The notes under the pieces were generated by a model, which saw only the letters and a list, made by a program, of their open reading frames with translations, was not told the origin of the DNA and did no database searches. This document shows, piece by piece, positions 1 to 64,000 of a stretch of 64,000 bases of DNA. Both the position numbers and the translations under genes were made by a program. The stretch is taken from contig JANXSM010000144.1 in assembly GCA_025352665.1 (NCBI GenBank), forward strand, positions 1 through 64,000, read 5' to 3'. How positions within the stretch are numbered: position 1 is the first letter of the stretch; each line of letters opens with the position of its first letter. Origin of the DNA: Rhodospirillales bacterium. Its GTDB lineage: Bacteria; Pseudomonadota; Alphaproteobacteria; Acetobacterales; Acetobacteraceae.

Positions 1-2
1 AG

Positions 3-794
3 GGCCAGGTGCTGACCCAGACCGCGAAATTCTGGTTCGAGGCAACGGCGGACATCTGCCCCAACCACGTGATCGCCTACCCCGACCCCAACGTGGTGAT
101 CGGCCAACGGCTCGACATCCTGCCCGTCGAAATCGTGGTGCGCGACTATCTCGCGGGCACCACCGGCACCTCGATCCTGACGATGTACAAATCCGGCCAA
201 CGCGACATGTACGCCATCACCCTGCCGGACGGCCTGCGCGACAACCAGCGCCTGCCACGCCCCATCATCACCCCAACCACCAAGGCGTTCGACGGCGCCC
301 ACGACGCCCCCCTCAGTGCCGCCGACATCGTAGACCGCGGCCTGCTCACCGCAGCCCAATGGCAGCAGCTGCAGGACTATGCCTTCGCCCTGTTCGCCCG
401 CGGCCAGATGCTCGCCGCCGACCGCGGCCTGATCCTGGTCGACACCAAATACGAGTTCGGCACCGACGCCCATGGCCGCATCGTGCTGGCCGACGAAATC
501 CACACCCCCGACAGCAGCCGCTACTGGTTCGCCGAAACCTACCAGCAGGCCTTCGAAGCCGGCGAACGCCCGCAAAGCTTCGACAAGGATTTCGTCCGCG
601 CCTGGGTCACCGCCCGCTGCGACCCATACCGCGAGCCGGTGCCTGAAATCCCCGAGGAAATCATCCTGCAGGCCGCCCTGGTCTATATCGACGCCTTCGA
701 AATGATCACCGGCCAGACCTTCGAACTCCCACCGGACGAGCCCCCCCTGGCCCGCATCCGCCGCAACCTCGCCGGCTATTTCCCGAGGGGGTGA
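3..794 (+). CDS. purC: Phosphoribosylaminoimidazole-succinocarboxamide synthase, 5' truncated
   Basis: SAICAR synthase of de novo purine synthesis: ligates CAIR and aspartate using ATP. Only the last 263 residues are present, because the reading frame is already open at the window edge; the in-frame GTG at 9 is probably not the start. Visible family segments are [10 protein letters not shown], the [13 protein letters not shown] block, the TPTTK segment and the LVDTKYEFG segment. The insert between these blocks and the total implied length (over 300 residues) resemble the yeast ADE1-type enzyme rather than the roughly 240-residue E. coli type. The gene converges on the importer operon to its right, and two hairpins lie between them. 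Confidence 0.93.
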
Positions 795-827
795 ACCCTC
801 CGCCTGCGTTGCGCCGATCCTCTTGCC

Positions 828-896
828 GCTCCGCCCCGCGCCTCAAAGGCCCAGCCTCCGGCAGCGGTCGCGAGCGCGAGCCTTGGCCCGCGGAGC
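828..896. repeat. Compound hairpin downstream of purC (family shared with 51.6 kb)
   Basis: Outer arms GCTCCGC (828-834) and GCGGAGC (890-896) enclose inner complementary stretches (CCTCAAAGGC and GAGCCTTGG). The inner part aligns with the hairpin at 51639-51726 downstream of purH: both carry CCTCAA(A/G)GGC and GGTCGC(G/A)AGCGCGA in the same order. It probably folds in RNA and may act as a purC terminator or a repeat. There is no T-tract, so the terminator role is inference. Confidence 0.55.
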
Positions 897-910
897 AGGC
901 CGGCGCGCGC

Positions 911-937
911 TACCAGCCCGCTCAAGCCGGGTTGGTA
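911..937. terminator. Hairpin between convergent purC and importer permease
   Basis: TACCAGCCCG and CGGGTTGGTA form a 10-bp stem with one G-T wobble and a 7-nt loop, six bases from the permease stop codon. It can fold in transcripts from either strand, as expected of a bidirectional terminator. A relative with the same arms and the same flank (CGCGCGCCGG) occurs at 29063-29113, so it also belongs to a repeat family. Confidence 0.5.
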
Positions 938-942
938 TTATG

Positions 943-1971
943 TCAGGCTGTCGTTTGGGATGCGCGCAGCCGCTGCGCGTAGACGTTGATCACGAGTGCC
1001 AAAAGAAGAATCATCCCGCGGATTAGGATCTTCAGGAAGCTGTCGATCCGCACGTGATCCAGCCCGTTGTTCAACACGCCAAGCACGAGCAGCCCTACGA
1101 TGGTATTGCCGATACCACCCTGCCCGCCGAACAGGCTGGTTCCGCCTACGACGACTGCGGAAATGGAATCCAGAAGATAATTGTCGAACTCGTCCTGCTG
1201 CGCACTGCCGAAATGCGCCACGCCGAGCATGCCGGCGAGTCCGGCGCACACGGCCGAGATGAGCAGCACGGCGGCCAGAACGAGGCGCACGTTCACGCCA
1301 GAATACTCGGCCGCCTCCCTGTTGCCACCAACCATATAAACGGTGCGGCCGAAGACCGTGTAAGTCAGCACGATATGGCCGAGCAGGAGAACGATTGCGG
1401 CCACAACAACAATCCACGGTACTGGCCCGATCGACCCTGCACCCAACGTGGCGATGATACCCGGAACATTATAGGCGATTTGCCCGCGAACGAGCATTGC
1501 ACCGATCCCCGATCCGATCTGCAGCATCGCCAAAGTCATGATGAAAGATGGAATGCCGATCACCGTGACCCCGAACGCCGTGACGGCCCCGAGCGCCAGG
1601 CTGCCGAGTATCGCCAGCCCAATTGCCAATCCGCCCGGCAATGGCATGTTCGCGATGTTGACGCTGCTGTCCTGCATCGTGAAAAATGCCACCAGAATGC
1701 CCACGGCATTCGCAACACTGGCAACGCTCAGGTCGATTTCGCCGCACAGGATGACGAAGGTGAGGCCCGCCGCGATGATGCCCGTGACCGAGACCTGGCG
1801 CAGAATGTTGGCGACGTTGTCCCAGGTGGTGAACGACGGGCTCGCAACGCTAAACAATGCAATCAGCGCGAGCAATGTCGCGAACGGCGCGATATTGCGC
1901 AGCTGGCTTCGCAACCACAGCAGGCGGCTCGCCTTACGCGTAAGCTCAACGGCGGCATTGGATGGGGTCAT
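943..1971 (-). CDS. Ribose-type sugar ABC transporter permease (importer 1)
   Basis: Inner-membrane permease of the RbsC/AraH/XylH type, 342 residues and highly hydrophobic with roughly eight to ten membrane segments. Family landmarks are GEIDLSVASVA near the N-terminus (the usual GGIDLSVGS motif), the FGRTVYMVGGN loop that contacts the ATPase, and the GGTSLFGGQGG segment near the C-terminus. I chose the ATG at 1971 because it lies just past the ATPase stop (1985) and has a GAGGAC ribosome site. The longer frame would run into the ATPase gene. Third gene of a binding protein-ATPase-permease operon. The substrate cannot be read from the sequence. Confidence 0.9.
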   Translation of the reverse strand: MTPSNAAVELTRKASRLLWLRSQLRNIAPFATLLALIALFSVASPSFTTWDNVANILRQVSVTGIIAAGLTFVILCGEIDLSVASVANAVGILVAFFTMQDSSVNIANMPLPGGLAIGLAILGSLALGAVTAFGVTVIGIPSFIMTLAMLQIGSGIGAMLVRGQIAYNVPGIIATLGAGSIGPVPWIVVVAAIVLLLGHIVLTYTVFGRTVYMVGGNREAAEYSGVNVRLVLAAVLLISAVCAGLAGMLGVAHFGSAQQDEFDNYLLDSISAVVVGGTSLFGGQGGIGNTIVGLLVLGVLNNGLDHVRIDSFLKILIRGMILLLALVINVYAQRLRASQTTA

Positions 1972-1984
1972 GGATGGAATGTCC

Positions 1985-3481
1985 TCACGCAACCGCCAGC
2001 AATCGATCCTTGCTGACTGTTTCGGCTGCAAACTCATGAACGATGGTGCCGCGCTTCATCACCAGGATGCGGTCCGCCAGTGACAGGATCGTCTCTGGCT
2101 CGGTCGAGACGACCACGACCGCAATGCCCTTTGCCCGAAGATCTTTGACGATCGTGAGCACGTCATCTTTGGCACCGACATCCATCCCGCGTGTCGGCTC
2201 GCTGAGTACGAGTACTTGTGGCAGGTGGGTCAGCCACTTCGCCAGTGCAACCTTCTGCTGGTTGCCGCCGGACAACGTGCCAAGCAGCCGGTCCACCGAA
2301 GCCGGACGGATTTGAAGGTGTTTCACATGGCCGGCTGCAATTGCCCGCTCCTGAGCGGGCCGTAGCCAAAGCCTGGAGATGCGACCGAGGATGCTGATCG
2401 ACATATTCTTGTAGATTGGCTCCTGGGCGAACAACATGCTGCGCCGGCTTTCCGGCAGGAACGCGATTCCCGCCCGGCGGGCCTGCGCGGTGTTGCGCAG
2501 CAGCAGAGGCCGCCCCTTCAGTATCACCTGGCCCGCTCGCAACCTGGTCTTTCCAAACAATGCTCGCGCCAGCTCGAGCTGCCCGGATCCCATAAAGCCG
2601 TAGATTCCCAGCACCTCGCCGGCCCGAGCCTGCAACGAGACGTCGTGAAAGCCAGGACCCGTGATGCCTTGCGTCTCCAGCACGACAGGGGCGGATGGCC
2701 GGCTGTCGAGCGCGATCTCACCGAGGTAGCTTTCCTCCAGCGCCCGATGTCCTGCACCGATCATGCGGTCGATGATCCAGGCTTTGTCGACGTACGCCAC
2801 CGCAGCCGTCTCGATGCGACGCCCATTGCGAAAGATCGTGATCCGATCGGACACCCGCAGGATATCATCAAGGAAGTGCGAGATGAACACGATGCTGCGG
2901 CCACCAAGGCGCACGCGCCGCAGCAGGCCGAACAGCACCTCGACCTCCGGCGGCGAAAGAGCCGAGGTCGGCTCGTCCAGGATAATGATGCGAGCCCCAG
3001 ACGACAGCACCCGCGCGATCTCGACCAGTTGCTGCAGACCGAGCGGCAGGCCTCCGATGGTGGCCCTTGGATCGACGTCGATTCCAAGCTCTCTCAGGTA
3101 ATCGGTTGCCTTGCGCGTCATCGCGGCCCAGTCGATCAGGCCCAGCCGCGTGGTCGGCTGCGCGCCAAGCATGACGTTCTCGGCCACCGACAGCTCGGGT
3201 ATGATGCTGAGCTCCTGGTGAACCATTCCAATCCCGGCCGCACGCGCGGAGCGGGCCGAATGATGTCGAACCTGCTTGCCGGCAACGCACATGGTGCCGT
3301 CGTATTCAGTATGAACGCCGGCGATGATCTTCATCAGCGTGCTTTTGCCAGCACCGTTCTCGCCAACGAGGCCGTGAATCTCCCCGGGTTCGAGCGTGAA
3401 ATCCACGTCCTGAAGAGCCACCACGCCGCCGAACGACTTGCTGATGCCCTTCAGTTCGAGCGGCGTGACGGGGCGTGGCAC
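1985..3481 (-). CDS. Ribose-type sugar ABC transporter ATPase, two nucleotide-binding domains (importer 1)
   Basis: Duplicated ATPase of the RbsA/MglA/XylG family, 498 residues. Domain 1 has Walker A GENGAGKST (residues 40-48) and Walker B IIILDEPTSAL. Domain 2 has the degenerate Walker A usual in this family (GFMGSGQLEL), signature LSGGNQQK and a Walker B written VLVLSEPTRG. The usual Asp before Glu is therefore a Ser (residue 427, codon 2201-2203). The start is a GTG at 3481, six bases past the stop of the binding-protein gene; a longer upstream frame would overlap that gene. Couples ATP hydrolysis to the permease encoded just downstream. Domain 2 may be catalytically impaired (inference). 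Confidence 0.9.
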   Translation of the reverse strand: MPRPVTPLELKGISKSFGGVVALQDVDFTLEPGEIHGLVGENGAGKSTLMKIIAGVHTEYDGTMCVAGKQVRHHSARSARAAGIGMVHQELSIIPELSVAENVMLGAQPTTRLGLIDWAAMTRKATDYLRELGIDVDPRATIGGLPLGLQQLVEIARVLSSGARIIILDEPTSALSPPEVEVLFGLLRRVRLGGRSIVFISHFLDDILRVSDRITIFRNGRRIETAAVAYVDKAWIIDRMIGAGHRALEESYLGEIALDSRPSAPVVLETQGITGPGFHDVSLQARAGEVLGIYGFMGSGQLELARALFGKTRLRAGQVILKGRPLLLRNTAQARRAGIAFLPESRRSMLFAQEPIYKNMSISILGRISRLWLRPAQERAIAAGHVKHLQIRPASVDRLLGTLSGGNQQKVALAKWLTHLPQVLVLSEPTRGMDVGAKDDVLTIVKDLRAKGIAVVVVSTEPETILSLADRILVMKRGTIVHEFAAETVSKDRLLAVA

Positions 3482-3486
3482 CGCAG

Positions 3487-4539
3487 CTAGATCAGGAAGT
3501 GGCTTTCCATCCAGGCCATCCCCGGAGCGTTGGCCTTGGTCACCACCGGGCCATCGGTGATGATGCTTTTCGGGATCATGCCGGCGCCTGCCCCGGCTTT
3601 CTCGCCCGAGACAACCGCGGCGACGCCCGCGAGGATGGCCCCGCCATGAATGCGGCACGATGGATTGCGCACTGTCGCGTGCATCCGCCCATCACTGACG
3701 GCGGCCAAAGCGGGAGGCATCGCATCACAGCCGCCGATCAGGATGCCGGTCCGCCCCCGGGCCTTCATAACGTTGTAGGCCGCCAGCGCCATGTCGTCAT
3801 TGTGGAAATAGGCAGCATCGATCTTTGGATATTTGGTCAGCAACGTGTCCCAAAGCCGGGAGACTTTCGACACATCCCAATCCCCTGGTGTTGTATCGAC
3901 GACTTCGATCCCTGGATTCTTTTTGATCACCGAGTCAAAGCCTCGCGCACGCCCCTGCGCGCCGGTATGGCCGAGCGCCCCCTGGGTCATGGTGACGATG
4001 CCTTTGCCGCCGATCGCATCAACCAAAGCCTGCGTGACGGATGCCCCCATGAACTCGTTGTCGGGTGCCAGGAAGCTGTGAACGCCGATGCTGTCGAGAG
4101 GCGCTATCAGCGTATCCATGTCGATAACCGGCGTGCCGGCGTCGATCATCTTCTTGACCGGGGCTGTCAAAGTGCCGATGCCGAACGCCTGAATGGCCAC
4201 GAAGTCCCACTTCTGGCTCGACATATTCTCGACAGCGCTGCGCTGTTTCGTGGCGTTCAACTCGCCGTCGAACCACGTCACCTCGACGTTGAACATGCGC
4301 CCCCAGTATTCGGCGGCCTGTTTGCCCTGGGCGCACCAGGTCGCCTGGAGCCCGGCGTTGGAGAAGGCAGCCTTCAGTGGCTTTTCAGACCGCCCGGTTT
4401 CGCGCGCCACAGACTGCGCGTGCGCGGGGCTGATGCCAACCCCCCCGAGCAGACCGGCCAGCATCGTGCCCCCTGCCGCGTGGACGAAATCCCGCCGGTT
4501 CGCGCTCAAGCTATCAGCGCCGATGATGGTTTGGGCCAT
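3487..4539 (-). CDS. Periplasmic sugar-binding protein, Tat-exported (importer 1)
   Basis: Substrate-binding protein of the LacI/RbsB-like periplasmic fold, 350 residues. The N-terminus carries the twin-arginine stretch NRRDFVHAAGG followed by a hydrophobic run and a PAHAQ cleavage region, so export of the folded protein by Tat is likely. Sugar-binding family features include AAFSNAGLQATW near the mature N-terminus, the DMDTLIAP segment and AAYFHNDDMALAAYN. Start at the ATG at 4539, preceded by a GGGGGAA ribosome site; the frame stays open upstream but without a better site. First gene of importer 1, transcribed away from importer 2 out of the shared 373-bp gap. Confidence 0.9.
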   Translation of the reverse strand: MAQTIIGADSLSANRRDFVHAAGGTMLAGLLGGVGISPAHAQSVARETGRSEKPLKAAFSNAGLQATWCAQGKQAAEYWGRMFNVEVTWFDGELNATKQRSAVENMSSQKWDFVAIQAFGIGTLTAPVKKMIDAGTPVIDMDTLIAPLDSIGVHSFLAPDNEFMGASVTQALVDAIGGKGIVTMTQGALGHTGAQGRARGFDSVIKKNPGIEVVDTTPGDWDVSKVSRLWDTLLTKYPKIDAAYFHNDDMALAAYNVMKARGRTGILIGGCDAMPPALAAVSDGRMHATVRNPSCRIHGGAILAGVAAVVSGEKAGAGAGMIPKSIITDGPVVTKANAPGMAWMESHFLI

Positions 4540-4912
4540 TGGTTCCCCCTGCGTCGCGGCCTCTTTTCGGGCCGAGTGAGCGCAATGATCTTTTGCCTCG
4601 GCACTCGCAGGCGTCAAGAGAATACTGAAATGCCGATCAATTTATTAAATCGCATCATTAAATCGTGTGTTGAATCGCAAATACGCTGGGAAAGATGCAG
4701 TTGTGTGGCCCGCACGGAAACGTGCAAATCAAACCGAACTTTGAACGGAAGGGTTAAAGTAAGGAAGTTCTTGCATCGTCACTTTAAAACCATATCGTGA
4801 TGTCGGTGCAAAAAAGGATCCTTGACGGTTCGCCGGACCGATGGGGTACGACTGAAGGACGGCTTGCTCAAGCGGCCGCCTAAAAAAGTTTGGAAACGTG
4901 AAGGAGAGTAAA
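4540..4912. promoter_or_regulatory. Shared divergent regulatory region of the two sugar importers
   Basis: 373 bp with no gene, visibly richer in A and T than its surroundings. It must hold promoters for both divergent importer operons. Direct repeats ATTAAATCG at 4644-4652 and 4657-4665, plus a weaker GTTGAATCG at 4669-4677, sit 12-13 bp apart and could be regulator binding sites. A spaced inverted repeat (GTTAAAGT / ACTTTAAAAC) lies around 4753-4790. A TTGACG at 4822-4827 is a possible -35 for the rightward operon, but I cannot fix a convincing -10. No regulator gene is next to it in this window. Confidence 0.45.
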
Positions 4913-5869
4913 ATGAAACGCCTCGTCGCGCCGGCTTTGGCCGGAATAGCGCTGGCCCTCGGGTTGATCAGCACATCTGCGTTCGCGCAGAAGAAGGAGC
5001 TTGTGCTTCTGACAAACGCATCCGCCGACTTCTGGACGATCGCAAAGCGCGGCGTTGAGAAGGCGCAGGCCGAGTTACCAAATTATATGTGCAGTCTGGT
5101 GTTGCCGAGCGACTTTTCGGCCGCCGGTCAGCGCTCGGTGCTGGATACGCTTGTGGCGCGTGGCGTGGCCGGCATCTCCATTTCGGTGGTTGACGCAACT
5201 CATTCCGTCGAGACGCTGAACCGCGTGGCCGAGAAGGTCGTGCTGTTCACAACAGACAGCGATGCCGCCAATTCGAAGCGCTTGGTCTATATCGGCACAG
5301 ACAATTTTGCCGCGGGTGAGCAGGCAGGTTCCGAGATCAAGAAGGCGCTGCCTTCAGGTGGCAAGATCGTGCTTTTTGTGGGTTCGCTCGACAGTGCCAA
5401 TGCGCGTGAGCGCGTGGACGGTATCAAAAAGGCGATCAGCGGCACAAAGATCGAGGTTGTCGACGTTCGCACAGATGAAACGGACCAGGCCAAAGCACGT
5501 CGCAACGTCGAGGATATTCTAACAAAATACCCTGATATCGACCTGTTATCTGGCCTCTATTCCTATAATACACCCCAGATATACAATGCATTGAAGGAAT
5601 CGGGTAAGGCTGGAAAAGTAAAGGTCGTGGGGTTCGACGAAGGCCAGTTAACGCTCAAGGGAATCGCCGACGGTACGATTATTTCGACGATCGTGCAGCA
5701 GCCATATGAGTTCGGCTACCAATCGATGAAAGGGTTGGCGAAGGTCATTGAGGGAGACAAGTCCTTTATTCCCCAGGACGGCAAAATCATTGTCCCCACG
5801 AAGGTGATCAACAAAGAAAACGTCGCCGAGTTTCAATCGACCATGAAGCAGCTTCTGTCAAAGAACTGA
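4913..5869 (+). CDS. Periplasmic sugar-binding protein (importer 2)
   Basis: Solute-binding protein of the RbsB-like family, 318 residues, with a Sec signal peptide (KR, hydrophobic stretch, STSAFAQ cleavage site). The mature part shows NASADFWTIAKRGVEKA, the VDATHSVE hinge region, YIGTDNFAAGEQAG and VVGFDEGQ, typical of ribose-type binding proteins that close around a sugar. The ATG at 4913 follows a strong AAGGAGAG ribosome site. First gene of importer 2. A perfect hairpin follows in the gap before the ATPase gene, a layout that often makes the binding protein more abundant than the membrane components. Confidence 0.92.
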   Translation: MKRLVAPALAGIALALGLISTSAFAQKKELVLLTNASADFWTIAKRGVEKAQAELPNYMCSLVLPSDFSAAGQRSVLDTLVARGVAGISISVVDATHSVETLNRVAEKVVLFTTDSDAANSKRLVYIGTDNFAAGEQAGSEIKKALPSGGKIVLFVGSLDSANARERVDGIKKAISGTKIEVVDVRTDETDQAKARRNVEDILTKYPDIDLLSGLYSYNTPQIYNALKESGKAGKVKVVGFDEGQLTLKGIADGTIISTIVQQPYEFGYQSMKGLAKVIEGDKSFIPQDGKIIVPTKVINKENVAEFQSTMKQLLSKN

Positions 5870-5894
5870 TATTGAACGGCGATGCACCAAAAAG

Positions 5895-5923
5895 TCCCGC
5901 TCGCCTTTGGGAGGCGAGCGGGA
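5895..5923 (+). terminator. Perfect intercistronic hairpin after importer 2 binding protein
   Basis: TCCCGCTCGCCT (5895-5906) and AGGCGAGCGGGA (5912-5923) form a perfect 12-bp stem with a 5-nt loop, 25 bases after the binding-protein stop. No run of T follows, so it is more likely a partial terminator or an mRNA 3'-end stabiliser that sets the binding protein : transporter ratio, as known for other periplasmic-binding-protein operons. That role is inference. Confidence 0.7.
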
Positions 5924-5993
5924 ACGCATTGTTTCTGTCCATCCGGCGACAGAGAAGTTTGACCGACTGTCCCCTCGCCCTCGGAATCCACGT

Positions 5994-7547
5994 ATGATCA
6001 AGCCGCTTATCGAACTGATCGGGATCACAAAGGTCTATCCCGGGGTCACGGCGCTCAACGACGTGAGTCTTCAGGTCAATGCGGGCGAGGTGCTTGGCCT
6101 GATCGGCGAGAACGGCGCTGGAAAGTCCACTCTGATGAAGATCCTGGGCGGCGTCGTCGCACCCACCCATGGCACCATACGCCTCGACGGGCTGGATCAC
6201 GGGTCGCTGACGATCGCGCTGGCGAAACACGCCCGCATTGCCTTCGTCCATCAGGAACTCAACCTGTTCGAGAACCTCAATGTCGCGGCCAACGTTTTCA
6301 TTGGCCGCGAGCCGGTGACTGGTGGCTTTTTGAAGCTCATCGACAGCACCGTATTGCACCGCCGCGTCGCCCCGTTGTTGAAACGCCTCGGCGCCGACTT
6401 CTTGCCCGACGCGCTGGTTGCCGATCTTTCCCTGGCGCAAAGGCAACTCGTGGAAATCGCCAAGGCCCTGTCGATCGACGCCCGAGTGATCATCATGGAT
6501 GAACCGACCTCGAGCTTGACCTTGTCGGAAACGAATAACCTCCTGGCCGTCATCGAAGATCTCAAGGTGCAGGGTGTATCGGTGATCTACATCTCGCACA
6601 GGCTCGGCGAAATCATGGATTGTGCGAGCCGGGTGGTATGCCTGCGGGACGGTCGCGTGGTGGGCGAACTTTCAGGCGCCCAGATGACACATGGCGCCAT
6701 GATTCGGCTCATGATCGGCCGAGATCTGAAATCCGTTTATGTCCCACCGGCCACTTCGCATTGTGGCGCGGGATTGGAAATCATTGGCCTTGTCACGCGT
6801 GCCTTCCCGGATCGCGAGGTCACATTGTCGGTGCGGCGTGGCGAGATCCTTGGCCTTGCCGGCCTGGTGGGTTCGGGTCGCACGTCGCTCGCCCGCACCG
6901 TGTTCGGCGTCGATACGGCCTTGGGAGGTGAAATCCGGCTGAACGGCAAACAAGTCAGCACGACTTCGCCGCGTGAGGCCATCGACCAGGGCATTTATTT
7001 GGTGCCGGAAGACCGCAAGCGGTCGGGCCTGGTTTTAAACATGCCGATCGCGCAGAACGTGACACTGGCCAACCTCCCCCGTTTCGCCCGCCTCATGCTT
7101 GTCAATCGTGCATCGGAAGCGCGCGTCTCGGAAATCCAGCGCACGCGCCTTCGCATCAAGGCACCGTCGCATCACACCGAGGTCGTGACACTATCGGGAG
7201 GCAATCAGCAAAAGGTCGTGTTGGCGAAATGGCTTTCCATGACACCACTCGTGGTGATCTTCGATGAGCCGACGCGAGGGATCGACGTCGGCGCAAAGAG
7301 CGAGATCTACGAATTGATACGCGAACTGGCCGATAGCGGAGTATCGATTCTAATGATCTCATCGGACATGGAGGAGGTGATCGGCGTGGCAGACCGCATC
7401 GCCGTCATGCATGAGGGCCGGATCAGCGGCGTGCTCGACCGGGATCAGTTCAGCGAATACAACGTTTTGCAGCTGGCCGTCGGTCACGCGCCGGACGAGG
7501 CCATGGTGAACGATCCGCGGCCGACTGAGCTGTCGTGGGGCGCCTGA
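5994..7547 (+). CDS. Ribose-type sugar ABC transporter ATPase (importer 2)
   Basis: Two-domain ATPase of the RbsA/MglA family, 517 residues. Domain 1: Walker A GENGAGKST and Walker B VIIMDEPTSSLT. Domain 2: GLVGSGRTSLARTVFG, signature LSGGNQQK and Walker B VVIFDEPTRGID. Unlike importer 1, both Walker B aspartates are intact. Start at the ATG at 5994; the upstream in-frame extension runs through the hairpin region and is not protein-like. The stop codon overlaps the permease start (TGATG at 7545-7549), so translation of the two is coupled. Confidence 0.93.
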   Translation: MIKPLIELIGITKVYPGVTALNDVSLQVNAGEVLGLIGENGAGKSTLMKILGGVVAPTHGTIRLDGLDHGSLTIALAKHARIAFVHQELNLFENLNVAANVFIGREPVTGGFLKLIDSTVLHRRVAPLLKRLGADFLPDALVADLSLAQRQLVEIAKALSIDARVIIMDEPTSSLTLSETNNLLAVIEDLKVQGVSVIYISHRLGEIMDCASRVVCLRDGRVVGELSGAQMTHGAMIRLMIGRDLKSVYVPPATSHCGAGLEIIGLVTRAFPDREVTLSVRRGEILGLAGLVGSGRTSLARTVFGVDTALGGEIRLNGKQVSTTSPREAIDQGIYLVPEDRKRSGLVLNMPIAQNVTLANLPRFARLMLVNRASEARVSEIQRTRLRIKAPSHHTEVVTLSGGNQQKVVLAKWLSMTPLVVIFDEPTRGIDVGAKSEIYELIRELADSGVSILMISSDMEEVIGVADRIAVMHEGRISGVLDRDQFSEYNVLQLAVGHAPDEAMVNDPRPTELSWGA

Positions 7548-8542
7548 TGGTCTCCAAGAAGGAACTCGCTTTGCTGCTGCTGATCCTTGTGATCGGCGGC
7601 ATCACCGCGTTGATCAACCCGTTGTTCCTGTCGCAGGTCAACATCGGCAACCTCGCCAATCTCGTTGGCATTTACGGGGTTTTCTCGATCGGTGCAGGCC
7701 TGGTGATCATTACGGGTGGAATTGACCTCTCTGTCGGGTCAATGTTCGCTCTCCTTGGCGTTATACTCATATATTTGCTTGTCGATCTGGCCTTGCCCTG
7801 GCCGCTCGCACTCCTGCTGATCGTGATGGCCGGAGCCGTGCTCGGCGCGATCCAGGGATTTCTGGTGACGAAAGCCCGCGTACAGCCATTCGTGGTGACG
7901 TTGTGCGGGCTGCTGATCTACCGGGGCCTGGCACGCTACATCACCGCGGACGCCTCGATGGGGTTTGGCTATGGCGATGACTTCGACACGTTGTCCAATC
8001 TCGCCTCGGGCCGCCTTCTGGGAGTGCCACATACCTTGATCCTGCTGATTGGCATTTCGCTGGTCATGGGAGTGGTCGTGCATAAATCGGTATTTGGCCG
8101 CTATCTTTATGCAGTCGGCAAGAACGAGGAGGCCGCACGCTTTTCGGGAATTCGTACTGGTAGCGTCATTGCTGCCGCGTATGTCCTCTCGGGACTGTTG
8201 GCGGGAATCACGACTATTCTTCTCGTATTCTACACGAACTCTGTGGTTCCGTCGTCTTTTGGAAGCTTCTACGAGCTATACGGCATCGCCGCCGCCGTCC
8301 TTGGCGGGTGTTCGCTACGAGGCGGGGAGGGTTCGATCCTCGGTATTCTTCTGGGAACTGTTCTGCTGCAAGTTCTGCAGAATTTGGTCAATATTCTGGG
8401 CATACCCAGTTCGCTCAACTTCGCGGTGATGGGCACGGTCATTCTTGCGGGCGTGCTGGCCGATCAGATGCTTCAGACACGCCGCAAAGCTGCGTTCACG
8501 ATTTCCAGCACCGCTGTCACACGATCAGCGCCGACGTCTTAG
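7547..8542 (+). CDS. Ribose-type sugar ABC transporter permease (importer 2)
   Basis: RbsC-like permease, 331 residues, strongly hydrophobic. Shows the family motif GGIDLSVGSMFALLG, the cytoplasmic loop FGRYLYAVGKNEEAARFSGI and the late GGCSLRGGEGS segment. The ATG at 7547 overlaps the ATPase stop by one base. With a single permease gene the complex presumably holds a homodimer. The stop codon TAG (8540-8542) is the first three bases of a 105-bp mobile-looking repeat, so the C-terminus may have been set by that insertion. Confidence 0.92.
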   Translation: MVSKKELALLLLILVIGGITALINPLFLSQVNIGNLANLVGIYGVFSIGAGLVIITGGIDLSVGSMFALLGVILIYLLVDLALPWPLALLLIVMAGAVLGAIQGFLVTKARVQPFVVTLCGLLIYRGLARYITADASMGFGYGDDFDTLSNLASGRLLGVPHTLILLIGISLVMGVVVHKSVFGRYLYAVGKNEEAARFSGIRTGSVIAAAYVLSGLLAGITTILLVFYTNSVVPSSFGSFYELYGIAAAVLGGCSLRGGEGSILGILLGTVLLQVLQNLVNILGIPSSLNFAVMGTVILAGVLADQMLQTRRKAAFTISSTAVTRSAPTS

Positions 8543-8644
8543 AGCGTGATGACCGAGGGTGGAATCACCGGAAGGTCTGAATCACGCGATAAAACAGAGA
8601 GCTAGAGCGGGATGATGTCGCCGATCAGACGTCATCCCGCTCTG
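8540..8644 (+). repeat. 105-bp TA-flanked double-hairpin element, copy A
   Basis: One of four near-identical 105-bp copies in the window (also 21307-21411, 22938-23042, 29207-29311). It starts TAGAGCGTGATGACC, contains a first imperfect hairpin (GCGTGAT paired with ATCACGC), an A-rich linker, and a second hairpin made from GAGCGGGATGA and TCATCCCGCTC. The ends are inverted repeats next to TA; in this copy the right-hand TA has become TG. It resembles a non-autonomous MITE. Its first three bases are the stop codon of the importer 2 permease gene. Confidence 0.8.
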
Positions 8645-8780
8645 GCTGACGTCCTGGCCGACGGCTCGCAGGCGGTCTCAGTCACTTATAGCGGGTTCAG
8701 CCTCGACGCCGTCGCCGATGACGTTCGAACCCTCAACCTGCAAGCAGGTTTCGGTGCTCGAACGCCGTTGGCTCGGCAAA

Positions 8781-8802
8781 GGGGGCCACGCATTCTGCCC
8801 CC
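8781..8802 (-). terminator. Hairpin downstream of the molybdopterin subunit gene
   Basis: GGGGGC (8781-8786) and GCCCCC (8797-8802) form a 6-bp G/C stem with a 10-nt loop. It lies 17-38 bases past the stop codon of the minus-strand gene and is followed, on that strand, by CTTT. A modest terminator candidate. The rest of 8645-8818 shows no gene. Confidence 0.45.
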
Positions 8803-8818
8803 CGCCTTGCTTGTTTGC

Positions 8819-11140
8819 TTACGCAGCGCGCGCCAATGAGATGGCTTTCCAGAGGCGTTCAGGTGTGGCTGGCATATCGACGTGGGTAACGCCGACCGGG
8901 ATGAGGGCGTCGACGATGGCGTTGATGACAGCGGGGGGGCTGCCGACGGCACCGGCTTCGCCGGCGCCTTTGACGCCGAGCGGGTTGGAGAGGCAGGGGA
9001 CTTCGACGAACTCAACTTCGATGTTGGGCAAGTCGTCGGCGCGAGGCAGGGCGTAGTCCATGAACGAGCCAGATAGCAGCTGGCCGCTTTCGGCATCGTA
9101 GCTGGTGCGTTCCAGGACGGCCTGGCCGAAGCCCTGGGCCACGCCGCCGTGCACCTGGCCGCGCACAATCATCGGGTTCACGGCCTTGCCCACATCGTCC
9201 ACCACGATGTAGCGCACGACCTCGACCACGCCGGTATCGGGGTCGATTTCCACTTCGGCGATGTGACAGCCGTTGGGGAAGGTGCCGACGATGGTTTCGC
9301 AGAGTTCGGCTGCATCGAGCGTCACCACGTCCTCGCCCTTGTTGGCGCGGGCGCGTTGGCCGGCGGCGAGTGCCACGATATCGATGCCGCGATCGGTGCC
9401 GACGATGGAGAACCGGCCCTGGTCGAACACGATGTCGGCGGGGGCGGCTTCCAGCACATCGGAGGCGGCCTGCTTGCCTTTTTCGATGACCGAGCTGGCG
9501 GTGAGCAGGATGGCCTGGCCTTCGGAATACAGGCTGCGGGCGCCGCCGGTACCGCCGCCGGTGGGGATGCGGTCGGTATCGCCCTGGCGGATGCGCACTT
9601 TGTCGCCGTCGACGCCGAGCTGGTCGACGGTGAGCTGCACGTACGCGGTTTCGTGCCCCTGGCCGGTGGATTGGGTGCCAACGTAGACATCGATGTAGCC
9701 ATCGTCGGCAAAGGCGATTTCGGCGCGTTCGGTCGCCGCACCGCCAGTGGCCTCAAGGTAGTAGGCCATGCCGATGCCGCGCTGCTTGCCGCGTTTGGCG
9801 CTCTCGGCGCGACGGGCCTCGAAGCCGGCCCATTCGCTTTTTGCCAGGGCGGCATCCAGCACGATACGGAAGTCGCCGCTGTCGTAGAGCTTGCCCACCG
9901 GAGTCTTGTGCGGCATCTGGCTGGGCAGGACCATGTTGCGGCGGCGGATTTCCACGCGGTCCATGCCGATCTCGCGGGCGGCGGCATCGATCAGCCGCTC
10001 CACGAGGTAGTTGCTTTCAGGGCGTCCAGCGCCGCGGTAGGCGTCGACCGGAACGGTGTTGGTGAACACGCCGATAACGTTGGCGTAGACCGCCTGGAAG
10101 CCATACACGCTGGCGAGCACGCCGGTGCCGGCGCCGGTGGGAATGAACGGGGCGAACAGCGACAGATAGGCGCCCATGTTGGCGACGTTGCGCGTGCGCA
10201 GGGCCAGGAATTTGCCGTCCTTGTCGAGCGCGATCTCACCCAGGGTGATGTTGTCGCGGCCATGCGTGTCGGACAGAAAGGCCTCGGAGCGTTCGGACGC
10301 CCATTTGACCGGCTTGCCCAGCTTGCGCGCGGCGTAGCTGGTCAGCACGTGCTCGGCGTAGACGAAAATCTTCATGCCGAAGCCGCCGCCGACATCGGGG
10401 GTGATGATGCGGAAGCTCTCCGCGCCGGTTTTGAACACGGAATTGCCCAGCACATTCTTCAGCACCCAGCCGCCTTGCGTGTTGGTGCGCAGCGTGAAGC
10501 GGCCTTCGTCAAAGCTTGCCAGCGCCGCGCGGGCCTCCATCGAGGCGACCACGACGCGGTTGTTCACCACGGTCAGCTGCGTGGTGTGGGCGGCGGATTT
10601 GAAGAGCTCGTCGGTCAGGTCCTTCTGGCCGATCTCCCAGTCAAATACCTTGTTCCCAGCCGCTTGCGGCCAGACCTGGGCGACACCGGCATCGAGTGCC
10701 GTGGCGAGGTCGGTGGTCGACGGCAGCACGTCATATTCGACCAGGATCGCCTCGGCGGCGTCACGCGCGGCTTCGATCGTGTTGGCGACGACGAAGGCCA
10801 CGGGGTCGCCGGCGTGGCGCACAGCGCCGCGGGCGAGCACGGGGTGGCCGGGGTTCTGGATGGCGCTGCCGTCGCGGTTCTTGATCAGCGCCTGGCAGGG
10901 CAGATCGCCGATGCCGTCGGCGTCCAGCTCCCGGTGGGTATAGATGGCGGCGACGCCGGGCAGGGCGGCCGCGGCGGCGGTGTCGATCGACAGGATCGTG
11001 GCCGCCGCATGCGGGCTGCGCAGGACGATGCCGTGCAGCTCGCCGGGGAGCGTCATGTCGTCGGTGTAGGAGCCGTCACCCTTCAGGAGGCGGGGATCTT
11101 CTACGCGGCGGATGGGCTGGGCGAGGCCGAACTTGGTCAT
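8819..11140 (-). CDS. Xanthine dehydrogenase-family molybdopterin-binding subunit, orphan
   Basis: Large molybdenum-cofactor subunit of the xanthine oxidase/CO dehydrogenase family, 773 residues, full length. Landmarks: the N-terminal RRVEDPRLLKGDGSYTDD segment, DVGGGFGMK, AYRGAGRPE, GTQSTGQGHET and GVKGAGEAGAVG, whose Glu matches the catalytic glutamate. The AYRGAGRPE loop lacks the cysteine motif of form I CO dehydrogenase, so CO oxidation is unlikely; the substrate could be an aldehyde, a purine or another heterocycle. The ATG at 11140 has a GGAGAG ribosome site. The FAD and [2Fe-2S] subunits normally encoded beside it are absent on both sides. Confidence 0.9.
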   Translation of the reverse strand: MTKFGLAQPIRRVEDPRLLKGDGSYTDDMTLPGELHGIVLRSPHAAATILSIDTAAAAALPGVAAIYTHRELDADGIGDLPCQALIKNRDGSAIQNPGHPVLARGAVRHAGDPVAFVVANTIEAARDAAEAILVEYDVLPSTTDLATALDAGVAQVWPQAAGNKVFDWEIGQKDLTDELFKSAAHTTQLTVVNNRVVVASMEARAALASFDEGRFTLRTNTQGGWVLKNVLGNSVFKTGAESFRIITPDVGGGFGMKIFVYAEHVLTSYAARKLGKPVKWASERSEAFLSDTHGRDNITLGEIALDKDGKFLALRTRNVANMGAYLSLFAPFIPTGAGTGVLASVYGFQAVYANVIGVFTNTVPVDAYRGAGRPESNYLVERLIDAAAREIGMDRVEIRRRNMVLPSQMPHKTPVGKLYDSGDFRIVLDAALAKSEWAGFEARRAESAKRGKQRGIGMAYYLEATGGAATERAEIAFADDGYIDVYVGTQSTGQGHETAYVQLTVDQLGVDGDKVRIRQGDTDRIPTGGGTGGARSLYSEGQAILLTASSVIEKGKQAASDVLEAAPADIVFDQGRFSIVGTDRGIDIVALAAGQRARANKGEDVVTLDAAELCETIVGTFPNGCHIAEVEIDPDTGVVEVVRYIVVDDVGKAVNPMIVRGQVHGGVAQGFGQAVLERTSYDAESGQLLSGSFMDYALPRADDLPNIEVEFVEVPCLSNPLGVKGAGEAGAVGSPPAVINAIVDALIPVGVTHVDMPATPERLWKAISLARAA

Positions 11141-11212
11141 GGCGTCTCTCTCCGGAGTTAGATGGTTGTCTCTAAGTTACCCTGAATGCCGCGAACGCCA
11201 AGGGGCATGCGT

Positions 11213-14200
11213 TCAATGCGCGGAACGGTCGCCGGAAAGTTTGCGCTTGGCCCATTCACGCGCGGTCTGGAAAGTGACGTAGAGCATGGGGATGAGGAAG
11301 ATGCCGAAGGTTGAGGCGGCGATCATGCCGGCGAACACCGGCAGGCCCACGGCGCGGCGGGACAGCATGGCGGCCCCTTCGGCATAGACCAGCGGCACCA
11401 GGCCCAGGATGAAGGCGATCGACGTCATCATCACGGCGCGAAACCGGGTTTTGGCGCCAAGCGCCGCGGCTTCGGAGATGCCGAGCCCGGCCTCACGCTG
11501 CTCCTTGGCGAATTCGACGATCAGGATGCCGTTCTTGGCGGCGAGTGCGATCAGCACCACGAGGCCGACCTGGGCGTAGAGGTTGAGGGGGCTGGCCGCC
11601 AGGGTGAGGCCGACCAGCGCCCCGAGCACGCCGACTGCGACGGAGAGCAGCACCGGGATGGGGATAACCCAGCTTTCATACAGGGCGACCAGGAACAGGT
11701 AGGCGAACAGCACGGCCAGCGCCAGGATCGAGCCAGTCTGCCCGCCGGCCTTGACCTCCTGGTACGCGGTGCCGGTCCATTCGAAGTCGTAGCCGGCGGG
11801 CAGGCTGCGTTTGGACAGCTCGGTCATCGCAGCCAGCGCGACACCGGAGGAGACACCGGGTTTGGGCGAGCCGTTGATGGTGATGGAGCGGTAGTTGTTG
11901 TAGCGGCTGATGGTTTGCGGGCCGAGCACGATGCGGGCATCGGCGATCGAGCGCAGCGGCACCATGGTGCCCTGCTTGTTGCGGACGAAGATGCGCCAGA
12001 TGTCGGCGATTTCGGTACGGTCGGCCGCCTCGCCTTGAATGTTCACCTGCCAGGTGCGGCCGAACAGGTTGAAATCATTGACGTAGATGCCGCCGAGCGT
12101 CGCCTGCAGCGCCTGAAACACGTCGGTGATCGACAGCCCCACGGCCTGGGCCTTGTCGCGGTCGATGTCGAGGAACAGCGAGGGCGTGCTGGCGGAGAAG
12201 GTGGAATACACCCGCGTCAGCCGTGGGTCGGCGTTGGCCGAGCCGACCAGGCCCCCCAACACGCCGGCCATCTCGGTGGTGTCGCGGCCTTCGAGGTTCT
12301 GTAGCTGGTATTCGAAGCCGGAGCCGTTGCCGATGCCGATGATGGGCGGCAAATTGGCGGGGAACACCGCGGCCTCGCGGATCTGGCTGACGGCTGCGAA
12401 CACGCGCCCGATAACCGCCTGCACGCCGTCGCCTGGGCCAGTGCGTTCGGCGAACGGCTTGAGGCGGGCGACCATGAACAGGGCGTTGCTCTGGGCGCCC
12501 CCGTCGAGCAGCGAGAAGCCAACGATGGACAACGTGTTGCTGATCTGCGGGATGCCCGCCAGCACCTTCTCGATCTTTTTGGCGACCTCGCGCGAGCGGC
12601 TGACCGACGCGCCGTCCGGCAACTGGCCGAAGATGAAGAAGGCGCCCTGGTCTTCCTCCGGCAGAAACCCCTGCGGCGTGCGCTGCGCCAGGCCGAAGGC
12701 GCCGGCGCCGATCACGGCGACCAGCACGAGGGAGAGCACCGACAGGCGCAACAGCCGGGTGACGATGCTGGCGTAGCCGTTGCGCACCCAGTCGATGCCG
12801 TTGGAGACGCGGCCCATGATGCCGTGGCGCGCCCCGGTATGGCGCAGCAGCACGCCGCACAGTGCCGGCGACAGGGTCAATGCGTTGATGGCCGAGATCA
12901 CCATGGCGACGCTGATGGTGACGGCGAACTGGCGGAACAGCGTGCCGGAGATGCCGGGGATGAAGCCGATCGGCACGAACACCGACAGCAGCACCAGGGT
13001 GATGGCGACGATCGGGCCGGTGATCTGCGCCATCGCCTTCTTGGTGGCGGCCTTGGGGGACAGGCCGGGCTCCTCGTCCAGCACGCGTTCGACGTTCTCG
13101 ACCACCACGATCGCGTCGTCCACCACGATGCCGATGGCCAGCACCATGGCGAGCAGCGAGACCGTGTTGGCGGAATAGCCGAGCAGCAGCAGCACCGCGA
13201 AGGTGCCGATCAGGGAGACGGGCACGGCGACCAGCGGAATGAAGGTGGCGCGCACGTTGCCCAGGAACAGGAACACCACGATGACAACCAGCACGAAGGC
13301 CTCGAGCAGGGTTTTGAGGACCTCGCTGATCGTGTCGGTGACGAAGGTGGTGCTGTCGTAGAACACCATCTTTTTCAGGCCCTCGGGGAAGCGCGTCTCG
13401 AGCTGGTCGAGCGTGGCATTCACGCGGCTGGCCGTGGTGACGGCGTTGGCGCCGGGGGCGAGATAGATCGCGATGGTGACGGAGGGGTTGCCGTTCAGCC
13501 GGCTCTCGCTGTCCTGGGTGGCAGCCCCCAGCTCCACCCGTGCCACGTCGCGCACCCGCAGCACCGAGCCATCCGGGTTGGCGCGCACCACGATGTTGGC
13601 GAATTCCTCGGGCGTGGACAGCCGGCCCTTGGTCTGCAGGTTGATCTGGAACGAGGTGTCCTCGTCGATCGGGCGTGAACCCAGGCGTCCCACCGGGGCC
13701 TGGATGTTCTGGCTCTGGATGGCGTTGAGGATGTCTGAAGGGGCCAGGTTGAGGCTGATCAGGCGGTCGGTGCGAAACCAGATGCGCATCGAGTAGTCGA
13801 GGGCGCCGAACAGGGCTGCCTGGCCCACGCCGGGCACCCGGCTCAGCGTGTCCAGCACGTTGATGGTGACGTAGTTGGACAGGAACAGCGGGGTCTGCTT
13901 GCCGCCCTCCGAGTAGAACTGCAGGAACTCCAGGATGGCGGAGCTGCGCTTCTGGACGGTGACGCCGTTCTTCTGCACCTCCGCCGGCAGTCTGGAGAGG
14001 GCGGACTGCACGCGGTTGTTGACGTTGACGGTGTTGATGTCGGGGTTGGTGCCCTGCTCGAAACTCACCGACAGCGAGTAGCTGCCGTCATTGGCGGAGT
14101 TCGACTTCATATAGATCATCTTGTCGACGCCGTTGACCTGCGCCTCCAAGGGCTGGGCGACGGTGGTCTCGACGACGGCGGCCGACGCACCCGGGTAGCG

Positions 14201-14344
14201 CGCCGTCACCTGCACGGTGGGTGGCACGATGTCGGGGAACTGGCTGACCGGGATCTGGGTGAGGGCGATCAGGCCTGCGAGCGTGGTGACGATCGCGATG
14301 ACCACGGCCATGCGCGGCCGGTCGACGAAAACATCGGAGAACAT
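11213..14344 (-). CDS. RND multidrug efflux transporter, HAE1 (AcrB/MexB-like)
   Basis: Proton-driven inner-membrane pump of 1043 residues, the usual length for the family. It begins with [13 protein letters not shown] (transmembrane helix 1) and has [18 protein letters not shown] in the porter domain. [16 protein letters not shown] in helix 4 carries the paired aspartates of the proton relay near residue 408. The start was placed at the ATG at 14344 because the frame above it overlaps the adaptor gene and is arginine/proline shadow sequence. The adaptor stop is five bases upstream, so the two form an operon. No outer-membrane channel gene follows, so a TolC-like partner must be encoded elsewhere. 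Confidence 0.95.
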
Positions 14345-14348
14345 GCGC

Positions 14349-15536
14349 TCAGCCTTTAGCTGGCGGAGCGGGGGCCGGGGGGGCGGTGGCCGGCACAGCC
14401 GGTGCGGGGGCGATCGGGGCCGGATTGACGACAGCGCCCGGGCGCACCCGCTGCAGCCCTTCTGCGATGACGGTGTCGCCTTCGGAGATCCCCGAGGTGA
14501 TGACCGCGGTGGCCGGCGTCGACTGGCCGAGCTGGATGCGGCGGATCTGCGCCTTTTTGTCGCCGTCCACGACATAGACGAAATTGCCGGCCTGGTCGGA
14601 CAGCACGGCCGCCCGCGGCACCGTGAGCGCCTGCACCGGCTGGCTGCCTTCGACGGTGACGGTAACGAAGGAGCCGTCGATCAGGTCGCGGTTGCCTGCC
14701 TCGCCCAGCTTCGCTCCGGGGCGCAGCGGGTTGGGCATGACGGCGCGCAGGTTGACGGTATCGGTCGAGGCGGAGACCGACGGGTCGACGTAATCGAGCT
14801 TGCCGGTCTGGGCGTAGCGCGTGCCGTCTGGCAGCAGGATACGCACCACCACGCCGCCGAAGCCGCCCTTGTCGCTGTAGCGATTGCGCAGATCCAGCGC
14901 CGCGCGCAGCGATATCGGGAACACCACATACATCGGGTCCTGGCTGACCACGGTGGTGAGTGCTCCGCTGGCCGGGCCCACCACGTTGCCGACCGAAACG
15001 GTGGAGCGGGCGATCTTGCCGGCCATGGGGGCGCGGATCTCGGTGTAGTCGAGATTGATCTGCGAGGCCTTCAGCTGCGCCTGGGCGGCTAGCAGCAGGG
15101 CTGCCTGGCTGGCTTGGCTGGCCTCTCGGTCATCGACGGTGGAGCGCTGGCCGGCGGGCGTGTTGAGCAGCGATTGCGCCCGGTTGAGCGTGATCTGGGC
15201 GTTGCGCAGCAGTGCCTGGTTCTGCGCGACAGCCGCCTGCTTGGCCTGCACGTCAGCCTCGAACGGGGCGCGTTCGAGGCGATACAGCAGGTCGCTCTTG
15301 GCGACTTCGGCGCCCTCGGTGAACAGTCGCTCGGCGATGAAGGCGGTCACGCGGGCGAGAATATCGACCTTGTCGACCGCCTGCACCCGGCCGACGAAGT
15401 TGCTGGTTTCGGTGACAGGACGTTTGGCCGCGACCACCACGCCAACCGAAGCCGGGCCGCCGGGACCGACCTGGGCGCGGGCCGGTGTGGCTGAGACCGC
15501 CATCGCGAGGCTGAGGAGGACAGCGAAACGACGCAT
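14349..15536 (-). CDS. RND efflux periplasmic adaptor (membrane fusion protein)
   Basis: AcrA/MexA-like adaptor, 395 residues, linking the RND pump to an outer-membrane channel. A signal peptide ends near PARAQVG. The lipoyl halves are visible as [19 protein letters not shown] and [21 protein letters not shown], with an alpha-helical hairpin rich in Q, A and L between them. The C-terminus is a Pro/Ala-rich tail. There is no lipobox, so it is probably soluble or peripherally bound. The ATG at 15536 has a GAGGAT ribosome site; the much longer open frame upstream is antisense to the lyase gene. First gene of the efflux operon. Confidence 0.93.
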
Positions 15537-15677
15537 GGGTGATCCTCGGAACAATTCGTGCTGCGATGCAACCGCGAGCGTAACATGGCACAGTGGACGC
15601 CGCCGTGCGCGGGTTTTGCTGGTCGTGCGGGGTTTGTGCGATCTTGTCATCCTGGACGAAATACCGGGGAGGCAACG

Positions 15678-16598
15678 ATGGGCGAGAAGGTCACGGTCTG
15701 CGAGGTGGGTCCGCGGGATGGGTTGCAGATGGCGCACGGCATCATGCCGACGCCGGTGAAGACCCGCTGGATCGCCGCGATCGCCGCCGCCGGGGTGCCG
15801 GAGATCGAGGTCGGCAGTTTCGTCTCGCCCCGGCTGATCCCGCAGATGGCCGATACCGCCGAGATCGTGCGAAGCGCCGTGCTGCGGCCGGGGGTGCTGA
15901 TCGTGGCGCTCGCCCCTAATCTGCGGGGAGCCCAGGACGCCTATGCGGCGGGGGCGCATCGCATCAGCGTGCCGGTGTCGGCAAGCTTCGGGCACAGCCG
16001 AGCCAATCTCAACCGCTTGCCGGGCGAGCAGGTGGCGGAGGTCGCGCGCATCGTCGCCTGGGTGCGGGCGCAGCCGCGCCGCATGGAGGTGGAGGGGGTT
16101 GTCTCCACCGCGTTCGGCTGTTCGATCGATGGCGTAGTGCCGGAAGCGGCGGTGCTGGGTGTGGCGAGCGGGCTGGCCGAGGCGGGGGTGGACATGGTGG
16201 GGCTGGCCGATACCGTCGGCTACGGCCATCCCGCCCAGATCCGCCGCCTGGTGCGCGCGGTCCGGGCCGAGATCGGCGACCGGCTGGACGGGCTGCATCT
16301 GCATGACACGATGGGGCTGGGCATCGCCAATGCGCTGGCAGGCCTCGACGAAGGCGTCCGCAACTTCGATGCCGCCCTGGCCGGTCTTGGCGGCTGCCCG
16401 TTCGCACCGGGTGCGTCTGGCAACATCGTCACCGAGGACCTGGTCTTCATGCTGGAGAGCATGGGGTTCGACACCGGGATCGACCTCGACCGGCTGATCG
16501 CGGCCCGCACCATCTTGCACGAGGGACTGCCGGCCGAGACGCTGCACGGCCACGTGCCGCAGGCGGGCGTGCCGAAAACCTTCCGCGCGGCCGCCTGA
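15678..16598 (+). CDS. HMG-CoA lyase-like enzyme
   Basis: DRE-TIM metallolyase, 306 residues, of the hydroxymethylglutaryl-CoA lyase family, which cleaves 3-hydroxy-acyl-CoA substrates (HMG-CoA to acetoacetate and acetyl-CoA). Landmarks: EVGPRDGLQ with the catalytic Arg-Asp, IEVGSFVSPRLIPQMADT, the metal-binding HLHDTMGLGIAN, and the GGCPFAPGASGN loop with the catalytic Cys. Start at the ATG at 15678 with GGGGAGG upstream. The class III CoA-transferase gene begins two bases after its stop, so the pair probably activates and then cleaves a hydroxy-dicarboxylic acid. Activity on HMG itself versus a relative such as citramalyl-CoA cannot be decided here. Confidence 0.87.
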   Translation: MGEKVTVCEVGPRDGLQMAHGIMPTPVKTRWIAAIAAAGVPEIEVGSFVSPRLIPQMADTAEIVRSAVLRPGVLIVALAPNLRGAQDAYAAGAHRISVPVSASFGHSRANLNRLPGEQVAEVARIVAWVRAQPRRMEVEGVVSTAFGCSIDGVVPEAAVLGVASGLAEAGVDMVGLADTVGYGHPAQIRRLVRAVRAEIGDRLDGLHLHDTMGLGIANALAGLDEGVRNFDAALAGLGGCPFAPGASGNIVTEDLVFMLESMGFDTGIDLDRLIAARTILHEGLPAETLHGHVPQAGVPKTFRAAA

Positions 16599-16600
16599 AC

Positions 16601-17776
16601 ATGGCGCCGCTGTTGCTGAAAGATGTGAAGGTCGTTGAGTTCGTGCACATGGTCATGGGCCCCACGGCGGGGCTGGTGCTGGCCGATCTCGGCGCCGACG
16701 TGGTGAAGGTGGAACCGGCGCCAGAGGGCGACAACACGCGCCGGCTGGGCGGCTCCGGCAGCGGGTTCTTCGCCATGATGAACCGCAACAAGCGCAGCAT
16801 CGCCGTCGACCTCAAGTCCGAAGGCGGCATGGCGCTGGTGCACAAGCTGCTGCTGGAGGCGGACGTGCTGGTGGAGAATTTCCGCCCTGGCGCCATGGAA
16901 AAACTCGGGCTCGGTCCGGCCGCTGTGGCGCAGCTCAACCCGCGACTGGTGTATTGTTCCTGCAAGGGGTTCCTGCCCGGACCCTACGAGCACCGCGTGG
17001 CGCTGGACGAGGTGGTGCAGATGATGGGCGGGCTCGCCTATATGACCGGCCTGGTCGGCCGCCCGATGCGGGCGGGCAGCTCGGTCAACGACATCATGGG
17101 CGGCATGTTCGCAGCGATCGGCATTCTGGCAGCGCTCTATGAGCGGCAGGCCACCGGGCGGGGGCGGCATATCCAGTCCGGGTTGTTCGAGAACAACGTG
17201 CTGCTGATGGCCCAGCACATGGCGCAGTTCGCGGTCACCGGCCAGGAGGCCCCCCCGATGAGCGAGCGCATGGTGGCCTGGCCGGTGTACGACATCTTCG
17301 ACGTGGCCGATGGCCAGCTGTTCGTGGGGGTGGTGACCGATACGCAGTGGCGGGTGTTCTGCGAGGCCTTCGCGCTCGGGATGCTGCGCGACGATCCGAC
17401 CCTTGCGACCCAGGAGCAACGCCGCGCCGCCCGGCCGCGCGTGCTGCCCGTAGTGGCCCAGGCCCTGGCGCCGCTCACCCGCGGCGCGCTGATGAAGCGG
17501 TTGGAGGCGTTGGGCCTTCCCTTCGCCCCCATTGCACGACCCGTTGAGCTGTTCGACGATCCCCACCTCAACGGCTCCGCCGGGCTGTTGGCGGTCACGC
17601 TGCCAGACGGGTCGGTTGCCAAGCTGCCGAACCTTCCGCTGTCAATCGACGGACAGCGCCCGGAGCTTCGTCGTGACTTACCAGCCCCAGGGCAGCACGG
17701 CGCCGAGATCGCCCGCGAGCTCGGCTACAGCCAAGCCGATATCGCAGCGCTCAAGGCAGCCGGCGCCCTGGTGTAA
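16601..17776 (+). CDS. Class III (CaiB/BaiF) CoA-transferase
   Basis: CoA-transferase of 391 residues. Family features: VVEFVHMVMGPTAGLVLADLGADVVKVE at the N-terminus (read as overlapping short blocks), NRNKRSIAVDLK, and SVNDIMGGMFA, whose Asp aligns with the acyl-anhydride-forming aspartate of formyl-CoA transferase. Co-transcribed with the lyase (2-nt gap). Human SUGCT, a member of this family, transfers CoA from succinyl-CoA to glutarate or 3-hydroxy-3-methylglutarate, which fits an activation step before the lyase. That pairing is an inference from gene order. Confidence 0.88.
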   Translation: MAPLLLKDVKVVEFVHMVMGPTAGLVLADLGADVVKVEPAPEGDNTRRLGGSGSGFFAMMNRNKRSIAVDLKSEGGMALVHKLLLEADVLVENFRPGAMEKLGLGPAAVAQLNPRLVYCSCKGFLPGPYEHRVALDEVVQMMGGLAYMTGLVGRPMRAGSSVNDIMGGMFAAIGILAALYERQATGRGRHIQSGLFENNVLLMAQHMAQFAVTGQEAPPMSERMVAWPVYDIFDVADGQLFVGVVTDTQWRVFCEAFALGMLRDDPTLATQEQRRAARPRVLPVVAQALAPLTRGALMKRLEALGLPFAPIARPVELFDDPHLNGSAGLLAVTLPDGSVAKLPNLPLSIDGQRPELRRDLPAPGQHGAEIARELGYSQADIAALKAAGALV

Positions 17777-17779
17777 GGT

Positions 17780-18349
17780 TCAGTTCGGCAGCAGCACTTT
17801 GTCCACCACCTGGATCACGCCGTTCGACTGCATCAGGTCCGGGTAGATGATCTGACCGACTTCGCCGGTGCCGTCCGTGATCGTGAAGCCGAGCGGGCCG
17901 GCCTTGCCCACGGTCAGCGTGCTGCCGGCCAGCGTGGTCAGCGTGGCGTGGCCACCGCCGGCGTCGATCATTTTTGTCAGCGCCGCCGTGGTGACAGTGC
18001 CGCCAATGACATGGTTCTCCAGGATCTTGACCAGCTGCGGCTTGTTCTGTGGCATCAACAGGCTGTCGAGTGTGCCCGGCGGCAGCAGCCTGAAGGCCTC
18101 GTCGGTCGGTGCGAACACGGTGAACGGGCCCGGGCCCTTCAGCGTGTCCACCAATCCGGCGGCCTTGATGGCGGCCACCAGGATGGTGTGATCGTTGGAC
18201 CGCGATGCGTTGTCGATGATGTCGGCGGTGGGATACATCGCGCCGCCGCCAACCATCGGCGGGCCCATGATAACCTGCTGCGCCGTGGCGGGCAGCGCTG
18301 CGACGGCAAGGCCTGCCGCGAGGAGGGCGGCGCGGGGGTTGATGCGCAT
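17780..18349 (-). CDS. Fasciclin-domain secreted protein
   Basis: Exported protein of 189 residues with a signal peptide (ALLAAGLAVAALPATAQQ). One fasciclin (FAS1) domain follows: NDHTILVAAIKAAGLVDTL, the diagnostic GPGPFTVFAPTDEAF, a VIGGTVTT strand, and the closing segment SNGVIQVVDKVLLP. FAS1 domains usually mediate adhesion or extracellular matrix contacts; the partner here is unknown. The gene converges on the CoA-transferase with a gap of only three bases. Confidence 0.9.
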   Translation of the reverse strand: MRINPRAALLAAGLAVAALPATAQQVIMGPPMVGGGAMYPTADIIDNASRSNDHTILVAAIKAAGLVDTLKGPGPFTVFAPTDEAFRLLPPGTLDSLLMPQNKPQLVKILENHVIGGTVTTAALTKMIDAGGGHATLTTLAGSTLTVGKAGPLGFTITDGTGEVGQIIYPDLMQSNGVIQVVDKVLLPN

Positions 18350-18493
18350 GATGGAAATCCTCTGTTGGTTCGCCGTGCTGGTTGCCTTCTGGACATCGTT
18401 GCACGGTCAACGAAACAATGAGCCAGCGCCGGCAAGGTTCCGGCAAGCGCGGTTGTGGTGTATCGGGCGCTGCGAAACGCGTGGGTGGAGGCG

Positions 18494-18739
18494 ATGCCGT
18501 TGCTGAGAAAGCTGTTGACGATCGCGCTGCTGACATTGGCTCTTGCCGGCTGTGCCAACAATTGGCGCAAGCCTGGCGCGGGGCTGGACCAGTTCAATCG
18601 CGACCTCGCCCAATGCGATATCATGGCGGCTCCCGACGCGAACATTCCCCCGCCGGTGCGCTTCGACGTGGGCTTGCGCCAGCAGTTGACGGATGCCGAG
18701 AAATACTGCCTGCGCGGCCTGGGCTGGATGCAAAAGTAG
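18494..18739 (+). CDS. Small outer-membrane-type lipoprotein, unknown function
   Basis: 81 residues with a clear lipoprotein signal: KK/RK-type start, LLTIALLTLALAGC lipobox with Cys at about position 20. The mature part is short and polar with two further cysteines (LAQCDIM and KYCLRGLGW) that could form a disulfide. I start it at the ATG at 18494, just after a GGAGG; the longer frame begins 13 codons earlier. I do not recognise a named family. Confidence 0.7.
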   Translation: MPLLRKLLTIALLTLALAGCANNWRKPGAGLDQFNRDLAQCDIMAAPDANIPPPVRFDVGLRQQLTDAEKYCLRGLGWMQK

Positions 18740-18818
18740 CCCGCTTGCCGGAAATGCTACTCCGGTGCAGCCTGTGGCAAGGCCGGGAACAGATCGGCGC
18801 TGCAGGGAATGACGGATC

Positions 18819-20939
18819 ATGAGGCTTCTTCGTATCGCAGCTGGCGCCGTGGCCCTGGTTGGCCTTACCACGGCCGGCGCCTCCGCCCGGATTATGCGCA
18901 TCGAGGTGTCGCGCACCGAACCCGCGTTCGGCGGCGCCAGCTTCGGCGCAGTCGGTGGCTATGAGCGCGTGATCGGTCGCGCGTTCGGCGAGGTCGACCC
19001 GAAATCCGCCGCCAACCGCGTCATTCAGGACATCGGCATGGCGCCGCGCAACGCGCGCGGCATGGTGGAATACAGCACCGACATCGACATCATCCGCCCG
19101 AAGGATCCGGCGAAGTCGAACAACGTGCTGCTGTTCAACATCCTCAACCGCGGCAACAAGGGCGCCGTGCCGTTGTTCAACGCCGATGTGGCGGGCCCGC
19201 CTTCGGTGACCAACCGGATGGACAATGCCGGCGACGGCTGGCTGCAGCGTGAGGGCATCACCACCATCTGGTTCGGCTGGCAGGCGGACATTCTGCCCGG
19301 CGACGGGCGCATGACCTTCACCGTGCCGACCGCCCGCAAGGCCGACGGCAGCGTGCTCACCGGGGTGATGCGCACCGAACTCGTGGTGCAGGTTGCCGCC
19401 GCCACCACGCTCAACCTATCGAGCGGCTGGTTCACGCTGATGACCCACGCCAGCTACCCGACCGAGAATGTCGACAACCAGATGAAGCTGGAAGGCGGCT
19501 TCCTGCCCAGCCTCACCATGCGCCTGCGCGAAGGCGGCCCACGCACGACCATTGCCAACACCGATTGGCATTTCGGCGGCTGCTCGGCGAAGAACGACAC
19601 GCAGATCTGCCTGCCGGCGGGATTCCAGCCGGGGCGGATCTACGAGCTGGTGTATCGGGCGCGGGATCCGCTGGTGATGGGGCTCGGCTTTGCCGTCGCC
19701 CGCGACCTCGGCACGTTCCTGCAGCACGCGGCCAAGGACAGTGCCGGCACTGACAATCCCGTGGTGCATGGCCCGGGTGTGACGTCGATCGTGATGGGCA
19801 CGTCGCAGAGCGGGCGGTTCATTCGAAGCCTGATCGCCCTGGGCTTCAACCGTGGCGAGGACGGCCACCGCGTGTTCGATAGCGCGCTGCCCCATATCGG
19901 CGGCGGGCTGATGCCGCTCAACCTGCGGTTCAGCCAGCCCGGCCGGGCCTGGGGCCAGCAGGTCGACCATAATTTTCCGGCCTACGACTTCCCCTTCACC
20001 TATGTCCGGCAGACCGATCCGCTGACCGGGCGCACCCAGGGCCTGCTGGACCGTTGCAGCGCCGACAACACCTGCCCCAAGCTGTTCCATGCGGCGACGG
20101 CGCTGGAGATCTGGGAGGGGCGCCAGTCGCTGGGGCTGACCGATCCGCTCGGCCGGGTGGACGCGAAGGAGCCGGCGAATGTGCGGACCTTCATCATGGC
20201 GAGCACCCAGCACGCCCCGCCTCCCCTGCCCCTGCCGGCGCGCGCGCCGTTCAACTTCTGCCAGCAGCAGCCCAACCCCAATCCACACACCTGGACGATG
20301 CGCGCCCTGCTCGCCGATCTCATCGCCTGGGTGCGCGACAACGAGGCACCGCCCGCCTCGGTCACGCCGCGGATCGACGATGCCACGCTGGTGGCGCCTG
20401 ACCAGGTGCGCTTTCCGTCCATTCCGGCGACGAATTACCAGGGCGTCGCGCGGCCGGCGCCGCGGTTCACCGGGGCTGTGAGCGCGCTGCACGTGCTCGA
20501 TTTCGGGCCTTCGTACCGCGCGGGCGACAGTTCGGGCATCACCACCCGCGAACCGCCGGTGGCCGGCGCTGCGAGCTATGGGGTGCTGGTGCCGCAGGTG
20601 GACGCTGATGGCATCGACATCGCCGGTGTGCGCGATGTGTACCTAGGTGCTCCGATCGGCACCTACACCGGCTGGAACACCTTCCGGCCGGAGTTGTTCG
20701 ACGGCGGCTTCTGCAATTTCCAGGGCAGTTTCATTCCGTTCGCCGCAACCAAGGCGGATCGCGACGCGGCCGGCGACCCGCGTCCGTCGCTGGAGGAGCG
20801 GTATCCGACCAAGGAGGCCTATGTGGCCGCTGTGCAGAAATCGGCCGGAGCACTGGTGGCCCAGCGCATGCTGTTGGCCGATGATGCGAAGCGGCTGGTG
20901 GCCGAGGCCGCAGACAAGGGCGTGCGAACCGGGCCCTGA
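18819..20939 (+). CDS. Secreted alpha/beta-hydrolase-domain protein
   Basis: Exported protein of 706 residues with an N-terminal signal peptide (VALVGLTTAGASARI). It resembles a family of large bacterial proteins annotated as alpha/beta hydrolase domain: VGGYERVIGRAFGEVDP near the start, NRGNKGAVPLFN, a nucleophile-elbow-like GTSQSGRF around residue 330, and a long C-terminal region with DGIDIAGVRDVYLGAP. The reaction is not known to me; the Ser motif suggests an esterase or lyase-like role on a periplasmic substrate. It stands alone as a transcription unit, and the next gene converges on it with a one-base gap. Confidence 0.75.
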   Translation: MRLLRIAAGAVALVGLTTAGASARIMRIEVSRTEPAFGGASFGAVGGYERVIGRAFGEVDPKSAANRVIQDIGMAPRNARGMVEYSTDIDIIRPKDPAKSNNVLLFNILNRGNKGAVPLFNADVAGPPSVTNRMDNAGDGWLQREGITTIWFGWQADILPGDGRMTFTVPTARKADGSVLTGVMRTELVVQVAAATTLNLSSGWFTLMTHASYPTENVDNQMKLEGGFLPSLTMRLREGGPRTTIANTDWHFGGCSAKNDTQICLPAGFQPGRIYELVYRARDPLVMGLGFAVARDLGTFLQHAAKDSAGTDNPVVHGPGVTSIVMGTSQSGRFIRSLIALGFNRGEDGHRVFDSALPHIGGGLMPLNLRFSQPGRAWGQQVDHNFPAYDFPFTYVRQTDPLTGRTQGLLDRCSADNTCPKLFHAATALEIWEGRQSLGLTDPLGRVDAKEPANVRTFIMASTQHAPPPLPLPARAPFNFCQQQPNPNPHTWTMRALLADLIAWVRDNEAPPASVTPRIDDATLVAPDQVRFPSIPATNYQGVARPAPRFTGAVSALHVLDFGPSYRAGDSSGITTREPPVAGAASYGVLVPQVDADGIDIAGVRDVYLGAPIGTYTGWNTFRPELFDGGFCNFQGSFIPFAATKADRDAAGDPRPSLEERYPTKEAYVAAVQKSAGALVAQRMLLADDAKRLVAEAADKGVRTGP

Positions 20940-20940
20940 C

Positions 20941-21156
20941 TTATCGGCGGCGCCAGCCTCGTTGCACCGGCGGGGCGAGCACATGCGCATTGTGGGTTAT
21001 CACCCAGTCCTGGGCCGCGGCTTCGGTGGCAAAGCCTTTGACGATCGCGGGGTAGCTGCCGGGAACGTTGACCTGTACGCCGAATCCTTCCGGGACAGGC
21101 TCCACGACATAGGTGGCATCGGCGTGGGGATGGGGTTTGAGGGATCTGTCTGCCAT
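20941..21156 (-). CDS. Hypothetical protein, 71 residues
   Basis: Small acidic-to-basic soluble protein (ends RGWRRR) without signal or membrane segment. The composition is protein-like (VVEPVPEGFGVQVNVPGSYP, GFATEAAAQDWVITHN), consistent with a small alpha/beta domain. The stop codon lies one base from the stop of the convergent hydrolase gene. The ribosome site is weak. I do not recognise a family. Confidence 0.55.
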   Translation of the reverse strand: MADRSLKPHPHADATYVVEPVPEGFGVQVNVPGSYPAIVKGFATEAAAQDWVITHNAHVLAPPVQRGWRRR

Positions 21157-21261
21157 GGAAACATAATTGCTTGAAGGCCGTGCGGTTCCAGTGCCCGGAA
21201 TCCCTCAACCAATGGTGTGCAACCGACATATCCGGTGCGCACTGATTGCTCAGTAAAACAA

Positions 21262-21307
21262 AAGCCTGGAGCCTGAGCGCTTCGCCTACCAGAAGCAATC
21301 AGGCTTT
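21262..21307. other. Spaced inverted repeat next to repeat copy B
   Basis: AAAGCCTG near 21262 and CAGGCTTT ending at 21307 are perfectly complementary with about 30 nt between them. The right arm touches the 105-bp element copy B. It may be a terminator stem for the acetyltransferase gene or part of the target into which copy B inserted. The rest of 21157-21306 holds nothing I can name. Confidence 0.35.
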
Positions 21308-21411
21308 AGAGCGGGATGACGTCTGATAGGCGACATCATCCCGCTCTGGCTCTCTGTTTTAACCCGTGATTCAGACCTTTCGGTGATTCCACCTTCGGTC
21401 ATCACGCTCTA
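21307..21411 (-). repeat. 105-bp TA-flanked double-hairpin element, copy B
   Basis: Inverted copy of the element at 8540-8644. Read on the minus strand it begins TAGAGCGTGATGACC and ends CATCCCGCTCTA, flanked by TA at both ends. A few internal bases differ from the other copies (for example GGGTTAAAAC in the linker). Its first three bases on the minus strand are the TAG stop codon of the hexapeptide acetyltransferase gene. Confidence 0.82.
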
Positions 21412-22044
21412 GGCGGGATCGTATTTGCGGCAGAAATCCTCGGCCGGCAGGCTGCGGAAATCCGCGAGGCCGAGACGCAGCGCCTCGTGCGTCCAGTTCC
21501 ACCAGGCGATGCGTTCGAGAGCTGCGATGATCTCGGGCGAGAAGCGGTAGCGCAGCACCTTTCCGGGGGTGCCGACCACCACGGCGAATGGCGGCACGTC
21601 CTTTGAGACCACGGCGCCGGCGCCGACCGCAGCCCCGTTGCCGAGTTTTACACCCGGCAGCACCACGGCACCGTGACCGATCCAGACGTCGTTGCCCATC
21701 ACGCAGCGAAAGCTGCGGCGCCAATCGAAGAAGGCGGCATCGTCGGGGCCCATCCCGTAGCTGGAGGAACGGTAGGTGAAGTGGCTGAGCGCCACCCGTT
21801 CCAGCGGATGGTTGCCGGGGTTGATGCGGGTGTGCGCGGCGATGGAGCAGAACTTGCCGACGTCGGTGTAGATGATGTCGCTGTCGTTCACGACATAGGC
21901 GTAGTCCCCGAACGTGCTTTCCGCGACCTTGGTGCGGGCGCCAACCTCGCAGAACCGGCCGAAGGTGGAGGCGCGGACCGAGGCGGTGCGATGGATCGAA
22001 GGCTCGTCGCCCAGATTCTTCTCGGAGTTGGGGTCGCGGGCCAT
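21409..22044 (-). CDS. Left-handed beta-helix acetyltransferase, phosphonate-associated type
   Basis: Hexapeptide-repeat acyltransferase, 211 residues. Overall layout and blocks such as SIHRTASVRAS, FGDYAYVVNDSDIIY, GKFCSIAAHTRINPGNHP, HFTYRSSSYG, DDAAFFDWRR, VWIGHGAVVLPGV and ALERIAWWNWTHE match the acetyltransferase family often found in phosphonate (phn) gene clusters. The repeats (VGAGAVVSKDV) build the beta-helix, and a His in WIGHG is the usual general base. No phn genes occur in this window, so its acceptor is unknown. The stop codon is provided by repeat copy B. The ATG at 22044 has an AAGGA ribosome site. Confidence 0.82.
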   Translation of the reverse strand: MARDPNSEKNLGDEPSIHRTASVRASTFGRFCEVGARTKVAESTFGDYAYVVNDSDIIYTDVGKFCSIAAHTRINPGNHPLERVALSHFTYRSSSYGMGPDDAAFFDWRRSFRCVMGNDVWIGHGAVVLPGVKLGNGAAVGAGAVVSKDVPPFAVVVGTPGKVLRYRFSPEIIAALERIAWWNWTHEALRLGLADFRSLPAEDFCRKYDPA

Positions 22045-22088
22045 GCGGGGTCCTTCAATCGGCGTTAAAAACGTCCTAGACGAAGGAA

Positions 22089-22940
22089 ATGACGAATACC
22101 ATCGCCTTCCAGGGCCAGCCTGGCGCCTATTCCGACCTCGCCTGCCGCAATGCCTATCCGGGATGGCAGACCTTGCCGTGTTACAGTTTCGAGGCGGCGG
22201 TGGAGGCGGTGCATGATCGCCGCGCCCAGTTGGCGATGCTGGCCTGCGAGAACAGCCTGGCGGGCCGGGTGCCCGACGTGCATGCGCTGTTGCCCGACAG
22301 CGGGCTGCATGTGATCGGCGAGCATTTTCAGCGGGTGGAGCACTGCCTGCTGGCCATCAAGGGGGCGACCATCGGCGGGCTCAAGCGGGTGCATTCCCAT
22401 GCGGTGGCGCTTGGGCAGATCCGCCGTCTGATCAAGGAGCTCGACCTGCAGGCGGTGGTGGAGGCGGATACGGCCGGCTCGGCCGAGCTGGTAGCGAAGT
22501 GGAACGACCCGGAGGAGGCGGCGGTCGCATCCTCGCTCGCCGCCGAGCTGTTCGGGCTCCAGGTCCTGCGGTCCAACGTGGAGGACGCGGCGCATAACAC
22601 CACGCGGTTCTATGTGATGGCGAAACAGCCCCTCACCTTGCCCGCGGCGACGGCGGGGCTGATGACCACCTTCGTGTTCCGGGTGCGCAACGTGCCGGCG
22701 GCGCTGTACAAGGCGCTCGGCGGCTTTGCCACCAACGGCGTGAACATGACCAAGCTCGAGAGCTACATGGTCGGCGGCGCCTTCACCGCGACGCAGTTCC
22801 TGTGCGAGGTGGAGGGGCATCCCGAGCAGCCGGGGCTGCGTCGCGGGCTGGAAGAGCTGGGGTTCTTTTCCCGGGAAACGCGCATTTTGGGCGTTTATCC
22901 GATGGCCCCGGTCAGGGGTGCGGCGGGTGCCGCCGATTAG
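22089..22940 (+). CDS. pheA: Prephenate dehydratase with ACT domain
   Basis: Monofunctional prephenate dehydratase, 283 residues, making phenylpyruvate for phenylalanine synthesis. The catalytic domain opens with FQGQPGAYSDLA and has CENSLAGRVPDVHALL, SHAVALGQIRR and the NTTRFYVM block with the catalytic Thr-Arg-Phe. An ACT domain for phenylalanine feedback follows (FRVRNVPAALYKALGGFA, then the LESYMVGGAF motif). No chorismate mutase is fused. The start at 22089 follows an AAGGA ribosome site. The TAG stop is the first codon of repeat copy C. Confidence 0.95.
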   Translation: MTNTIAFQGQPGAYSDLACRNAYPGWQTLPCYSFEAAVEAVHDRRAQLAMLACENSLAGRVPDVHALLPDSGLHVIGEHFQRVEHCLLAIKGATIGGLKRVHSHAVALGQIRRLIKELDLQAVVEADTAGSAELVAKWNDPEEAAVASSLAAELFGLQVLRSNVEDAAHNTTRFYVMAKQPLTLPAATAGLMTTFVFRVRNVPAALYKALGGFATNGVNMTKLESYMVGGAFTATQFLCEVEGHPEQPGLRRGLEELGFFSRETRILGVYPMAPVRGAAGAAD

Positions 22941-23042
22941 AGCGTGATAACCGAAGGTGGAATCACCGAAAGGTCTGAATCACGCGATAAAACAAAAGGC
23001 TAGAGCGGGATGATGTCGCCTATCAGACGTCATTCCGCTCTA
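22938..23042 (+). repeat. 105-bp TA-flanked double-hairpin element, copy C
   Basis: Third copy, same orientation as copy A, flanked by TA at both ends. It differs from copy D at only a handful of positions (GATAACC for GATGACC, AAAAGGC for AAAGAGC, CATTCC for CATCCC). The CATTCC change weakens one base pair of the right-hand hairpin. Supplies the stop codon of pheA. Confidence 0.82.
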
Positions 23043-23082
23043 GCTGGTTTGAGCGGCCCCGTATCGCTTTGCGTTCTGCAAT

Positions 23083-23108
23083 GGTGGGGTGCCAAAGCGC
23101 ACCCCACC
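23083..23108. terminator. Hairpin between pheA/repeat C and the NIPSNAP gene
   Basis: GGTGGGGTGC (23083-23092) and GCACCCCACC (23099-23108) form a perfect 10-bp stem with a 6-nt loop, midway between two convergent genes. It can terminate in either direction. There is no clear T-tract on either side. Confidence 0.55.
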
Positions 23109-23142
23109 CTACGGATGGTGCTTTGCTGGGTTGAGACAGGGG

Positions 23143-23463
23143 TTACTGGACAGGCGAGAACGACGTGGGTGTGAGGAAGCGGTTCTCCTGGGCCAGCAGG
23201 TAGCCGGCTTCTTCCGACAGCTTGAGGTAGATGGCCCAGGCGGGGTCCTTCACCATGGCGCCGCGGCGTTGTTCGCGGTCGGCCATGGTCTCATAGCCCC
23301 ACAGATGGACCACCGTGTTCAGCGGGCCATCGGTGGTGGTGTACCAGCCGAGGCAGCGGCCGAGATATTTCTCCTGCAGCATCCAGGCGTGGTCCTGGTA
23401 CAGCTTCACGAAGGCGGCGAGTTTGCCGGGACGCGTGGTGTAGGTGCGCATGTCGACGATCAT
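23143..23463 (-). CDS. NIPSNAP-family protein
   Basis: Small dimeric alpha/beta-barrel protein, 106 residues, of the NIPSNAP family. Typical blocks: the opening MIVDMRTYTTRPGKL, the central GRCLGWYTT, and VVHLWGYETMADREQRR. Function of bacterial NIPSNAPs is generally unknown; they often accompany catabolic enzymes. It is followed on the same strand by nudC (about 17 bases upstream), so the two may be co-transcribed with nudC first. Confidence 0.85.
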   Translation of the reverse strand: MIVDMRTYTTRPGKLAAFVKLYQDHAWMLQEKYLGRCLGWYTTTDGPLNTVVHLWGYETMADREQRRGAMVKDPAWAIYLKLSEEAGYLLAQENRFLTPTSFSPVQ

Positions 23464-23479
23464 TGCGGTTTCTCCTGGT

Positions 23480-24406
23480 TCAGGCTTCTTCCAGCCAGTC
23501 CTCGATCAGCCGCCGCGCGATGCTGTCGGCGCGGGGCAGCTGAAAGCCGTGGTCGGCGGGGTTGCGGATCTGCGCGCGGGTAAACCAGCGGGCGTCGGCG
23601 AGTTCGGTGAGGTCGATGGTGATGTCGGTGGTCAGCGCCTCGGCGTGGAAGCCCAGCATGATCGAGGCGGGGAACGGCCAGGGCTGGCTGGAATGGTAGA
23701 ACACGCGGCCGGTGCGGATGCCGGCTTCCTCGAAGACCTCGCGCGCGACGGCCTCCTCCAGGCTCTCGCCGGGCTCCACGAAGCCGGCCAGCGTGGAATA
23801 CATGGTCGAGTTGGGAAAGCGGGTGGAGTGGCCGAGCAGGGCCGCCTCGCCGGTGGTGACCAGCATAATCACGGCGGGGTCGGTGCGCGGGAAATGCTGG
23901 GTGTTGCAGACCGTGCAGACCATGGCGTTGCCGGCGCTACGCGGCCGGCAGGTGCCGCCGCACACGCCACAGAAGCGATGGCGGCTGCGCCAGTGCATCA
24001 GGCCTCGGGCATGGGCGAGGATTGCCGCATCGTCACGCGGCAGCAGGCCGGCGGTGGCGCGGATGTCGGTAAGTTCACCCAGGGTTCCCCGAAGCAGCGG
24101 CAACGGATCCTCGAAATCGCTCAGGTCGATTGCGAAGACGGGGGTTTTGTCCTGGAAACCCAGGAACGCCCAGGCGGCATCGGCGGCGCGCAGCCGGGAG
24201 GCGGTCTCCCCGGTCAGATACACCGCCTCGGGCTGGCTTTCCGCCATGCCGCGCACCAGGCTTTTGGCGCGCCAAACCGGCAGGAAACGCGAGTGGGGCG
24301 CGGCGAAGGCGGCTGCGATGAACGCCTCGTCGTCACGCCGTTCCGAGGCCCGGTCGAGCGGGCTGCCGGTGTAGACATTGGGACGGGAGGGCGGGATTGG
24401 GCGCAA
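23480..24406 (-). CDS. nudC: NAD(+) diphosphatase / RNA deNADding hydrolase
   Basis: NADH pyrophosphatase of the Nudix family, 308 residues. Zinc ribbon CGVCGGTCRP...CTVCN, Nudix box GFVEPGESLEEAVAREVFEEAG, and the NudC-specific SQPWPFPAS motif are all present. The best start is a TTG at 24406: it has AAGGA seven bases upstream and gives the usual family length. The only ATG start lies at 24601 and would make the gene run across the SRP RNA on the other strand. Divergent from ffs-dnaX, so the two share a short promoter region. Confidence 0.9.
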   Translation of the reverse strand: MRPIPPSRPNVYTGSPLDRASERRDDEAFIAAAFAAPHSRFLPVWRAKSLVRGMAESQPEAVYLTGETASRLRAADAAWAFLGFQDKTPVFAIDLSDFEDPLPLLRGTLGELTDIRATAGLLPRDDAAILAHARGLMHWRSRHRFCGVCGGTCRPRSAGNAMVCTVCNTQHFPRTDPAVIMLVTTGEAALLGHSTRFPNSTMYSTLAGFVEPGESLEEAVAREVFEEAGIRTGRVFYHSSQPWPFPASIMLGFHAEALTTDITIDLTELADARWFTRAQIRNPADHGFQLPRADSIARRLIEDWLEEA

Positions 24407-24466
24407 CGGCGTATCCTTTGGGCGGAATTTGTTGATGCCACTTGCGACGCCCCGCGCCAACCCTGC

Positions 24467-24495
24467 TTGCGAAGTCGACCTCGACGCGCGATATG
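24467..24495 (+). promoter_or_regulatory. Candidate sigma-70 promoter of the SRP RNA
   Basis: TTGCGA (24467-24472), a 17-nt spacer and GATATG (24490-24495) precede the first base of the SRP RNA by about four to six bases. Spacing is ideal and both boxes are partial matches, so this is the most likely ffs promoter. Confidence 0.5.
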
Positions 24496-24498
24496 ACA

Positions 24499-24602
24499 GG
24501 TGGGAGGTTGGACTGCGGACGGGCTCCTCGCCAACCCGGTCAGATCCGGAAGGAAGCAGCCGCAACGGGTTCTTGCCCGGGTCGTGTGTTCGGCCTCCCA
24601 CC
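24499..24602 (+). ncRNA. ffs: Signal recognition particle RNA (4.5S, small bacterial type)
   Basis: The universal SRP domain IV is present: GGTCAGATCCGGAAGGAAGC followed by AGCC around 24539-24562. The ends GGTGGGAGG (24499-24507) and CCTCCCACC (24594-24602) pair perfectly, giving the single long hairpin of about 104 nt that binds Ffh. It sits directly upstream of dnaX, a placement common in alphaproteobacteria. Exact 5' and 3' ends are inferred from the pairing. Confidence 0.92.
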
Positions 24603-24684
24603 CGGATGTCCTGCCGGCAAAATTCGGCTTCGAGTTTTGGCGATCAGCGGGGCAGTTTTATTCTCTTCCTTCGAAGGGCAAACG

Positions 24685-26583
24685 ATGTCTGGCCTGTTCG
24701 GGGATCCACCGCCGGAACACGAGGTGCCGCTGCCCGAAGGTCCCGGCCTGTTCGGCGACGCGCTGCCCGTGGCGGTCGCCATCACGCCGGCGCCGGCTTA
24801 TCGGGTGCTGGCGCGGAAATATCGCCCGACCGATTTCTCCGACATGATCGGCCAGGAGGCGATGGTGCGCACACTGCGCAACGCCTTCTCGCTCGGCCGC
24901 GTCGCCCATGCCTTCATGCTCACCGGCGTGCGCGGCGTGGGCAAAACGACCACGGCGCGTATCATCGCCCGCTGCCTCAACTGCATCGGGGTCGACGGCA
25001 CCGGCGGGCCGACCACTGAGCCCTGCGGCGTATGTGCCAACTGCACAGCGATCCTGGCCGACCGGCACCCCGATGTGACCGAGATGGACGCGGCCTCGAA
25101 CAACGGCATCGACGATGTGCGCGAGATCATCGAGGCGGTGCGGTTCCGCCCGATGCAGGCGCGTACGCGCGTGTTCATCCTCGACGAGGTGCACATGCTG
25201 TCCAAGCCGGCTTTCAACGCGTTGTTGAAAACGCTGGAGGAGCCGCCCGCGCATGTGAAGTTCATCTTCGCCACCACGGAAATTCGCAAGGTGCCGGTGA
25301 CGGTGCTGTCGCGGTGCCAGCGGTTCGACCTGCGGCGGATTTCGGTGGCCGAGCTGTCCGCTCATTACGGCCGCATCGCCGCGAAGGAGGGCGTCGCCGT
25401 CGAGGACGAGGCGCTTGCGCTGATCGCCCGCGCCGCCGACGGCTCGGCGCGCGACGGGCTGTCGCTGCTCGACCAGGCGATCGCGCAGACCGCGGAGGGC
25501 GAGGCGATCAGTGCCACGGCCGTCATCGAAATGCTGGGCCTGGCCGATCGCGGCACGGTGTTCGACCTGTTCGAGGCCGTGATGGGCGGCAAACCCGCGG
25601 CAGCCCTTGCCATCACCGACAACGCCCACGCCCGCGGGGCGGATTTCGGCGAACTGCTGTCGGATCTGCTGGAGCTGGTTCACACGATCACGCGGCTGAA
25701 ATCCGTGCCGGCGCTGCGCACCGGGTTGGAACTGCCGGAAGCCGAGCGCACCCGGGGGGCTGCGCTGGCGGACCAGTTGAGCATGGCCTCGCTCGGACGC
25801 GCCTGGCAGATGCTGCTGAAGGGCACCGGCGAGGTTGAGCAGGCGGCCGATCGCCGGGCTGCCGGGGAAATGGTGCTGATCCGCCTGTGCCATGTCGCCG
25901 AGCTGCCGCCGCCGGGCGAGCTGGTGCGCCTACTGCGCGAAAGCCCGGCCGCGGTTGCGATGTCCACAGCGCCTGCGCCTGCGCCGTCGGGTGGCGGGGG
26001 TGGCGGGGGCAGCAGGGCTGTTGCCAACGGCGCGCCGCGAATGCAGGCCGAGCCGCGCCTGGCCCCGTCTGGCGCGCTGCCGTCCGGACCTGTGCTGTCC
26101 ACCTTCCGCGACGTCGCGGCCCTGGTCGAACAGGCGCGCGAGGCGACGTTGCATGCCCACCTCGTGCATTCCGTGCATCTGGTGCGGTTCGCGCCCCCGG
26201 TGATCGAGCTGCGGCCGCAGCCGGAAGCCCCGCGCGACCTCGCGGCCAGGCTTGGCGCGCTGCTGGCCGAACGTACCGGCACCCGCTGGACCATTGCGCT
26301 GTCCTCCGAATCTGGCGAACCCACGCTCGCCGAGCAGGGCGAGAACGCCGACCAGTCCCGCCGTATCGCTGCCGCGGTTCACCCGATGGTGGTGGCGATC
26401 CTGACCGCCTTTCCAGGTGCGAAGATCGAGGCGGTGACCGATTCCGCCACCGACCGCTATGGCTTGCCGGCGACACCGGATGTCAGCCTCGGCGGCGAGG
26501 GTGAACCGCCCGACTTCGATCTGCCGCCGCCGGGCCTGGACGATATCGATGAACCCGCAGATTTCTGGGAGAACACGCCATGA
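24685..26583 (+). CDS. dnaX: DNA polymerase III subunit gamma/tau
   Basis: Clamp-loader ATPase, 632 residues. The AAA+ domain shows [19 protein letters not shown], Walker [14 protein letters not shown], a zinc module with Cys-rich CGVCANC, Walker B LDEVHMLS and the ATTEIRKVP sensor. A Gly-rich linker near residue 435 leads to a C-terminal tau region for contacts with polymerase and helicase. The start at the ATG at 24685 gives a short N-terminal leader before the AAA+ domain; upstream sequence is SRP RNA. The stop overlaps the ybaB start (ATGA), and recR follows: the classic dnaX-ybaB-recR operon. Confidence 0.95.
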
Positions 26584-26903
26584 AGAATATCGCCGGTTTG
26601 ATGAAGCAGGCCTCGCAGATGCAAAAGAAGATGGAGGACATGCAGGCGGCGCTGGAGGCGGCCGAGGTGACCGGCAGCGCCGGCGCGGGCATGGTCACGC
26701 TGACCATGTCCGGCAAGGGCGATCTGCGCAACCTCACGGTGGATCCGAAGCTGGGCGATCCCGCCGAAATGGAGATGCTGCAAGACCTGGTGGTGGCCGC
26801 CCACGCCGATGCCAAGCGCAAGATCGAGGCGCTGGCCGCAGAGGAGATGCAGAAGGCGACCGGCGGCATGAACCTTCCCGCCGGGCTCAAGCTGCCGTTC
26901 TGA
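26580..26903 (+). CDS. Nucleoid-associated YbaB/EbfC-family protein
   Basis: 107-residue DNA-binding protein of the YbaB/EbfC family. An N-terminal coiled-coil helix ([20 protein letters not shown]) leads to the beta-sheet with [19 protein letters not shown] and a helical C-terminus ending [12 protein letters not shown]. It binds DNA as a dimer. Translationally coupled to dnaX by a 4-base overlap and followed by recR. Confidence 0.93.
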
Positions 26904-26907
26904 CGCC

Positions 26908-27501
26908 ATGGGTGGACCCGAGATCGAACGGCTTGTGGCCCTTCTGGCGAAGTTGCCTGGTTTCGGCCCGCGCAGTGCCCGGCGTGCCGCGCTGAAGCTG
27001 CTGCAGCAGCCGGAGCTGCGCATGCTGCCGCTGGCGGTGGCGTTGGCCGAGGCGGCACGCGCCACCAAGGCCTGCGGCGAATGCGGCAATCTCGACAGTC
27101 GCGATCCTTGCAGCATCTGCGCCGATCTGCACCGCGATCGCCACTTGGTGTGTGTGGTAGAGCAGGTCGGCGACCTCTGGGCGCTCGAGCGGGCGCACGT
27201 GCACCGTGGGCTGTATCACGTGCTGGGCGGCACGCTGTCCGCCTTGGCGGGGCAGCGGCCAGAGGATCTCAGTCTGCATCCGTTGCTGGCGCGGCTGGAG
27301 GCCGGGGGGGTGACGGAGGTGATCCTCGCCCTCGGCGCCACCGTGGATGGGGCGACCACGGCGCATTGGCTGACGGACCGGTTGAAATCCTTCGATGTGG
27401 CGATCACCAGGGTCGGCCAGGGTGTGCCGATGGGCGGTGCCCTGGACGTGCTGGACGACGGCACGCTGGCAGCAGCCCTGCGGACCCGCCGAGCGGTGTG
27501 A
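26908..27501 (+). CDS. recR: Recombination mediator protein
   Basis: RecR, 197 residues, which helps load RecA in the RecFOR pathway. Contains an N-terminal helix-hairpin-helix (LPGFGPRSARRAAL), the zinc finger CGECGNLDSRDPCSIC and a Toprim domain opening VCVVEQVGDLWALE, with the glutamate and GATVDGATTAHWL block intact. Third gene of the dnaX operon, four bases after the preceding stop. Confidence 0.95.
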   Translation: MGGPEIERLVALLAKLPGFGPRSARRAALKLLQQPELRMLPLAVALAEAARATKACGECGNLDSRDPCSICADLHRDRHLVCVVEQVGDLWALERAHVHRGLYHVLGGTLSALAGQRPEDLSLHPLLARLEAGGVTEVILALGATVDGATTAHWLTDRLKSFDVAITRVGQGVPMGGALDVLDDGTLAAALRTRRAV

Positions 27502-27624
27502 TACCAGGGCGTCGATGAACATGCCTGCCTGCACTGCCCGTCGCGGGGGTGACAATTTCTTCACCTGTGCGCTAGGTGCTAATGCAAAACCGGATCAACC
27601 GGGCAGCATTCGGGAACAAACGCC

Positions 27625-28938
27625 ATGTCCACGCGCACGACCGCGGCGATCGCCTTCTGCCTGCTGATGTCAACCGCGGCGCAGGCTGCCCCCTCCTGGG
27701 TCGCAAGCTGGACCGCCTCCGCCCAAGGCCCCTATCCAGTCGGCAATCCGACCGCCCAGCCAGAACTGAAGTTCGCCCTCCCCTCCCCCGAAGCCGGCGC
27801 CGTCGACCAGACCTTCCGCCTGATCGTTCGGCCGGACGTTTGGGGGCGCGCGGCGCGTATCCGTCTGTCGAACGCCTTCGGCACCAAACCAGTCACCTTC
27901 GACGGCGCCCATGTCGGCCTGCAGAACACGGGCGCCGTGCTCGTCGCCGGCAGTAATCGCAGCGTGACGTTCGCTGGGCAAAGCCAGGTCACCGTGGCCC
28001 CCGGCCAGTCGGCGGTTAGCGATCCGATCGCGCTGCCCTTCGTCACTGATCCGTCCGACCCGATGCTGGCCAATCGCAAGCTCGCCGTGAGCTTCCACGT
28101 CGCCGGCGAGAGCGGCAAAATGACCTGGCATGCCAAGGCACTGACGACCTCCTATCTGTCTGGTCCACACACGGGATCCGTGGGCGGCTCGGATAACGAG
28201 ACGGCGTTCCCTTACTCGACCACCTCGTGGTACTTCCTGGATGAAGTCGATATGGACGCCCCTGGCACGCAGACCGTCGTGGCCTTCGGCGACTCGATCA
28301 CCGACGGTACGGCCTCGACCCTGAACGGCGACGATCGCTGGCCGGACGTGTTCTCCCGCCGCGTGCATGCCGCCTACGGCAGCCGCTACAGCGTGGTCAA
28401 CGAAGGCATCGGCGGCAACATGGTCTCGGGCCCGTCCGACTACGCCCAGAACCCGTTCGCTGGCGGCGTATCGGCGCTGGACCGTCTGGAGCGGGACGTG
28501 TTGAGCCTGCCCGCCATATCCACTGTGCTCTTCCTGGATGGCATCAACGATTTCGGCAACGGTGGCTACGAGGTATCCAAGGTGACGGACGGGCTGCGCA
28601 GCTTTGTGACCCGCCTGCGGGCGCAGAAGCCGGGCGTGCGGATCTTTGTCGGACTACTGACGACTTCGGTTAACAGCACCAATGGCGGCTATGGAGCGCC
28701 AGCAATCGAGAAGAAGCGGCTGGAATACAACGACTTCATCCGCAGCGCTGGCATCTTCGACGGCGTGATCGACTTCGATTCTGCGACACGCGATGCCGCC
28801 ACAGGCGAGTTGAAGGCCGCGTTCCAGCCAAACTCGACCACGGGTGGTGCGGGCGATCGCCTGCACCCTAATCGTGCCGGCTACGCAGCGATGGGCAATG
28901 TCATCGATCTATCGGCGGTGTTTGGTATAGCCAAATAA
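27625..28938 (+). CDS. Secreted SGNH/GDSL hydrolase
   Basis: Extracellular or periplasmic esterase-like protein, 437 residues, with a signal peptide (AIAFCLLMSTAAQAAPSW). An N-terminal beta domain of about 200 residues is followed by the SGNH catalytic domain. Block I is VVAFGDSITDGT (Ser), block II EGIGGN (Gly), block III FLDGINDFG (Asn) and block V DRLHPNRAGY (Asp and His). Related proteins hydrolyse acyl or acetyl esters on sugars or lipids; the substrate here is unknown. Monocistronic, followed by a hairpin. Confidence 0.88.
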   Translation: MSTRTTAAIAFCLLMSTAAQAAPSWVASWTASAQGPYPVGNPTAQPELKFALPSPEAGAVDQTFRLIVRPDVWGRAARIRLSNAFGTKPVTFDGAHVGLQNTGAVLVAGSNRSVTFAGQSQVTVAPGQSAVSDPIALPFVTDPSDPMLANRKLAVSFHVAGESGKMTWHAKALTTSYLSGPHTGSVGGSDNETAFPYSTTSWYFLDEVDMDAPGTQTVVAFGDSITDGTASTLNGDDRWPDVFSRRVHAAYGSRYSVVNEGIGGNMVSGPSDYAQNPFAGGVSALDRLERDVLSLPAISTVLFLDGINDFGNGGYEVSKVTDGLRSFVTRLRAQKPGVRIFVGLLTTSVNSTNGGYGAPAIEKKRLEYNDFIRSAGIFDGVIDFDSATRDAATGELKAAFQPNSTTGGAGDRLHPNRAGYAAMGNVIDLSAVFGIAK

Positions 28939-28950
28939 TTCTCAAGGAAT

Positions 28951-28987
28951 GCCCGGAGCGGCCCTGCGAAGGGCAACGCCTCCGGGC
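28951..28987 (+). terminator. Nested hairpin after the SGNH hydrolase gene
   Basis: GCCCGGA (28951-28957) pairs with TCCGGGC (28981-28987), and inside them GCCCT pairs with AGGGC. It starts 13 bases after the stop codon. It is probably a terminator, although no T-tract follows. Confidence 0.5.
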
Positions 28988-29062
28988 CCACCGCGAACCA
29001 TAGGATCAACCACCTGCCTATCCCCCGCACGTGTCTTGGCGTTTCAACTCCACGCTTGACTT

Positions 29063-29113
29063 ATACCAACCCGCCTTGACGCTGACTCTTCCAGCTTTAA
29101 GGCGGGCTGGTAT
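29063..29113. repeat. Inverted repeat related to the 911-937 hairpin
   Basis: ATACCAACCCGCC (29063-29075) pairs with GGCGGGCTGGTAT (29101-29113) around a 25-nt loop. The arms and the CGCGCGCCGG flank match the hairpin at 911-937 read on the other strand, which has a much shorter loop. I read these as two members of a second small intergenic repeat family. Confidence 0.55.
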
Positions 29114-29155
29114 CGCGCGCCGGGCTGGCCGGCGGCGGCGCGCAAAATATGACTC

Positions 29156-29206
29156 ATGCCAAACCGTCGTTGACACATCCTTCATGTGTCAACGACGGTT
29201 TGGCAT
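29156..29206. other. Perfect 23-bp hairpin abutting repeat copy D
   Basis: Bases 29156-29178 are perfectly complementary to 29184-29206, with a 5-nt loop: a 23-bp stem without mismatch (core AAACCGTCGTTGACACA). It directly abuts the 105-bp element copy D with no gap. No gene is attached. Such a perfect stem suggests a recent inverted duplication, a strong structured RNA or a protein-binding palindrome. Confidence 0.75.
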
Positions 29207-29311
29207 TAGAGCGTGATGACCGAAGGTGGAATCGCCGAAAGGTCTGAATCACGCGATAAAACAAAGAGCTAGAGCGGGATTACGTCGCCTATCAGACGTC
29301 ATCCCGCTCTA
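29207..29311 (+). repeat. 105-bp TA-flanked double-hairpin element, copy D
   Basis: Fourth copy, same orientation as A and C, flanked by TA on both sides. Unlike the others it does not touch a gene; it lies between a perfect 23-bp hairpin and another hairpin at 29316-29350. It carries small private changes (ATCGCC, GGGATTACG), two of which open mispairs in the right-hand stem. Confidence 0.82.
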
Positions 29312-29315
29312 GCCG

Positions 29316-29350
29316 CCATCATTGCGCGCGCACATGGCGCGCGATGATGG
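29316..29350. other. 14-bp hairpin following repeat copy D
   Basis: CCATCAT plus GCGCGC on the left (29316-29329) pair with GCGCGC plus ATGATGG on the right (29337-29350), with one T-G wobble and a 7-nt loop. From here to 29583 I see no gene: the open frames on both strands are short, lack ribosome sites and resemble nothing known to me. Confidence 0.55.
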
Positions 29351-29583
29351 GGGCCCGGCTACTTCGCCAGATGCGGGTTAAAGGCCGTGTCCACGAAACA
29401 AGCAGCAGCTCAGAGCTACAACTACCCGCGCACAGGTCTCCTAAGTTGAGGTATTCTTGTTTCGGTGTCGTGAATCCTGATGGTTTCCTCTTCCCAGCGA
29501 TCACTGAAATTCAGCGCGAGAGCTCAAAACAATTCCAAGTCAGGATTCGGTATAAGCTTTTCCGTGCCCCTGGCAGGGGTCGA

Positions 29584-29598
29584 GGGGGCAGAGCCCCC
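29584..29598 (-). terminator. Hairpin downstream of trpS
   Basis: GGGGGC (29584-29589) and GCCCCC (29593-29598) with a 3-nt loop, about 20 bases past the trpS stop. A second weak stem (CCTGG/CCAGG) lies between it and the gene. Likely trpS terminator, with no clear T-tract. Confidence 0.5.
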
Positions 29599-29617
29599 GC
29601 CTGGCTTGCTTCCAGGC

Positions 29618-30616
29618 CTATACCTTCAGAAAGCCCACCAGCCGCTCGGCCTCGGCCACGATCGGGTCGGCGAGGGCTGCTGCGCGTTGGGCGCCGTTGC
29701 GCAGCACGCCATCGACATAGCCGGGGTCGGCCAGCAGGCGGCGGGTTTCGGCGGCGATGGGCGACAGCTTCTCGACCAGCAGTGCGGCGAGCGCTTCCTT
29801 GAACGTGCCGAAGCCCTTGCCGCCGTATTCGCGCAGCACGCCGGCGTGGTCGATGTCCTGCAAGGCTGCGTAGATGCCGACGAGATTGCGGGCTTCTGGC
29901 CGGTTCTCCAGGCCTTCGGCGCTCTCGGGCAGCGGCTCCGGGTCGGTTTTGGCGCGGCGGATCTTGAGCGCGATGGTATCGGCGTCATCGGTCAGGTTGA
30001 TGCGGCTCTGGTCGGACGCGTCGGACTTGCTCATCTTCTTGGAGCCGTCGCGCAGGCTCATCACGCGGGCGGCGGGTCCCATGATCATGGCCTGGATCTC
30101 GGGGAAGAAATCCGTCTCGTAGTCGTGGTTGAACTTGGCGCGGATGTCGTTGGCGAGCTCGATGTGCTGGCGCTGGTCGTCGCCCACGGGCACGCGGGTG
30201 GCGTGGTAGACCAGGATGTCGGCGGCCATCAGGTTGGGATAGACGAACAGGCCGGTCGACACGTTCTCACGGTCCTTGCCCGACTTGTCCTTGAACTGGG
30301 TCATGCGGTTCAGCCAGCCCATGCGGGCAACGCAGTTGAAGATCCAGGCCAGGCGGACATGGGCATGCACCGCGGACTGGTGGAACAGGATCTGCTTTTG
30401 CGGGTCGATGCCGCAGGCGATGTAGCTGGCGGCGAGGTCGCGGGTCTGGCTAGCCAGGGTGCGGCGGTCGTGGTCGGCGGTGATGGCGTGCAGGTCCACC
30501 ACACAGAACAGGCACTCATGGCTGTGCTGCAGCGCCACCCAGTTCCGCACGGCACCCAGGTAGTTGCCGAGATGAGGAACGCCGGTGGGCTGGATGCCGG
30601 AGAGGATGCGCTGCAT
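29618..30616 (-). CDS. trpS: Tryptophanyl-tRNA synthetase
   Basis: Class I synthetase, 332 residues, the usual bacterial length. The HIGH-like signature is [14 protein letters not shown], the KMSKS loop is [12 protein letters not shown], and [14 protein letters not shown] lies between them. It charges tRNA-Trp in the cytoplasm. The start is the ATG at 30616; 16 in-frame residues upstream have no family match. It lies 54 bases downstream of murJ on the same strand and may be co-transcribed with it. Confidence 0.95.
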
Positions 30617-30670
30617 GGAAGTGGGGTCCGAACGATGGGGCCGGATTTGTCCGGCGGAACGCACGCTTGG

Positions 30671-32221
30671 TCAAGCCGGTTTGGGGCGCCTGCGCAGCGA
30701 GCGGGCGAGGTCGCGCACGTGGAAGGCGCCGAGCACTTCGCCGGCGATGCCGTAGGCGAGGCCGCCGCCACCCACCAGAATGGCAAGGCCTAGCCAGCGC
30801 AGCGGGCCCGACTGGTCAAGTGGCGCGAACACCTCGGCCTGCAGCCCGAGCAAGGCTGCCACCATCACGACGGAGGCGAGGCCCATACGCGGCACGTGGC
30901 GCCACAGGGTTGCGTCCGGCACCAGGAACCCGCGTCGCCACAGCACCACCGTCAGGGCAACGACGTTGAACCAGGCGGCGCAGGAGGCGGCCAGCGCCGG
31001 GCCCATATGCTGGAGCGGCTGCATGAACAGGATGTTGAGCACCACGTTGAGGGCGACGCTGAGCAACGCCCAGCGCATCGGCGTTTTGGTGTCGCCGCGG
31101 GCGAACAGGGCGGGCACCAGCACCTTTACCAGCACAAAGGCCGGCAGCCCGACCGCGTAGGCGGCCAGCGTCTGGCCGGAGATGATGGCGGCGTGATGGG
31201 TGAAGGCGCCGCGTTCGAACAGCACCGAGATGATCGCGATCGGAACGGTGGCCAGTGCCAGCGCCGCCGGCAGCGTGAGCACCAGCGCGTATTCGAGCGC
31301 CCGGTTGAGCGTGCCGCGGGCTTCGGACAGCTGCCCCGCGATCACCTGGCGCGACAGGCCCGGCAACATGGCGGTGCCGACAGCAACCCCGATGATCCCA
31401 AGCGGCAGCTGGTTCAGCCGGTTGGCATAGTACAACGCAGATTGCGTGCCGGCCGGCAGGAAACTCGCGATGATCACGTCGAGGCTGAGGTTGAGCTGGG
31501 TGACACCGGCGGCCAGCAGCCCCGGCGCCATCCGTTTGGCGAGCAGCACGATTTCGGGCGACAGGCGCGGCCGCACCAGATGCAGCGCCATGCCGGCGTG
31601 CCAGGTGCCCCAGGCGACCAGGGCAAGCTGGAACACGCCGGACGCGCTGACCCCCCAGGCCAATGCGTGGCCGGTGGTCGGCACCAGGCCGGTGAGCCCG
31701 ATCATGAAGGCCATCGAGGTCAGGTTGTAGACGATCGGCGCCGCTGCTGCGGCGGCGAACCGGTCAAGCCCGTTGAGCACGCCGGACAGCAGCGCGGTCA
31801 GGCAGATCAGCGGCATATAGGGAAAGGTGATCCGCGCGAGTTCGACCACGAGGCCGCGGTGGGCTGCGTCATAGGTGCCGCCGAGCAGCAGAAGTGCCAC
31901 GATCTGCGGCATCAGCGCCTCAGCCGCGAGGGTGAGCAGGATGAGCCAGAATGCCATGACGCCGAAGGTCTGCTCGGCAAAGGCGCGCGCCTCCTGCGGA
32001 CCGCGTTTGGCCAGGATGGCAGAAAATTCCGGCACGAAGGCCGAATTGAAGGCGCCTTCGCCGAACAGGCTGCGAAACATGTTGGGCAGCCTGTTGGCCA
32101 CCACGAAGGCATCGCCGAGCGGGCCGGCGCCGACCATGGCCGCCATCAGCATGTCGCGCAGGAAGCCGAGCACGCGGCTTGCCATGGTCCAGCCGCCGAC
32201 GGTCAGGATGCCTTTGAGCAT
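30671..32221 (-). CDS. murJ: Lipid II flippase
   Basis: MurJ/MviN, 516 residues, with about 14 hydrophobic helices: the MOP-superfamily flippase that moves the peptidoglycan precursor lipid II across the inner membrane. Typical opening GGWTMASRVLGFLRDMLMAA, then VANRLPNMFRSLFGEGAFNSAFVPEF and the ALYYANRLNQLPLGIIGVA block. The ATG at 32221 is the only plausible start. Followed by trpS on the same strand. Confidence 0.95.
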   Translation of the reverse strand: MLKGILTVGGWTMASRVLGFLRDMLMAAMVGAGPLGDAFVVANRLPNMFRSLFGEGAFNSAFVPEFSAILAKRGPQEARAFAEQTFGVMAFWLILLTLAAEALMPQIVALLLLGGTYDAAHRGLVVELARITFPYMPLICLTALLSGVLNGLDRFAAAAAAPIVYNLTSMAFMIGLTGLVPTTGHALAWGVSASGVFQLALVAWGTWHAGMALHLVRPRLSPEIVLLAKRMAPGLLAAGVTQLNLSLDVIIASFLPAGTQSALYYANRLNQLPLGIIGVAVGTAMLPGLSRQVIAGQLSEARGTLNRALEYALVLTLPAALALATVPIAIISVLFERGAFTHHAAIISGQTLAAYAVGLPAFVLVKVLVPALFARGDTKTPMRWALLSVALNVVLNILFMQPLQHMGPALAASCAAWFNVVALTVVLWRRGFLVPDATLWRHVPRMGLASVVMVAALLGLQAEVFAPLDQSGPLRWLGLAILVGGGGLAYGIAGEVLGAFHVRDLARSLRRRPKPA

Positions 32222-32298
32222 GCGGGTGGTCTAGGTGAAGGTCAGCCCTTGGGCAAATGCGCTTGTGCTGCGGGGCTTCCAGCGGATGGGATGGCGCC

Positions 32299-32796
32299 AT
32301 GAATACGATCGACATACGCCCACTCACGGCGGCCGACTGGCAGATGTTTCGCGCCATCCGCCTGCGCGCGCTTGCAACTGAGCCTGGCATGTATGGCGGC
32401 AATCACGCCGATGCCGCCGCCCAGCCGCAGGACTGGTGGGAGGGGCTTGCGCAGAGCGAGGCCAGCCAGGTGTTCGGCGCCTGGCAGGGTGCCACGATGG
32501 TGGGGCTGATCGGCGCTTTCGCCTGGTGGGAGGACCTGGACCGGCAGACCGCCTTCATCGGGATGCTGTTTGTGGACCGCGTGATGCGCGGCCGCGGTAT
32601 CTCCACAAGGCTGCTCCGGGTTGCGCTGGAATGGTCACGGTCGCGGTTCCGCAGCGCCGTGGTGTCCCACCGCGCGTCCAACCTCGCCTCGCGCGCCGCC
32701 ATCCTGCGTCTGGGGTTTCAGGAGGCCCATCGCGAGCCCCATGTCTGGCCGGATGGCGGCACCGAGGATGCGGTCGACTACGTGCTCACGCTCTGA
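32299..32796 (+). CDS. GNAT-family N-acetyltransferase
   Basis: Acetyl-CoA-dependent acetyltransferase, 165 residues. The N-terminal IRPLTAADWQMFRAIRLRAL and the acetyl-CoA site VDRVMRGRGISTRLLRVAL (Arg/Gly-rich loop) identify the fold; LGFQEAHREP is the usual late strand. Its acceptor is unknown. I start at the ATG at 32299. Its 3' end overlaps the 3' end of the convergent cfa gene by 19 bases. Confidence 0.87.
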   Translation: MNTIDIRPLTAADWQMFRAIRLRALATEPGMYGGNHADAAAQPQDWWEGLAQSEASQVFGAWQGATMVGLIGAFAWWEDLDRQTAFIGMLFVDRVMRGRGISTRLLRVALEWSRSRFRSAVVSHRASNLASRAAILRLGFQEAHREPHVWPDGGTEDAVDYVLTL

Positions 32797-34022
32797 CGCG
32801 CGACGCGCTCGGACGGGCGTTCGCTCTGGCCGATATAGTCGCGCGTCAGCGGCAACGCTGCCTGGTCGCGGGTGAGCTGGATCTGGAAGATCACATGGCC
32901 CTGGTGACGGAAGGCGAGTTCGCTGCCGGCGAGGTAGAATTCGAACATCCGGCAGAAACGCTCGTCGTGCATCGAGGCGATGGCATCGCGGTTGGCGGCG
33001 AACCGGCGGCGCCAGTGGCGTAACGTTTCGGCATAGTGCAGGCGCAGTACCTCGATGTCGGTGGTGATCAGGCCTGCGTGCTCGATGGCCGGCATCACCT
33101 CCGACAACGCTGGGGAATAGCCGCCGGGGAAGATGTATTTGGTGAACCACGCATTGGTGGTCGACGGGCCCAAACTGCGACCGATGTGGTGCAGCAAGGC
33201 CACGCCGTCGGGTGCAAGGCAGCGCTTCACGGTTTCGAAGAAACTGCGGTAATGCACCACGCCGACATGCTCGAACATGCCGACCGAAACGATACGGTCG
33301 AAGCGCCGCGCGAGGCTGCGGTAGTCAAGCAATTCGAAGCTCACGCGGTCCGCAAGTCCTTCGGCTGCAGCACGGGCGCGGGCGACCCCAAGCTGCTCGA
33401 CGGACAGCGTGATGCCGGTGACCCGCGCGCCGTAGTCGCGGGCGAGGGTGAGTGCCATGCCGCCCCAGCCGCAGCCGATGTCGAGCACTTCGAGGTCGGG
33501 CCGGTCCAGCTTCAACTTCGCGGCAATGTGATGTTTCTTGGCCTCCTGCGCCTGCTCCAGCGTTTCATTTCCAGTGGAAAAATACGCGCAGGAATATTGC
33601 CGGTCGCGATCGAGGAACATGGCGTAGAGCCGGCCGTCGATATCGTAATGATGCGCCACGTTGCGCCGCGAGCGGGAGGCGGGATTGAACTGGGCGAACC
33701 AGCGGGTCAGATAGGCCAGCCTGTCCTGGACCCACAATACCGGCTCGCGCGAGGTCTCAGCTTCCAGGTTGACCATAAAGAGGTCGAGAAGATCGTAGAT
33801 GCTGCAATCAACCGGGCGAAGTGTCTCGTCCATGTAGGCTTCGCCGACCGCCATCGAGGGCCACATCACAAAGCGCCTGATGGTGCTCCAGGTTCTTATT
33901 TCCACCAGTGCCTCGGGCCCGGGGGCGCCGACATAGGTGGAGATTTTTCCGTCGGGCCATCGTACGGTCAGTCGGCCGAGCACGATGAAGCCCTTCAGCA
34001 ACGCATCCATCAGTGCCCGCAT
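32778..34022 (-). CDS. cfa: Cyclopropane-fatty-acyl-phospholipid synthase family protein
   Basis: SAM-dependent methyltransferase, 414 residues, of the cyclopropane fatty acid synthase family, which adds a methylene group across unsaturated bonds of membrane lipids. A lipid-binding N-terminal domain precedes RSRRNVAHHYDI, the SAM site LDIGCGWGGMALTLARDYGA, GITLSVEQ and the YIFPGGYSPALSEV block. The ATG at 34022 has GGAGG seven bases upstream; a GTG two codons earlier is possible. Convergent overlap with the GNAT gene at its 3' end. Confidence 0.92.
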   Translation of the reverse strand: MRALMDALLKGFIVLGRLTVRWPDGKISTYVGAPGPEALVEIRTWSTIRRFVMWPSMAVGEAYMDETLRPVDCSIYDLLDLFMVNLEAETSREPVLWVQDRLAYLTRWFAQFNPASRSRRNVAHHYDIDGRLYAMFLDRDRQYSCAYFSTGNETLEQAQEAKKHHIAAKLKLDRPDLEVLDIGCGWGGMALTLARDYGARVTGITLSVEQLGVARARAAAEGLADRVSFELLDYRSLARRFDRIVSVGMFEHVGVVHYRSFFETVKRCLAPDGVALLHHIGRSLGPSTTNAWFTKYIFPGGYSPALSEVMPAIEHAGLITTDIEVLRLHYAETLRHWRRRFAANRDAIASMHDERFCRMFEFYLAGSELAFRHQGHVIFQIQLTRDQAALPLTRDYIGQSERPSERVARQSVST

Positions 34023-34203
34023 TGGCACGCCTCCATTGATAGGTGACAGACGTGAGTAGGATGGGGGCTTGCCGGAAAATTAACAAGACACGGGATCTTC
34101 ACGCAGCTGACAGTTGCTTGTTCGATTGTACTCGGATGTCCATGGTTGGTTAACCAATCGCGCGCAGACTTGACGTCGAATGAATTTTTGAGAGCCCGTT
34201 TTC

Positions 34204-36261
34204 ATGCGCATGCGCCAGATGTTTCTGCTGTCCATCGCACTCGGTTCGATGGTGGGCGCGATGGCAACGATCATGTTCGCGGTGCAGGAGGGCAACGCCC
34301 TGCAGGCGGCGCGGCGGGTCGAGCAGGACATGCAGTTGATGGCCGCGGCCATGCGGGTGCCGGAAACTCTGAATGTCGAACGCTCTTTGGTCAGCCCGCT
34401 GTTGGAAATACCAACCGCTGCGCGCAGCGAGCAGGTGGCAGTCATCCAGCGGCAGGTCGCGCTCGCCGACAGCACCATGGTCGAGGTCGACCGTCTCGCG
34501 AGCGCGCCCGCGGACCGCACACCGCTGCAAGAGTTCCAGCAGGCGGTGCGGCTGATCCGAACGGAGGCTCTGGCTGCCATCGTGGAGCCGGCGACCGCGC
34601 GCAACAAGACGTTGGTCGGGACCTACGCGGCAAGGATGATTGTCCTGCAGGAAGGTTTCAGTGGCTATATCGGCAGCCTTCGGCGTCGCGTGAGCGCCGG
34701 CAGTTCGACAGTTGGGATCAGCGCACGCCTCGCTACCTTGGCTTGGGACATGCGCGACCAGGCGGGACGGGGGTACAGCGCGCTAATCCGCGCGGTCGCC
34801 CTGCAGCGCGCGATGCAGGGCGAACTGGCCGAGGTGGTCGCGATCTACAAAGGCCGCATCGAGCAAATATGGTCAGCCGTGCTCGATACCGTGGCGGAGG
34901 CCGGAGATCCCGGGCTCGACAGCACTCTCGCCACCGCAAAGACCGGATTCTGGGACCATGGTGGGGATAGCTACGCAACCCTGGTCGCGCCGAACCGTGG
35001 GCAGGTCTTGGCGGTCGATCTGGACGCACTGCGGCGCGACGTCGTGCCGGTGCTGAACGCGCTGCTGCCGCTGCGCGATGCCGCGGTCAAACGGGCGCTG
35101 CAACTCAGCCACGAAGAAGTCATCGGCGTGCAGCAGCGGTTCGTGCTGGCCCTTGGTTTGGTTGTGCTGGCCTGTGGTGCGGCCATCGTCAGCACGATCT
35201 GGTTCGACCGTCGCGTGGTTCGCCCCACCGGCCAGATCACCACCACCATCCTGGCGCTGGCCGATGGCGACAGCCAGGTGGCAGTGCCGCTGCGCGACCG
35301 AACAGACGAGTTGGGCCACATGGCGCAGGCCATCGAACGACTCAGGCACAATGCCAACGCTGCCGCGACGGCCGAAGGGCTGCGCGTGGCCGACCAGGAG
35401 CGCGCGGCCACGCGTGGAGCCAGCATCGAGGCGATGTGCCGTGCGTTCGACGCCTCGAGCAGCCGCCTGCTTGGTGGCCTGTCCACCGCAAGCACCGGCA
35501 TGCGCGCCACCGCCTCCGGCATGGCGGAGGCGGCGCGCGATACCCAAGGCCGCGCCGGCACCGTGGCGGCGGCCGCCGAGGATGCCAGCGTGACGGTACA
35601 GACCGTCGCCGCCGCAGCCGAGGAGCTGAGTGCAACGATTTCCGAAATCAGCCGCCAAGTGGCGCAATCCGCCCAGGTGACCGAGCGTGCCGTAAGCGCC
35701 GCGCATGAGACCGACACGGTGGTGCGCGCACTCGCCGACGGTGCCCACAAGATTGGCGAGGTCGTCAGCCTGATCAACAACATCGCCAGCCAGACCAACC
35801 TGCTCGCGCTGAACGCGACGATCGAGGCGGCGCGTGCCGGAGACGCCGGCAAGGGGTTTGCCGTGGTTGCTTCGGAAGTGAAGCTGCTGGCAGGACAGAC
35901 CACGCGAGCCACCGAGGAAATCGGTGCCCAGGTCGCCCAGATCCAGGCGGCAACCCAGGAAGCGGTGCGCTCCATCAAAGGTATCACGCGGACCGTGGGG
36001 GAAATCAGCAGCATCGCGACGTCGATCGCAGCCGCGGTTGAGCAGCAGGGTGCCGCCACTGGCGAAATCGCCCGCAACGTGCAACAGGCCGCCCACAGCA
36101 CCAGCGAAGTGACGGTCAACATTGCCGGTGTGAGCCGCACCGCATCCGAAACGGGAACCGCGGCCGACGATGTGCTCGCCGCCGCCCGCGCGCTGACCGA
36201 TCAGTCCGAGGAAATGGCCCGCGAAGTCACCGCCTTCGTCGTCAAGGTTCGCGCGGCTTAG
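34204..36261 (+). CDS. Methyl-accepting chemotaxis protein
   Basis: Chemoreceptor of 685 residues. Transmembrane helix 1 is residues 6-27; a periplasmic helical sensor region runs to about 310; helix 2 is 312-334; a HAMP domain follows at 335-390 (starting [12 protein letters not shown]). The cytoplasmic signalling coiled coil has its tip near residues 525-560 ([20 protein letters not shown]) where CheA and CheW bind. No C-terminal CheB/CheR tether is present. The ligand cannot be predicted. No che genes are nearby; the downstream gap is a large compound palindrome. Confidence 0.95.
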
Positions 36262-36263
36262 AA

Positions 36264-36527
36264 GGTGTCCGGCTGCGCCGGATGGCCTTCGGCCCGACCA
36301 GGGCGCTGCCCTGGATCCGCCAGAGGCAGGGCCTCTGGACTCCAATCGTTTAAGGCATGTCTCTGAGTGAGGAGGGGGTCATATCCGCCGGGTCTGAGCA
36401 CCCGCGGGTATGATCCCCTCCTCACTCAGAGGCCCGCTTCAATGAACGGGGTGCAGGGGCCCGCCCCTGCTGGGCGCAGGGCAAGGCCCTGCTCGGGCCG
36501 AAGGCTATTCCGGCAAAGCCGGACACC
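36264..36527. repeat. 264-nt compound palindrome between convergent genes
   Basis: The outer left arm (from 36264, GGTGTCCGGC..GCCGGA..GGCCTTCGGCCCG) is matched by the complementary right arm ending at 36527, with few mismatches over about 50 bases. Each arm itself holds smaller palindromes (CCGGC/GCCGG, CAGGGC/GCCCTG). At the centre, 36361-36383 pairs with 36409-36431 in a 23-bp stem with one wobble, and CGGGT/ACCCG pairs inside that. It fills the gap between the chemoreceptor and the binding-protein gene, so bidirectional termination is a likely minimum role. Confidence 0.75.
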
Positions 36528-36548
36528 GAACCAGACCGAGTCTCGATC

Positions 36549-38087
36549 CTAAGGCGCCAGGCTGACGCCCTCTGGGCGCCAGAGGCCGTCGGGGCGACCT
36601 TTGAAGCCTTGGACTTTGGCGGAGAGGCCCCATAGCATCGAGAAGTGGTACAGGACGATGTTCGGCTGGTCCTGCAGGAAGATTTCCGTGGCCTGGTCGT
36701 AGAGTGGCTTGCGCTCCGCCGTGGTCTGCACGGCGGTTGCCTGTTGCAGCAGGGCGTCCATTTTCGGGTTGCAGTAGTGGCCCCAGTTGGTGAAACCTTT
36801 GCAGGTCAGCCAGATCGGCATGTTGCCGTCCGGGTCTGGGCGGCCCGACCAGATCAGCATGGTGGCGTCGAAGTCGCCAGCCTGGGTTGCGGCGACCAGG
36901 GCGGCGGACTCCTTTTGGATGATGCGCATGTTGAAGCCGGCGTCCTTGACCATGGACTGCATGATTTCGGCGACCTGTGCGTCCAGCGGGTCGGTGCCGA
37001 TGCCCAGCGCGAAGTTGACTTCCTTGACCCCGGCGGCGGCGAGCAGCTTCTTTGCGGCCTCGACATCGCGGGCGGGCACCGGGTGGGCTGCGTCGTAATA
37101 AGTGCTGCCGGGCGCTTCCATCTGGTTGGAGGGCACGTATTGGCCGTCGAAGGCGACCTGGTTGAGGGTGGCGCGGTCGAGGGCGAGCGAGAACGCCTGG
37201 CGTACACGGGCGTCGCGGCCGAGCGGGCTGTCGGCGGATTTGCCGTTGCCGACGTTGAATTCGATCGGCAGGAAGCCGAGCGAGGGCGTTTTTGCCATGC
37301 GCAGTTTTGGGTCGGCGACGACGGCTGCCACATCGGTCGGGGCAATGCGGTCGGCGATGTCGAGCGCGCCGGCGGCGAGGCCCACCTTGCGGATGTTGCT
37401 GTCCACGATGGTGCGGAACACCACGCCGGGCAGCTTGATGGCGGCGGCGTTCCAGTAGCCGGGGAAGCGTTCGAGGGTGATGTGGTCCTGGGCGACGCGC
37501 TCCTTGAAGGCGAACGGGCCGGTGCAGACCGGGTGGGCGGCGATCTCATCCTGCGACAGGTTCAGGATTTTGGGCGAATAGGGTGTTCCCGGCCGGTTGG
37601 TGAGGAGGGCGATCAGCGGCGAGAAGGGGCGCGAGACGTTGATGCGCAGTGTCAGCGGATCGACCACGTCGGCGCCGGTGATGGTGGCCATCTCGGACTT
37701 GCGGATCGAGTAGCTGGCGGTTTTATAGCGTTGGATGTTGGCAACCATGGCGGCGGCATCGAATGTCTCGCCGTCGTGGAACAGCACGCCTGGGCGCAGA
37801 TGGACGATGAGGGAGAGGTTGTCGGGCGCCCATTCCCAGGCGGTGGCGAGTTCGGGTACGAACTTCAGGTCGGGCGAAATGTCGATCAGGCTGTCGCACA
37901 TCACCGAGGTGACGATGCGGTTGGTGTAGCTGCCGTCGGTGGCGGGATCGAGCGGCGCCGGGTCGAATTCCAGGGCGACGCGCAGCGGCTGGTCGGCGGC
38001 CTGGGCTGTGGTCGCCAGCAGGGGGGTCGCCAGCAGGGCGGGGCCTGCCGCGAACAGCAGGGTTGCCATAAAATGGGACGCACGCAT
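36549..38087 (-). CDS. Peptide/opine-type ABC transporter solute-binding protein (family 5)
   Basis: Periplasmic binding protein of the DppA/OppA family 5, 512 residues. Signal peptide with LLFAAGPALLATPLLATTAQA-like hydrophobic stretch, then LRVALEFDPAPLDPATDGSYTNR, the LATAWEWAPDNLSLIVHLRPGV block and PGYWNAAAIKLPG. Start at the ATG at 38087 after a GGAGG. No permease or ATPase genes of this transporter type are beside it, so it must be an orphan or serve a transporter encoded elsewhere. Likely ligands are peptides or small organic compounds; not decidable here. Confidence 0.9.
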   Translation of the reverse strand: MRASHFMATLLFAAGPALLATPLLATTAQAADQPLRVALEFDPAPLDPATDGSYTNRIVTSVMCDSLIDISPDLKFVPELATAWEWAPDNLSLIVHLRPGVLFHDGETFDAAAMVANIQRYKTASYSIRKSEMATITGADVVDPLTLRINVSRPFSPLIALLTNRPGTPYSPKILNLSQDEIAAHPVCTGPFAFKERVAQDHITLERFPGYWNAAAIKLPGVVFRTIVDSNIRKVGLAAGALDIADRIAPTDVAAVVADPKLRMAKTPSLGFLPIEFNVGNGKSADSPLGRDARVRQAFSLALDRATLNQVAFDGQYVPSNQMEAPGSTYYDAAHPVPARDVEAAKKLLAAAGVKEVNFALGIGTDPLDAQVAEIMQSMVKDAGFNMRIIQKESAALVAATQAGDFDATMLIWSGRPDPDGNMPIWLTCKGFTNWGHYCNPKMDALLQQATAVQTTAERKPLYDQATEIFLQDQPNIVLYHFSMLWGLSAKVQGFKGRPDGLWRPEGVSLAP

Positions 38088-38161
38088 GGCCACCTCCGTC
38101 TGTGGTTTCGACATGTTCGCGACAGCAAGCACTTTGCCGATGCTGCGGTGCAAAGCAATCG

Positions 38162-38764
38162 TTAGAATGAGCGGCCCCGGGGATTGGGCTGCAGCCACGG
38201 CCGTGCGCGGGCGTCGGCCAAAGCGAACGCCTCGATGGCGGCGCTGTGGCTGCGCGTGAGGTCGAGATCGTCCCAGCCGTTCAGCAGCTTGGTGCGCCAG
38301 GCCGGGTCGATGGTGAAATCCACCCGCAGATTGCCGGCCGCGATGGTCTGGGTGGCGAGGTCGACCACGAGCATGAGGCGTCCGTCCGCCAGCACGGCCA
38401 GCAGCGCCCCGGCCTCGGCCTCGGTCACCTTGGCCGGCAACAGGCCGTTGTTGACGCTGTTGGCCGCGAAGATGTCGCCGAAGCTCGGGGCCACCACGCA
38501 GGTGATGCCGTAGTCGACCAGGGCATAGACGGCGGCTTCGCGCGAGGAGCCGGAGCCGAAATTGCGGCGCGCCACCAGGATCTTCGCGTCCGGGCGCAGG
38601 TTCAGGGGAAACGCCGGGTCGGTCCGCAGGTCGTGGAACAGCACCGGGGCGTAGCCTTCGGAGCGCGGGCGCTGCATGAAGCGGGCGGGGATGATCTGGT
38701 CAGTGTCGACCGCCACGATCGGAAGCGCGCAGGCGACGGCGTCGAGCCGGGTGAACGGGCGCAT
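38162..38764 (-). CDS. leuD: 3-isopropylmalate dehydratase small subunit
   Basis: LeuD, 200 residues, the swivelling subunit of isopropylmalate isomerase in leucine synthesis. Landmarks: AVDTDQIIPARFMQ, ILVARRNFGSGSSREAAVYALVDYG (in parts), VVAPSFGDIFAANSVNNGLLP. The ATG overlaps the leuC stop (38764), so the subunits are translationally coupled. A long frame open upstream of this start is antisense-type shadow of leuC and is not part of the protein. Confidence 0.95.
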   Translation of the reverse strand: MRPFTRLDAVACALPIVAVDTDQIIPARFMQRPRSEGYAPVLFHDLRTDPAFPLNLRPDAKILVARRNFGSGSSREAAVYALVDYGITCVVAPSFGDIFAANSVNNGLLPAKVTEAEAGALLAVLADGRLMLVVDLATQTIAAGNLRVDFTIDPAWRTKLLNGWDDLDLTRSHSAAIEAFALADARARPWLQPNPRGRSF

Positions 38765-40194
38765 CAGCCGCGCCCCGCCAACAGGGGCCGAACGTCGGTG
38801 AGGTGGCCGGTGACGGCGGCCGCGGCGACCATGGCCGGTGACATCAGATGGGTGCGGCTGCCGGGGCCCTGACGGCCCTTGAAGTTGCGATTGGTGGTGG
38901 AGGCCGCGCGCTCGCCGGGCGCCAGCAGGTCGCCGTTCATGCCGACGCACATCGAGCAGCCGGAGGCGACCCATTCGAGGCCCGCCTCGATGAACACGCG
39001 GTCGAGCCCTTCCTGTTCCGCCTGCTGTTTGACCAGGGAGGAGCCTGGCGAGACCATGCCGGGAACCACGGATCTGCGGCCAGAGAGTACGGCGGCGGCG
39101 GCGCGCAGGTCCTCGATGCGGGCGTTGGTGCAGGAGCCGATGAACACACGGTCGATGGCGATGTCGGTGAGCGCCTGGCCAGGCCGCAGGGCCATGTAGT
39201 CGAGTGCCGCGCGCATCTGGGCGCGGGCGGCGGGGTCGGCGGCCTCGGGGTCTGGCAGGCGCGCCATGATCGGCAGCGCCTGTTCGGGGGTGACGCCCCA
39301 GGTTACGATGGGGGCGATTTCGGTGGCATCGAGGCTGATCGCGCGGTCGTGGACGCAGCCGGGGTCGGATGGCAGCCGGCGCCAGTCGGCCACGGCTGCG
39401 TCGAACGCATCGGGGGCGAAGGGGCGGCCCCGCAGATAGGCGAAGGTGGTTTCGTCCGGTGCAACCATGCCGCAGCGGGCGCCGCATTCGATGGACAGGT
39501 TGCACAGCGTCATGCGTCCTTCCATCGACAACGCGGTGATCGTGCTGCCGGCGTATTCGATCGCATGGCCCACGCCGCCGTCGGCGCCGAGCCGGGCGAT
39601 GATCGTCAGTGCGATGTCCTTGGCACCGATCCCCATGCCGAGCGGGCCGTCCACCCGGACCAGCAGGCGACGCGGGCGTTGCTGCCATAACGTCTGGGTG
39701 GTCAGCACATGGGCGACCTCGGAGGCGCCGATTCCGAAGGCCAAGGCGCCGAACGCGCCGTGGGTGGAGGTGTGGCTGTCACCGCACACGATCGTCAGGC
39801 CGGGGAGGGTGAGGCCTTGTTCGGGCCCCACGACATGGACGATGCCCTGGCGCGGGTCGTCGAGGCCGAACAGCAGGATGTTGTGGCGTGCGGTATTTTG
39901 CTCAAGTTGCGCCACCATGCGGGCGATGCCGGCATCGGCGATCGGGCAACCGCGGCCGCGAGTCGGCACGTAATGGTCGGCCACGCCGAAGGTGAGGTGC
40001 GGACGGCTGACCGCCGTGTTGGTCGCGGCCAGCCTGGCGAAGGCGTGGTGCGAGCCTTCGTGGACGAAGTGCCGGTCGATCCACAGCAGCGCCTGGCCGT
40101 CCTCGAGTGTCACGATGCTGTGGCTGTCGAACAGCTTGTCGATCAAGCTGCGCGGAGCGCCCGCGGGCGGCATGGGCGGTGGGGCGAGCGTCAT
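38764..40194 (-). CDS. leuC: 3-isopropylmalate dehydratase large subunit
   Basis: LeuC, 476 residues, aconitase-type subunit with the [4Fe-4S] cluster. Cysteine ligands are in IGSCTNARIEDL and GCSMCVGMN. Other blocks are CGDSHTSTHGAFGALAFGIG, GMGIGAKDIAL and FKGRQGPGSRTHLMSP. It isomerises 2- to 3-isopropylmalate together with LeuD, encoded immediately downstream. The start ATG at 40194 overlaps the stop of the upstream duplicated-domain protein, so three genes form one coupled operon. Confidence 0.95.
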   Translation of the reverse strand: MTLAPPPMPPAGAPRSLIDKLFDSHSIVTLEDGQALLWIDRHFVHEGSHHAFARLAATNTAVSRPHLTFGVADHYVPTRGRGCPIADAGIARMVAQLEQNTARHNILLFGLDDPRQGIVHVVGPEQGLTLPGLTIVCGDSHTSTHGAFGALAFGIGASEVAHVLTTQTLWQQRPRRLLVRVDGPLGMGIGAKDIALTIIARLGADGGVGHAIEYAGSTITALSMEGRMTLCNLSIECGARCGMVAPDETTFAYLRGRPFAPDAFDAAVADWRRLPSDPGCVHDRAISLDATEIAPIVTWGVTPEQALPIMARLPDPEAADPAARAQMRAALDYMALRPGQALTDIAIDRVFIGSCTNARIEDLRAAAAVLSGRRSVVPGMVSPGSSLVKQQAEQEGLDRVFIEAGLEWVASGCSMCVGMNGDLLAPGERAASTTNRNFKGRQGPGSRTHLMSPAMVAAAAVTGHLTDVRPLLAGRG

Positions 40195-40946
40195 GGCCTG
40201 ACCGCCATATCCGGACCGTCGGCCGTGGTCCAGCCAGGCGCGATTCGCAGGGTGGGCGAGCGGCACAGGTTCAGCCCGCGACGCTCCTCCGCCGCACGGT
40301 TGGCAAAGACCACGCGCACATCCGCGTCGCAGGGGCCGTGGAACGTCAAGGGGCGCTCCTCGCCCACCGAAACGCCGGAGGTTGCCAGCAGATCGTCGCC
40401 CCATTGCGCCGCATCGAGCGGGGAGAGGTAGAATTGCTGGATCGGCAGGCGGCTGGCGTTGATCAGTGTCATGTGCTGTTCGGGATACGGCGGCGGCGGC
40501 GGGGCGATGGCGCCACTGGCATCCAGCGTCAGTTGCCGGTTGCGACAGAGATTGACGGCGCGGATCTCCTCGCGGCGCTGATCGTCATACACGGCCAAAA
40601 CATCGAACCCGCAGTCGCGCATCCGGCCGAGCGGGATGTTGAGGCGCGCGTATTTTTCGATTTGGTTGTCACCCAGCCGGTCGCCGCCCCAGGCGTCGGC
40701 GGCCGACGGCGAGACGTAGAGTTCCGCGATACCGTGGCTGCTGCGATTGATGATGATGATGTCGCGATCGCCCATGGGTCCCATCGGGATTTTGCCTGGG
40801 TCGGCGGACGGCGCCGCAGCGGCGGCGGCGGCGGCAAGCGGCCCCGCGGCGGCGGCAAGCAGCCCAGCGGCGGCGGCAAGCAATCCCACGAGCACGGCTG
40901 ACCGGGCCAGAGACCTCAGATGTGGCCACCCGCCGTCGCCCGCCAT
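40191..40946 (-). CDS. Exported two-repeat protein co-transcribed with leuCD
   Basis: Protein of 251 residues, not recognised as a named family. The N-terminus is a signal peptide whose hydrophobic core is a near-perfect tandem repeat (LLAAAAG units). The mature part contains two copies of one domain of about 75 residues: IIINRSSHGIAELYVSPSAA with CGFDVLAVYDD, and MTLINASRLPIQQFYLSPLD with CDADVRVVFAN. Each ends in a NLCR motif. The pairing of an inserted Cys with NLCR in each repeat suggests one disulfide per domain. The stop overlaps the leuC start. Why it is coupled to leucine genes is unclear. Confidence 0.75.
   Translation of the reverse strand: MAGDGGWPHLRSLARSAVLVGLLAAAAGLLAAAAGPLAAAAAAAAPSADPGKIPMGPMGDRDIIIINRSSHGIAELYVSPSAADAWGGDRLGDNQIEKYARLNIPLGRMRDCGFDVLAVYDDQRREEIRAVNLCRNRQLTLDASGAIAPPPPPYPEQHMTLINASRLPIQQFYLSPLDAAQWGDDLLATSGVSVGEERPLTFHGPCDADVRVVFANRAAEERRGLNLCRSPTLRIAPGWTTADGPDMAVRP
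40827..40889 (-). repeat. 21-bp tandem repeat (3 units) in a signal-peptide coding region
   Basis: Three consecutive 21-bp units (40827-40847, 40848-40868, 40869-40889) share GGCGGCGGCAAGC and differ only in the last eight bases. On the coding (minus) strand each gives seven residues, so the signal-peptide core can grow or shrink by slippage without a frameshift. Confidence 0.75.
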
Positions 40947-41065
40947 GCTGCCAGCACTCCGTATTACGATAGGCTTTCTGTGTGTCGCGGGATGTGTCGC
41001 ATTGCAAGATGTGCAGCACCGATCAACGCGCTGCGGGCATGATCGGCCGCCGAGGTGTTGCAGCC

Positions 41066-41257
41066 ATGCCAGACCGGCCCAATCTCGGAGGCATGAGCGA
41101 TATCAAACCCGATCAAATTCCCGCCGCACCCGTGCCCGGGGTGATCCCCGCAGTACCGCCGGCCCCAGCGCTGCCGCCTGAGGTGGGCGGCGCGGAGGGA
41201 CCCGAACCAACCCGCTACGGCGACTGGTCGCATAAGGGGCGATGCACGGATTTCTGA
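41066..41257 (+). CDS. SDHF4-like small protein (DUF1674)
   Basis: 63-residue protein. The C-terminus PEPTRYGDWSHKGRCTDF is the signature of the DUF1674 family, related to succinate dehydrogenase assembly factor 4. The N-terminal half is a Pro/Ala-rich linker. I start at the ATG at 41066, which has GAGGTG eight bases upstream; the ATG at 41093 is also possible. No sdh genes are in the window. Confidence 0.8.
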   Translation: MPDRPNLGGMSDIKPDQIPAAPVPGVIPAVPPAPALPPEVGGAEGPEPTRYGDWSHKGRCTDF

Positions 41258-41330
41258 CCGCCTACGGGCGTTTTGACAGGGTCTAAGGGGTTCTGATAGC
41301 CGTCGCTGCGCAAACGGAGACGCGCGCGGC

Positions 41331-42689
41331 ATGGCCACCTCCGATCCCCCCGCAGCGCCGTCACTGCCCAGCCTTGGCGAGGCGATCCGGGTCTGGTTGC
41401 GAATCGGCTGCATTTCGTTCGGCGGGCCCGCAGGCCAGATCGCCCTGTTGCATCGCGAAGTGGTTGAACAGCACCGCTGGATCAGCGACCGGCGTTTCCT
41501 GCATGCGCTGAACTTCTGCACGCTGCTGCCCGGGCCCGAGGCGCAGCAGCTGGCAACCTATCTCGGCTGGCTCATGCACGGCGTGGTCGGCGGCCTGGCG
41601 GCGGGACTGCTGTTCATCCTGCCCGGCGCGCTGGTCATGCTGGTGCTGTCGGTCGTCTATGTCACGCTCGGCGATGTGCCGCTGGTGGCAGCGTTGTTCT
41701 TCGGCCTGAAAAGCGCCGTGCTGGTGCTGGTGGTCGAGGCGTTGCTCCGCATCGGCCGGCGCGCCCTGAAGGGCCGGGCCGCCTGGGCCCTCGCAGCGGC
41801 AGCCTTCCTTGCGCTGTTCTTGTTCGACGTGCCGTTTCCCGTCGTGGTGCTGCTCGCCGGCCTGATCGGCGGCCTCGCTCCGGCGGCCTTCATCGACGGC
41901 GGCCATGGCCGCGCGCAGCAGGGCATGCCGGCTGCGATCGACGCGGCGTTGGAGGCCGACCCCCTCCGCGCCGGCCGGTTTGCCCGCGATGGCCGAAGGG
42001 CTGGCCTGGTGATCCTGGCCGGCTGGCTGGTTTCGGTGGCGCTGCTGCAGGGCCGCGGTGTGTTCGGCGATGTCGCGTGGTTCTTCGCCAAGATGGCGGT
42101 CGTCACCTTCGGCGGCGCCTATGCGGTGCTGGCCTATGTCGCGCAGGAGGCGGTGGACGGCTACGGCTGGTTGTCTGCCGCGGAGATGCTGAGCGGCCTG
42201 GGCCTGGCGGAGACCACGCCGGGACCGCTCATCCTGGTGCTGCAGTTCGTGGGGTTTCTGGCGGGGTTTCGTGCGCCCGGCAGCCTGACCGGCCTCGCCA
42301 GCGGCATCGCGGCATCGGCGCTGACACTGTGGGTGACCTTCGCGCCGAGTTTCGTGTTCGTATTCATCGGCGCGCCGATGATCGAGCGTGTGCAGAAAAA
42401 TGCCGCGCTGGCCGGTGCCATGGCCGCCATCACCGCTGCCGTGGTCGGCGTGATCGCCAACCTCGCTGTCTGGTTCGCGCTGCATGCGCTGTTTCGCCAG
42501 ACCGTGGCGGTACGCCGGTCGCTGCTGGCTTTCGATGCGCCGGTGCTGTCCAGCCTCGACCCGTGGGCGCTGCTGCTGGCCGCAAGCGCCGCGGTGGCGC
42601 TGCTGCGGCTGCGCCTGGGCGTGATTCCAACGCTTGCTGGCTGCGCGGCGGCCAGCATTGGACTGCATTTTCTGGTCGGCCCGCTGTAG
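41331..42689 (+). CDS. chrA: Chromate transporter, long-chain ChrA type
   Basis: CHR-family membrane protein, 452 residues, made of two homologous halves typical of the long-chain type. Half one opens SLGEAIRVWLRIGCISFGGP and contains the TLLPGPEAQQLATYLGW motif. Half two repeats the pattern with VTFGGAYAVLAYV and GLAETTPGPLILV. Exports chromate driven by the proton gradient, giving chromate resistance in studied members. A GGAGA lies ten bases before the start. Monocistronic as far as can be seen. Confidence 0.92.
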   Translation: MATSDPPAAPSLPSLGEAIRVWLRIGCISFGGPAGQIALLHREVVEQHRWISDRRFLHALNFCTLLPGPEAQQLATYLGWLMHGVVGGLAAGLLFILPGALVMLVLSVVYVTLGDVPLVAALFFGLKSAVLVLVVEALLRIGRRALKGRAAWALAAAAFLALFLFDVPFPVVVLLAGLIGGLAPAAFIDGGHGRAQQGMPAAIDAALEADPLRAGRFARDGRRAGLVILAGWLVSVALLQGRGVFGDVAWFFAKMAVVTFGGAYAVLAYVAQEAVDGYGWLSAAEMLSGLGLAETTPGPLILVLQFVGFLAGFRAPGSLTGLASGIAASALTLWVTFAPSFVFVFIGAPMIERVQKNAALAGAMAAITAAVVGVIANLAVWFALHALFRQTVAVRRSLLAFDAPVLSSLDPWALLLAASAAVALLRLRLGVIPTLAGCAAASIGLHFLVGPL

Positions 42690-42789
42690 TTGTTCCGGCT
42701 TGCCGGCCGCTTGCGCGGGGCCATCCGCAAGGTGGCCTGGTATAATTACGTAATTGCATTGGCTGGATTTTTGTGTTCTTGTTGGGTTC

Positions 42790-43428
42790 ATGTTCGAGTT
42801 TACCCTCCCTTCCCTCACCGACCGGCTCTCGCTGTCCATGCTTGGACTGCGCGCGGCGGTGGCTGATCGGATTGCGGGGAATGCGGTGTCGGTGGCGCTG
42901 ATGACGCTGATCTATTTCAAGTTGCAGCGGATCGAGAATCGGGTGCTGTGGCTGATTGCGGCGATCCGCGAGGGTCGGCTTCGCGGCGGCTGGCTTTGCC
43001 CGGGGCGTGCTTCGGCGGTGTGGGCGCAGGGTTCGCGGCGGCCTGAGGTGCGGTTGCCGCGCGGGGTTGCCTGGCTGTGTGGGCTGGTGCCCTACAAGGC
43101 GGCGGGCTTTGGCAGCCAGTTGCGCCATTTGTTCGGCGATCCTGAGTTCGTGGCGCTGCTGGCGGCTTCGCCGCAGCTGCGGCGCACGTTGCGCCCGCTG
43201 TGCCGGATGCTGGGGATTGAGCGCGAGTTGGTGACACCGGTCATGCCGGTCGTACCGGTCGCACCGGTGGCGGTGGTGACGGAGGGCACTGGTGACAGGC
43301 TGGCCGTATTGCCCCATGCGGACGCCGCCGCCGGCTTCGGTGGACGCGGTGATCCGGTGGTGGGATCGGGTTCGACCCTGCTCTCGCCCGGCTCGGAGAA
43401 GGACGGTGGTTTTTGTGAACCGCTATGA
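42790..43428 (+). CDS. Hypothetical protein, 212 residues
   Basis: Not recognised. The N-terminal half is helical and amphipathic (LRAAVADRIAGNAVSVALMTLIYFKLQRIENR), the middle is Arg/Gly-rich (LRGGWLCPGRASAVWAQG), and a segment LRRTLRPLCRMLGIE precedes a low-complexity PVMPVVPVAPVAVV stretch and a Gly/Ser-rich tail. The start is uncertain: ATG at 42790, or a TTG at 42754. A TATAAT box at 42741-42746 within the palindrome AATTACGTAATT region lies just upstream and may be its -10. Confidence 0.5.
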   Translation: MFEFTLPSLTDRLSLSMLGLRAAVADRIAGNAVSVALMTLIYFKLQRIENRVLWLIAAIREGRLRGGWLCPGRASAVWAQGSRRPEVRLPRGVAWLCGLVPYKAAGFGSQLRHLFGDPEFVALLAASPQLRRTLRPLCRMLGIERELVTPVMPVVPVAPVAVVTEGTGDRLAVLPHADAAAGFGGRGDPVVGSGSTLLSPGSEKDGGFCEPL

Positions 43429-43479
43429 CGGAGCGGTTTTGGCTGGTCTAAATAGTTGCGATACCGTAATAATACGCGT

Positions 43480-44322
43480 TCACCGCCTGCGGGAGAGCGC
43501 GGCCAGCAGCGTGTTCTCCAGCAGGCAGGCAATGGTCATCGGCCCGACGCCCCCTGGCACCGGCGTGATTGCCCCGGCCACCGCACGGCATTCGTCGAAC
43601 GCCACGTCGCCCACCAGCCGCCCATCGGCCAGGCGATTGATGCCGACGTCGATCACCGTCGCGCCGTCGGCCACCCAGTCGGCCCTGACCATCTCGGGCC
43701 TGCCGACCGCGGCCACCAACACCTCGGCCCGCCGGCACTCGGCCGCGAGGTCGCGGGTGCGGGAATGGGCGAGGGTGACGGTGGCGTCGGCGGCCGTCAG
43801 CAACGCCGCGACCGGCTTGCCGACCAGCACGGAGCGGCCGAGCACCAGCGCGCGGGTGCCGCGCAGCGTGATACCGGCCGCGGCCAGCAGCTTCATCACG
43901 CCCTTCGGGGTGCATGGCACCAGATGCGGCACGCCGGCTGCGAGCAGGCCTGCGTTGGTGGGGGTCAGCCCGTCGACATCCTTGGCCGGGTCGATGGCGT
44001 TGATGACGGCCGCCTGGTCGAAATGGGCGGGCAGCGGCAGCTGGACCAGAATGCCGTCCACGTCGCCGTCGGCGTTGAGGTCGGCGATCACCGCCAGCAG
44101 GTCGGCCTGGGTGGTGGCCATCGGCAAGCGGATGGTGCGGGCGGCGATGCCCACACCACCGGCGGCACGGTCCTTATTGCGCACGTAGACCGCGCTTGCG
44201 GGATCGTCTCCGACCAGCACCACAGCAAGGCCTGGGCGAAAGCCGAGGCTTGCAATACGGGTGGCCAGTTCGGCGCGCAGGGTGGCTGCGACCTGTTTGC
44301 CGTCGATGATATGCGCGGTCAT
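43480..44322 (-). CDS. folD: Methylenetetrahydrofolate dehydrogenase/cyclohydrolase
   Basis: Bifunctional FolD, 280 residues, converting 5,10-methylene-THF to 10-formyl-THF with NADP. Visible sites: the YVRNKDRAA segment with the catalytic Lys, [25 protein letters not shown], the nucleotide-binding [14 protein letters not shown] and [15 protein letters not shown]. The ATG at 44322 has AAGGA upstream. Followed on the same strand from above by yggT (the yggT gene lies upstream with a 54-base gap), so the two may be one transcript. Confidence 0.95.
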
Positions 44323-44376
44323 GGGCAGTTCCTTAGACCGTGGCTGGCCGCCGCCGGCCAACCCGGCGCGCCGGTA

Positions 44377-44694
44377 TCACAGGAACAGGGCCTGCACGTT
44401 GCCAAACATGATCGCCTGGTAGATGCGCCGCAGCAGTTCCTGCGCGACCCAGATGAGCAGGATCAGCGCGATCGGGCTGAGGTCGATGTTGCCGAAGCTG
44501 GGTATGATGTTTCGGATCGGGCGCAGCGCAGGCTCGGTGATGCGGTGCAGGAAGTCACCGATCGTCCAGACCAGCCGGTTGCGGGTGTCGAGCACGCCGA
44601 AGGAGGCCAGCATGCTGAACACGGCGGCCAGAATGACCGCCCAGCGAAACAGGTTCAGCAATTCGTCCAGCACGTTGAACAGGATCGTGATCAC
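44377..44694 (-). CDS. YggT-family membrane protein
   Basis: Two-pass inner-membrane protein of 105 residues (YggT/CCB3 family). Helix one is FRWAVILAAVFSMLASFGV; then the conserved loop FLHRITEPALRPIRNIIP and helix two SPIALILLIWVAQELLRRIY. The start is a GTG at 44694 with GGGAG upstream; the longer frame has no family match. It lies just upstream of folD on the same strand. Confidence 0.88.
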   Translation of the reverse strand: MITILFNVLDELLNLFRWAVILAAVFSMLASFGVLDTRNRLVWTIGDFLHRITEPALRPIRNIIPSFGNIDLSPIALILLIWVAQELLRRIYQAIMFGNVQALFL

Positions 44695-44891
44695 GCGGGG
44701 GCTCCCGAAAACTGGTTGATACCTAGCTTGCGGCACATCCCCAGGCAACCGGGCCCGGCAAGGCTTGCATCAGCGGCGCATGGCCAGTCTGCACCGCAGG
44801 GGTTAAACCCTGCTTGACTTGGCAACCCTTGCTGAGCAATGTCCGCCGCCGATCGACAGGCATGCCTGTTGCATCGATCGCCGGACAGGAT

Positions 44892-44967
44892 GGGGCTGTA
44901 GCTCAGTTGGGAGAGCGCCTCGTTCGCAATGAGGAGGTCAGCGGTTCGATCCCGCTCAGCTCCACCA
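44892..44967 (+). tRNA. tRNA-Ala (anticodon CGC)
   Basis: 76 nt with encoded CCA. Acceptor GGGGCTG pairs with CAGCTCC (one G-U), the D-arm carries AGCTCAGTTGGGAGAGC, the anticodon stem-loop is CCTCG-TTCGCAA-TGAGG with anticodon CGC (reads GCG), and the T-arm is GGTTCGATCCC. Upstream, a TTGACT near 44815 followed after 17 bases by CAATGT may be its promoter. Confidence 0.97.
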
Positions 44968-45129
44968 TCCTGCTCGTCTGGCATCTCTGGGCTCGCACGA
45001 CGACCCTTGCGCTGATCGCCTTCGCGCATCAATGCTTTGCAACGATAGGCCCATAGCAAGGTATTTTTCCAAACGAAGGCGGACGGATCTTCTATGTACG
45101 ACGACAGAAGCCGGAACCGGAGCGAACCC

Positions 45130-45198
45130 ATGCGGATTATTGCAGGCCGCGCCGGTACGGCGATCGACCTAAGTTCACGCGCCGGTACGGCGCGATGA
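45130..45198 (+). CDS. 22-codon leader ORF overlapping rsmB
   Basis: An ATG at 45130 with GGAG eight bases upstream opens a 22-codon frame (MRIIAGRAGTAIDLSSRAGT then AR) whose TGA overlaps the rsmB start in an ATGA. The first residues MRIIAGRA resemble the start of RsmD methyltransferases, which might be chance. The frame contains the two direct repeats at 45148 and 45178. It could couple rsmB translation to ribosomes passing the leader, since rsmB itself has no ribosome site. Confidence 0.4.
   Translation: MRIIAGRAGTAIDLSSRAGTAR
45148..45192 (+). repeat. 15-bp direct repeat pair upstream of rsmB
   Basis: CGCGCCGGTACGGCG occurs at 45148-45162 and again at 45178-45192, exactly 30 bp apart, ending two bases before the rsmB start. 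Each unit is itself nearly palindromic (CGCCG GTA CGGCG) and could form a small hairpin over the initiation region. Confidence 0.6.
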
Positions 45199-46436
45199 GC
45201 GACCCAACAAGAGAGGCAGCCTTCGATCTGCTGACGGCGACGATTGATCGTCATCGGACGCTGGAGGACGCGCTCGACCAGTTGTCCGGGATCGAGGCGC
45301 GAGATCGTGCCGCCGGGCACCGCCTGGCCGGCGCCGTGCTGCGGCGCATGGGGTCGCTGGATGCCGTGCTGGAGCCGTTGCTCAAAAAGGCACCGCCGGT
45401 CCCGGTAATGCATATCCTGCGCATCGGCGCCGCCGGCCTGTTGCTGCTGGAAACGCCGCCGCATGCAGCCGTTGCCACCGCGGTCGGGCTCGCACGCACG
45501 CGCGGCCTGGCGCCGTTTGCAGGCCTTGTGAACGCTGTGCTGCGCCGCGTGGCCGAAGCCGGCCAGACGGGGCTGGAAAGCCTGGACGGTCCGCGGCTCG
45601 ACACGCCGGCCTGGCTGTGGACTGCCTGGGGCTCGCAGGCGCGTGCCATCGCGCAGGCCCATTTGGTGGAGGCACCGCTCGACCTCTCGCTGCGGCCTGG
45701 CGCTTCGGGGCCCGAGGGAGCGGAGCTGCTGCCAACCGGCGGCTGGCGCTGCCCGCCGCAGACCCGCGTGACCACGCTGCCCGGTTTCATCGAAGGTGAC
45801 TTCTGGGTGCAGGATGCCGCCGCCAGCATTCCGGCGCGCTTGCTCGCAGCCCAGCCGGGCGAGCGCATCGCAGACCTTTGTGCGGCACCTGGCGGCAAAA
45901 CCGCGCAGCTTGCCTATTCGGGGGCGCATGTCACCGCTGTGGAGAACCATGCCGGGCGCATCGCCCGACTGCGCGAGAACCTGGCCAGGCTGCGGCTGGA
46001 GGTCGAAACCGTCCAGGAGGACGCCGCACTTTGGAACCCGCCCGCGCCCCTCGATGCTGTTCTGTTGGACGCACCCTGCAGCGCCACCGGCACCATTCGC
46101 CGACACCCTGATGTTACACACCACAAGCGCCCGCGCGACGTGCAAGCCATGGTGGTGCAGCAGGACCGGCTGTTGGAAGCCGCCTGTGCCATGCTGCGGC
46201 CTGGTGGCCGGCTGATCTACGCCGTCTGTTCGCTGCAGCCGGAAGAGGGCGCGGCGCGGGTGGATGCCGCCATCCGCCGGCTCAGCCTGACGCCGTCGCC
46301 TTTCACCGCCGCGGAAATGGCGTTTCTGCCGGAAGCGCTGACGCCGGCCGGTCACGTCAGGACGCTGCCGTCGTTCTGGCCGCAGCGCGGCGGCATGGAC
46401 GGGTTTTTCGTCGCCCGCATGATGCGCCAGGAATGA
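45195..46436 (+). CDS. rsmB: 16S rRNA cytosine-5 methyltransferase (RsmB family)
   Basis: 413 residues: an N-terminal NusB-like RNA-binding domain (REAAFDLLTATIDRH, HRLAGAVLRRMGSLD, VNAVLRRVAE) and a Rossmann methyltransferase domain. SAM site ADLCAAPGGKTAQLA, motif IV DAPCSATGTIRRHPD and motif VI with the nucleophile cysteine YAVCSLQPEEG are intact. Methylates a cytosine in 16S rRNA (C967 in E. coli). The start at 45195 overlaps the leader ORF. Confidence 0.92.
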   Translation: MSDPTREAAFDLLTATIDRHRTLEDALDQLSGIEARDRAAGHRLAGAVLRRMGSLDAVLEPLLKKAPPVPVMHILRIGAAGLLLLETPPHAAVATAVGLARTRGLAPFAGLVNAVLRRVAEAGQTGLESLDGPRLDTPAWLWTAWGSQARAIAQAHLVEAPLDLSLRPGASGPEGAELLPTGGWRCPPQTRVTTLPGFIEGDFWVQDAAASIPARLLAAQPGERIADLCAAPGGKTAQLAYSGAHVTAVENHAGRIARLRENLARLRLEVETVQEDAALWNPPAPLDAVLLDAPCSATGTIRRHPDVTHHKRPRDVQAMVVQQDRLLEAACAMLRPGGRLIYAVCSLQPEEGAARVDAAIRRLSLTPSPFTAAEMAFLPEALTPAGHVRTLPSFWPQRGGMDGFFVARMMRQE

Positions 46437-46525
46437 GCCGACGCATCTAGCCTGTGGGCACGGCGGAGTGCCGTGCGGGCGCGGCAGGTTGCCGGCCACG
46501 CCCGCACCTGTCTAAAACATGGGCC

Positions 46526-47194
46526 ATGAATCCGCGCATCATTATCGCCCCGAGCCTGCTGGCAGCCGACTTCTCCCGCCTGGGGGAAGAGGCCCGCGCC
46601 GTTGAGGCTGCCGGCGCCGACTGGCTTCACCTTGATGTGATGGACGGGCATTTCGTGCCCAACATCACCTTCGGCCCGCTGGTGGTGAAGGCGCTGCGGC
46701 CGCACACCACCCTGCCGCTCGACGTTCACCTGATGATCGCGCCGGTCGACCCGTTTCTGGATGCCTTCGCCGAGGCGGGTGCGGACCACATCAGCATCCA
46801 CGCCGAGGCCGGGCCGCATCTGCACCGCTCGCTGCAACGCATCCGGGCGCTGGGCAAGAAACCCGGCGTGGTGCTGAACCCCGCCACTTCAGTGGACTCG
46901 GTGCTGTGGGTGCTCGATCTCGTCGATATCGTGATGGTGATGACGGTCAATCCAGGGTTCGGCGGCCAGGCCTTCATCGAAGGCCAGGTGCCCAAGGTGG
47001 CAGCCCTCAGGCGCGCCATGGATGCGACCGGGCGGCATATCCACTTGCAGATCGACGGCGGCGTGACCTCTGACACCGCACCTCGGCTGATCGCTGCGGG
47101 TGCGAACGCGCTGGTTGCTGGCACCGCCGTGTTCGGCAAACCCGATTATGCGGCGGCCATCCAGGCCATCCGCGCGGCAGCGCCTGCCAGATGA
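46526..47194 (+). CDS. rpe: Ribulose-phosphate 3-epimerase
   Basis: TIM-barrel epimerase, 222 residues, linking ribulose-5-P and xylulose-5-P in the pentose phosphate pathway. Metal-binding and catalytic blocks are HLDVMDGHFVPNITFGP, VHLMIAPVDP, MTVNPGFGGQAFIEG and QIDGGVTSDTAP. Start at the ATG at 46526; earlier in-frame residues lack family similarity. The stop overlaps the start of the heparinase-like gene (ATGA). Confidence 0.95.
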   Translation: MNPRIIIAPSLLAADFSRLGEEARAVEAAGADWLHLDVMDGHFVPNITFGPLVVKALRPHTTLPLDVHLMIAPVDPFLDAFAEAGADHISIHAEAGPHLHRSLQRIRALGKKPGVVLNPATSVDSVLWVLDLVDIVMVMTVNPGFGGQAFIEGQVPKVAALRRAMDATGRHIHLQIDGGVTSDTAPRLIAAGANALVAGTAVFGKPDYAAAIQAIRAAAPAR

Positions 47195-48780
47195 GCCGCG
47201 ATCCGACCCGCTGGATCCGGCGCACCCTGGCGCGTTTGCCGCAGTTTGGCATGTCGCGCGTGCCCGACGCACCGCTGCCCCATGTGCGCGATCCATGGCC
47301 GGGCGATGCGTTGCGCGGCGCCAACCTGCTGCGCGGGGAGATCGAGCTCGGCGGCGTGGTTGGACGGCTGATGCCCGGCGGTTTCGACACGTTGAGCGGG
47401 CCCCCCGCGTTGCGCGCCGCGGCGCATAGTTTCGTGTGGCTGCGCGACCTGCGGGCGCTGGGCACCGACGCCGCCCGGGTGCAGGCGCGCGCCTTGGTTG
47501 GCGAATGGATCGGGGCTGCCTCCCTCGAACGTCTGGCGCAGCGCCCGGATGTCGCCGGCAGCCGCATCACCGCCTGGCTCGCCCATTATGATTTCTTTGC
47601 AGCCTCCGCCGACGACGGGTTTCGCCAGGCGTTGATGGCCCGGCTGGTAGGCGACGCCCGTACTCTGGCCGCGAGCCTGCCGGCCGAGGAGATGGACGGC
47701 CGCGCGCTCACCGCGGTGAAAGGCCTGGTCGCCGCAGGCGTGGCGCTGCCCGAGCAGCCCGCGCTGCTGGCCCGTGCCCAGAAGCTGCTGCCGCAGGAGA
47801 TCGGCCGCCAGATCCTGCCAGACGGCACCCATAACGAGCGCAGTCCCGGCCGGCTGTTGGTGGCCCTGCAGGACCTCACGGAAATCCGCGCCCTGCTGCA
47901 GGCCGGCCGCGCGCCGCAGCCGCCGGCGCTGGTCTCGGCGATAGAACGCATGGCACCGGCACTGCGCGCACTGCGCCACGCCGATGGCGGACTTGCTTTG
48001 TTCAACGGCACGCGTGAGGAAAACCCCGCTCTGATCGAGGCGGTGCTGACCGAGGCCGGCCGCGCCGGCCGTGTGCCCAACACCATGATCGAAGGCCGGT
48101 TCGAGCGTCTGGCCGCCGGGCGCAGCCTGCTGATCGCCGATGTCGGCGCACCCGCAGCCCCCGGGCTCGACCGGTTCGCCCACGCCGGCACCCTGTCGTT
48201 CGAGTTGTCGATCGGGCGCGACCGCATGATCGTGAACTGCGGCGGAGCCCCTGCCGCTGCCGGCGAATGGCGTGACGCCTCGCGCGCCACCGCGGCGCAT
48301 TCGACCCTGACCATCGCCGACACCAGTTCGAGCGAGCTTACCGAAAGCGGCCTCGGCCGCAGGCCAGAGCAGGTCGAGGACCAACGCCAGGAGGCCAACG
48401 GCGCCCATTGGCTGGAGGCCAGCCACGACGGCTGGCGCCGCCCCTTTGGCGCCGTCCATCGCCGCCGCCTGTATATGGCCGAAAGCGGCGACGACATTCG
48501 CGGCGAGGATGTGGTGGAGGCGGCGACCCCGCAGCCCTACATCATCCGCTTCCATCTTCACCCCAGCGTCGACGCCAGCCTGCAGCAAGATGGCGAGGCC
48601 GTGCTGCTGCGCCTGCCCGCAGGCTCCGGCTGGCGGCTGCGGGCGGACGGTGCGAAGATTTCGCTTGAGGAAAGTGTCTATCTCGGTGGCGCCACGCCGC
48701 GCCGGGCCGAGCAGGTGGTGCTGACCGGCTACCAGGACGGCGAGCAACAGGTGAAGTGGGCCATCACCCGCGTGGGCTGA
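47191..48780 (+). CDS. Heparinase II/III-like protein
   Basis: 529 residues. The N-terminal part is an alpha-helical region (WLRDLRALGTDAARVQARALVGEWI, in parts; AWLAHYDFFAASADD); the C-terminal half has the heparinase II/III beta-sandwich pattern (FAHAGTLSFELSIGRDRMIVNCGG, DASRATAAHSTLTIADTSS). Lyases of this group cut acidic polysaccharides, but no clear signal peptide is seen, so it may act inside the cell or on surface-polysaccharide precursors. Translationally coupled to rpe and sits beside a GT4 glycosyltransferase. Confidence 0.87.
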   Translation: MSRDPTRWIRRTLARLPQFGMSRVPDAPLPHVRDPWPGDALRGANLLRGEIELGGVVGRLMPGGFDTLSGPPALRAAAHSFVWLRDLRALGTDAARVQARALVGEWIGAASLERLAQRPDVAGSRITAWLAHYDFFAASADDGFRQALMARLVGDARTLAASLPAEEMDGRALTAVKGLVAAGVALPEQPALLARAQKLLPQEIGRQILPDGTHNERSPGRLLVALQDLTEIRALLQAGRAPQPPALVSAIERMAPALRALRHADGGLALFNGTREENPALIEAVLTEAGRAGRVPNTMIEGRFERLAAGRSLLIADVGAPAAPGLDRFAHAGTLSFELSIGRDRMIVNCGGAPAAAGEWRDASRATAAHSTLTIADTSSSELTESGLGRRPEQVEDQRQEANGAHWLEASHDGWRRPFGAVHRRRLYMAESGDDIRGEDVVEAATPQPYIIRFHLHPSVDASLQQDGEAVLLRLPAGSGWRLRADGAKISLEESVYLGGATPRRAEQVVLTGYQDGEQQVKWAITRVG

Positions 48781-48916
48781 AGGGGAGACCGGCTGGTGCG
48801 GCTTAGACTCCCACGGCTGGTGCTGCGTTGGTGATCGGCTCGGTCACGAGAGTGCTGGCCCAGACGGTCCAGCGTCACGCACCCGAGGCTGCACACATGC
48901 CGCGCGCTGTCTGCGC

Positions 48917-50017
48917 GTGAAGATCGTCGAAATCACCAATGTTGATTTTTCGCTGCGGCATTTCCTGCTGCCGCTGATGCGTGAGCTGCGCGCGCGCGGC
49001 CATGAGGTGATCGGCGTGTCGGCCGAGGGTCCGTTGCTGGAGGTGGCCCGCGGCGAAGGGTTTCGCATCGTGGCGCTGCCGTTTGTGCGCAGCGTCTCGC
49101 CGCTGGCACAGTGGCGGGCGTTCAAGGCTCTCGTGGCCTTCCTCCGGGCCGAAAAACCCGACCTCGTGCACGGCCATATGCCGATCAGCGGCTTCATTGC
49201 GCGCATCGCTGCCCGCGTCGCCGGGGTGCCGAAGGTCGCCTATACCTGCCACGGCTTCCTGTTCCATCAGCCAGGCCGCTGGCCGCGTCGGGCCGCTTCA
49301 TTCCTCATGGAATGGACGGCGGGGCAGTTGACCGACGTGTATATGACCGTCTCGGCCGAGGAGGCTGCCGATGCGCGCAGGCTGCGCATCAACCGGCACA
49401 GCATCGCGGTCGGCAACGGGCGCGATCCCCGGCGTTTCCATTCCGATCCCGCCGCCCGCGCCCGCATCCGTGGCGGGTTCGGCATTCCCGATGACCGTGT
49501 TGTCATCGTCGTCGTCTCCCGCATTGTGCGCCACAAGGGCTACCCCGAGCTGCTCGCCGCGATGGCCGGCGTCGATGCCGAGCTTTGGGTGATCGGCGAG
49601 CGCCTGGCGTCTGACCACGGCGAGGACATGGAGCCTTATTTTGCGGCCGCCGGCCTTGGCGCGCGGCTGCGCCGGCTCGGCTATCGCGACGACACCGCGG
49701 CGCTGTTGGCGGCGGCCGACATCTTCACGCTGCCAAGCCATTTCGAGGGCCTGCCGATGTCGATCATCGAGGCGATGCTCACTGGTCTGCCGGTGGTTGC
49801 GACCAATATTCGTGGCCCGCGTGAGCAAGTGGTGGAAGGGCTGACCGGCTTCCTGGTGCCGCCGGCCACCGTGGCCTCGCTCGCAGCAGCTCTCGGCCGG
49901 CTGGTCGCAGATGCGAGTCTGCGCCACCGCATGGGCGAGGCCGGCCGTGCCCGGGCGGTGGCGCGTTTCGACGAGGCAGATGTGCTGACGCGCACCCTGG
50001 ATTTGCTCGGCGCGTAG
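48917..50017 (+). CDS. GT4-family glycosyltransferase
   Basis: GT-B fold glycosyltransferase, 366 residues. N-terminal domain with HGHMPISGFIARIAARVAGV; C-terminal donor domain with VVVSRIVRHKGYPELL and the E-x7-E motif FEGLPMSIIEAMLTGLP, as in exopolysaccharide and lipopolysaccharide sugar transferases. The start is a GTG at 48917. Position between a heparinase-like gene and purH suggests a surface polysaccharide role, which is only an inference. Confidence 0.88.
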   Translation: MKIVEITNVDFSLRHFLLPLMRELRARGHEVIGVSAEGPLLEVARGEGFRIVALPFVRSVSPLAQWRAFKALVAFLRAEKPDLVHGHMPISGFIARIAARVAGVPKVAYTCHGFLFHQPGRWPRRAASFLMEWTAGQLTDVYMTVSAEEAADARRLRINRHSIAVGNGRDPRRFHSDPAARARIRGGFGIPDDRVVIVVVSRIVRHKGYPELLAAMAGVDAELWVIGERLASDHGEDMEPYFAAAGLGARLRRLGYRDDTAALLAAADIFTLPSHFEGLPMSIIEAMLTGLPVVATNIRGPREQVVEGLTGFLVPPATVASLAAALGRLVADASLRHRMGEAGRARAVARFDEADVLTRTLDLLGA

Positions 50018-50032
50018 GTCTATGCCCGCGCG

Positions 50033-51607
50033 ATGACCGACATCGTTCCAATCCGACGCGCCCTGATCTCCGTTTCCGACAAGACGGGGCTGCTCGAGCT
50101 CGCAGCCGTGCTGGCCCAGGCCGGCATCGAGATCCTCTCCACCGGCGGCTCGGCCAAGGCGCTGCGCGACGGTGGTTTCGCCGTGGTCGAGGTGTCCGAT
50201 CACACCGGCTTTCCGGAGATCCTGGATGGGCGGGTAAAGACGCTGGTGCCGCAGATCCACGGTGGCATTCTGGCAAGGCGGGACGTGGCGGAGCATCTGG
50301 CGCAGATGGCCGAGCACAGCATCGCGCCGATCGATCTCGTGGTGTCCAACCTGTATCCGTTCGAGGCGACGGTGGCGCGCGGCGGCAGCTTCGAGGATTG
50401 CGTCGAGAACATCGACATCGGCGGACCGACGCTGATCCGCGCCGCCGCCAAGAACCATAAGTTCGTCACTATCGTGACCGAAATTGCGCAATACGCGGCG
50501 GTGCAGGCGGAGATCGGCGAGCACAGCGGCACCTCGCTTGCCACCCGCCGCAAGCTGGCCGCCGCCGCCTATGCGCGGACATCGGCCTACGACAGCGCCA
50601 TTGCCGCCTGGTTCGCAGGGCAGCTCGGCGACACCTTCCCCGACCGGATGACCCTGTCCGGCAGTCTGCGGCAGACGTTGCGCTACGGCGAGAATCCGCA
50701 TCAGGCGGCGGCCTTCTACACCAATGGCGATCGCGCAGGCGTAGCCACCGCGCGCCAGGTGCAGGGCAAGGAGCTGTCCTACAACAACCTCAACGACACC
50801 GACGCCGCGTTCGAATGCGTCGCCGAGTTCGAGGCGCCGACGGTTGTCATCGTCAAACACGCCAACCCCTGTGGCGTCGCCTCCGCCGAAACACTCGAAG
50901 AGGCCTGGCAGCTGGCGCTGCGCTGCGACCCGGTTTCGGCCTTCGGCGGCATCGTGGCGCTGAACCGTACGCTCGACGAAGCGACGGCCACGCGGATCGC
51001 CGCAATCTTTTCAGAGGTGATCGTGGCGCCGGATGCGACCGAGGGCGCGCGCACCGTGCTCGCCCGCAAGAAGAACCTGCGGCTGCTGCTGACCGGCAGC
51101 CTGCCCGACCCCGGCGCGCCTGGCCTGTCGATCCGGACCATCGCCGGTGGTTTCCTCGCCCAGACGCGCGACGCCGGCCGCATCTCCCGCGCCGATCTGA
51201 AAACCGTGACCCGGCGTGCGCCGACCGAGGCGGAGCTGGACGATCTGCTGTTCGCCTTTCGGGTGTGCAAGCACGTGAAGTCCAACGCCATCATCTATGC
51301 CAAGGATCGCGCCACCACCGGGATCGGCGCCGGCCAGATGAGCCGTGTCGATTCTGCGCGCATCGCCGCCTGGAAGGGGGCCGAGGCTGCCACTGCCGCG
51401 GGCCTGGGCGCGCCACTGACGCAAGGCAGCGTGGTCGCGTCTGACGCATTCTTCCCCTTTGCCGACGGCCTGGAAGCAGCTATCGCGGCGGGTGCGACCG
51501 CGGTCATCCAACCCGGTGGCTCGATGCGCGACGCCGAGGTGATCGCGGCCGCCGATGCGGCGGGGATCGCGATGGTGCTGACAGGGATGCGACACTTCCG
51601 CCACTGA
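50033..51607 (+). CDS. purH: Bifunctional AICAR formyltransferase / IMP cyclohydrolase
   Basis: PurH, 524 residues, the last two steps of IMP synthesis. The N-terminal methylglyoxal-synthase-like cyclohydrolase domain shows [29 protein letters not shown] and [16 protein letters not shown]. The formyltransferase domain shows [14 protein letters not shown], the catalytic KHANPCGVA and [12 protein letters not shown], ending MRHFRH as is usual. Starts 15 bases after the glycosyltransferase gene. A compound hairpin follows. Confidence 0.96.
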
Positions 51608-51638
51608 ACGGGCTGTGCCGTCTGTCGCGTGCCGATTG

Positions 51639-51726
51639 TCTTCCGGTCGACGGCACGGCCTCAAGGGCAAGGCCGCCTACGGCGGTCGCAAGCGCGACCC
51701 TTGACCCCGCACCGTCGCCCGGAAGA
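51639..51726. terminator. 88-nt compound hairpin between purH and the M32 gene
   Basis: Outer arms TCTTCCGG-CGACGG and CCGTCG-CCGGAAGA (51639-51726) enclose TCAAGGGC/CCCTTGA and CCGCC/GGCGG. It separates two convergent genes and is suited to bidirectional termination. Its inner part is homologous to the hairpin after purC (828-896). Confidence 0.65.
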
Positions 51727-51805
51727 GCGGCTCACATCGACAGAATGAGCGGATCTGCACACCCTGTCATGCTCTCGATGTCAGCGCTCTTTCCGCCCAG
51801 CTCTC

Positions 51806-53311
51806 TCAGGTTAGATAACGCGCCGTCAGATGCGCCTCGAAATCGCGGGGATCCAGCGGCTTGCCGGTTGCATGGCGCAGCAGATCGTTGAACCCGTAAA
51901 GACTGCCCTGCCCATGCACCTTCTCGCGCAGCCAGCCCAGCAGCGGCGCCAGATTGCCCTGTGCAAGCGCTGCATCAAGCCCCCCCACGTCACGCCGTGC
52001 AGCCGCCATCAGCTGGGCCGCGGCCATCGCCCCCATGGAATAGCTGGGGAAATAGCCGACCAGCCCGTCGTACCAATGAATGTCCTGCAGCACGCCCTGC
52101 GCGTCGTCCGGGGGCGTGATGCCGAGCAGGGCGTGCATCCCCTCGTTCCAGGCGCCCGGCAGATCGGCCACCGCGAGATCGCCTGAGATCAGCGCCTGTT
52201 CAAGGCGGAAGCGCAGGATGACATGGGCGGGATAGGTCATCTCGTCCGCATCCACGCGGATGAACCCGCGGTGCACCTGGCGCAGCGCACGGCCCAGGTT
52301 TTCAGGCGCGTAAGGTGCGGCCTCACCACCGAAGGTTTCGTGCAGCTGCGGGCCGAGCCACGACAGATAGGCATCGGACCGGCAGGCCTGCATCTCCACG
52401 ATCAGCGACTGGCTTTCGTGCGCCCCCATGCCCGCCGCATTACCGACCGGCTGGCGTGCGAACGCCGTGGGCAGGCCACGTTCATACAAAGCGTGGCCGG
52501 TCTCGTGCATCACGCCCATCAGCGCCTGGTGGAAACTGTCGGTGCGGTAGCGGGTGGTGATGCGCACATCGGTCGGCGTGCCGCCACAGAACGGGTGGGC
52601 GGACCGGTCAAGGCGGGAATGCTCGGCCTCCAGCCCCGCGCGCAGCGACAGGCGGCGGCAGAGCGCTTCCTGCACGTCCTCGGAAAACGGGCCCTGCGGC
52701 TGCCTGGCCGGGCCGCGCGAGGCCTGCAGTTCCTCCGCCCGCGGCAGGGCGGTGGTCAGGAATGTGGCGTAGTCGGCAAACACCGGCGCCACGTCCGCCG
52801 TGGTGATGCCGGGCTGATAGCCGTCCATCAGCGCATCGTAGGGGCTGAGGCCCAAGGCCGGCGCCAGCGCCTGGGCCTGTTCGCGGACCATGGACATAAG
52901 TTCGGTCAGCGAAGCAGCCACGGTCGAAAAATTCGCATCCGCGCGCGCGACACGCCAAATTTTCTCGCAGGCGGAACTGGCGCGGGCGAAGGTTTCCACG
53001 AGATCGCCGGGAACCGCGGTGGCGCGGGTGTGGCCGTGGCGCAACAGGCGCAGGTTCTCCTGCTCCCACACGCCCTCTGGCGGCTGGGCCTCGGCCGCGG
53101 CGAGGTCGTCGGCCACTTCTGGCGCGGTCGCCAGCGTGTGGGCGATGCCGGCGAGCACGGCGAACTGGTCGCCCCGCGCGGCACCGCCGCCTGACGGCAT
53201 CATGGCACTGGCATCCCACCCCAGCATTGATGCTGCCTCGTTGATCGTGGCGATGCGCGCGGCACGCGCCGTCAGCCGTTCATACGCGGTGGGGCGGTTG
53301 CTCTGGCTCAT
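51806..53311 (-). CDS. Carboxypeptidase, M32 family
   Basis: Metallocarboxypeptidase of the M32 (thermostable carboxypeptidase 1) family, 501 residues. The zinc motif is MHETGHALYERG (HEXXH); other blocks are LGWDASAMMP near the start, DVRITTRYRTDSFHQALMG, GMGAHESQSLIVEMQA with the third zinc ligand, and IRVDADEMTYPAHVILRF. Removes C-terminal residues from peptides in the cytoplasm. The ATG at 53311 lies inside the 3' end of SURF1 (32-base overlap), so it is the tail of the cox operon. Confidence 0.93.
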   Translation of the reverse strand: MSQSNRPTAYERLTARAARIATINEAASMLGWDASAMMPSGGGAARGDQFAVLAGIAHTLATAPEVADDLAAAEAQPPEGVWEQENLRLLRHGHTRATAVPGDLVETFARASSACEKIWRVARADANFSTVAASLTELMSMVREQAQALAPALGLSPYDALMDGYQPGITTADVAPVFADYATFLTTALPRAEELQASRGPARQPQGPFSEDVQEALCRRLSLRAGLEAEHSRLDRSAHPFCGGTPTDVRITTRYRTDSFHQALMGVMHETGHALYERGLPTAFARQPVGNAAGMGAHESQSLIVEMQACRSDAYLSWLGPQLHETFGGEAAPYAPENLGRALRQVHRGFIRVDADEMTYPAHVILRFRLEQALISGDLAVADLPGAWNEGMHALLGITPPDDAQGVLQDIHWYDGLVGYFPSYSMGAMAAAQLMAAARRDVGGLDAALAQGNLAPLLGWLREKVHGQGSLYGFNDLLRHATGKPLDPRDFEAHLTARYLT

Positions 53312-53969
53312 GACGGAGGCTCTTTCGGGCATAGAGGAGGAAGATGATCACCAAGGTGGCGGCGAAGCCGAACCAGGTCAGCGCATATTGCAGATGGTTG
53401 TCAGGTGGCCGGGGCAGGCTGTCGACTGGCTGTGGAAACACCCCCAGCACGGATGGCCCCATCGCCACCAAGGTGGTGGGCGCCACGCGCGCCAAGCCGA
53501 GTGCCGCGCCGATGACCGGTGGATCCAACGTGTAGAACAGCCGCTTGGAGGGATCATCCTTCGCGCTGAACGCGCCGGCCTGCTCGGCAGGTCGCACATA
53601 CCCCTCGATCGCACCCGCCGGAAACACCAGCGGCGCGCGAAGCTGGTTGGGCGCCCAGCCAAGATCGACCAGCAGCGGATCGGCACCCGCACGCTCCAAC
53701 GGCACGATTACATGGGCGCCGAGCGTGTCGGCCCGCACCTCGGCGCCGTACAGCGCCACCAGGTCGGTGCGCAGGTGCCCGCTGACACTTACCTTGGCAA
53801 AGGGCGTCGGGTTGGCTGGCATCGGGATCGCCGGCAGTCGTTCCGCGGCATCGATTTGGGCAAGAATATCGGCTTTCCAGTCGCGCCGCTGGAGTTGCCA
53901 GGTGCCGAGACCGATCAGCACCACCAGCATGACCAAGGTGGAAATCCCCGGCACGAGCAGCCGCTTCAC
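53280..53969 (-). CDS. SURF1-family cytochrome oxidase assembly protein
   Basis: 229 residues with two membrane helices, one at each end (VPGISTLVMLVVLIGLGTWQL and ALTWFGFAATLVIIFLLYA), and a periplasmic domain between them, the standard SURF1 plan. It assists heme a insertion into subunit I. The opening GTWQLQRRDWK is the family signature. Start overlaps the DUF983 stop by four bases. Confidence 0.93.
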   Translation of the reverse strand: MKRLLVPGISTLVMLVVLIGLGTWQLQRRDWKADILAQIDAAERLPAIPMPANPTPFAKVSVSGHLRTDLVALYGAEVRADTLGAHVIVPLERAGADPLLVDLGWAPNQLRAPLVFPAGAIEGYVRPAEQAGAFSAKDDPSKRLFYTLDPPVIGAALGLARVAPTTLVAMGPSVLGVFPQPVDSLPRPPDNHLQYALTWFGFAATLVIIFLLYARKSLRHEPEQPPHRV

Positions 53970-54331
53970 AACCCCATTTCCCGCCGACGGTGACGGTATT
54001 GCAGCGCCACCAACGCCGCCTTCAGGGGCCGCATCATGCCGATAGCCAGCACCACGCCCACGATCGGCCAGACCACGATATGCACCCAGATCGGCGGGTT
54101 GAAGCTAAACTCCACCCACAACGCCAACCCCACGAGGATGGCGCCGAGCGGGAAGATCACCAGCGAGGCCGGCCCGTCGCCGCTGTCGTTTTCGCGCAGG
54201 TCGAGCCCGCACACGGCGCAACGGTCACGAATGGCAAGGGCGCCGGCCAAGGAAAAATCCTGGAACAGCGCCCCTTTGCCGCATTGCGGACAGCGGCAGC
54301 GAAGGGCCGCTGTCAGGATTGGAACGGTCAC
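53966..54331 (-). CDS. DUF983-family zinc-ribbon membrane protein
   Basis: 121 residues. A zinc ribbon with CRCPQCGKG and CAVCGLDLRENDSGDGPAS leads into two membrane helices (LVIFPLGAILVGLALWVEF and VHIVVWPIVGVVLAIGM). DUF983 genes are often found in alphaproteobacterial cox clusters; the role is unproven. The start is a GTG at 54331 overlapping the coxC stop, and the stop overlaps the SURF1 start. Confidence 0.88.
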   Translation of the reverse strand: MTVPILTAALRCRCPQCGKGALFQDFSLAGALAIRDRCAVCGLDLRENDSGDGPASLVIFPLGAILVGLALWVEFSFNPPIWVHIVVWPIVGVVLAIGMMRPLKAALVALQYRHRRREMGL

Positions 54332-55170
54332 CCGGCCGATGGTCCTTGGCCCCAGAGGTAGACGGCGACGAACAGGAACAACCACACCACGTCGACGAAG
54401 TGCCAATACCAGGCGGCCGCCTCGAAGCCGAAATGCCGCTCGGGGGTGAACTGGCCGGCGCGCGCACGCATCAGGCAAACGAACAGGAAAATCGTGCCGA
54501 CGATGACGTGAAAGCCGTGAAACCCGGTGGCGAGGAAGAAGATCGACGGATAAATGCCGCCGCCATTGAATTTGAATGGCGCATCGGAATACTCGATCGC
54601 CTGGCAGGTGGTGAACAGCAGGCCCAGCACCACAGTGCAGGCGAGGCCGCGGACCAGCCCCTTGCGGTCACCCTCGATCAGGCTGTGATGCGCCCAGGTA
54701 ACCGTGGTGCCGGACAGCAGCAGCAGCATGGTGTTGAGGAAGGGCAGGCTGAACGGGTTGAAGGTCTTGATGCCCTGCGGCGGCCAGGTCGGCGTGGCCG
54801 TTCCCAGCACGTGCTCCGGCTCGAGAGCGAAATGGAAATAGGCCCAGAAGAAGCCCACGAAGAACATCACCTCGGAGACGATGAACAGCATCATGCCGTA
54901 GCGCAGGCCGAGGCGGACGATGGCCGAGTGCAGGCCCGGCGTGCGGCTTTCCACCAGCACGTCCCGCCACCACATGAACATGGTCAGCAGCACGCAGAGT
55001 AGGCCGATCCACAGGTAGATATAGGTGCCGAAATGAGCGGCCTGAATAACACCGAACAGTGTAAGCCCGCCAGACAGTGCGCCGACCAACGGCCAGATCG
55101 ACGGGTCGACGAGATGATAGGGCTGCTTGAGGCCGGAACTGGTCGGCAGCATGACGGTGTCGTTGCTCAT
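54328..55170 (-). CDS. coxC: Cytochrome c oxidase subunit III
   Basis: 280 residues, seven predicted helices. Opens KQPYHLVDPSIWPLVGALSG; the conserved EVMFFVGFFWAYFHFAL carries the helix III glutamate, and GFHGFHVIVGTIFLFV and WHFVDVVWLFLFVAVYLWG close the protein. Partner of CoxA and CoxB in the aa3 oxidase. The 123-bp gap upstream of its start separates it from ctaG. Confidence 0.96.
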   Translation of the reverse strand: MSNDTVMLPTSSGLKQPYHLVDPSIWPLVGALSGGLTLFGVIQAAHFGTYIYLWIGLLCVLLTMFMWWRDVLVESRTPGLHSAIVRLGLRYGMMLFIVSEVMFFVGFFWAYFHFALEPEHVLGTATPTWPPQGIKTFNPFSLPFLNTMLLLLSGTTVTWAHHSLIEGDRKGLVRGLACTVVLGLLFTTCQAIEYSDAPFKFNGGGIYPSIFFLATGFHGFHVIVGTIFLFVCLMRARAGQFTPERHFGFEAAAWYWHFVDVVWLFLFVAVYLWGQGPSAG

Positions 55171-55274
55171 CTATCCCTCGTGTTCGTTCCGGCAGTCGAT
55201 CCAAGCCGGCATCATCTTCAAAAACGCACGTCATTCAAGCTCTGTGCCGTGGTGCAGCAAACTAACTGCAGAGC

Positions 55275-55293
55275 GCAAACTACGTGAGTTTGC
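55275..55293 (-). other. Small hairpin directly after the ctaG stop
   Basis: GCAAACT (55275-55281) pairs with AGTTTGC (55287-55293), a 7-bp stem with a 5-nt loop, ending one base before the ctaG stop codon. No T-tract. May lower read-through into coxC or protect the upstream transcript. Nothing else stands out in 55171-55274. Confidence 0.35.
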
Positions 55294-55875
55294 TTAGCGC
55301 ACCAACGGCCCCACATGCGGCCCTGCATTCACCATGGCGGCGGTGCGAGCGACGTCGTCGGCGGCACGGAAGAACGTATAGCTCAACGTGATCGCCTTGA
55401 CGTCGGCGGTCTCCGGGTCGTTGGCAATCGCGGGGTCGACCCAGAAGCTGAGCGGAAACTGCATTTCCTGCCCCGGCGTCAGCGTCTGCTCATTGAAGCA
55501 GAAACAGGCGGTTTTGTGAAAATACTTGCCGACCACATCAGGGGTCACGTTGTAAACGGCCACACCCGTTATGGCGGTGCTGCCTTGGTTGACGGCGCTG
55601 TAGTAGGCCACCTGCTCCTCACCGAGCGGCAGCGTGACCTTCGCCACCACCGGCTGGAATTTCCACGGCAGGTTGGGATTGGTGTCGGCGTTGAAGCGCA
55701 CTGTGATCTTGCGCGCGACCGCCCCGGGCGACGCCGCGGGGCCGATCTGGGGTGTTCCGGCATATCCGGTCGCAGCACAGAAGGCGCGGTAGAGCGGCAC
55801 GGCGGCGAAGGACACGCCGACCATGCCGCTGATGACGGTGACCAGGCCCACCGCCATCGCCGTGTTCCGCTTCAA
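55294..55875 (-). CDS. ctaG: Cytochrome c oxidase assembly protein Cox11
   Basis: Copper chaperone for the CuB site of subunit I, 193 residues. A single N-terminal membrane helix (VGLVTVISGMVGVSFAAVPLYRAFC, in overlapping parts) anchors a periplasmic domain with the copper-binding CFCFNEQTL, preceded by KYFHKTA. The start appears to be a TTG at 55875 overlapping the stop of the small upstream gene (TTGA); the ATG six codons later is the alternative. Confidence 0.93.
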   Translation of the reverse strand: MKRNTAMAVGLVTVISGMVGVSFAAVPLYRAFCAATGYAGTPQIGPAASPGAVARKITVRFNADTNPNLPWKFQPVVAKVTLPLGEEQVAYYSAVNQGSTAITGVAVYNVTPDVVGKYFHKTACFCFNEQTLTPGQEMQFPLSFWVDPAIANDPETADVKAITLSYTFFRAADDVARTAAMVNAGPHVGPLVR

Positions 55876-56042
55876 TGCGGCAACCCCATTTTGCCCGTCA
55901 GCTTGACGATGGCGATGGCGTAGAACAGGACTGCGACCGCCACCAGCGCCACCAGCACGGCGATGTTGCGGCCACGCCGGCGACGGCCGAGCGCCTGGGA
56001 TTCCAGCCGCGTCAATGGCGGCAGGGGAGGAACTGCGTTCAT
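55872..56042 (-). CDS. 56-residue single-pass membrane protein of the cox cluster
   Basis: Frame ATG 56042 to TGA 55872, 56 residues. A basic cytoplasmic stretch with GRRRRGRN precedes one helix (IAVLVALVAVAVLFYAIAIV) and a short tail KLTGKMGLPH. Start overlaps the ctaB stop (ATGA) and the stop overlaps the ctaG TTG start, so it is coupled on both sides, strong evidence that it is real. Position and form match the small CoxF-like proteins of alphaproteobacterial cox operons; that identification is tentative. Confidence 0.75.
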   Translation of the reverse strand: MNAVPPLPPLTRLESQALGRRRRGRNIAVLVALVAVAVLFYAIAIVKLTGKMGLPH

Positions 56043-57025
56043 TTGATCAGTGCGTCCACGGCGATCGCGCCGAACAGCGCGAAAAGATAGAGGATAGAAT
56101 AGCGGAAGGTGCTGCGCGCCGGTGCATCATTCGTCAGGCTCACGCCGAATGCATCCTGCTTGTCGTGCGCCAGACGCCACACGCTGACGAAAAAGCCCAG
56201 GCCCAGCACGATGGCCGACAGCCCGTACACCAGGCCGGCATAGCCGAGCAGCCAGGGCAGCAGACTGAAAGGCACCATGGCCAGTGTGTAGAGCACGATC
56301 TGGCGACGCGTTTCGCGGGCCCCCTTCACCACCGGCAGCATCGGGACGCCGGCGCGCTCGTAGTCGGAATGAGCATACAGCGACAGCGCCCAGAAATGCG
56401 GCGGGGTCCACAGGAAGATGATGCCGAACATCAGCCAAGGCATAACGCCGAGCGAACCGGTCACCGCCGCCCAGCCGATCAACGGCGGGAACGCACCGGC
56501 GGCACCGCCGATGACGATGTTCTGCGGGGTCAGGCGTTTCAGCCACATAGTGTAGATCAGCACGTAGAAGGCGATGGACCCAGCCAGCAGGAAGGCCGCG
56601 AACGTGTTGGTGGCGAGGCCCATCACCATCACCGAGGCTGCGGCGAGAATGACACCAAAGGCCAGCGCCTCATCCGGGCTGATGCGACCCGCCGGTATTG
56701 GCCGCTTGCGGGTGCGGTTCATGATAGCGTCGATGTCGCGGTCGTACCACATGTTGATCGCACCGGCGGCACCGGCGCCGACCGCGATGCATAGTATCGC
56801 GGCTGCTGCGAGAACACCGTTCAGGCCGCCAGGTGCGGCCAGCAATCCAGCCAGACCGCTGTAGACCACCAGAGTCATCACCCGTGGCTTGAGCATCGAC
56901 AGCCAATCGCGGGCCGAGCTCTCTCCGAGGTTGATGGCAGGCAGATCCGAGGCCGAAAGCGTCGACAGGGGGGACAGCATGTCCCCCCCATCGTCGCTGG
57001 CCACCGCTTGGGCGGTGGTGTTCAT
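56039..57025 (-). CDS. ctaB: Protoheme IX farnesyltransferase (heme O synthase)
   Basis: UbiA-type prenyltransferase, 328 residues with about nine helices, making heme O from heme B. The prenyl-diphosphate motif is NMWYDRDIDAIMNRTRKRP, with the second aspartate-rich area near YAHSDYERAGVPMLP. N-terminal segment LSMLKPRVMTLVVYSGLAGL is typical. Lies between coxA and the small membrane-protein gene. Confidence 0.95.
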   Translation of the reverse strand: MNTTAQAVASDDGGDMLSPLSTLSASDLPAINLGESSARDWLSMLKPRVMTLVVYSGLAGLLAAPGGLNGVLAAAAILCIAVGAGAAGAINMWYDRDIDAIMNRTRKRPIPAGRISPDEALAFGVILAAASVMVMGLATNTFAAFLLAGSIAFYVLIYTMWLKRLTPQNIVIGGAAGAFPPLIGWAAVTGSLGVMPWLMFGIIFLWTPPHFWALSLYAHSDYERAGVPMLPVVKGARETRRQIVLYTLAMVPFSLLPWLLGYAGLVYGLSAIVLGLGFFVSVWRLAHDKQDAFGVSLTNDAPARSTFRYSILYLFALFGAIAVDALIK

Positions 57026-57039
57026 CTTGTTGCGTCCGA

Positions 57040-58638
57040 TCAGTTAACGCGGGGCAGTTCTTCGAACACGTGGAACGGCGGCGGCGAGGCCACGGTCCAT
57101 TCCAGCGTGGTGGCACCCTCGCCCCACTGGTTGGCGGGCACCTTGGCCGGGTTGGTGAAGGTCTTGTAGAGCACGAACAGAAAGATCAGAACCGAGAGAC
57201 CGCCGATGTAGGAGCCGATCGAGGCGACCTCGTTCCAGCCTTCGAACGCCGCCGGATAGTCGACGTACCGACGCGGCATGCCCGCGAGGCCCAGGAAGTG
57301 CATCGGGAAGAACGTCAGATTCACGCCGAGGAACGTCACCCAGAAATGCACCTTGCCCCAAAACTCCGGATACTGGTGGCCACTCATCTTGCCGATCCAG
57401 TAATAGAAGCCGGCGAAGATGGAGAACACGGCGCCGAGTGACAGCACGTAGTGGAAATGCGCAATCACGTAATAGGTGTTGTGCAGCACCTGATCCAAGC
57501 CGGCGTTGGCCAGCACCACACCGGTAACGCCACCGATGGTGAACAGGAAGATGAACCCGATCGCCCACAGCATCGGGGTCTTCATCTCGATCGAACCGCC
57601 CCACATGGTGGCGATCCAGGAGAAGATCTTGATGCCGGTTGGCACCGCGATGATCATCGTGGCCGCCATGAAATACGCGCGGGTGTCGACCTCCATGCCG
57701 GAGACGAACATGTGGTGCGCCCAAACCACGAAGCCCACCACGCCGATGGCGACCATGGCGTAGGCCATGCCGAGATAGCCAAAGATGGGCTTGCGCGAGA
57801 AGGTGCTGATCACGTGGCTGACCATGCCGAAGCCGGGCAGGATCATGATGTAGACTTCCGGGTGGCCGAAGAACCAGAACAGATGCTGGAACAGCACCGG
57901 GTCGCCGCCACCGGCGGGGTCGAAGAACGAGGTGCCGAAGTTGCGGTCGGTGATCAGCATGGTGATCGCACCCGCCAGCACCGGCACCGCCAGCAGCAGC
58001 AGGAAGGCGGTGACCAGCATCGACCACACAAACAGCGGCATCTTGTGCAGCGTCATGCCAGGCGCGCGCATGTTGAAGATTGTTGTAATGAAGTTGATTG
58101 CGCCGAGTAGCGAGGAAATGCCGGCCAGATGCAGCGCGAACAGGGTGTAATCCTGCGCCGGGCCCGGTTCATAAGTTGCGTTGGACAGGGGTGGATACAG
58201 CGTCCAGCCCGAACCGGCGCCGTCGCCGGTCAGCAGGCCCATCATGACCAGGATGAAGGCCGGCACCAAAAGCCAGAAGCTGATGTTGTTGAGGCGCGGG
58301 AAGGCCATGTCAGGTGCGCCGATCATCAGCGGCACGAACCAGTTGCCGAAGCCGCCAATCATTGCGGGCATGACCACGAAGAAGATCATGATCAGGCCGT
58401 GCGCGGTCACCACCGCATTGTATTGTTGGCCACTGGCGAAATACTGGATGCCCGGATGGGCCAACTCCATCCGCATCAGGATGGACAGCGCGCCGCCGAC
58501 TAGGCCCGCGCAGATCGCGAACATCAGGTAAAGCGTGCCGATGTCCTTATGGTTGGTGCTCATCAGCCAGCGCTGGACGAACCCCGGCGCGTGGCCATGG
58601 TCGTCGTGGTGGTCGTGGTCGTGTGCGGTTGCACTCAT
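57040..58638 (-). CDS. coxA: Cytochrome c oxidase subunit I
   Basis: Heme-copper oxidase catalytic subunit, 532 residues, twelve helices, aa3 (A-type) pattern. His/Tyr crosslink motif [18 protein letters not shown]-channel lysine in [10 protein letters not shown]-channel [12 protein letters not shown], and heme ligands in [11 protein letters not shown] are intact. One odd residue: in [14 protein letters not shown] the position after the Mg-binding His is Asn (N387, codon 57478-57480), where aa3 enzymes usually have Asp. A His-rich N-terminus ([11 protein letters not shown]) precedes helix one. The ATG at 58638 has AGGAG upstream. Confidence 0.96.
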
Positions 58639-58669
58639 CGGGGCTCTCCTGGCTACGCTGGGACTTGGT

Positions 58670-59524
58670 TCAGCGCGAGATATTCGCAAGCTTGATCGGG
58701 GCGGCGTCGGTGGCCGGCGGCGCTGCGTCCGCGAACTTCGTCTTCGCCGTGGTCAGCCACGCCTGGAATTCGCCGTCGGCCATCGCGTTGATCACGATCG
58801 GCATCTGCGAGTGGTTGGTGCCGCAGATCTGGTTGCATTCGCCGTAGTATACGCCAGGCTTGTCAGCCTTGAACCATGTCTCGATGGTCCGGCCGGGAAT
58901 GGCGTAGCGTTGCACGCCCAAGCTCGGGATGAAGAAGCTGTGGATGACGTCGGCGCTGGTGGTCAGTACCCGCACGTTCTTGCCAGCGGGCACGACCAGC
59001 TGGTTGTCGACATCAAGCAGGCGCAGCTGGCCTGGCTTGAGGTCTTCCTCAGCCACCATCCGACTGATGAAATCGACCTTGGCGACGTCGGAGTAGTCAT
59101 ACTCCCAATACCACTGATGGCCGGTCACCTTGATGGTGATGTCAGCATCACGGGTGCGGTCCTCGAAATATATCAGGCGAAAGCTCGGGATGGCGATTAC
59201 CACAAGGATCAGCACCGGGATCAATGTCCAAGCGACTTCCAGTAGCGTGTTGTGACTGCTGCGGCTGGGGTTCGGATTTCGCTTGGCGCTGTAGCGATAG
59301 CTGACCCAGCCCAGCAGGCCGGCCACGAAAACGGTGATGACGGTGATGATCACCAGCACCAGATCGTTCAACTGGTGAATGCCATGCGACACCGGGCTTT
59401 GGGCGTCCTGCATGCCCATTTGCCAAGGTTTTGGGGTTTGCGCCATCGCACTGGCGCCATACACCGCGGCGCCGAAGATCGTGGTGAAGGTGAATGCGGC
59501 CAAACGCCGCAAGAAATGGTGCAT
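58670..59524 (-). CDS. coxB: Cytochrome c oxidase subunit II
   Basis: 284 residues: signal/anchor region, two membrane helices ([20 protein letters not shown] and [19 protein letters not shown]) and the CuA cupredoxin domain. The CuA site has HSFFIPSLG for the first His and [15 protein letters not shown] for both Cys, the second His and the Met. The residue normally Glu between the cysteines (C-x-E-x-C) is Gln here (Q232, codon 58829-58831). The aromatic segment [12 protein letters not shown] is present for cytochrome c electron entry. First gene of the cox operon. Confidence 0.95.
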
Positions 59525-59765
59525 CGCCCGATCCAATCCGCTGGTTCCGCGCCGGGCCGCCGCCCTTCGCCTGTTCAGCAAAGCGGACCATCCATGCCCA
59601 ACAGGGATCGACGCCACACTTCGCATTGCAGCAAGTGGGCTACAGGACCAAGCCGTCCAGATCAAGGCCGTTCGATTTAGAGTTTTCGTGGATCCAAAGA
59701 CACAAAGCCAGAGATCACCCCGCGCCCCTCGGCGGGGCGCGGCGCAGAAACGCTGTCGCGCTCGG

Positions 59766-60263
59766 TCAGGCCGCCGCCTCGTCGCGCCGGTCGCGTATTT
59801 TCACGTAGGCGAGTTGGGCGTGTTCGGCGCAGTACGGCTTGCCGTGCGTGGCATCCGAATCGCAGAAGCGGAAACTTTTGGTGCCGGGCTCGCCGATCGG
59901 CCAGCAGCAGCTGACATTGCGGTTACGACTGGGAGCTACGGGGCGCAGGACCGGCGGACGCAACGGGGCTGGAGTCCTCGGAACAGCCGCGCGGACAGGA
60001 GCGGCGTCCGGCACAGGTTCAGCTGCCACCTGCAGCGGCGGCAGCGTGGGGCCGGTGACGCGGCGCGGAGCCGGAGGCCGCGGTGTGCCGGTGCCACTGG
60101 CATCCCTGCGGATCGGCGACGGGCGTGCCGGCAGGTTGAGGCGATGAGCCTTGCCCACCACCGCGTTCTTCGAGACGTTCATACGGCGTCCGATCTCTGC
60201 GGTGGAATGTCCTTCCGCCCACAAGACGCGTAGCCGAGCGATGGCGTCCTCGTTCCACTCCAT
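59766..60263 (-). CDS. gcrA: GcrA-family cell-cycle regulator
   Basis: 165 residues. The N-terminal DNA-binding helix-turn-helix EWNEDAIARLRVLWAEGHST..IGRRMNVSKNAVVGKAHRLNL matches GcrA, the alphaproteobacterial factor that works with sigma-70 at GANTC sites methylated by CcrM. A long Pro/Ala/Arg linker precedes the C-terminal CCWPIGEPGTKSFRFC and YCAEHAQLAY motif that contacts sigma. Divergent from the MFS gene. Confidence 0.95.
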   Translation of the reverse strand: MEWNEDAIARLRVLWAEGHSTAEIGRRMNVSKNAVVGKAHRLNLPARPSPIRRDASGTGTPRPPAPRRVTGPTLPPLQVAAEPVPDAAPVRAAVPRTPAPLRPPVLRPVAPSRNRNVSCCWPIGEPGTKSFRFCDSDATHGKPYCAEHAQLAYVKIRDRRDEAAA

Positions 60264-60423
60264 ATCTTGGCATCCCTTACCGCGTTGCTACAAGATATGG
60301 TAGCGGGAGAGAACATTGTGCTCAACAACGACAAGCGCTCTCAACGCAGAAACTTGTGGGTAACTTCGTTTGAACCCACAATATATGGTGTTCACCTAGA
60401 GTTACCGGGCGCAGATTCAGCTC

Positions 60424-61561
60424 ATGCCGCAAACCAGACGCGTGATCGCGACCCTGGGGATCACGCAGACGCTGTCGTGGGCCTCCACCTATTATTTGCC
60501 TGCCACCATCATGGCCGCAGCCGCGGCCGAGTTCGCGGTATCGCAGACCCTATCTTCTAGCGGGGTTTTCGGGGGCCCTGCTGGTGACCGGACTTTGCTC
60601 ACCCTGGGTAGGGCGGCGGGTGGACCGGCTGGGCGGGCGGGGGGTGATGACTGTGTCGGCGGCGCTCACGGCGGCAGGGTTGGGCTGCGTGGCCGCGGCA
60701 CATTCCCTGTGGGTGTGGTACCCAGCGTGGATGGTGGTGGGCGTCGGGATGGCTTTCGGCCTCTACGATGCAGCCTTCGCCACCATTGGCCGACTGTTGG
60801 GGGCAAAGACGCGGGCTGCGATCGTGGGTGTGACGCTGATGGGCGGGTTTGCCGGCTCGATCGGTTGGCCGGTCAGCGCCTGGCTGGTCACCCATCACGG
60901 CTGGCGGATCGCCGTGCTGTTCTGGGCGCTGGTGCAGTTGCTGGTGATATTGCCGGTGAACTGGTTCGGCATCCCCACGGCAGGCCCAGCCGTCGTCGCG
61001 GCACCGGTGACCACCACCCGTGGCCCGCCGCCAGCGCGGGTGTTCCTGTTGATGGCCAGCTACTTCACGCTGCGGGCGTCGATCACCGCGGTGATTTCGG
61101 TCCATGCGCTGACCTTGCTCACAGGTCTGGGATGGAGCCCAACGGAAGCGGTGGCAGCGGCAGCGCTGATCGGACCTGCGCAGGTGGCGGGGCGGATCGT
61201 CGATTGGAAATTCGGCCGCGGCTATACGCCGATGATCGCCGCCATCACCGGCACCGTGCTGTTGCCGCTAGGATTCCTGTCGCTGCTGCTCGGCTGGAAC
61301 ATCGTGGTGTTTGGCGTAGTCTATGGCATCAGCAACGGGATTCTGGCGATCACCCGCGGCACCCTTCCGCTCTATGTGTTCGGACCCCAGGGCTTCGGCG
61401 GCCGGTTGGGCCGCATTGCGTTGCCTTCGATGATCGCGGCGGCGGTGGCACCGACCCTGGTATCGCCACTGATCGAAATCGTGCCGGCCTCGCAGGTCGC
61501 AGGCGACCTGGCGGTGGCGGGCGTGGTCTCGCTTGGCCTGATCCTGTCGCTACGCCGTTAG
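60424..61561 (+). pseudogene. Frameshifted MFS transporter
   Basis: Major facilitator of about 378 residues read in two frames. Frame one (from the ATG at 60424) gives the typical first helix VIATLGITQTLSWASTYYLPA and continues to EFAVSQT. From about 60555 the coherent sequence switches one base on (AGFSGALLVTGLCSPWVGRR, GVGMAFGLYDAAFATIGRLLG and onward to 61561). One extra base near TATCTTCTAGCG (60550-60561) explains it. Neither frame alone makes a full transporter. Either a recent pseudogene or a sequencing error. Confidence 0.75.
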
Positions 61562-62125
61562 CCTCACGATTTCGGCGATCGCCGCATCGCTCGCCCATTC
61601 GGCACCGCCTTCGAGCCGGCCGCGCTCGCGCCCCCGCCGATCGATGATGAGCGTCGTCGGCAAGCCCCGCGCGCCCAGGCTCCTTGCTGCCATCCCATGC
61701 GTGTCGAGCCAGATGCCAAGGTTATGGACCCCACGCGCCGCGTAGAATTTCTCCACTACCGGCTTTCCGCCGCGGTCAGACGACAGCGGCACCACCACCA
61801 CTCCCTGGGCTGCAAGCCTGGCCGAAGCCGCGTCGAGCGCCGGCATCTCAGCCACGCAAGGCGCGCACCACGTTGCCCAAAGATTGAGCACAACGCCTTT
61901 GCCGACAAATTCCGCAAGGTTGACCGGCTTGCCGTCCGCGTCCGTGAAAGCGGCCATGGACGGGACCACGGGCGGCTCGGTCGGCACGATTTTGTCGATG
62001 CCGACCAGGTGCACCCCGGGCTGCGTCAAGGTCGCGATCGTCTGGGCCGAGGGTTTGCGCACGATCCCTGCCATCGCTAGGGTCGTGCTTGCCGCCAGCA
62101 CTGTCCGGCGCGTGATCAATGACAT
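61550..62125 (-). CDS. TlpA-like thiol-disulfide oxidoreductase, Tat-exported
   Basis: 191 residues. Twin-arginine type signal ([17 protein letters not shown]), then a thioredoxin fold with the active site [16 protein letters not shown] (CxxC) and the cis-Pro region [14 protein letters not shown]. Reduces periplasmic disulfides; members also serve cytochrome or oxidase maturation, plausible given the nearby cox genes. The ATG at 62125 has GGAGG nine bases upstream. Its 3' end overlaps the 3' end of the MFS gene by 12 bases, and it is divergent from argH with 15 bases between starts. Confidence 0.92.
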
Positions 62126-62140
62126 GATGGAAAGCCTCCC

Positions 62141-63550
62141 GTGAACGAAACGCCGGACCTGCGAAACACCGAAGCCAACATGCAATGGGGCGGCCGGTTC
62201 GCCGCGGGCCCGTCGGTGATCATGCAGGAGATAAACGCCTCCATCGGCTTCGACCGCAAGATGTGGCGTCAGGACATCGCCGGCAGTCGCGCCCACGCAG
62301 CCATGCTGGCTCGCCAGGGCATTATCACCGGCGCCGACGAGGCCGCCATTCGCATGGGGTTGGAGCAGATCACCGCCGAGATCGAGGCTGGACGTTTTCC
62401 GTTCACCGACGACCTCGAAGACATCCATATGAACATCGAGGCGCGGCTGACCGAACGCATCGGCGAGGCCGGCAAGCGCCTGCACACCGGACGCAGCCGC
62501 AACGACCAGGTCGCCACCGACTTCCGCCTGTGGGTGCGTGACGCGATCGACGGAATCGACGGCCAGCTGGCCGACGTCATGCGCGTGCTCGCCGGCCGCG
62601 CCGCCCAGCACGCAGCCGACCCGATGCCCGGCTTCACCCATCTGCAAACCGCACAGCCCGTCACTTTCGGCCACCACATGCTCGCCTATGTCGAAATGCT
62701 GGCCCGAGACCGCGGCAGGCTCGCCGATTGCAGGCGTCGCCTCAACGAATGCCCGCTGGGCTCAGCGGCACTGGCCGGCACCTCCTTCCCGCTCGACCGC
62801 GACATGACCGCGAAGGCGCTGGGCTTCGACCGTCCCACTGCCAACTCGCTCGACGCCGTATCCGACCGCGACTTCGCGTTGGAATTCCTTTCGGCCGCCG
62901 CGATCTCCGCCATGCATCTCTCCCGCCTGGCGGAGGAGATCATCATCTGGTGCAGCGCCCCCTACGGCTTCATCCGGCTGTCTGACGCCTTCACGACAGG
63001 CAGCTCGATCATGCCGCAGAAGCGTAACCCGGACGCAGCAGAGCTGGTCCGCGCCAAGACCGGCCGCGTGACCGGGGCGCTCGTGGGATTGCTAATGGTG
63101 ATGAAAGGCCTGCCGCTCGCCTATGCCAAGGACATGCAGGAGGACAAGGAACCGGTGTTCGACGCCGCCGACGCCTGGACCCTCAGCTTGGCCGCCACCG
63201 CAGGCATGGTGCGCGACATGACCCCCGACCTCGCCCGACTGCGCCACTTCGCCGGCAGCGGCTTCGCCACAGCGACCGACCTCGCCGACTGGCTGGTCCG
63301 CGTGCTCCGCCTGCCCTTCCGCACCGCCCACCACGTCACCGGCCGTCTGGTTGCCGCTGCCGAGGCAAAGGGCGTGGCACTCGACGGATTATCGCTGGCG
63401 GAGATGCAGGCGGTGGAGCCGGGGATCACCGATGAGATCTTCACGGTGCTGACCGTCGAAGCCTCAGTTGCCTCGCGCCTCAGTTATGGCGGCACCGCAC
63501 CGAGCAACGTGGCGACACAGGCGGCACGTTGGATCAAGGCACTGTCGTGA
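62141..63550 (+). CDS. argH: Argininosuccinate lyase
   Basis: Last enzyme of arginine synthesis, 469 residues, fumarase superfamily. Landmarks: [29 protein letters not shown], the catalytic His region [16 protein letters not shown] and the mobile signature loop [16 protein letters not shown]. The frame opens with a GTG at 62141; an ATG at 62180 is also possible and would remove 13 residues. The stop overlaps the start of lptM (GTGA). Confidence 0.95.
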
Positions 63551-63681
63551 AAAACGGTTTGGTCTTCGTGGCGGCGCTGCTTGCGGTACTTGCGCTAGCC
63601 GCCTGCGGAAAACGCGGCCCGCCGGTGCCGCCTGGGCCACCGGACAAAATCGTGTATCCAAGGACTTATCCAGCTTATTGA
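63547..63681 (+). CDS. lptM: LptM-like small lipoprotein (YifL family)
   Basis: 44 residues from a GTG at 63547 that overlaps the argH stop. The lipobox is [11 protein letters not shown] with Cys at position 20, followed by the Pro-rich tail [20 protein letters not shown]. LptM stabilises the LptD/LptE outer-membrane LPS machinery in E. coli, and an argH-lptM order is common in alphaproteobacteria, usually with lysA next. No lysA begins in the remaining 319 bases. Confidence 0.85.
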
Positions 63682-63745
63682 ACAGATAAAACAGGGCGTT
63701 TCAAGCAGGCAATCGGTCCAGTGACGGCCTTAACCGGCTTTGTTC

Positions 63746-63774
63746 TTGACCCGTTCGATTGGTTCTGCTAGGAA
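63746..63774 (+). promoter_or_regulatory. Candidate promoter upstream of an orphan terminator
   Basis: TTGACC (63746-63751), 17-nt spacer, TAGGAA (63769-63774). The -35 is a good match to sigma-70, the -10 moderate. A transcript from here would reach the strong terminator at 63847-63879 after roughly 95 nt without a convincing ORF. Confidence 0.35.
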
Positions 63775-63846
63775 TTCTTTCATCGTCGGGATAGTTGCGC
63801 CCGCGCCGTATTCGATCTGATTTAACACCTGCCACCTGAGACCATG

Positions 63847-63879
63847 CCCCCCGGAACGGACGCGTTCCGGGGGGTTTTT
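63847..63879 (+). terminator. Strong rho-independent terminator
   Basis: CCCCCCGGAACG (63847-63858) and CGTTCCGGGGGG (63863-63874) form a perfect 12-bp stem with a 4-nt loop, followed by five T (63875-63879). It is the only textbook intrinsic terminator in the window. It may end the argH-lptM transcript (166 nt after the lptM stop) or a small RNA. Nothing else can be assigned between 63682 and 64000. Confidence 0.85.
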
Positions 63880-64000
63880 CGTTTGTTCTGCGCAGCACAC
63901 GCCCACGGCGCCTTCATGCCGGGCGGCGGGCTTGCGCGTGACATCGCGTCCAAACCGCAAGAATGGAACACCGGCCCCATGCCACAAACAAATTTCGACG

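Follow-up and report, generated by a model that had tools for sequence, protein, structure and literature searches.

The 264-nt palindrome at positions 36264-36527 of the analysed stretch of DNA (64,000 nt, hereafter the window) represents a single copy of a dispersed, modular repeat resembling REP and BIME elements, and we consider it rather probable that it acts as a 3′-end hairpin for one or both of its neighbours, which are often convergent. Copies of the repeat share the same hairpin modules, mostly lie behind stop codons and keep their base pairs where their sequences differ. In the window the element is enclosed by two convergent genes, and the chemoreceptor and binding-protein identities proposed for them in an earlier reading of this DNA (the sequence-only reading) are upheld by domain matches and gene calls. 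The features are listed below with the evidence in brackets; strand applies to the two genes. L-numbers denote loci and G-numbers the sampled genomes, G000 being the genome of the window itself.

34204-36261, + strand: methyl-accepting chemotaxis protein (PF00015, PF00672), stop codon 2 nt from the element (domain match; gene call)
36264-36527: entire composite palindromic element, a single copy of the repeat family (sequence, fold, copy alignment)
36268-36282: left mini-hairpin 1, TCCGGC-TGC-GCCGGA (sequence; pair counts)
36284-36294: left mini-hairpin 2, GGCC-TTC-GGCC, with the alternative GCGC-TCC-GCGC in L010 and L030 (copy alignment; pair counts)
36298-36314: left mini-hairpin 3, CCAGGGC-GCT-GCCCTGG, core of the family-wide module (module search; pair counts)
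36320-36338: left mini-hairpin 4, CCAGAGGC-AGG-GCCTCTGG (inverted repeats; pair counts)
36361-36383: 5′ arm of the central stem, including the G-run AGGAGGGGG (fold; pair counts)
36409-36431: 3′ arm of the central stem (fold; pair counts)
36453-36470: right mini-hairpin 4′, GCAGGGGC-CC-GCCCCTGC (inverted repeats; pair counts)
36476-36492: right mini-hairpin 3′, GCAGGGC-AAG-GCCCTGC (inverted repeats; pair counts)
36497-36505: right mini-hairpin 2′, GCC-GAA-GGC (pair counts)
36509-36523: right mini-hairpin 1′, TCCGGC-AAA-GCCGGA (pair counts)
36549-38198, - strand: extracellular solute-binding protein family 5 (PF00496), stop codon 21 nt from the element (domain match; gene call)

The whole of 36264-36527 forms an almost unbroken imperfect hairpin, and the limits given in the sequence-only reading proved correct. 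The outermost arms (36264-36282 with 36509-36527) are 19 nt long and 89% complementary, and the next ones (36282-36333 with 36457-36508) extend over 52 nt at 77%. The previously noticed 23-nt central stem, 36361-36383 with 36409-36431, is present inside a larger pairing of 42 nt (36350-36391 with 36401-36442, 81% complementary), and the smaller palindromes reported within each arm do recur. Among inverted repeats of the 64 kb with arms at most 300 nt apart, the two longest are found in this element. Folding of both strands, which had been proposed as a check, gave structures far more stable than shuffled sequences in either direction. As RNA, the + strand reached -220.6 kcal/mol as compared to -128.8 +/- 5.6 in dinucleotide shuffles (z -16.5) and the - strand -200.4 kcal/mol (z -14.6, also against dinucleotide shuffles), while DNA parameters gave -110.8 (z -13.0). 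In each of the three tests none of 200 shuffles equalled the fold of the element. In the aligned copies each arm reads TCCGGC..GCCGGA, GGCC..GGCC, CCAGGGC..GCCCTGG and CCAGAGGC..GCCTCTGG, followed by a linker, the central stem and the mirror image. The central stem is about 20-33 bp long across these copies and carries a G-run.

A genome-wide search with the element returned many copies and showed the palindrome to be a dispersed repeat. The genome of the window (5.27 Mb in 177 contigs) contains at least 49 stretches of the approximately 260-bp repeat; the first copy search scored 40 of 112 candidates. Full-length copies number 15 including that of the window, to which the other 14 are 74-88% identical. 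Two partial copies (L039, L042) and five short or altered forms (L207-L211) lie inside contigs, and the remaining 27 stretches run off a contig end or stop within about 30 nt of it. Since two pieces at contig ends may belong to one copy, the true copy number may be lower than 49. Of the 354 contig ends, at least 27 are located inside a copy or no more than about 30 nt away from one; the assembly is therefore probably broken by the palindrome, which offers a practical reason for where contigs stop. A plasmid search with the element gave no match. At the start of contig C21 of G000, L013 (positions 1-270), counted among the 15 full-length copies, is a perfect 132-nt fold-back made of one element arm plus flank, which is probably an assembly artefact; because of this fold-back and its too short left flank, we left it out of the pair-keeping and flank tests below.

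In L008, L012 and L014 the second hairpin is of the GGCC type (GGCC-TTC-GGCC) in the left arm and of the GCGC type (GCGC-TCC-GCGC) in the right arm, and this mixing shows that the copies are mosaic. L207 and L213 consist of the outer layers plus a single CCAGGGC hairpin and nothing else, a form that a deletion between two CCAGGGC repeats would be predicted to leave behind. In L210 the outer layer surrounds a different central hairpin. The earlier suggestion of a recombinogenic repeat array stands as far as the repeat is concerned, and its recombinogenic part is indicated indirectly by the contig breaks inside copies, the mosaic arms and the deletion-like forms.

The position of the repeat with respect to genes was assessed using simple codon-usage gene calls, which are not an annotation, both in G000 and in other genera. 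For 40 stretches of G000, L013 included, 49 of the 55 gene edges adjoining the element are 3′ ends, and at 42 of these 49 the element overlaps the gene end or lies at most 30 nt from the stop codon, the other seven being 73 to 898 nt away. Fifteen stretches have a gene on both sides, 11 of them convergent, four tandem and none divergent; for comparison, the 50 adjacent gene pairs of the window comprise 10 convergent, 10 divergent and 30 tandem pairs. In other genera, where 60 loci (four of them without the module) were counted and element lengths had to be assumed, the preference for 3′ ends is weaker. It amounted to 28 of 39 edges in G166 (19 two-sided loci: 10 convergent, seven tandem, two divergent), 22 of 37 in G026 (17 two-sided loci: 13 tandem, four convergent, none divergent) and 20 of 27 in a mixed set of genomes.

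The sequence-only reading had proposed to compare the same gap in related genomes, and had named arms of unrelated sequence with no compensatory changes as the outcome that would speak against it. This comparison failed because the gap is not kept. Among relatives of the binding-protein gene with 68-76% identity (L072-L086, 14 of 15 examined) it is absent, and in most of them the stop codon of the binding-protein gene is closely followed by an open frame (by eye; these frames were not called as genes). Behind one such relative, in L083, there is a short element with the same modules. For this reason pairing was compared among the copies within the genome, using 14 copies and counting cells changed on both sides of a pair; the shuffle control ignores the relatedness of the copies. 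Double changes do keep the pairs and the two arms are related in sequence, so that the contrary outcome did not arise. Doubly changed cells that still pair numbered 24 in the central stem (4.6 in shuffles), 26 in the mini-hairpins (9.3) and 37 in the arm-to-arm pairs (17.9), and in none of the three cases did any of 500 shuffles reach the observed value. Counting pairs with a double change gave less extreme results, reached in 2/500 shuffles for the mini-hairpins and 7/500 for the arms, and the number of pair types in the mini-hairpins was reached in 8/500. The cells are not independent events, as 21 of the 26 in the mini-hairpins come from four pairs.

Since each mini-hairpin is self-complementary, local pairing and arm-to-arm pairing are confounded, and overall the two are not separable. 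At columns common to both models, 1157 of 1227 cells pair in the mini-hairpin model and 1144 in the long model, with 55 pairing in the former only and 42 in the latter only. At two informative pairs (columns 231-238 and 250-254) every one of the 14 copies keeps the local hairpin; the long-range partners 49-231, 30-250 and 26-254 fail in 3 to 5 copies, although the long-range pair 42-238 is maintained, as G-C or G-U. For the outermost hairpins the tendency is opposite, with local pairing of 91.7% and 84.5%. Double changes are usually read as a sign of selection. The available part of PMC8794818 describes that template switching can yield compensatory changes without selection and can also create and maintain hairpins. 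Template switching could also be a source of both the pair-keeping and the nesting observed here.

To follow the repeat outside G000, we used the exact module CAGGGCnnnGCCCTGGACCC. It is present in 51 of 150 sampled genomes of Acetobacteraceae, which represent 38 of 102 genera, and numbers as many as 449 copies; the reversed pattern gave no match in the same 150 genomes. Outside the family, the module was found in two of 380 sampled genomes of the class, with one or two matches each. In one of these two genomes, G466, the locus L204 has two module copies, each situated after CCA, flanking an apparent tRNA gene (read by eye). The full element is much more restricted. Among 60 genomes compared, with at most 12 candidates scored per genome, it was detected at high identity only in the genome of the window, and of the 59 other genomes 10 gave matches to parts of it. 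Layered elements of a similar kind, but with other central stems, occur in G002 and G005, which belong to the same genus, and in G026, G085 and G092. Among the matches listed for G166, copies are mostly without the long centre, L153 being the exception.

The palindrome may continue beyond the element. In the 14 copies, the left and right flanks of the same copy pair better with each other than with swapped flanks (0/5000 permutations at each of three lengths). Four of the copies (L002, L003, L011 and L012) beat every swapped flank pair at length 14, and the flanks of the other ten, including the window copy, are not outstanding singly. In L012, 25 nt of locus-specific flank continue the palindrome into the stop codon of one gene, in L011 17 nt do so with a one-base offset, and L002 has the locus-specific extension CACTGTGCG; the window copy shares only GGTGT/ACACC with its flank. 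From other genera 47 loci entered the test, of which 24 were usable and 23 were dropped as lacking a right-end anchor. The same trend was seen in G026, from another genus (12 copies, 0/2000 permutations), a weak match in G092 and G085 (4 copies, 74/2000) and no match in G166 (8 copies, 1512/2000). In this test the right end was chosen by the best own match, which favours own flanks; G166 was treated alike and showed no effect.

Two readings of the flanks are open to consideration: the element may be lodged within older hairpins, or the palindrome may extend itself outward. Outward growth is slightly favoured by L012 and L174, in which no loop bases separate the flank from the core. We searched for an orthologous empty site with three flanking genes (beside L012, L002 and L010) in eight genomes of the genus and found none. 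The gene beside L012 had just one match, of 31%, in one of these genomes. The partner proteins of L002 and L010 were absent within about 1.5 kb behind the orthologue, except for the last 35 residues of one of them, located 1.4 kb away in L246. A tentative picture is that of a layered, "Russian doll" family, in which the hairpin modules are conserved, the stem outside them is specific to each locus and the stem inside them changes fast, and palindromes would grow by insertion at the apex or by outward template switching. Gene-end hairpins would then be built and rebuilt by replication writing complementary sequence and not by point mutation.

Several explanations compete with a 3′-end hairpin. 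The element could be a by-product of replication, if a small repeated hairpin stalls forks and template switching perfects its arms, extends them into the flanks and nests the palindrome, the position at 3′ ends reflecting where insertions are tolerated. The advantage of own over swapped flanks, the continued palindromes of L012 and L011, the trend in G026 and the capacity of template switching to make and keep hairpins (PMC8794818, available part) all agree with this. We nevertheless regard it as doubtful, since on its own it leaves the preference for convergent 3′ gaps in G000 unexplained, the window copy and G166 show little or no flank match, and the arms are not simply homogenised in L008, L012 and L014. 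The same flank result would follow from a mobile element that seeks hairpins and inserts itself at the tip of a pre-existing bidirectional terminator hairpin, the old locus-specific stem persisting as flanks. In agreement with such a scenario, long palindromes of a second family (see below) are present in two convergent gaps of the window that lack the element, and the locus-specific hairpin at 29153-29209 (26-nt arms) also stands without it. It appears unlikely given that L012 and L174 keep no loop bases between the flank stem and the core, no orthologous empty site was found, and neither a target duplication nor a linked transposase of the two kinds sought was seen. Direct repeats flanking the 14 copies are no longer than those of swapped flanks (879/2000 permutations), and the transposase search covered Y1_Tnp and RAYT-like genes.

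Mobilisation by a RAYT (REP-associated tyrosine transposase), as in REP/REPIN families, is very improbable for this repeat. RAYT-like genes, a name that is our reading of the protein sequences, are encoded in 27 of the 150 family genomes, and 19 of these 27 have the module, as compared to 32 of the 123 without such genes (Fisher p 2.2e-5, or 1.5e-4 after removing two genomes whose match sits in a long open frame; phylogeny is ignored). In G139 a RAYT-like gene has a module at a distance of about 180 nt. Against this, a RAYT partner was rejected for G000 itself, where neither a RAYT-like match (E<=1e-8) nor a Y1_Tnp (E<=1e-5) was found. At seven of eight RAYT-like loci there is no module within up to 1.5 kb on each side (two of the eight come from module-free genomes), the genes in L226 and L228 adjoin a different hairpin, CCCGCATC..GATGCGGG, and the window copy lacks GTAG and CGTC. 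Finally, a structured non-coding RNA or a site for a DNA-binding protein (a nucleoid protein, or gyrase) might be considered. A run of at least four G is present in the central stem of all 16 copies picked from four genera, which suggests that the sequence is constrained in addition to the pairing. At the element there is neither an Rfam match at the gathering score, as opposed to three such matches elsewhere in the window, nor a sigma-70-type promoter match, and we consider this explanation improbable as a whole; the stable structured RNA of the sequence-only reading is still conceivable, and it matches no Rfam family at the gathering score.

Two other observations were made during these searches. 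The hairpin beside the RAYT-like transposase genes in L226 (G139) and L228 (G063) is a separate repeat present in copies of the form CCCGCATC-nnn-GATGCGGG. In L222 (G166) and L223 (G092), a Y1-transposase-like stretch is found inside a very long open frame, which presumably encodes a protein resembling a DNA methylase.

We return to the 3′-end hairpin. The position of the element, its strength on both strands and its kept pairing fit such a hairpin serving one or both neighbours, and transcripts from either side are probably stopped with its help. The element itself would be transcribed, as RNA polymerase leaving a gene would run into a hairpin of very high stability only a few nucleotides past the stop codon. 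The hairpin might help to end the transcript, might shield its 3′ end and might prevent collisions between two convergent transcripts, which may be of benefit to the cell. The copies have swapped arm modules and apparently collapse by deletion between module repeats, a mechanism suggested by the forms described above. Protection of mRNA ends has been hypothesised for REPs as well (PMC3733652, available part). A textbook intrinsic terminator is not supported, since the element has no T-rich tail. Sites with a GC-rich hairpin and a T-run in 34000-38400 were two in number, both at 34414-34430 and none at the element. The element resembles a bidirectional intrinsic terminator in its position between two stop codons and its strong hairpin on both strands, and differs from it in the missing T-rich tail and in being repeated. 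Usual bidirectional intrinsic terminators are several times smaller, and the earlier remark that the palindrome is far larger than a normal one is borne out, the element being a composite dispersed palindromic repeat.

BIMEs combine several repeat units in opposite orientation with a mosaic composition, and gyrase has been proposed as a binder of some of them. Here, four units per arm are present and arm types are exchanged in L008, L012 and L014. REPs are described in the available part of PMC3733652 as small (20-40 bp), extragenic palindromic repeats of high copy number that sit downstream of genes, between convergent or unidirectional ones, with super-families marked by a GTAG or CGTC tetranucleotide at one end of the hairpin; CGTC REPs are reported there as missing from Acetobacteraceae. 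As far as this description goes, our element is similar in being dispersed, palindromic, extragenic, placed behind genes, convergent or unidirectional, and composed of small hairpins in opposite orientation. Its copies number in the dozens, with single hairpins of 9-19 nt and a whole element of about 260 nt. It differs in build, with eight mini-hairpins and a long central stem combined in one element, in the absence of GTAG, CGTC and their complements from 36264-36527 (by eye, in the window copy), and in the flanks that join the palindrome in some copies. It also differs from RAYT-associated REPINs, as no linked RAYT was found in G000 and the module is present at one of eight RAYT-like loci elsewhere. 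Lichenicola cladoniae presumably belongs to Acetobacteraceae. A permissive REP survey gives for this species 1,369 REPs in the text and 6,569 in a table (PMC12306157, available part).

The RIME and the Sinorhizobium A/B/C palindromes are alphaproteobacterial intergenic repeats of unknown function with dozens of copies per genome (PMC2573895, available part). By description, our element is likewise an alphaproteobacterial intergenic mosaic repeat, but in the sampled genomes its exact module hardly occurs outside one family. It resembles MITEs in being short and dispersed, with inverted-repeat ends and no gene called in the window copy, and differs from them in lacking a target-site duplication; among Y1_Tnp and RAYT-like genes no parent transposase was found. 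We found no description of the composite element in the literature searched, which is weak evidence as few subscription papers were covered. If the proposed reading is true, one bacterial family possesses a gene-end repeat that is layered and unusually large and that lacks the tags and linked transposase of known REPs. Such a repeat could serve as a test bed for the origin and upkeep of long hairpins, whether by selection or by template switching, and for the insulation of convergent genes in GC-rich bacteria.

The window also contains other structured sequences. An Rfam sul1 RNA (RF03058) is predicted at 45719-45776 on the + strand, scoring 36.8 bits with a gathering threshold of 36.2, within the called gene 45195-46436. 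A second dispersed palindrome, AGAGCGGGATGANGTC, has 71 exact matches in this genome and none for the reversed control. With an inverted partner 8 nt away it occurs in the window at 8600-8647, 21308-21347, 22999-23044 and 29268-29313, and three of these four sites lie in convergent gaps. The locus-specific hairpin at 29153-29209, with arms 96% complementary and a 5-nt loop, is located 59 nt before a copy of the AGAGCGGGATGANGTC family.
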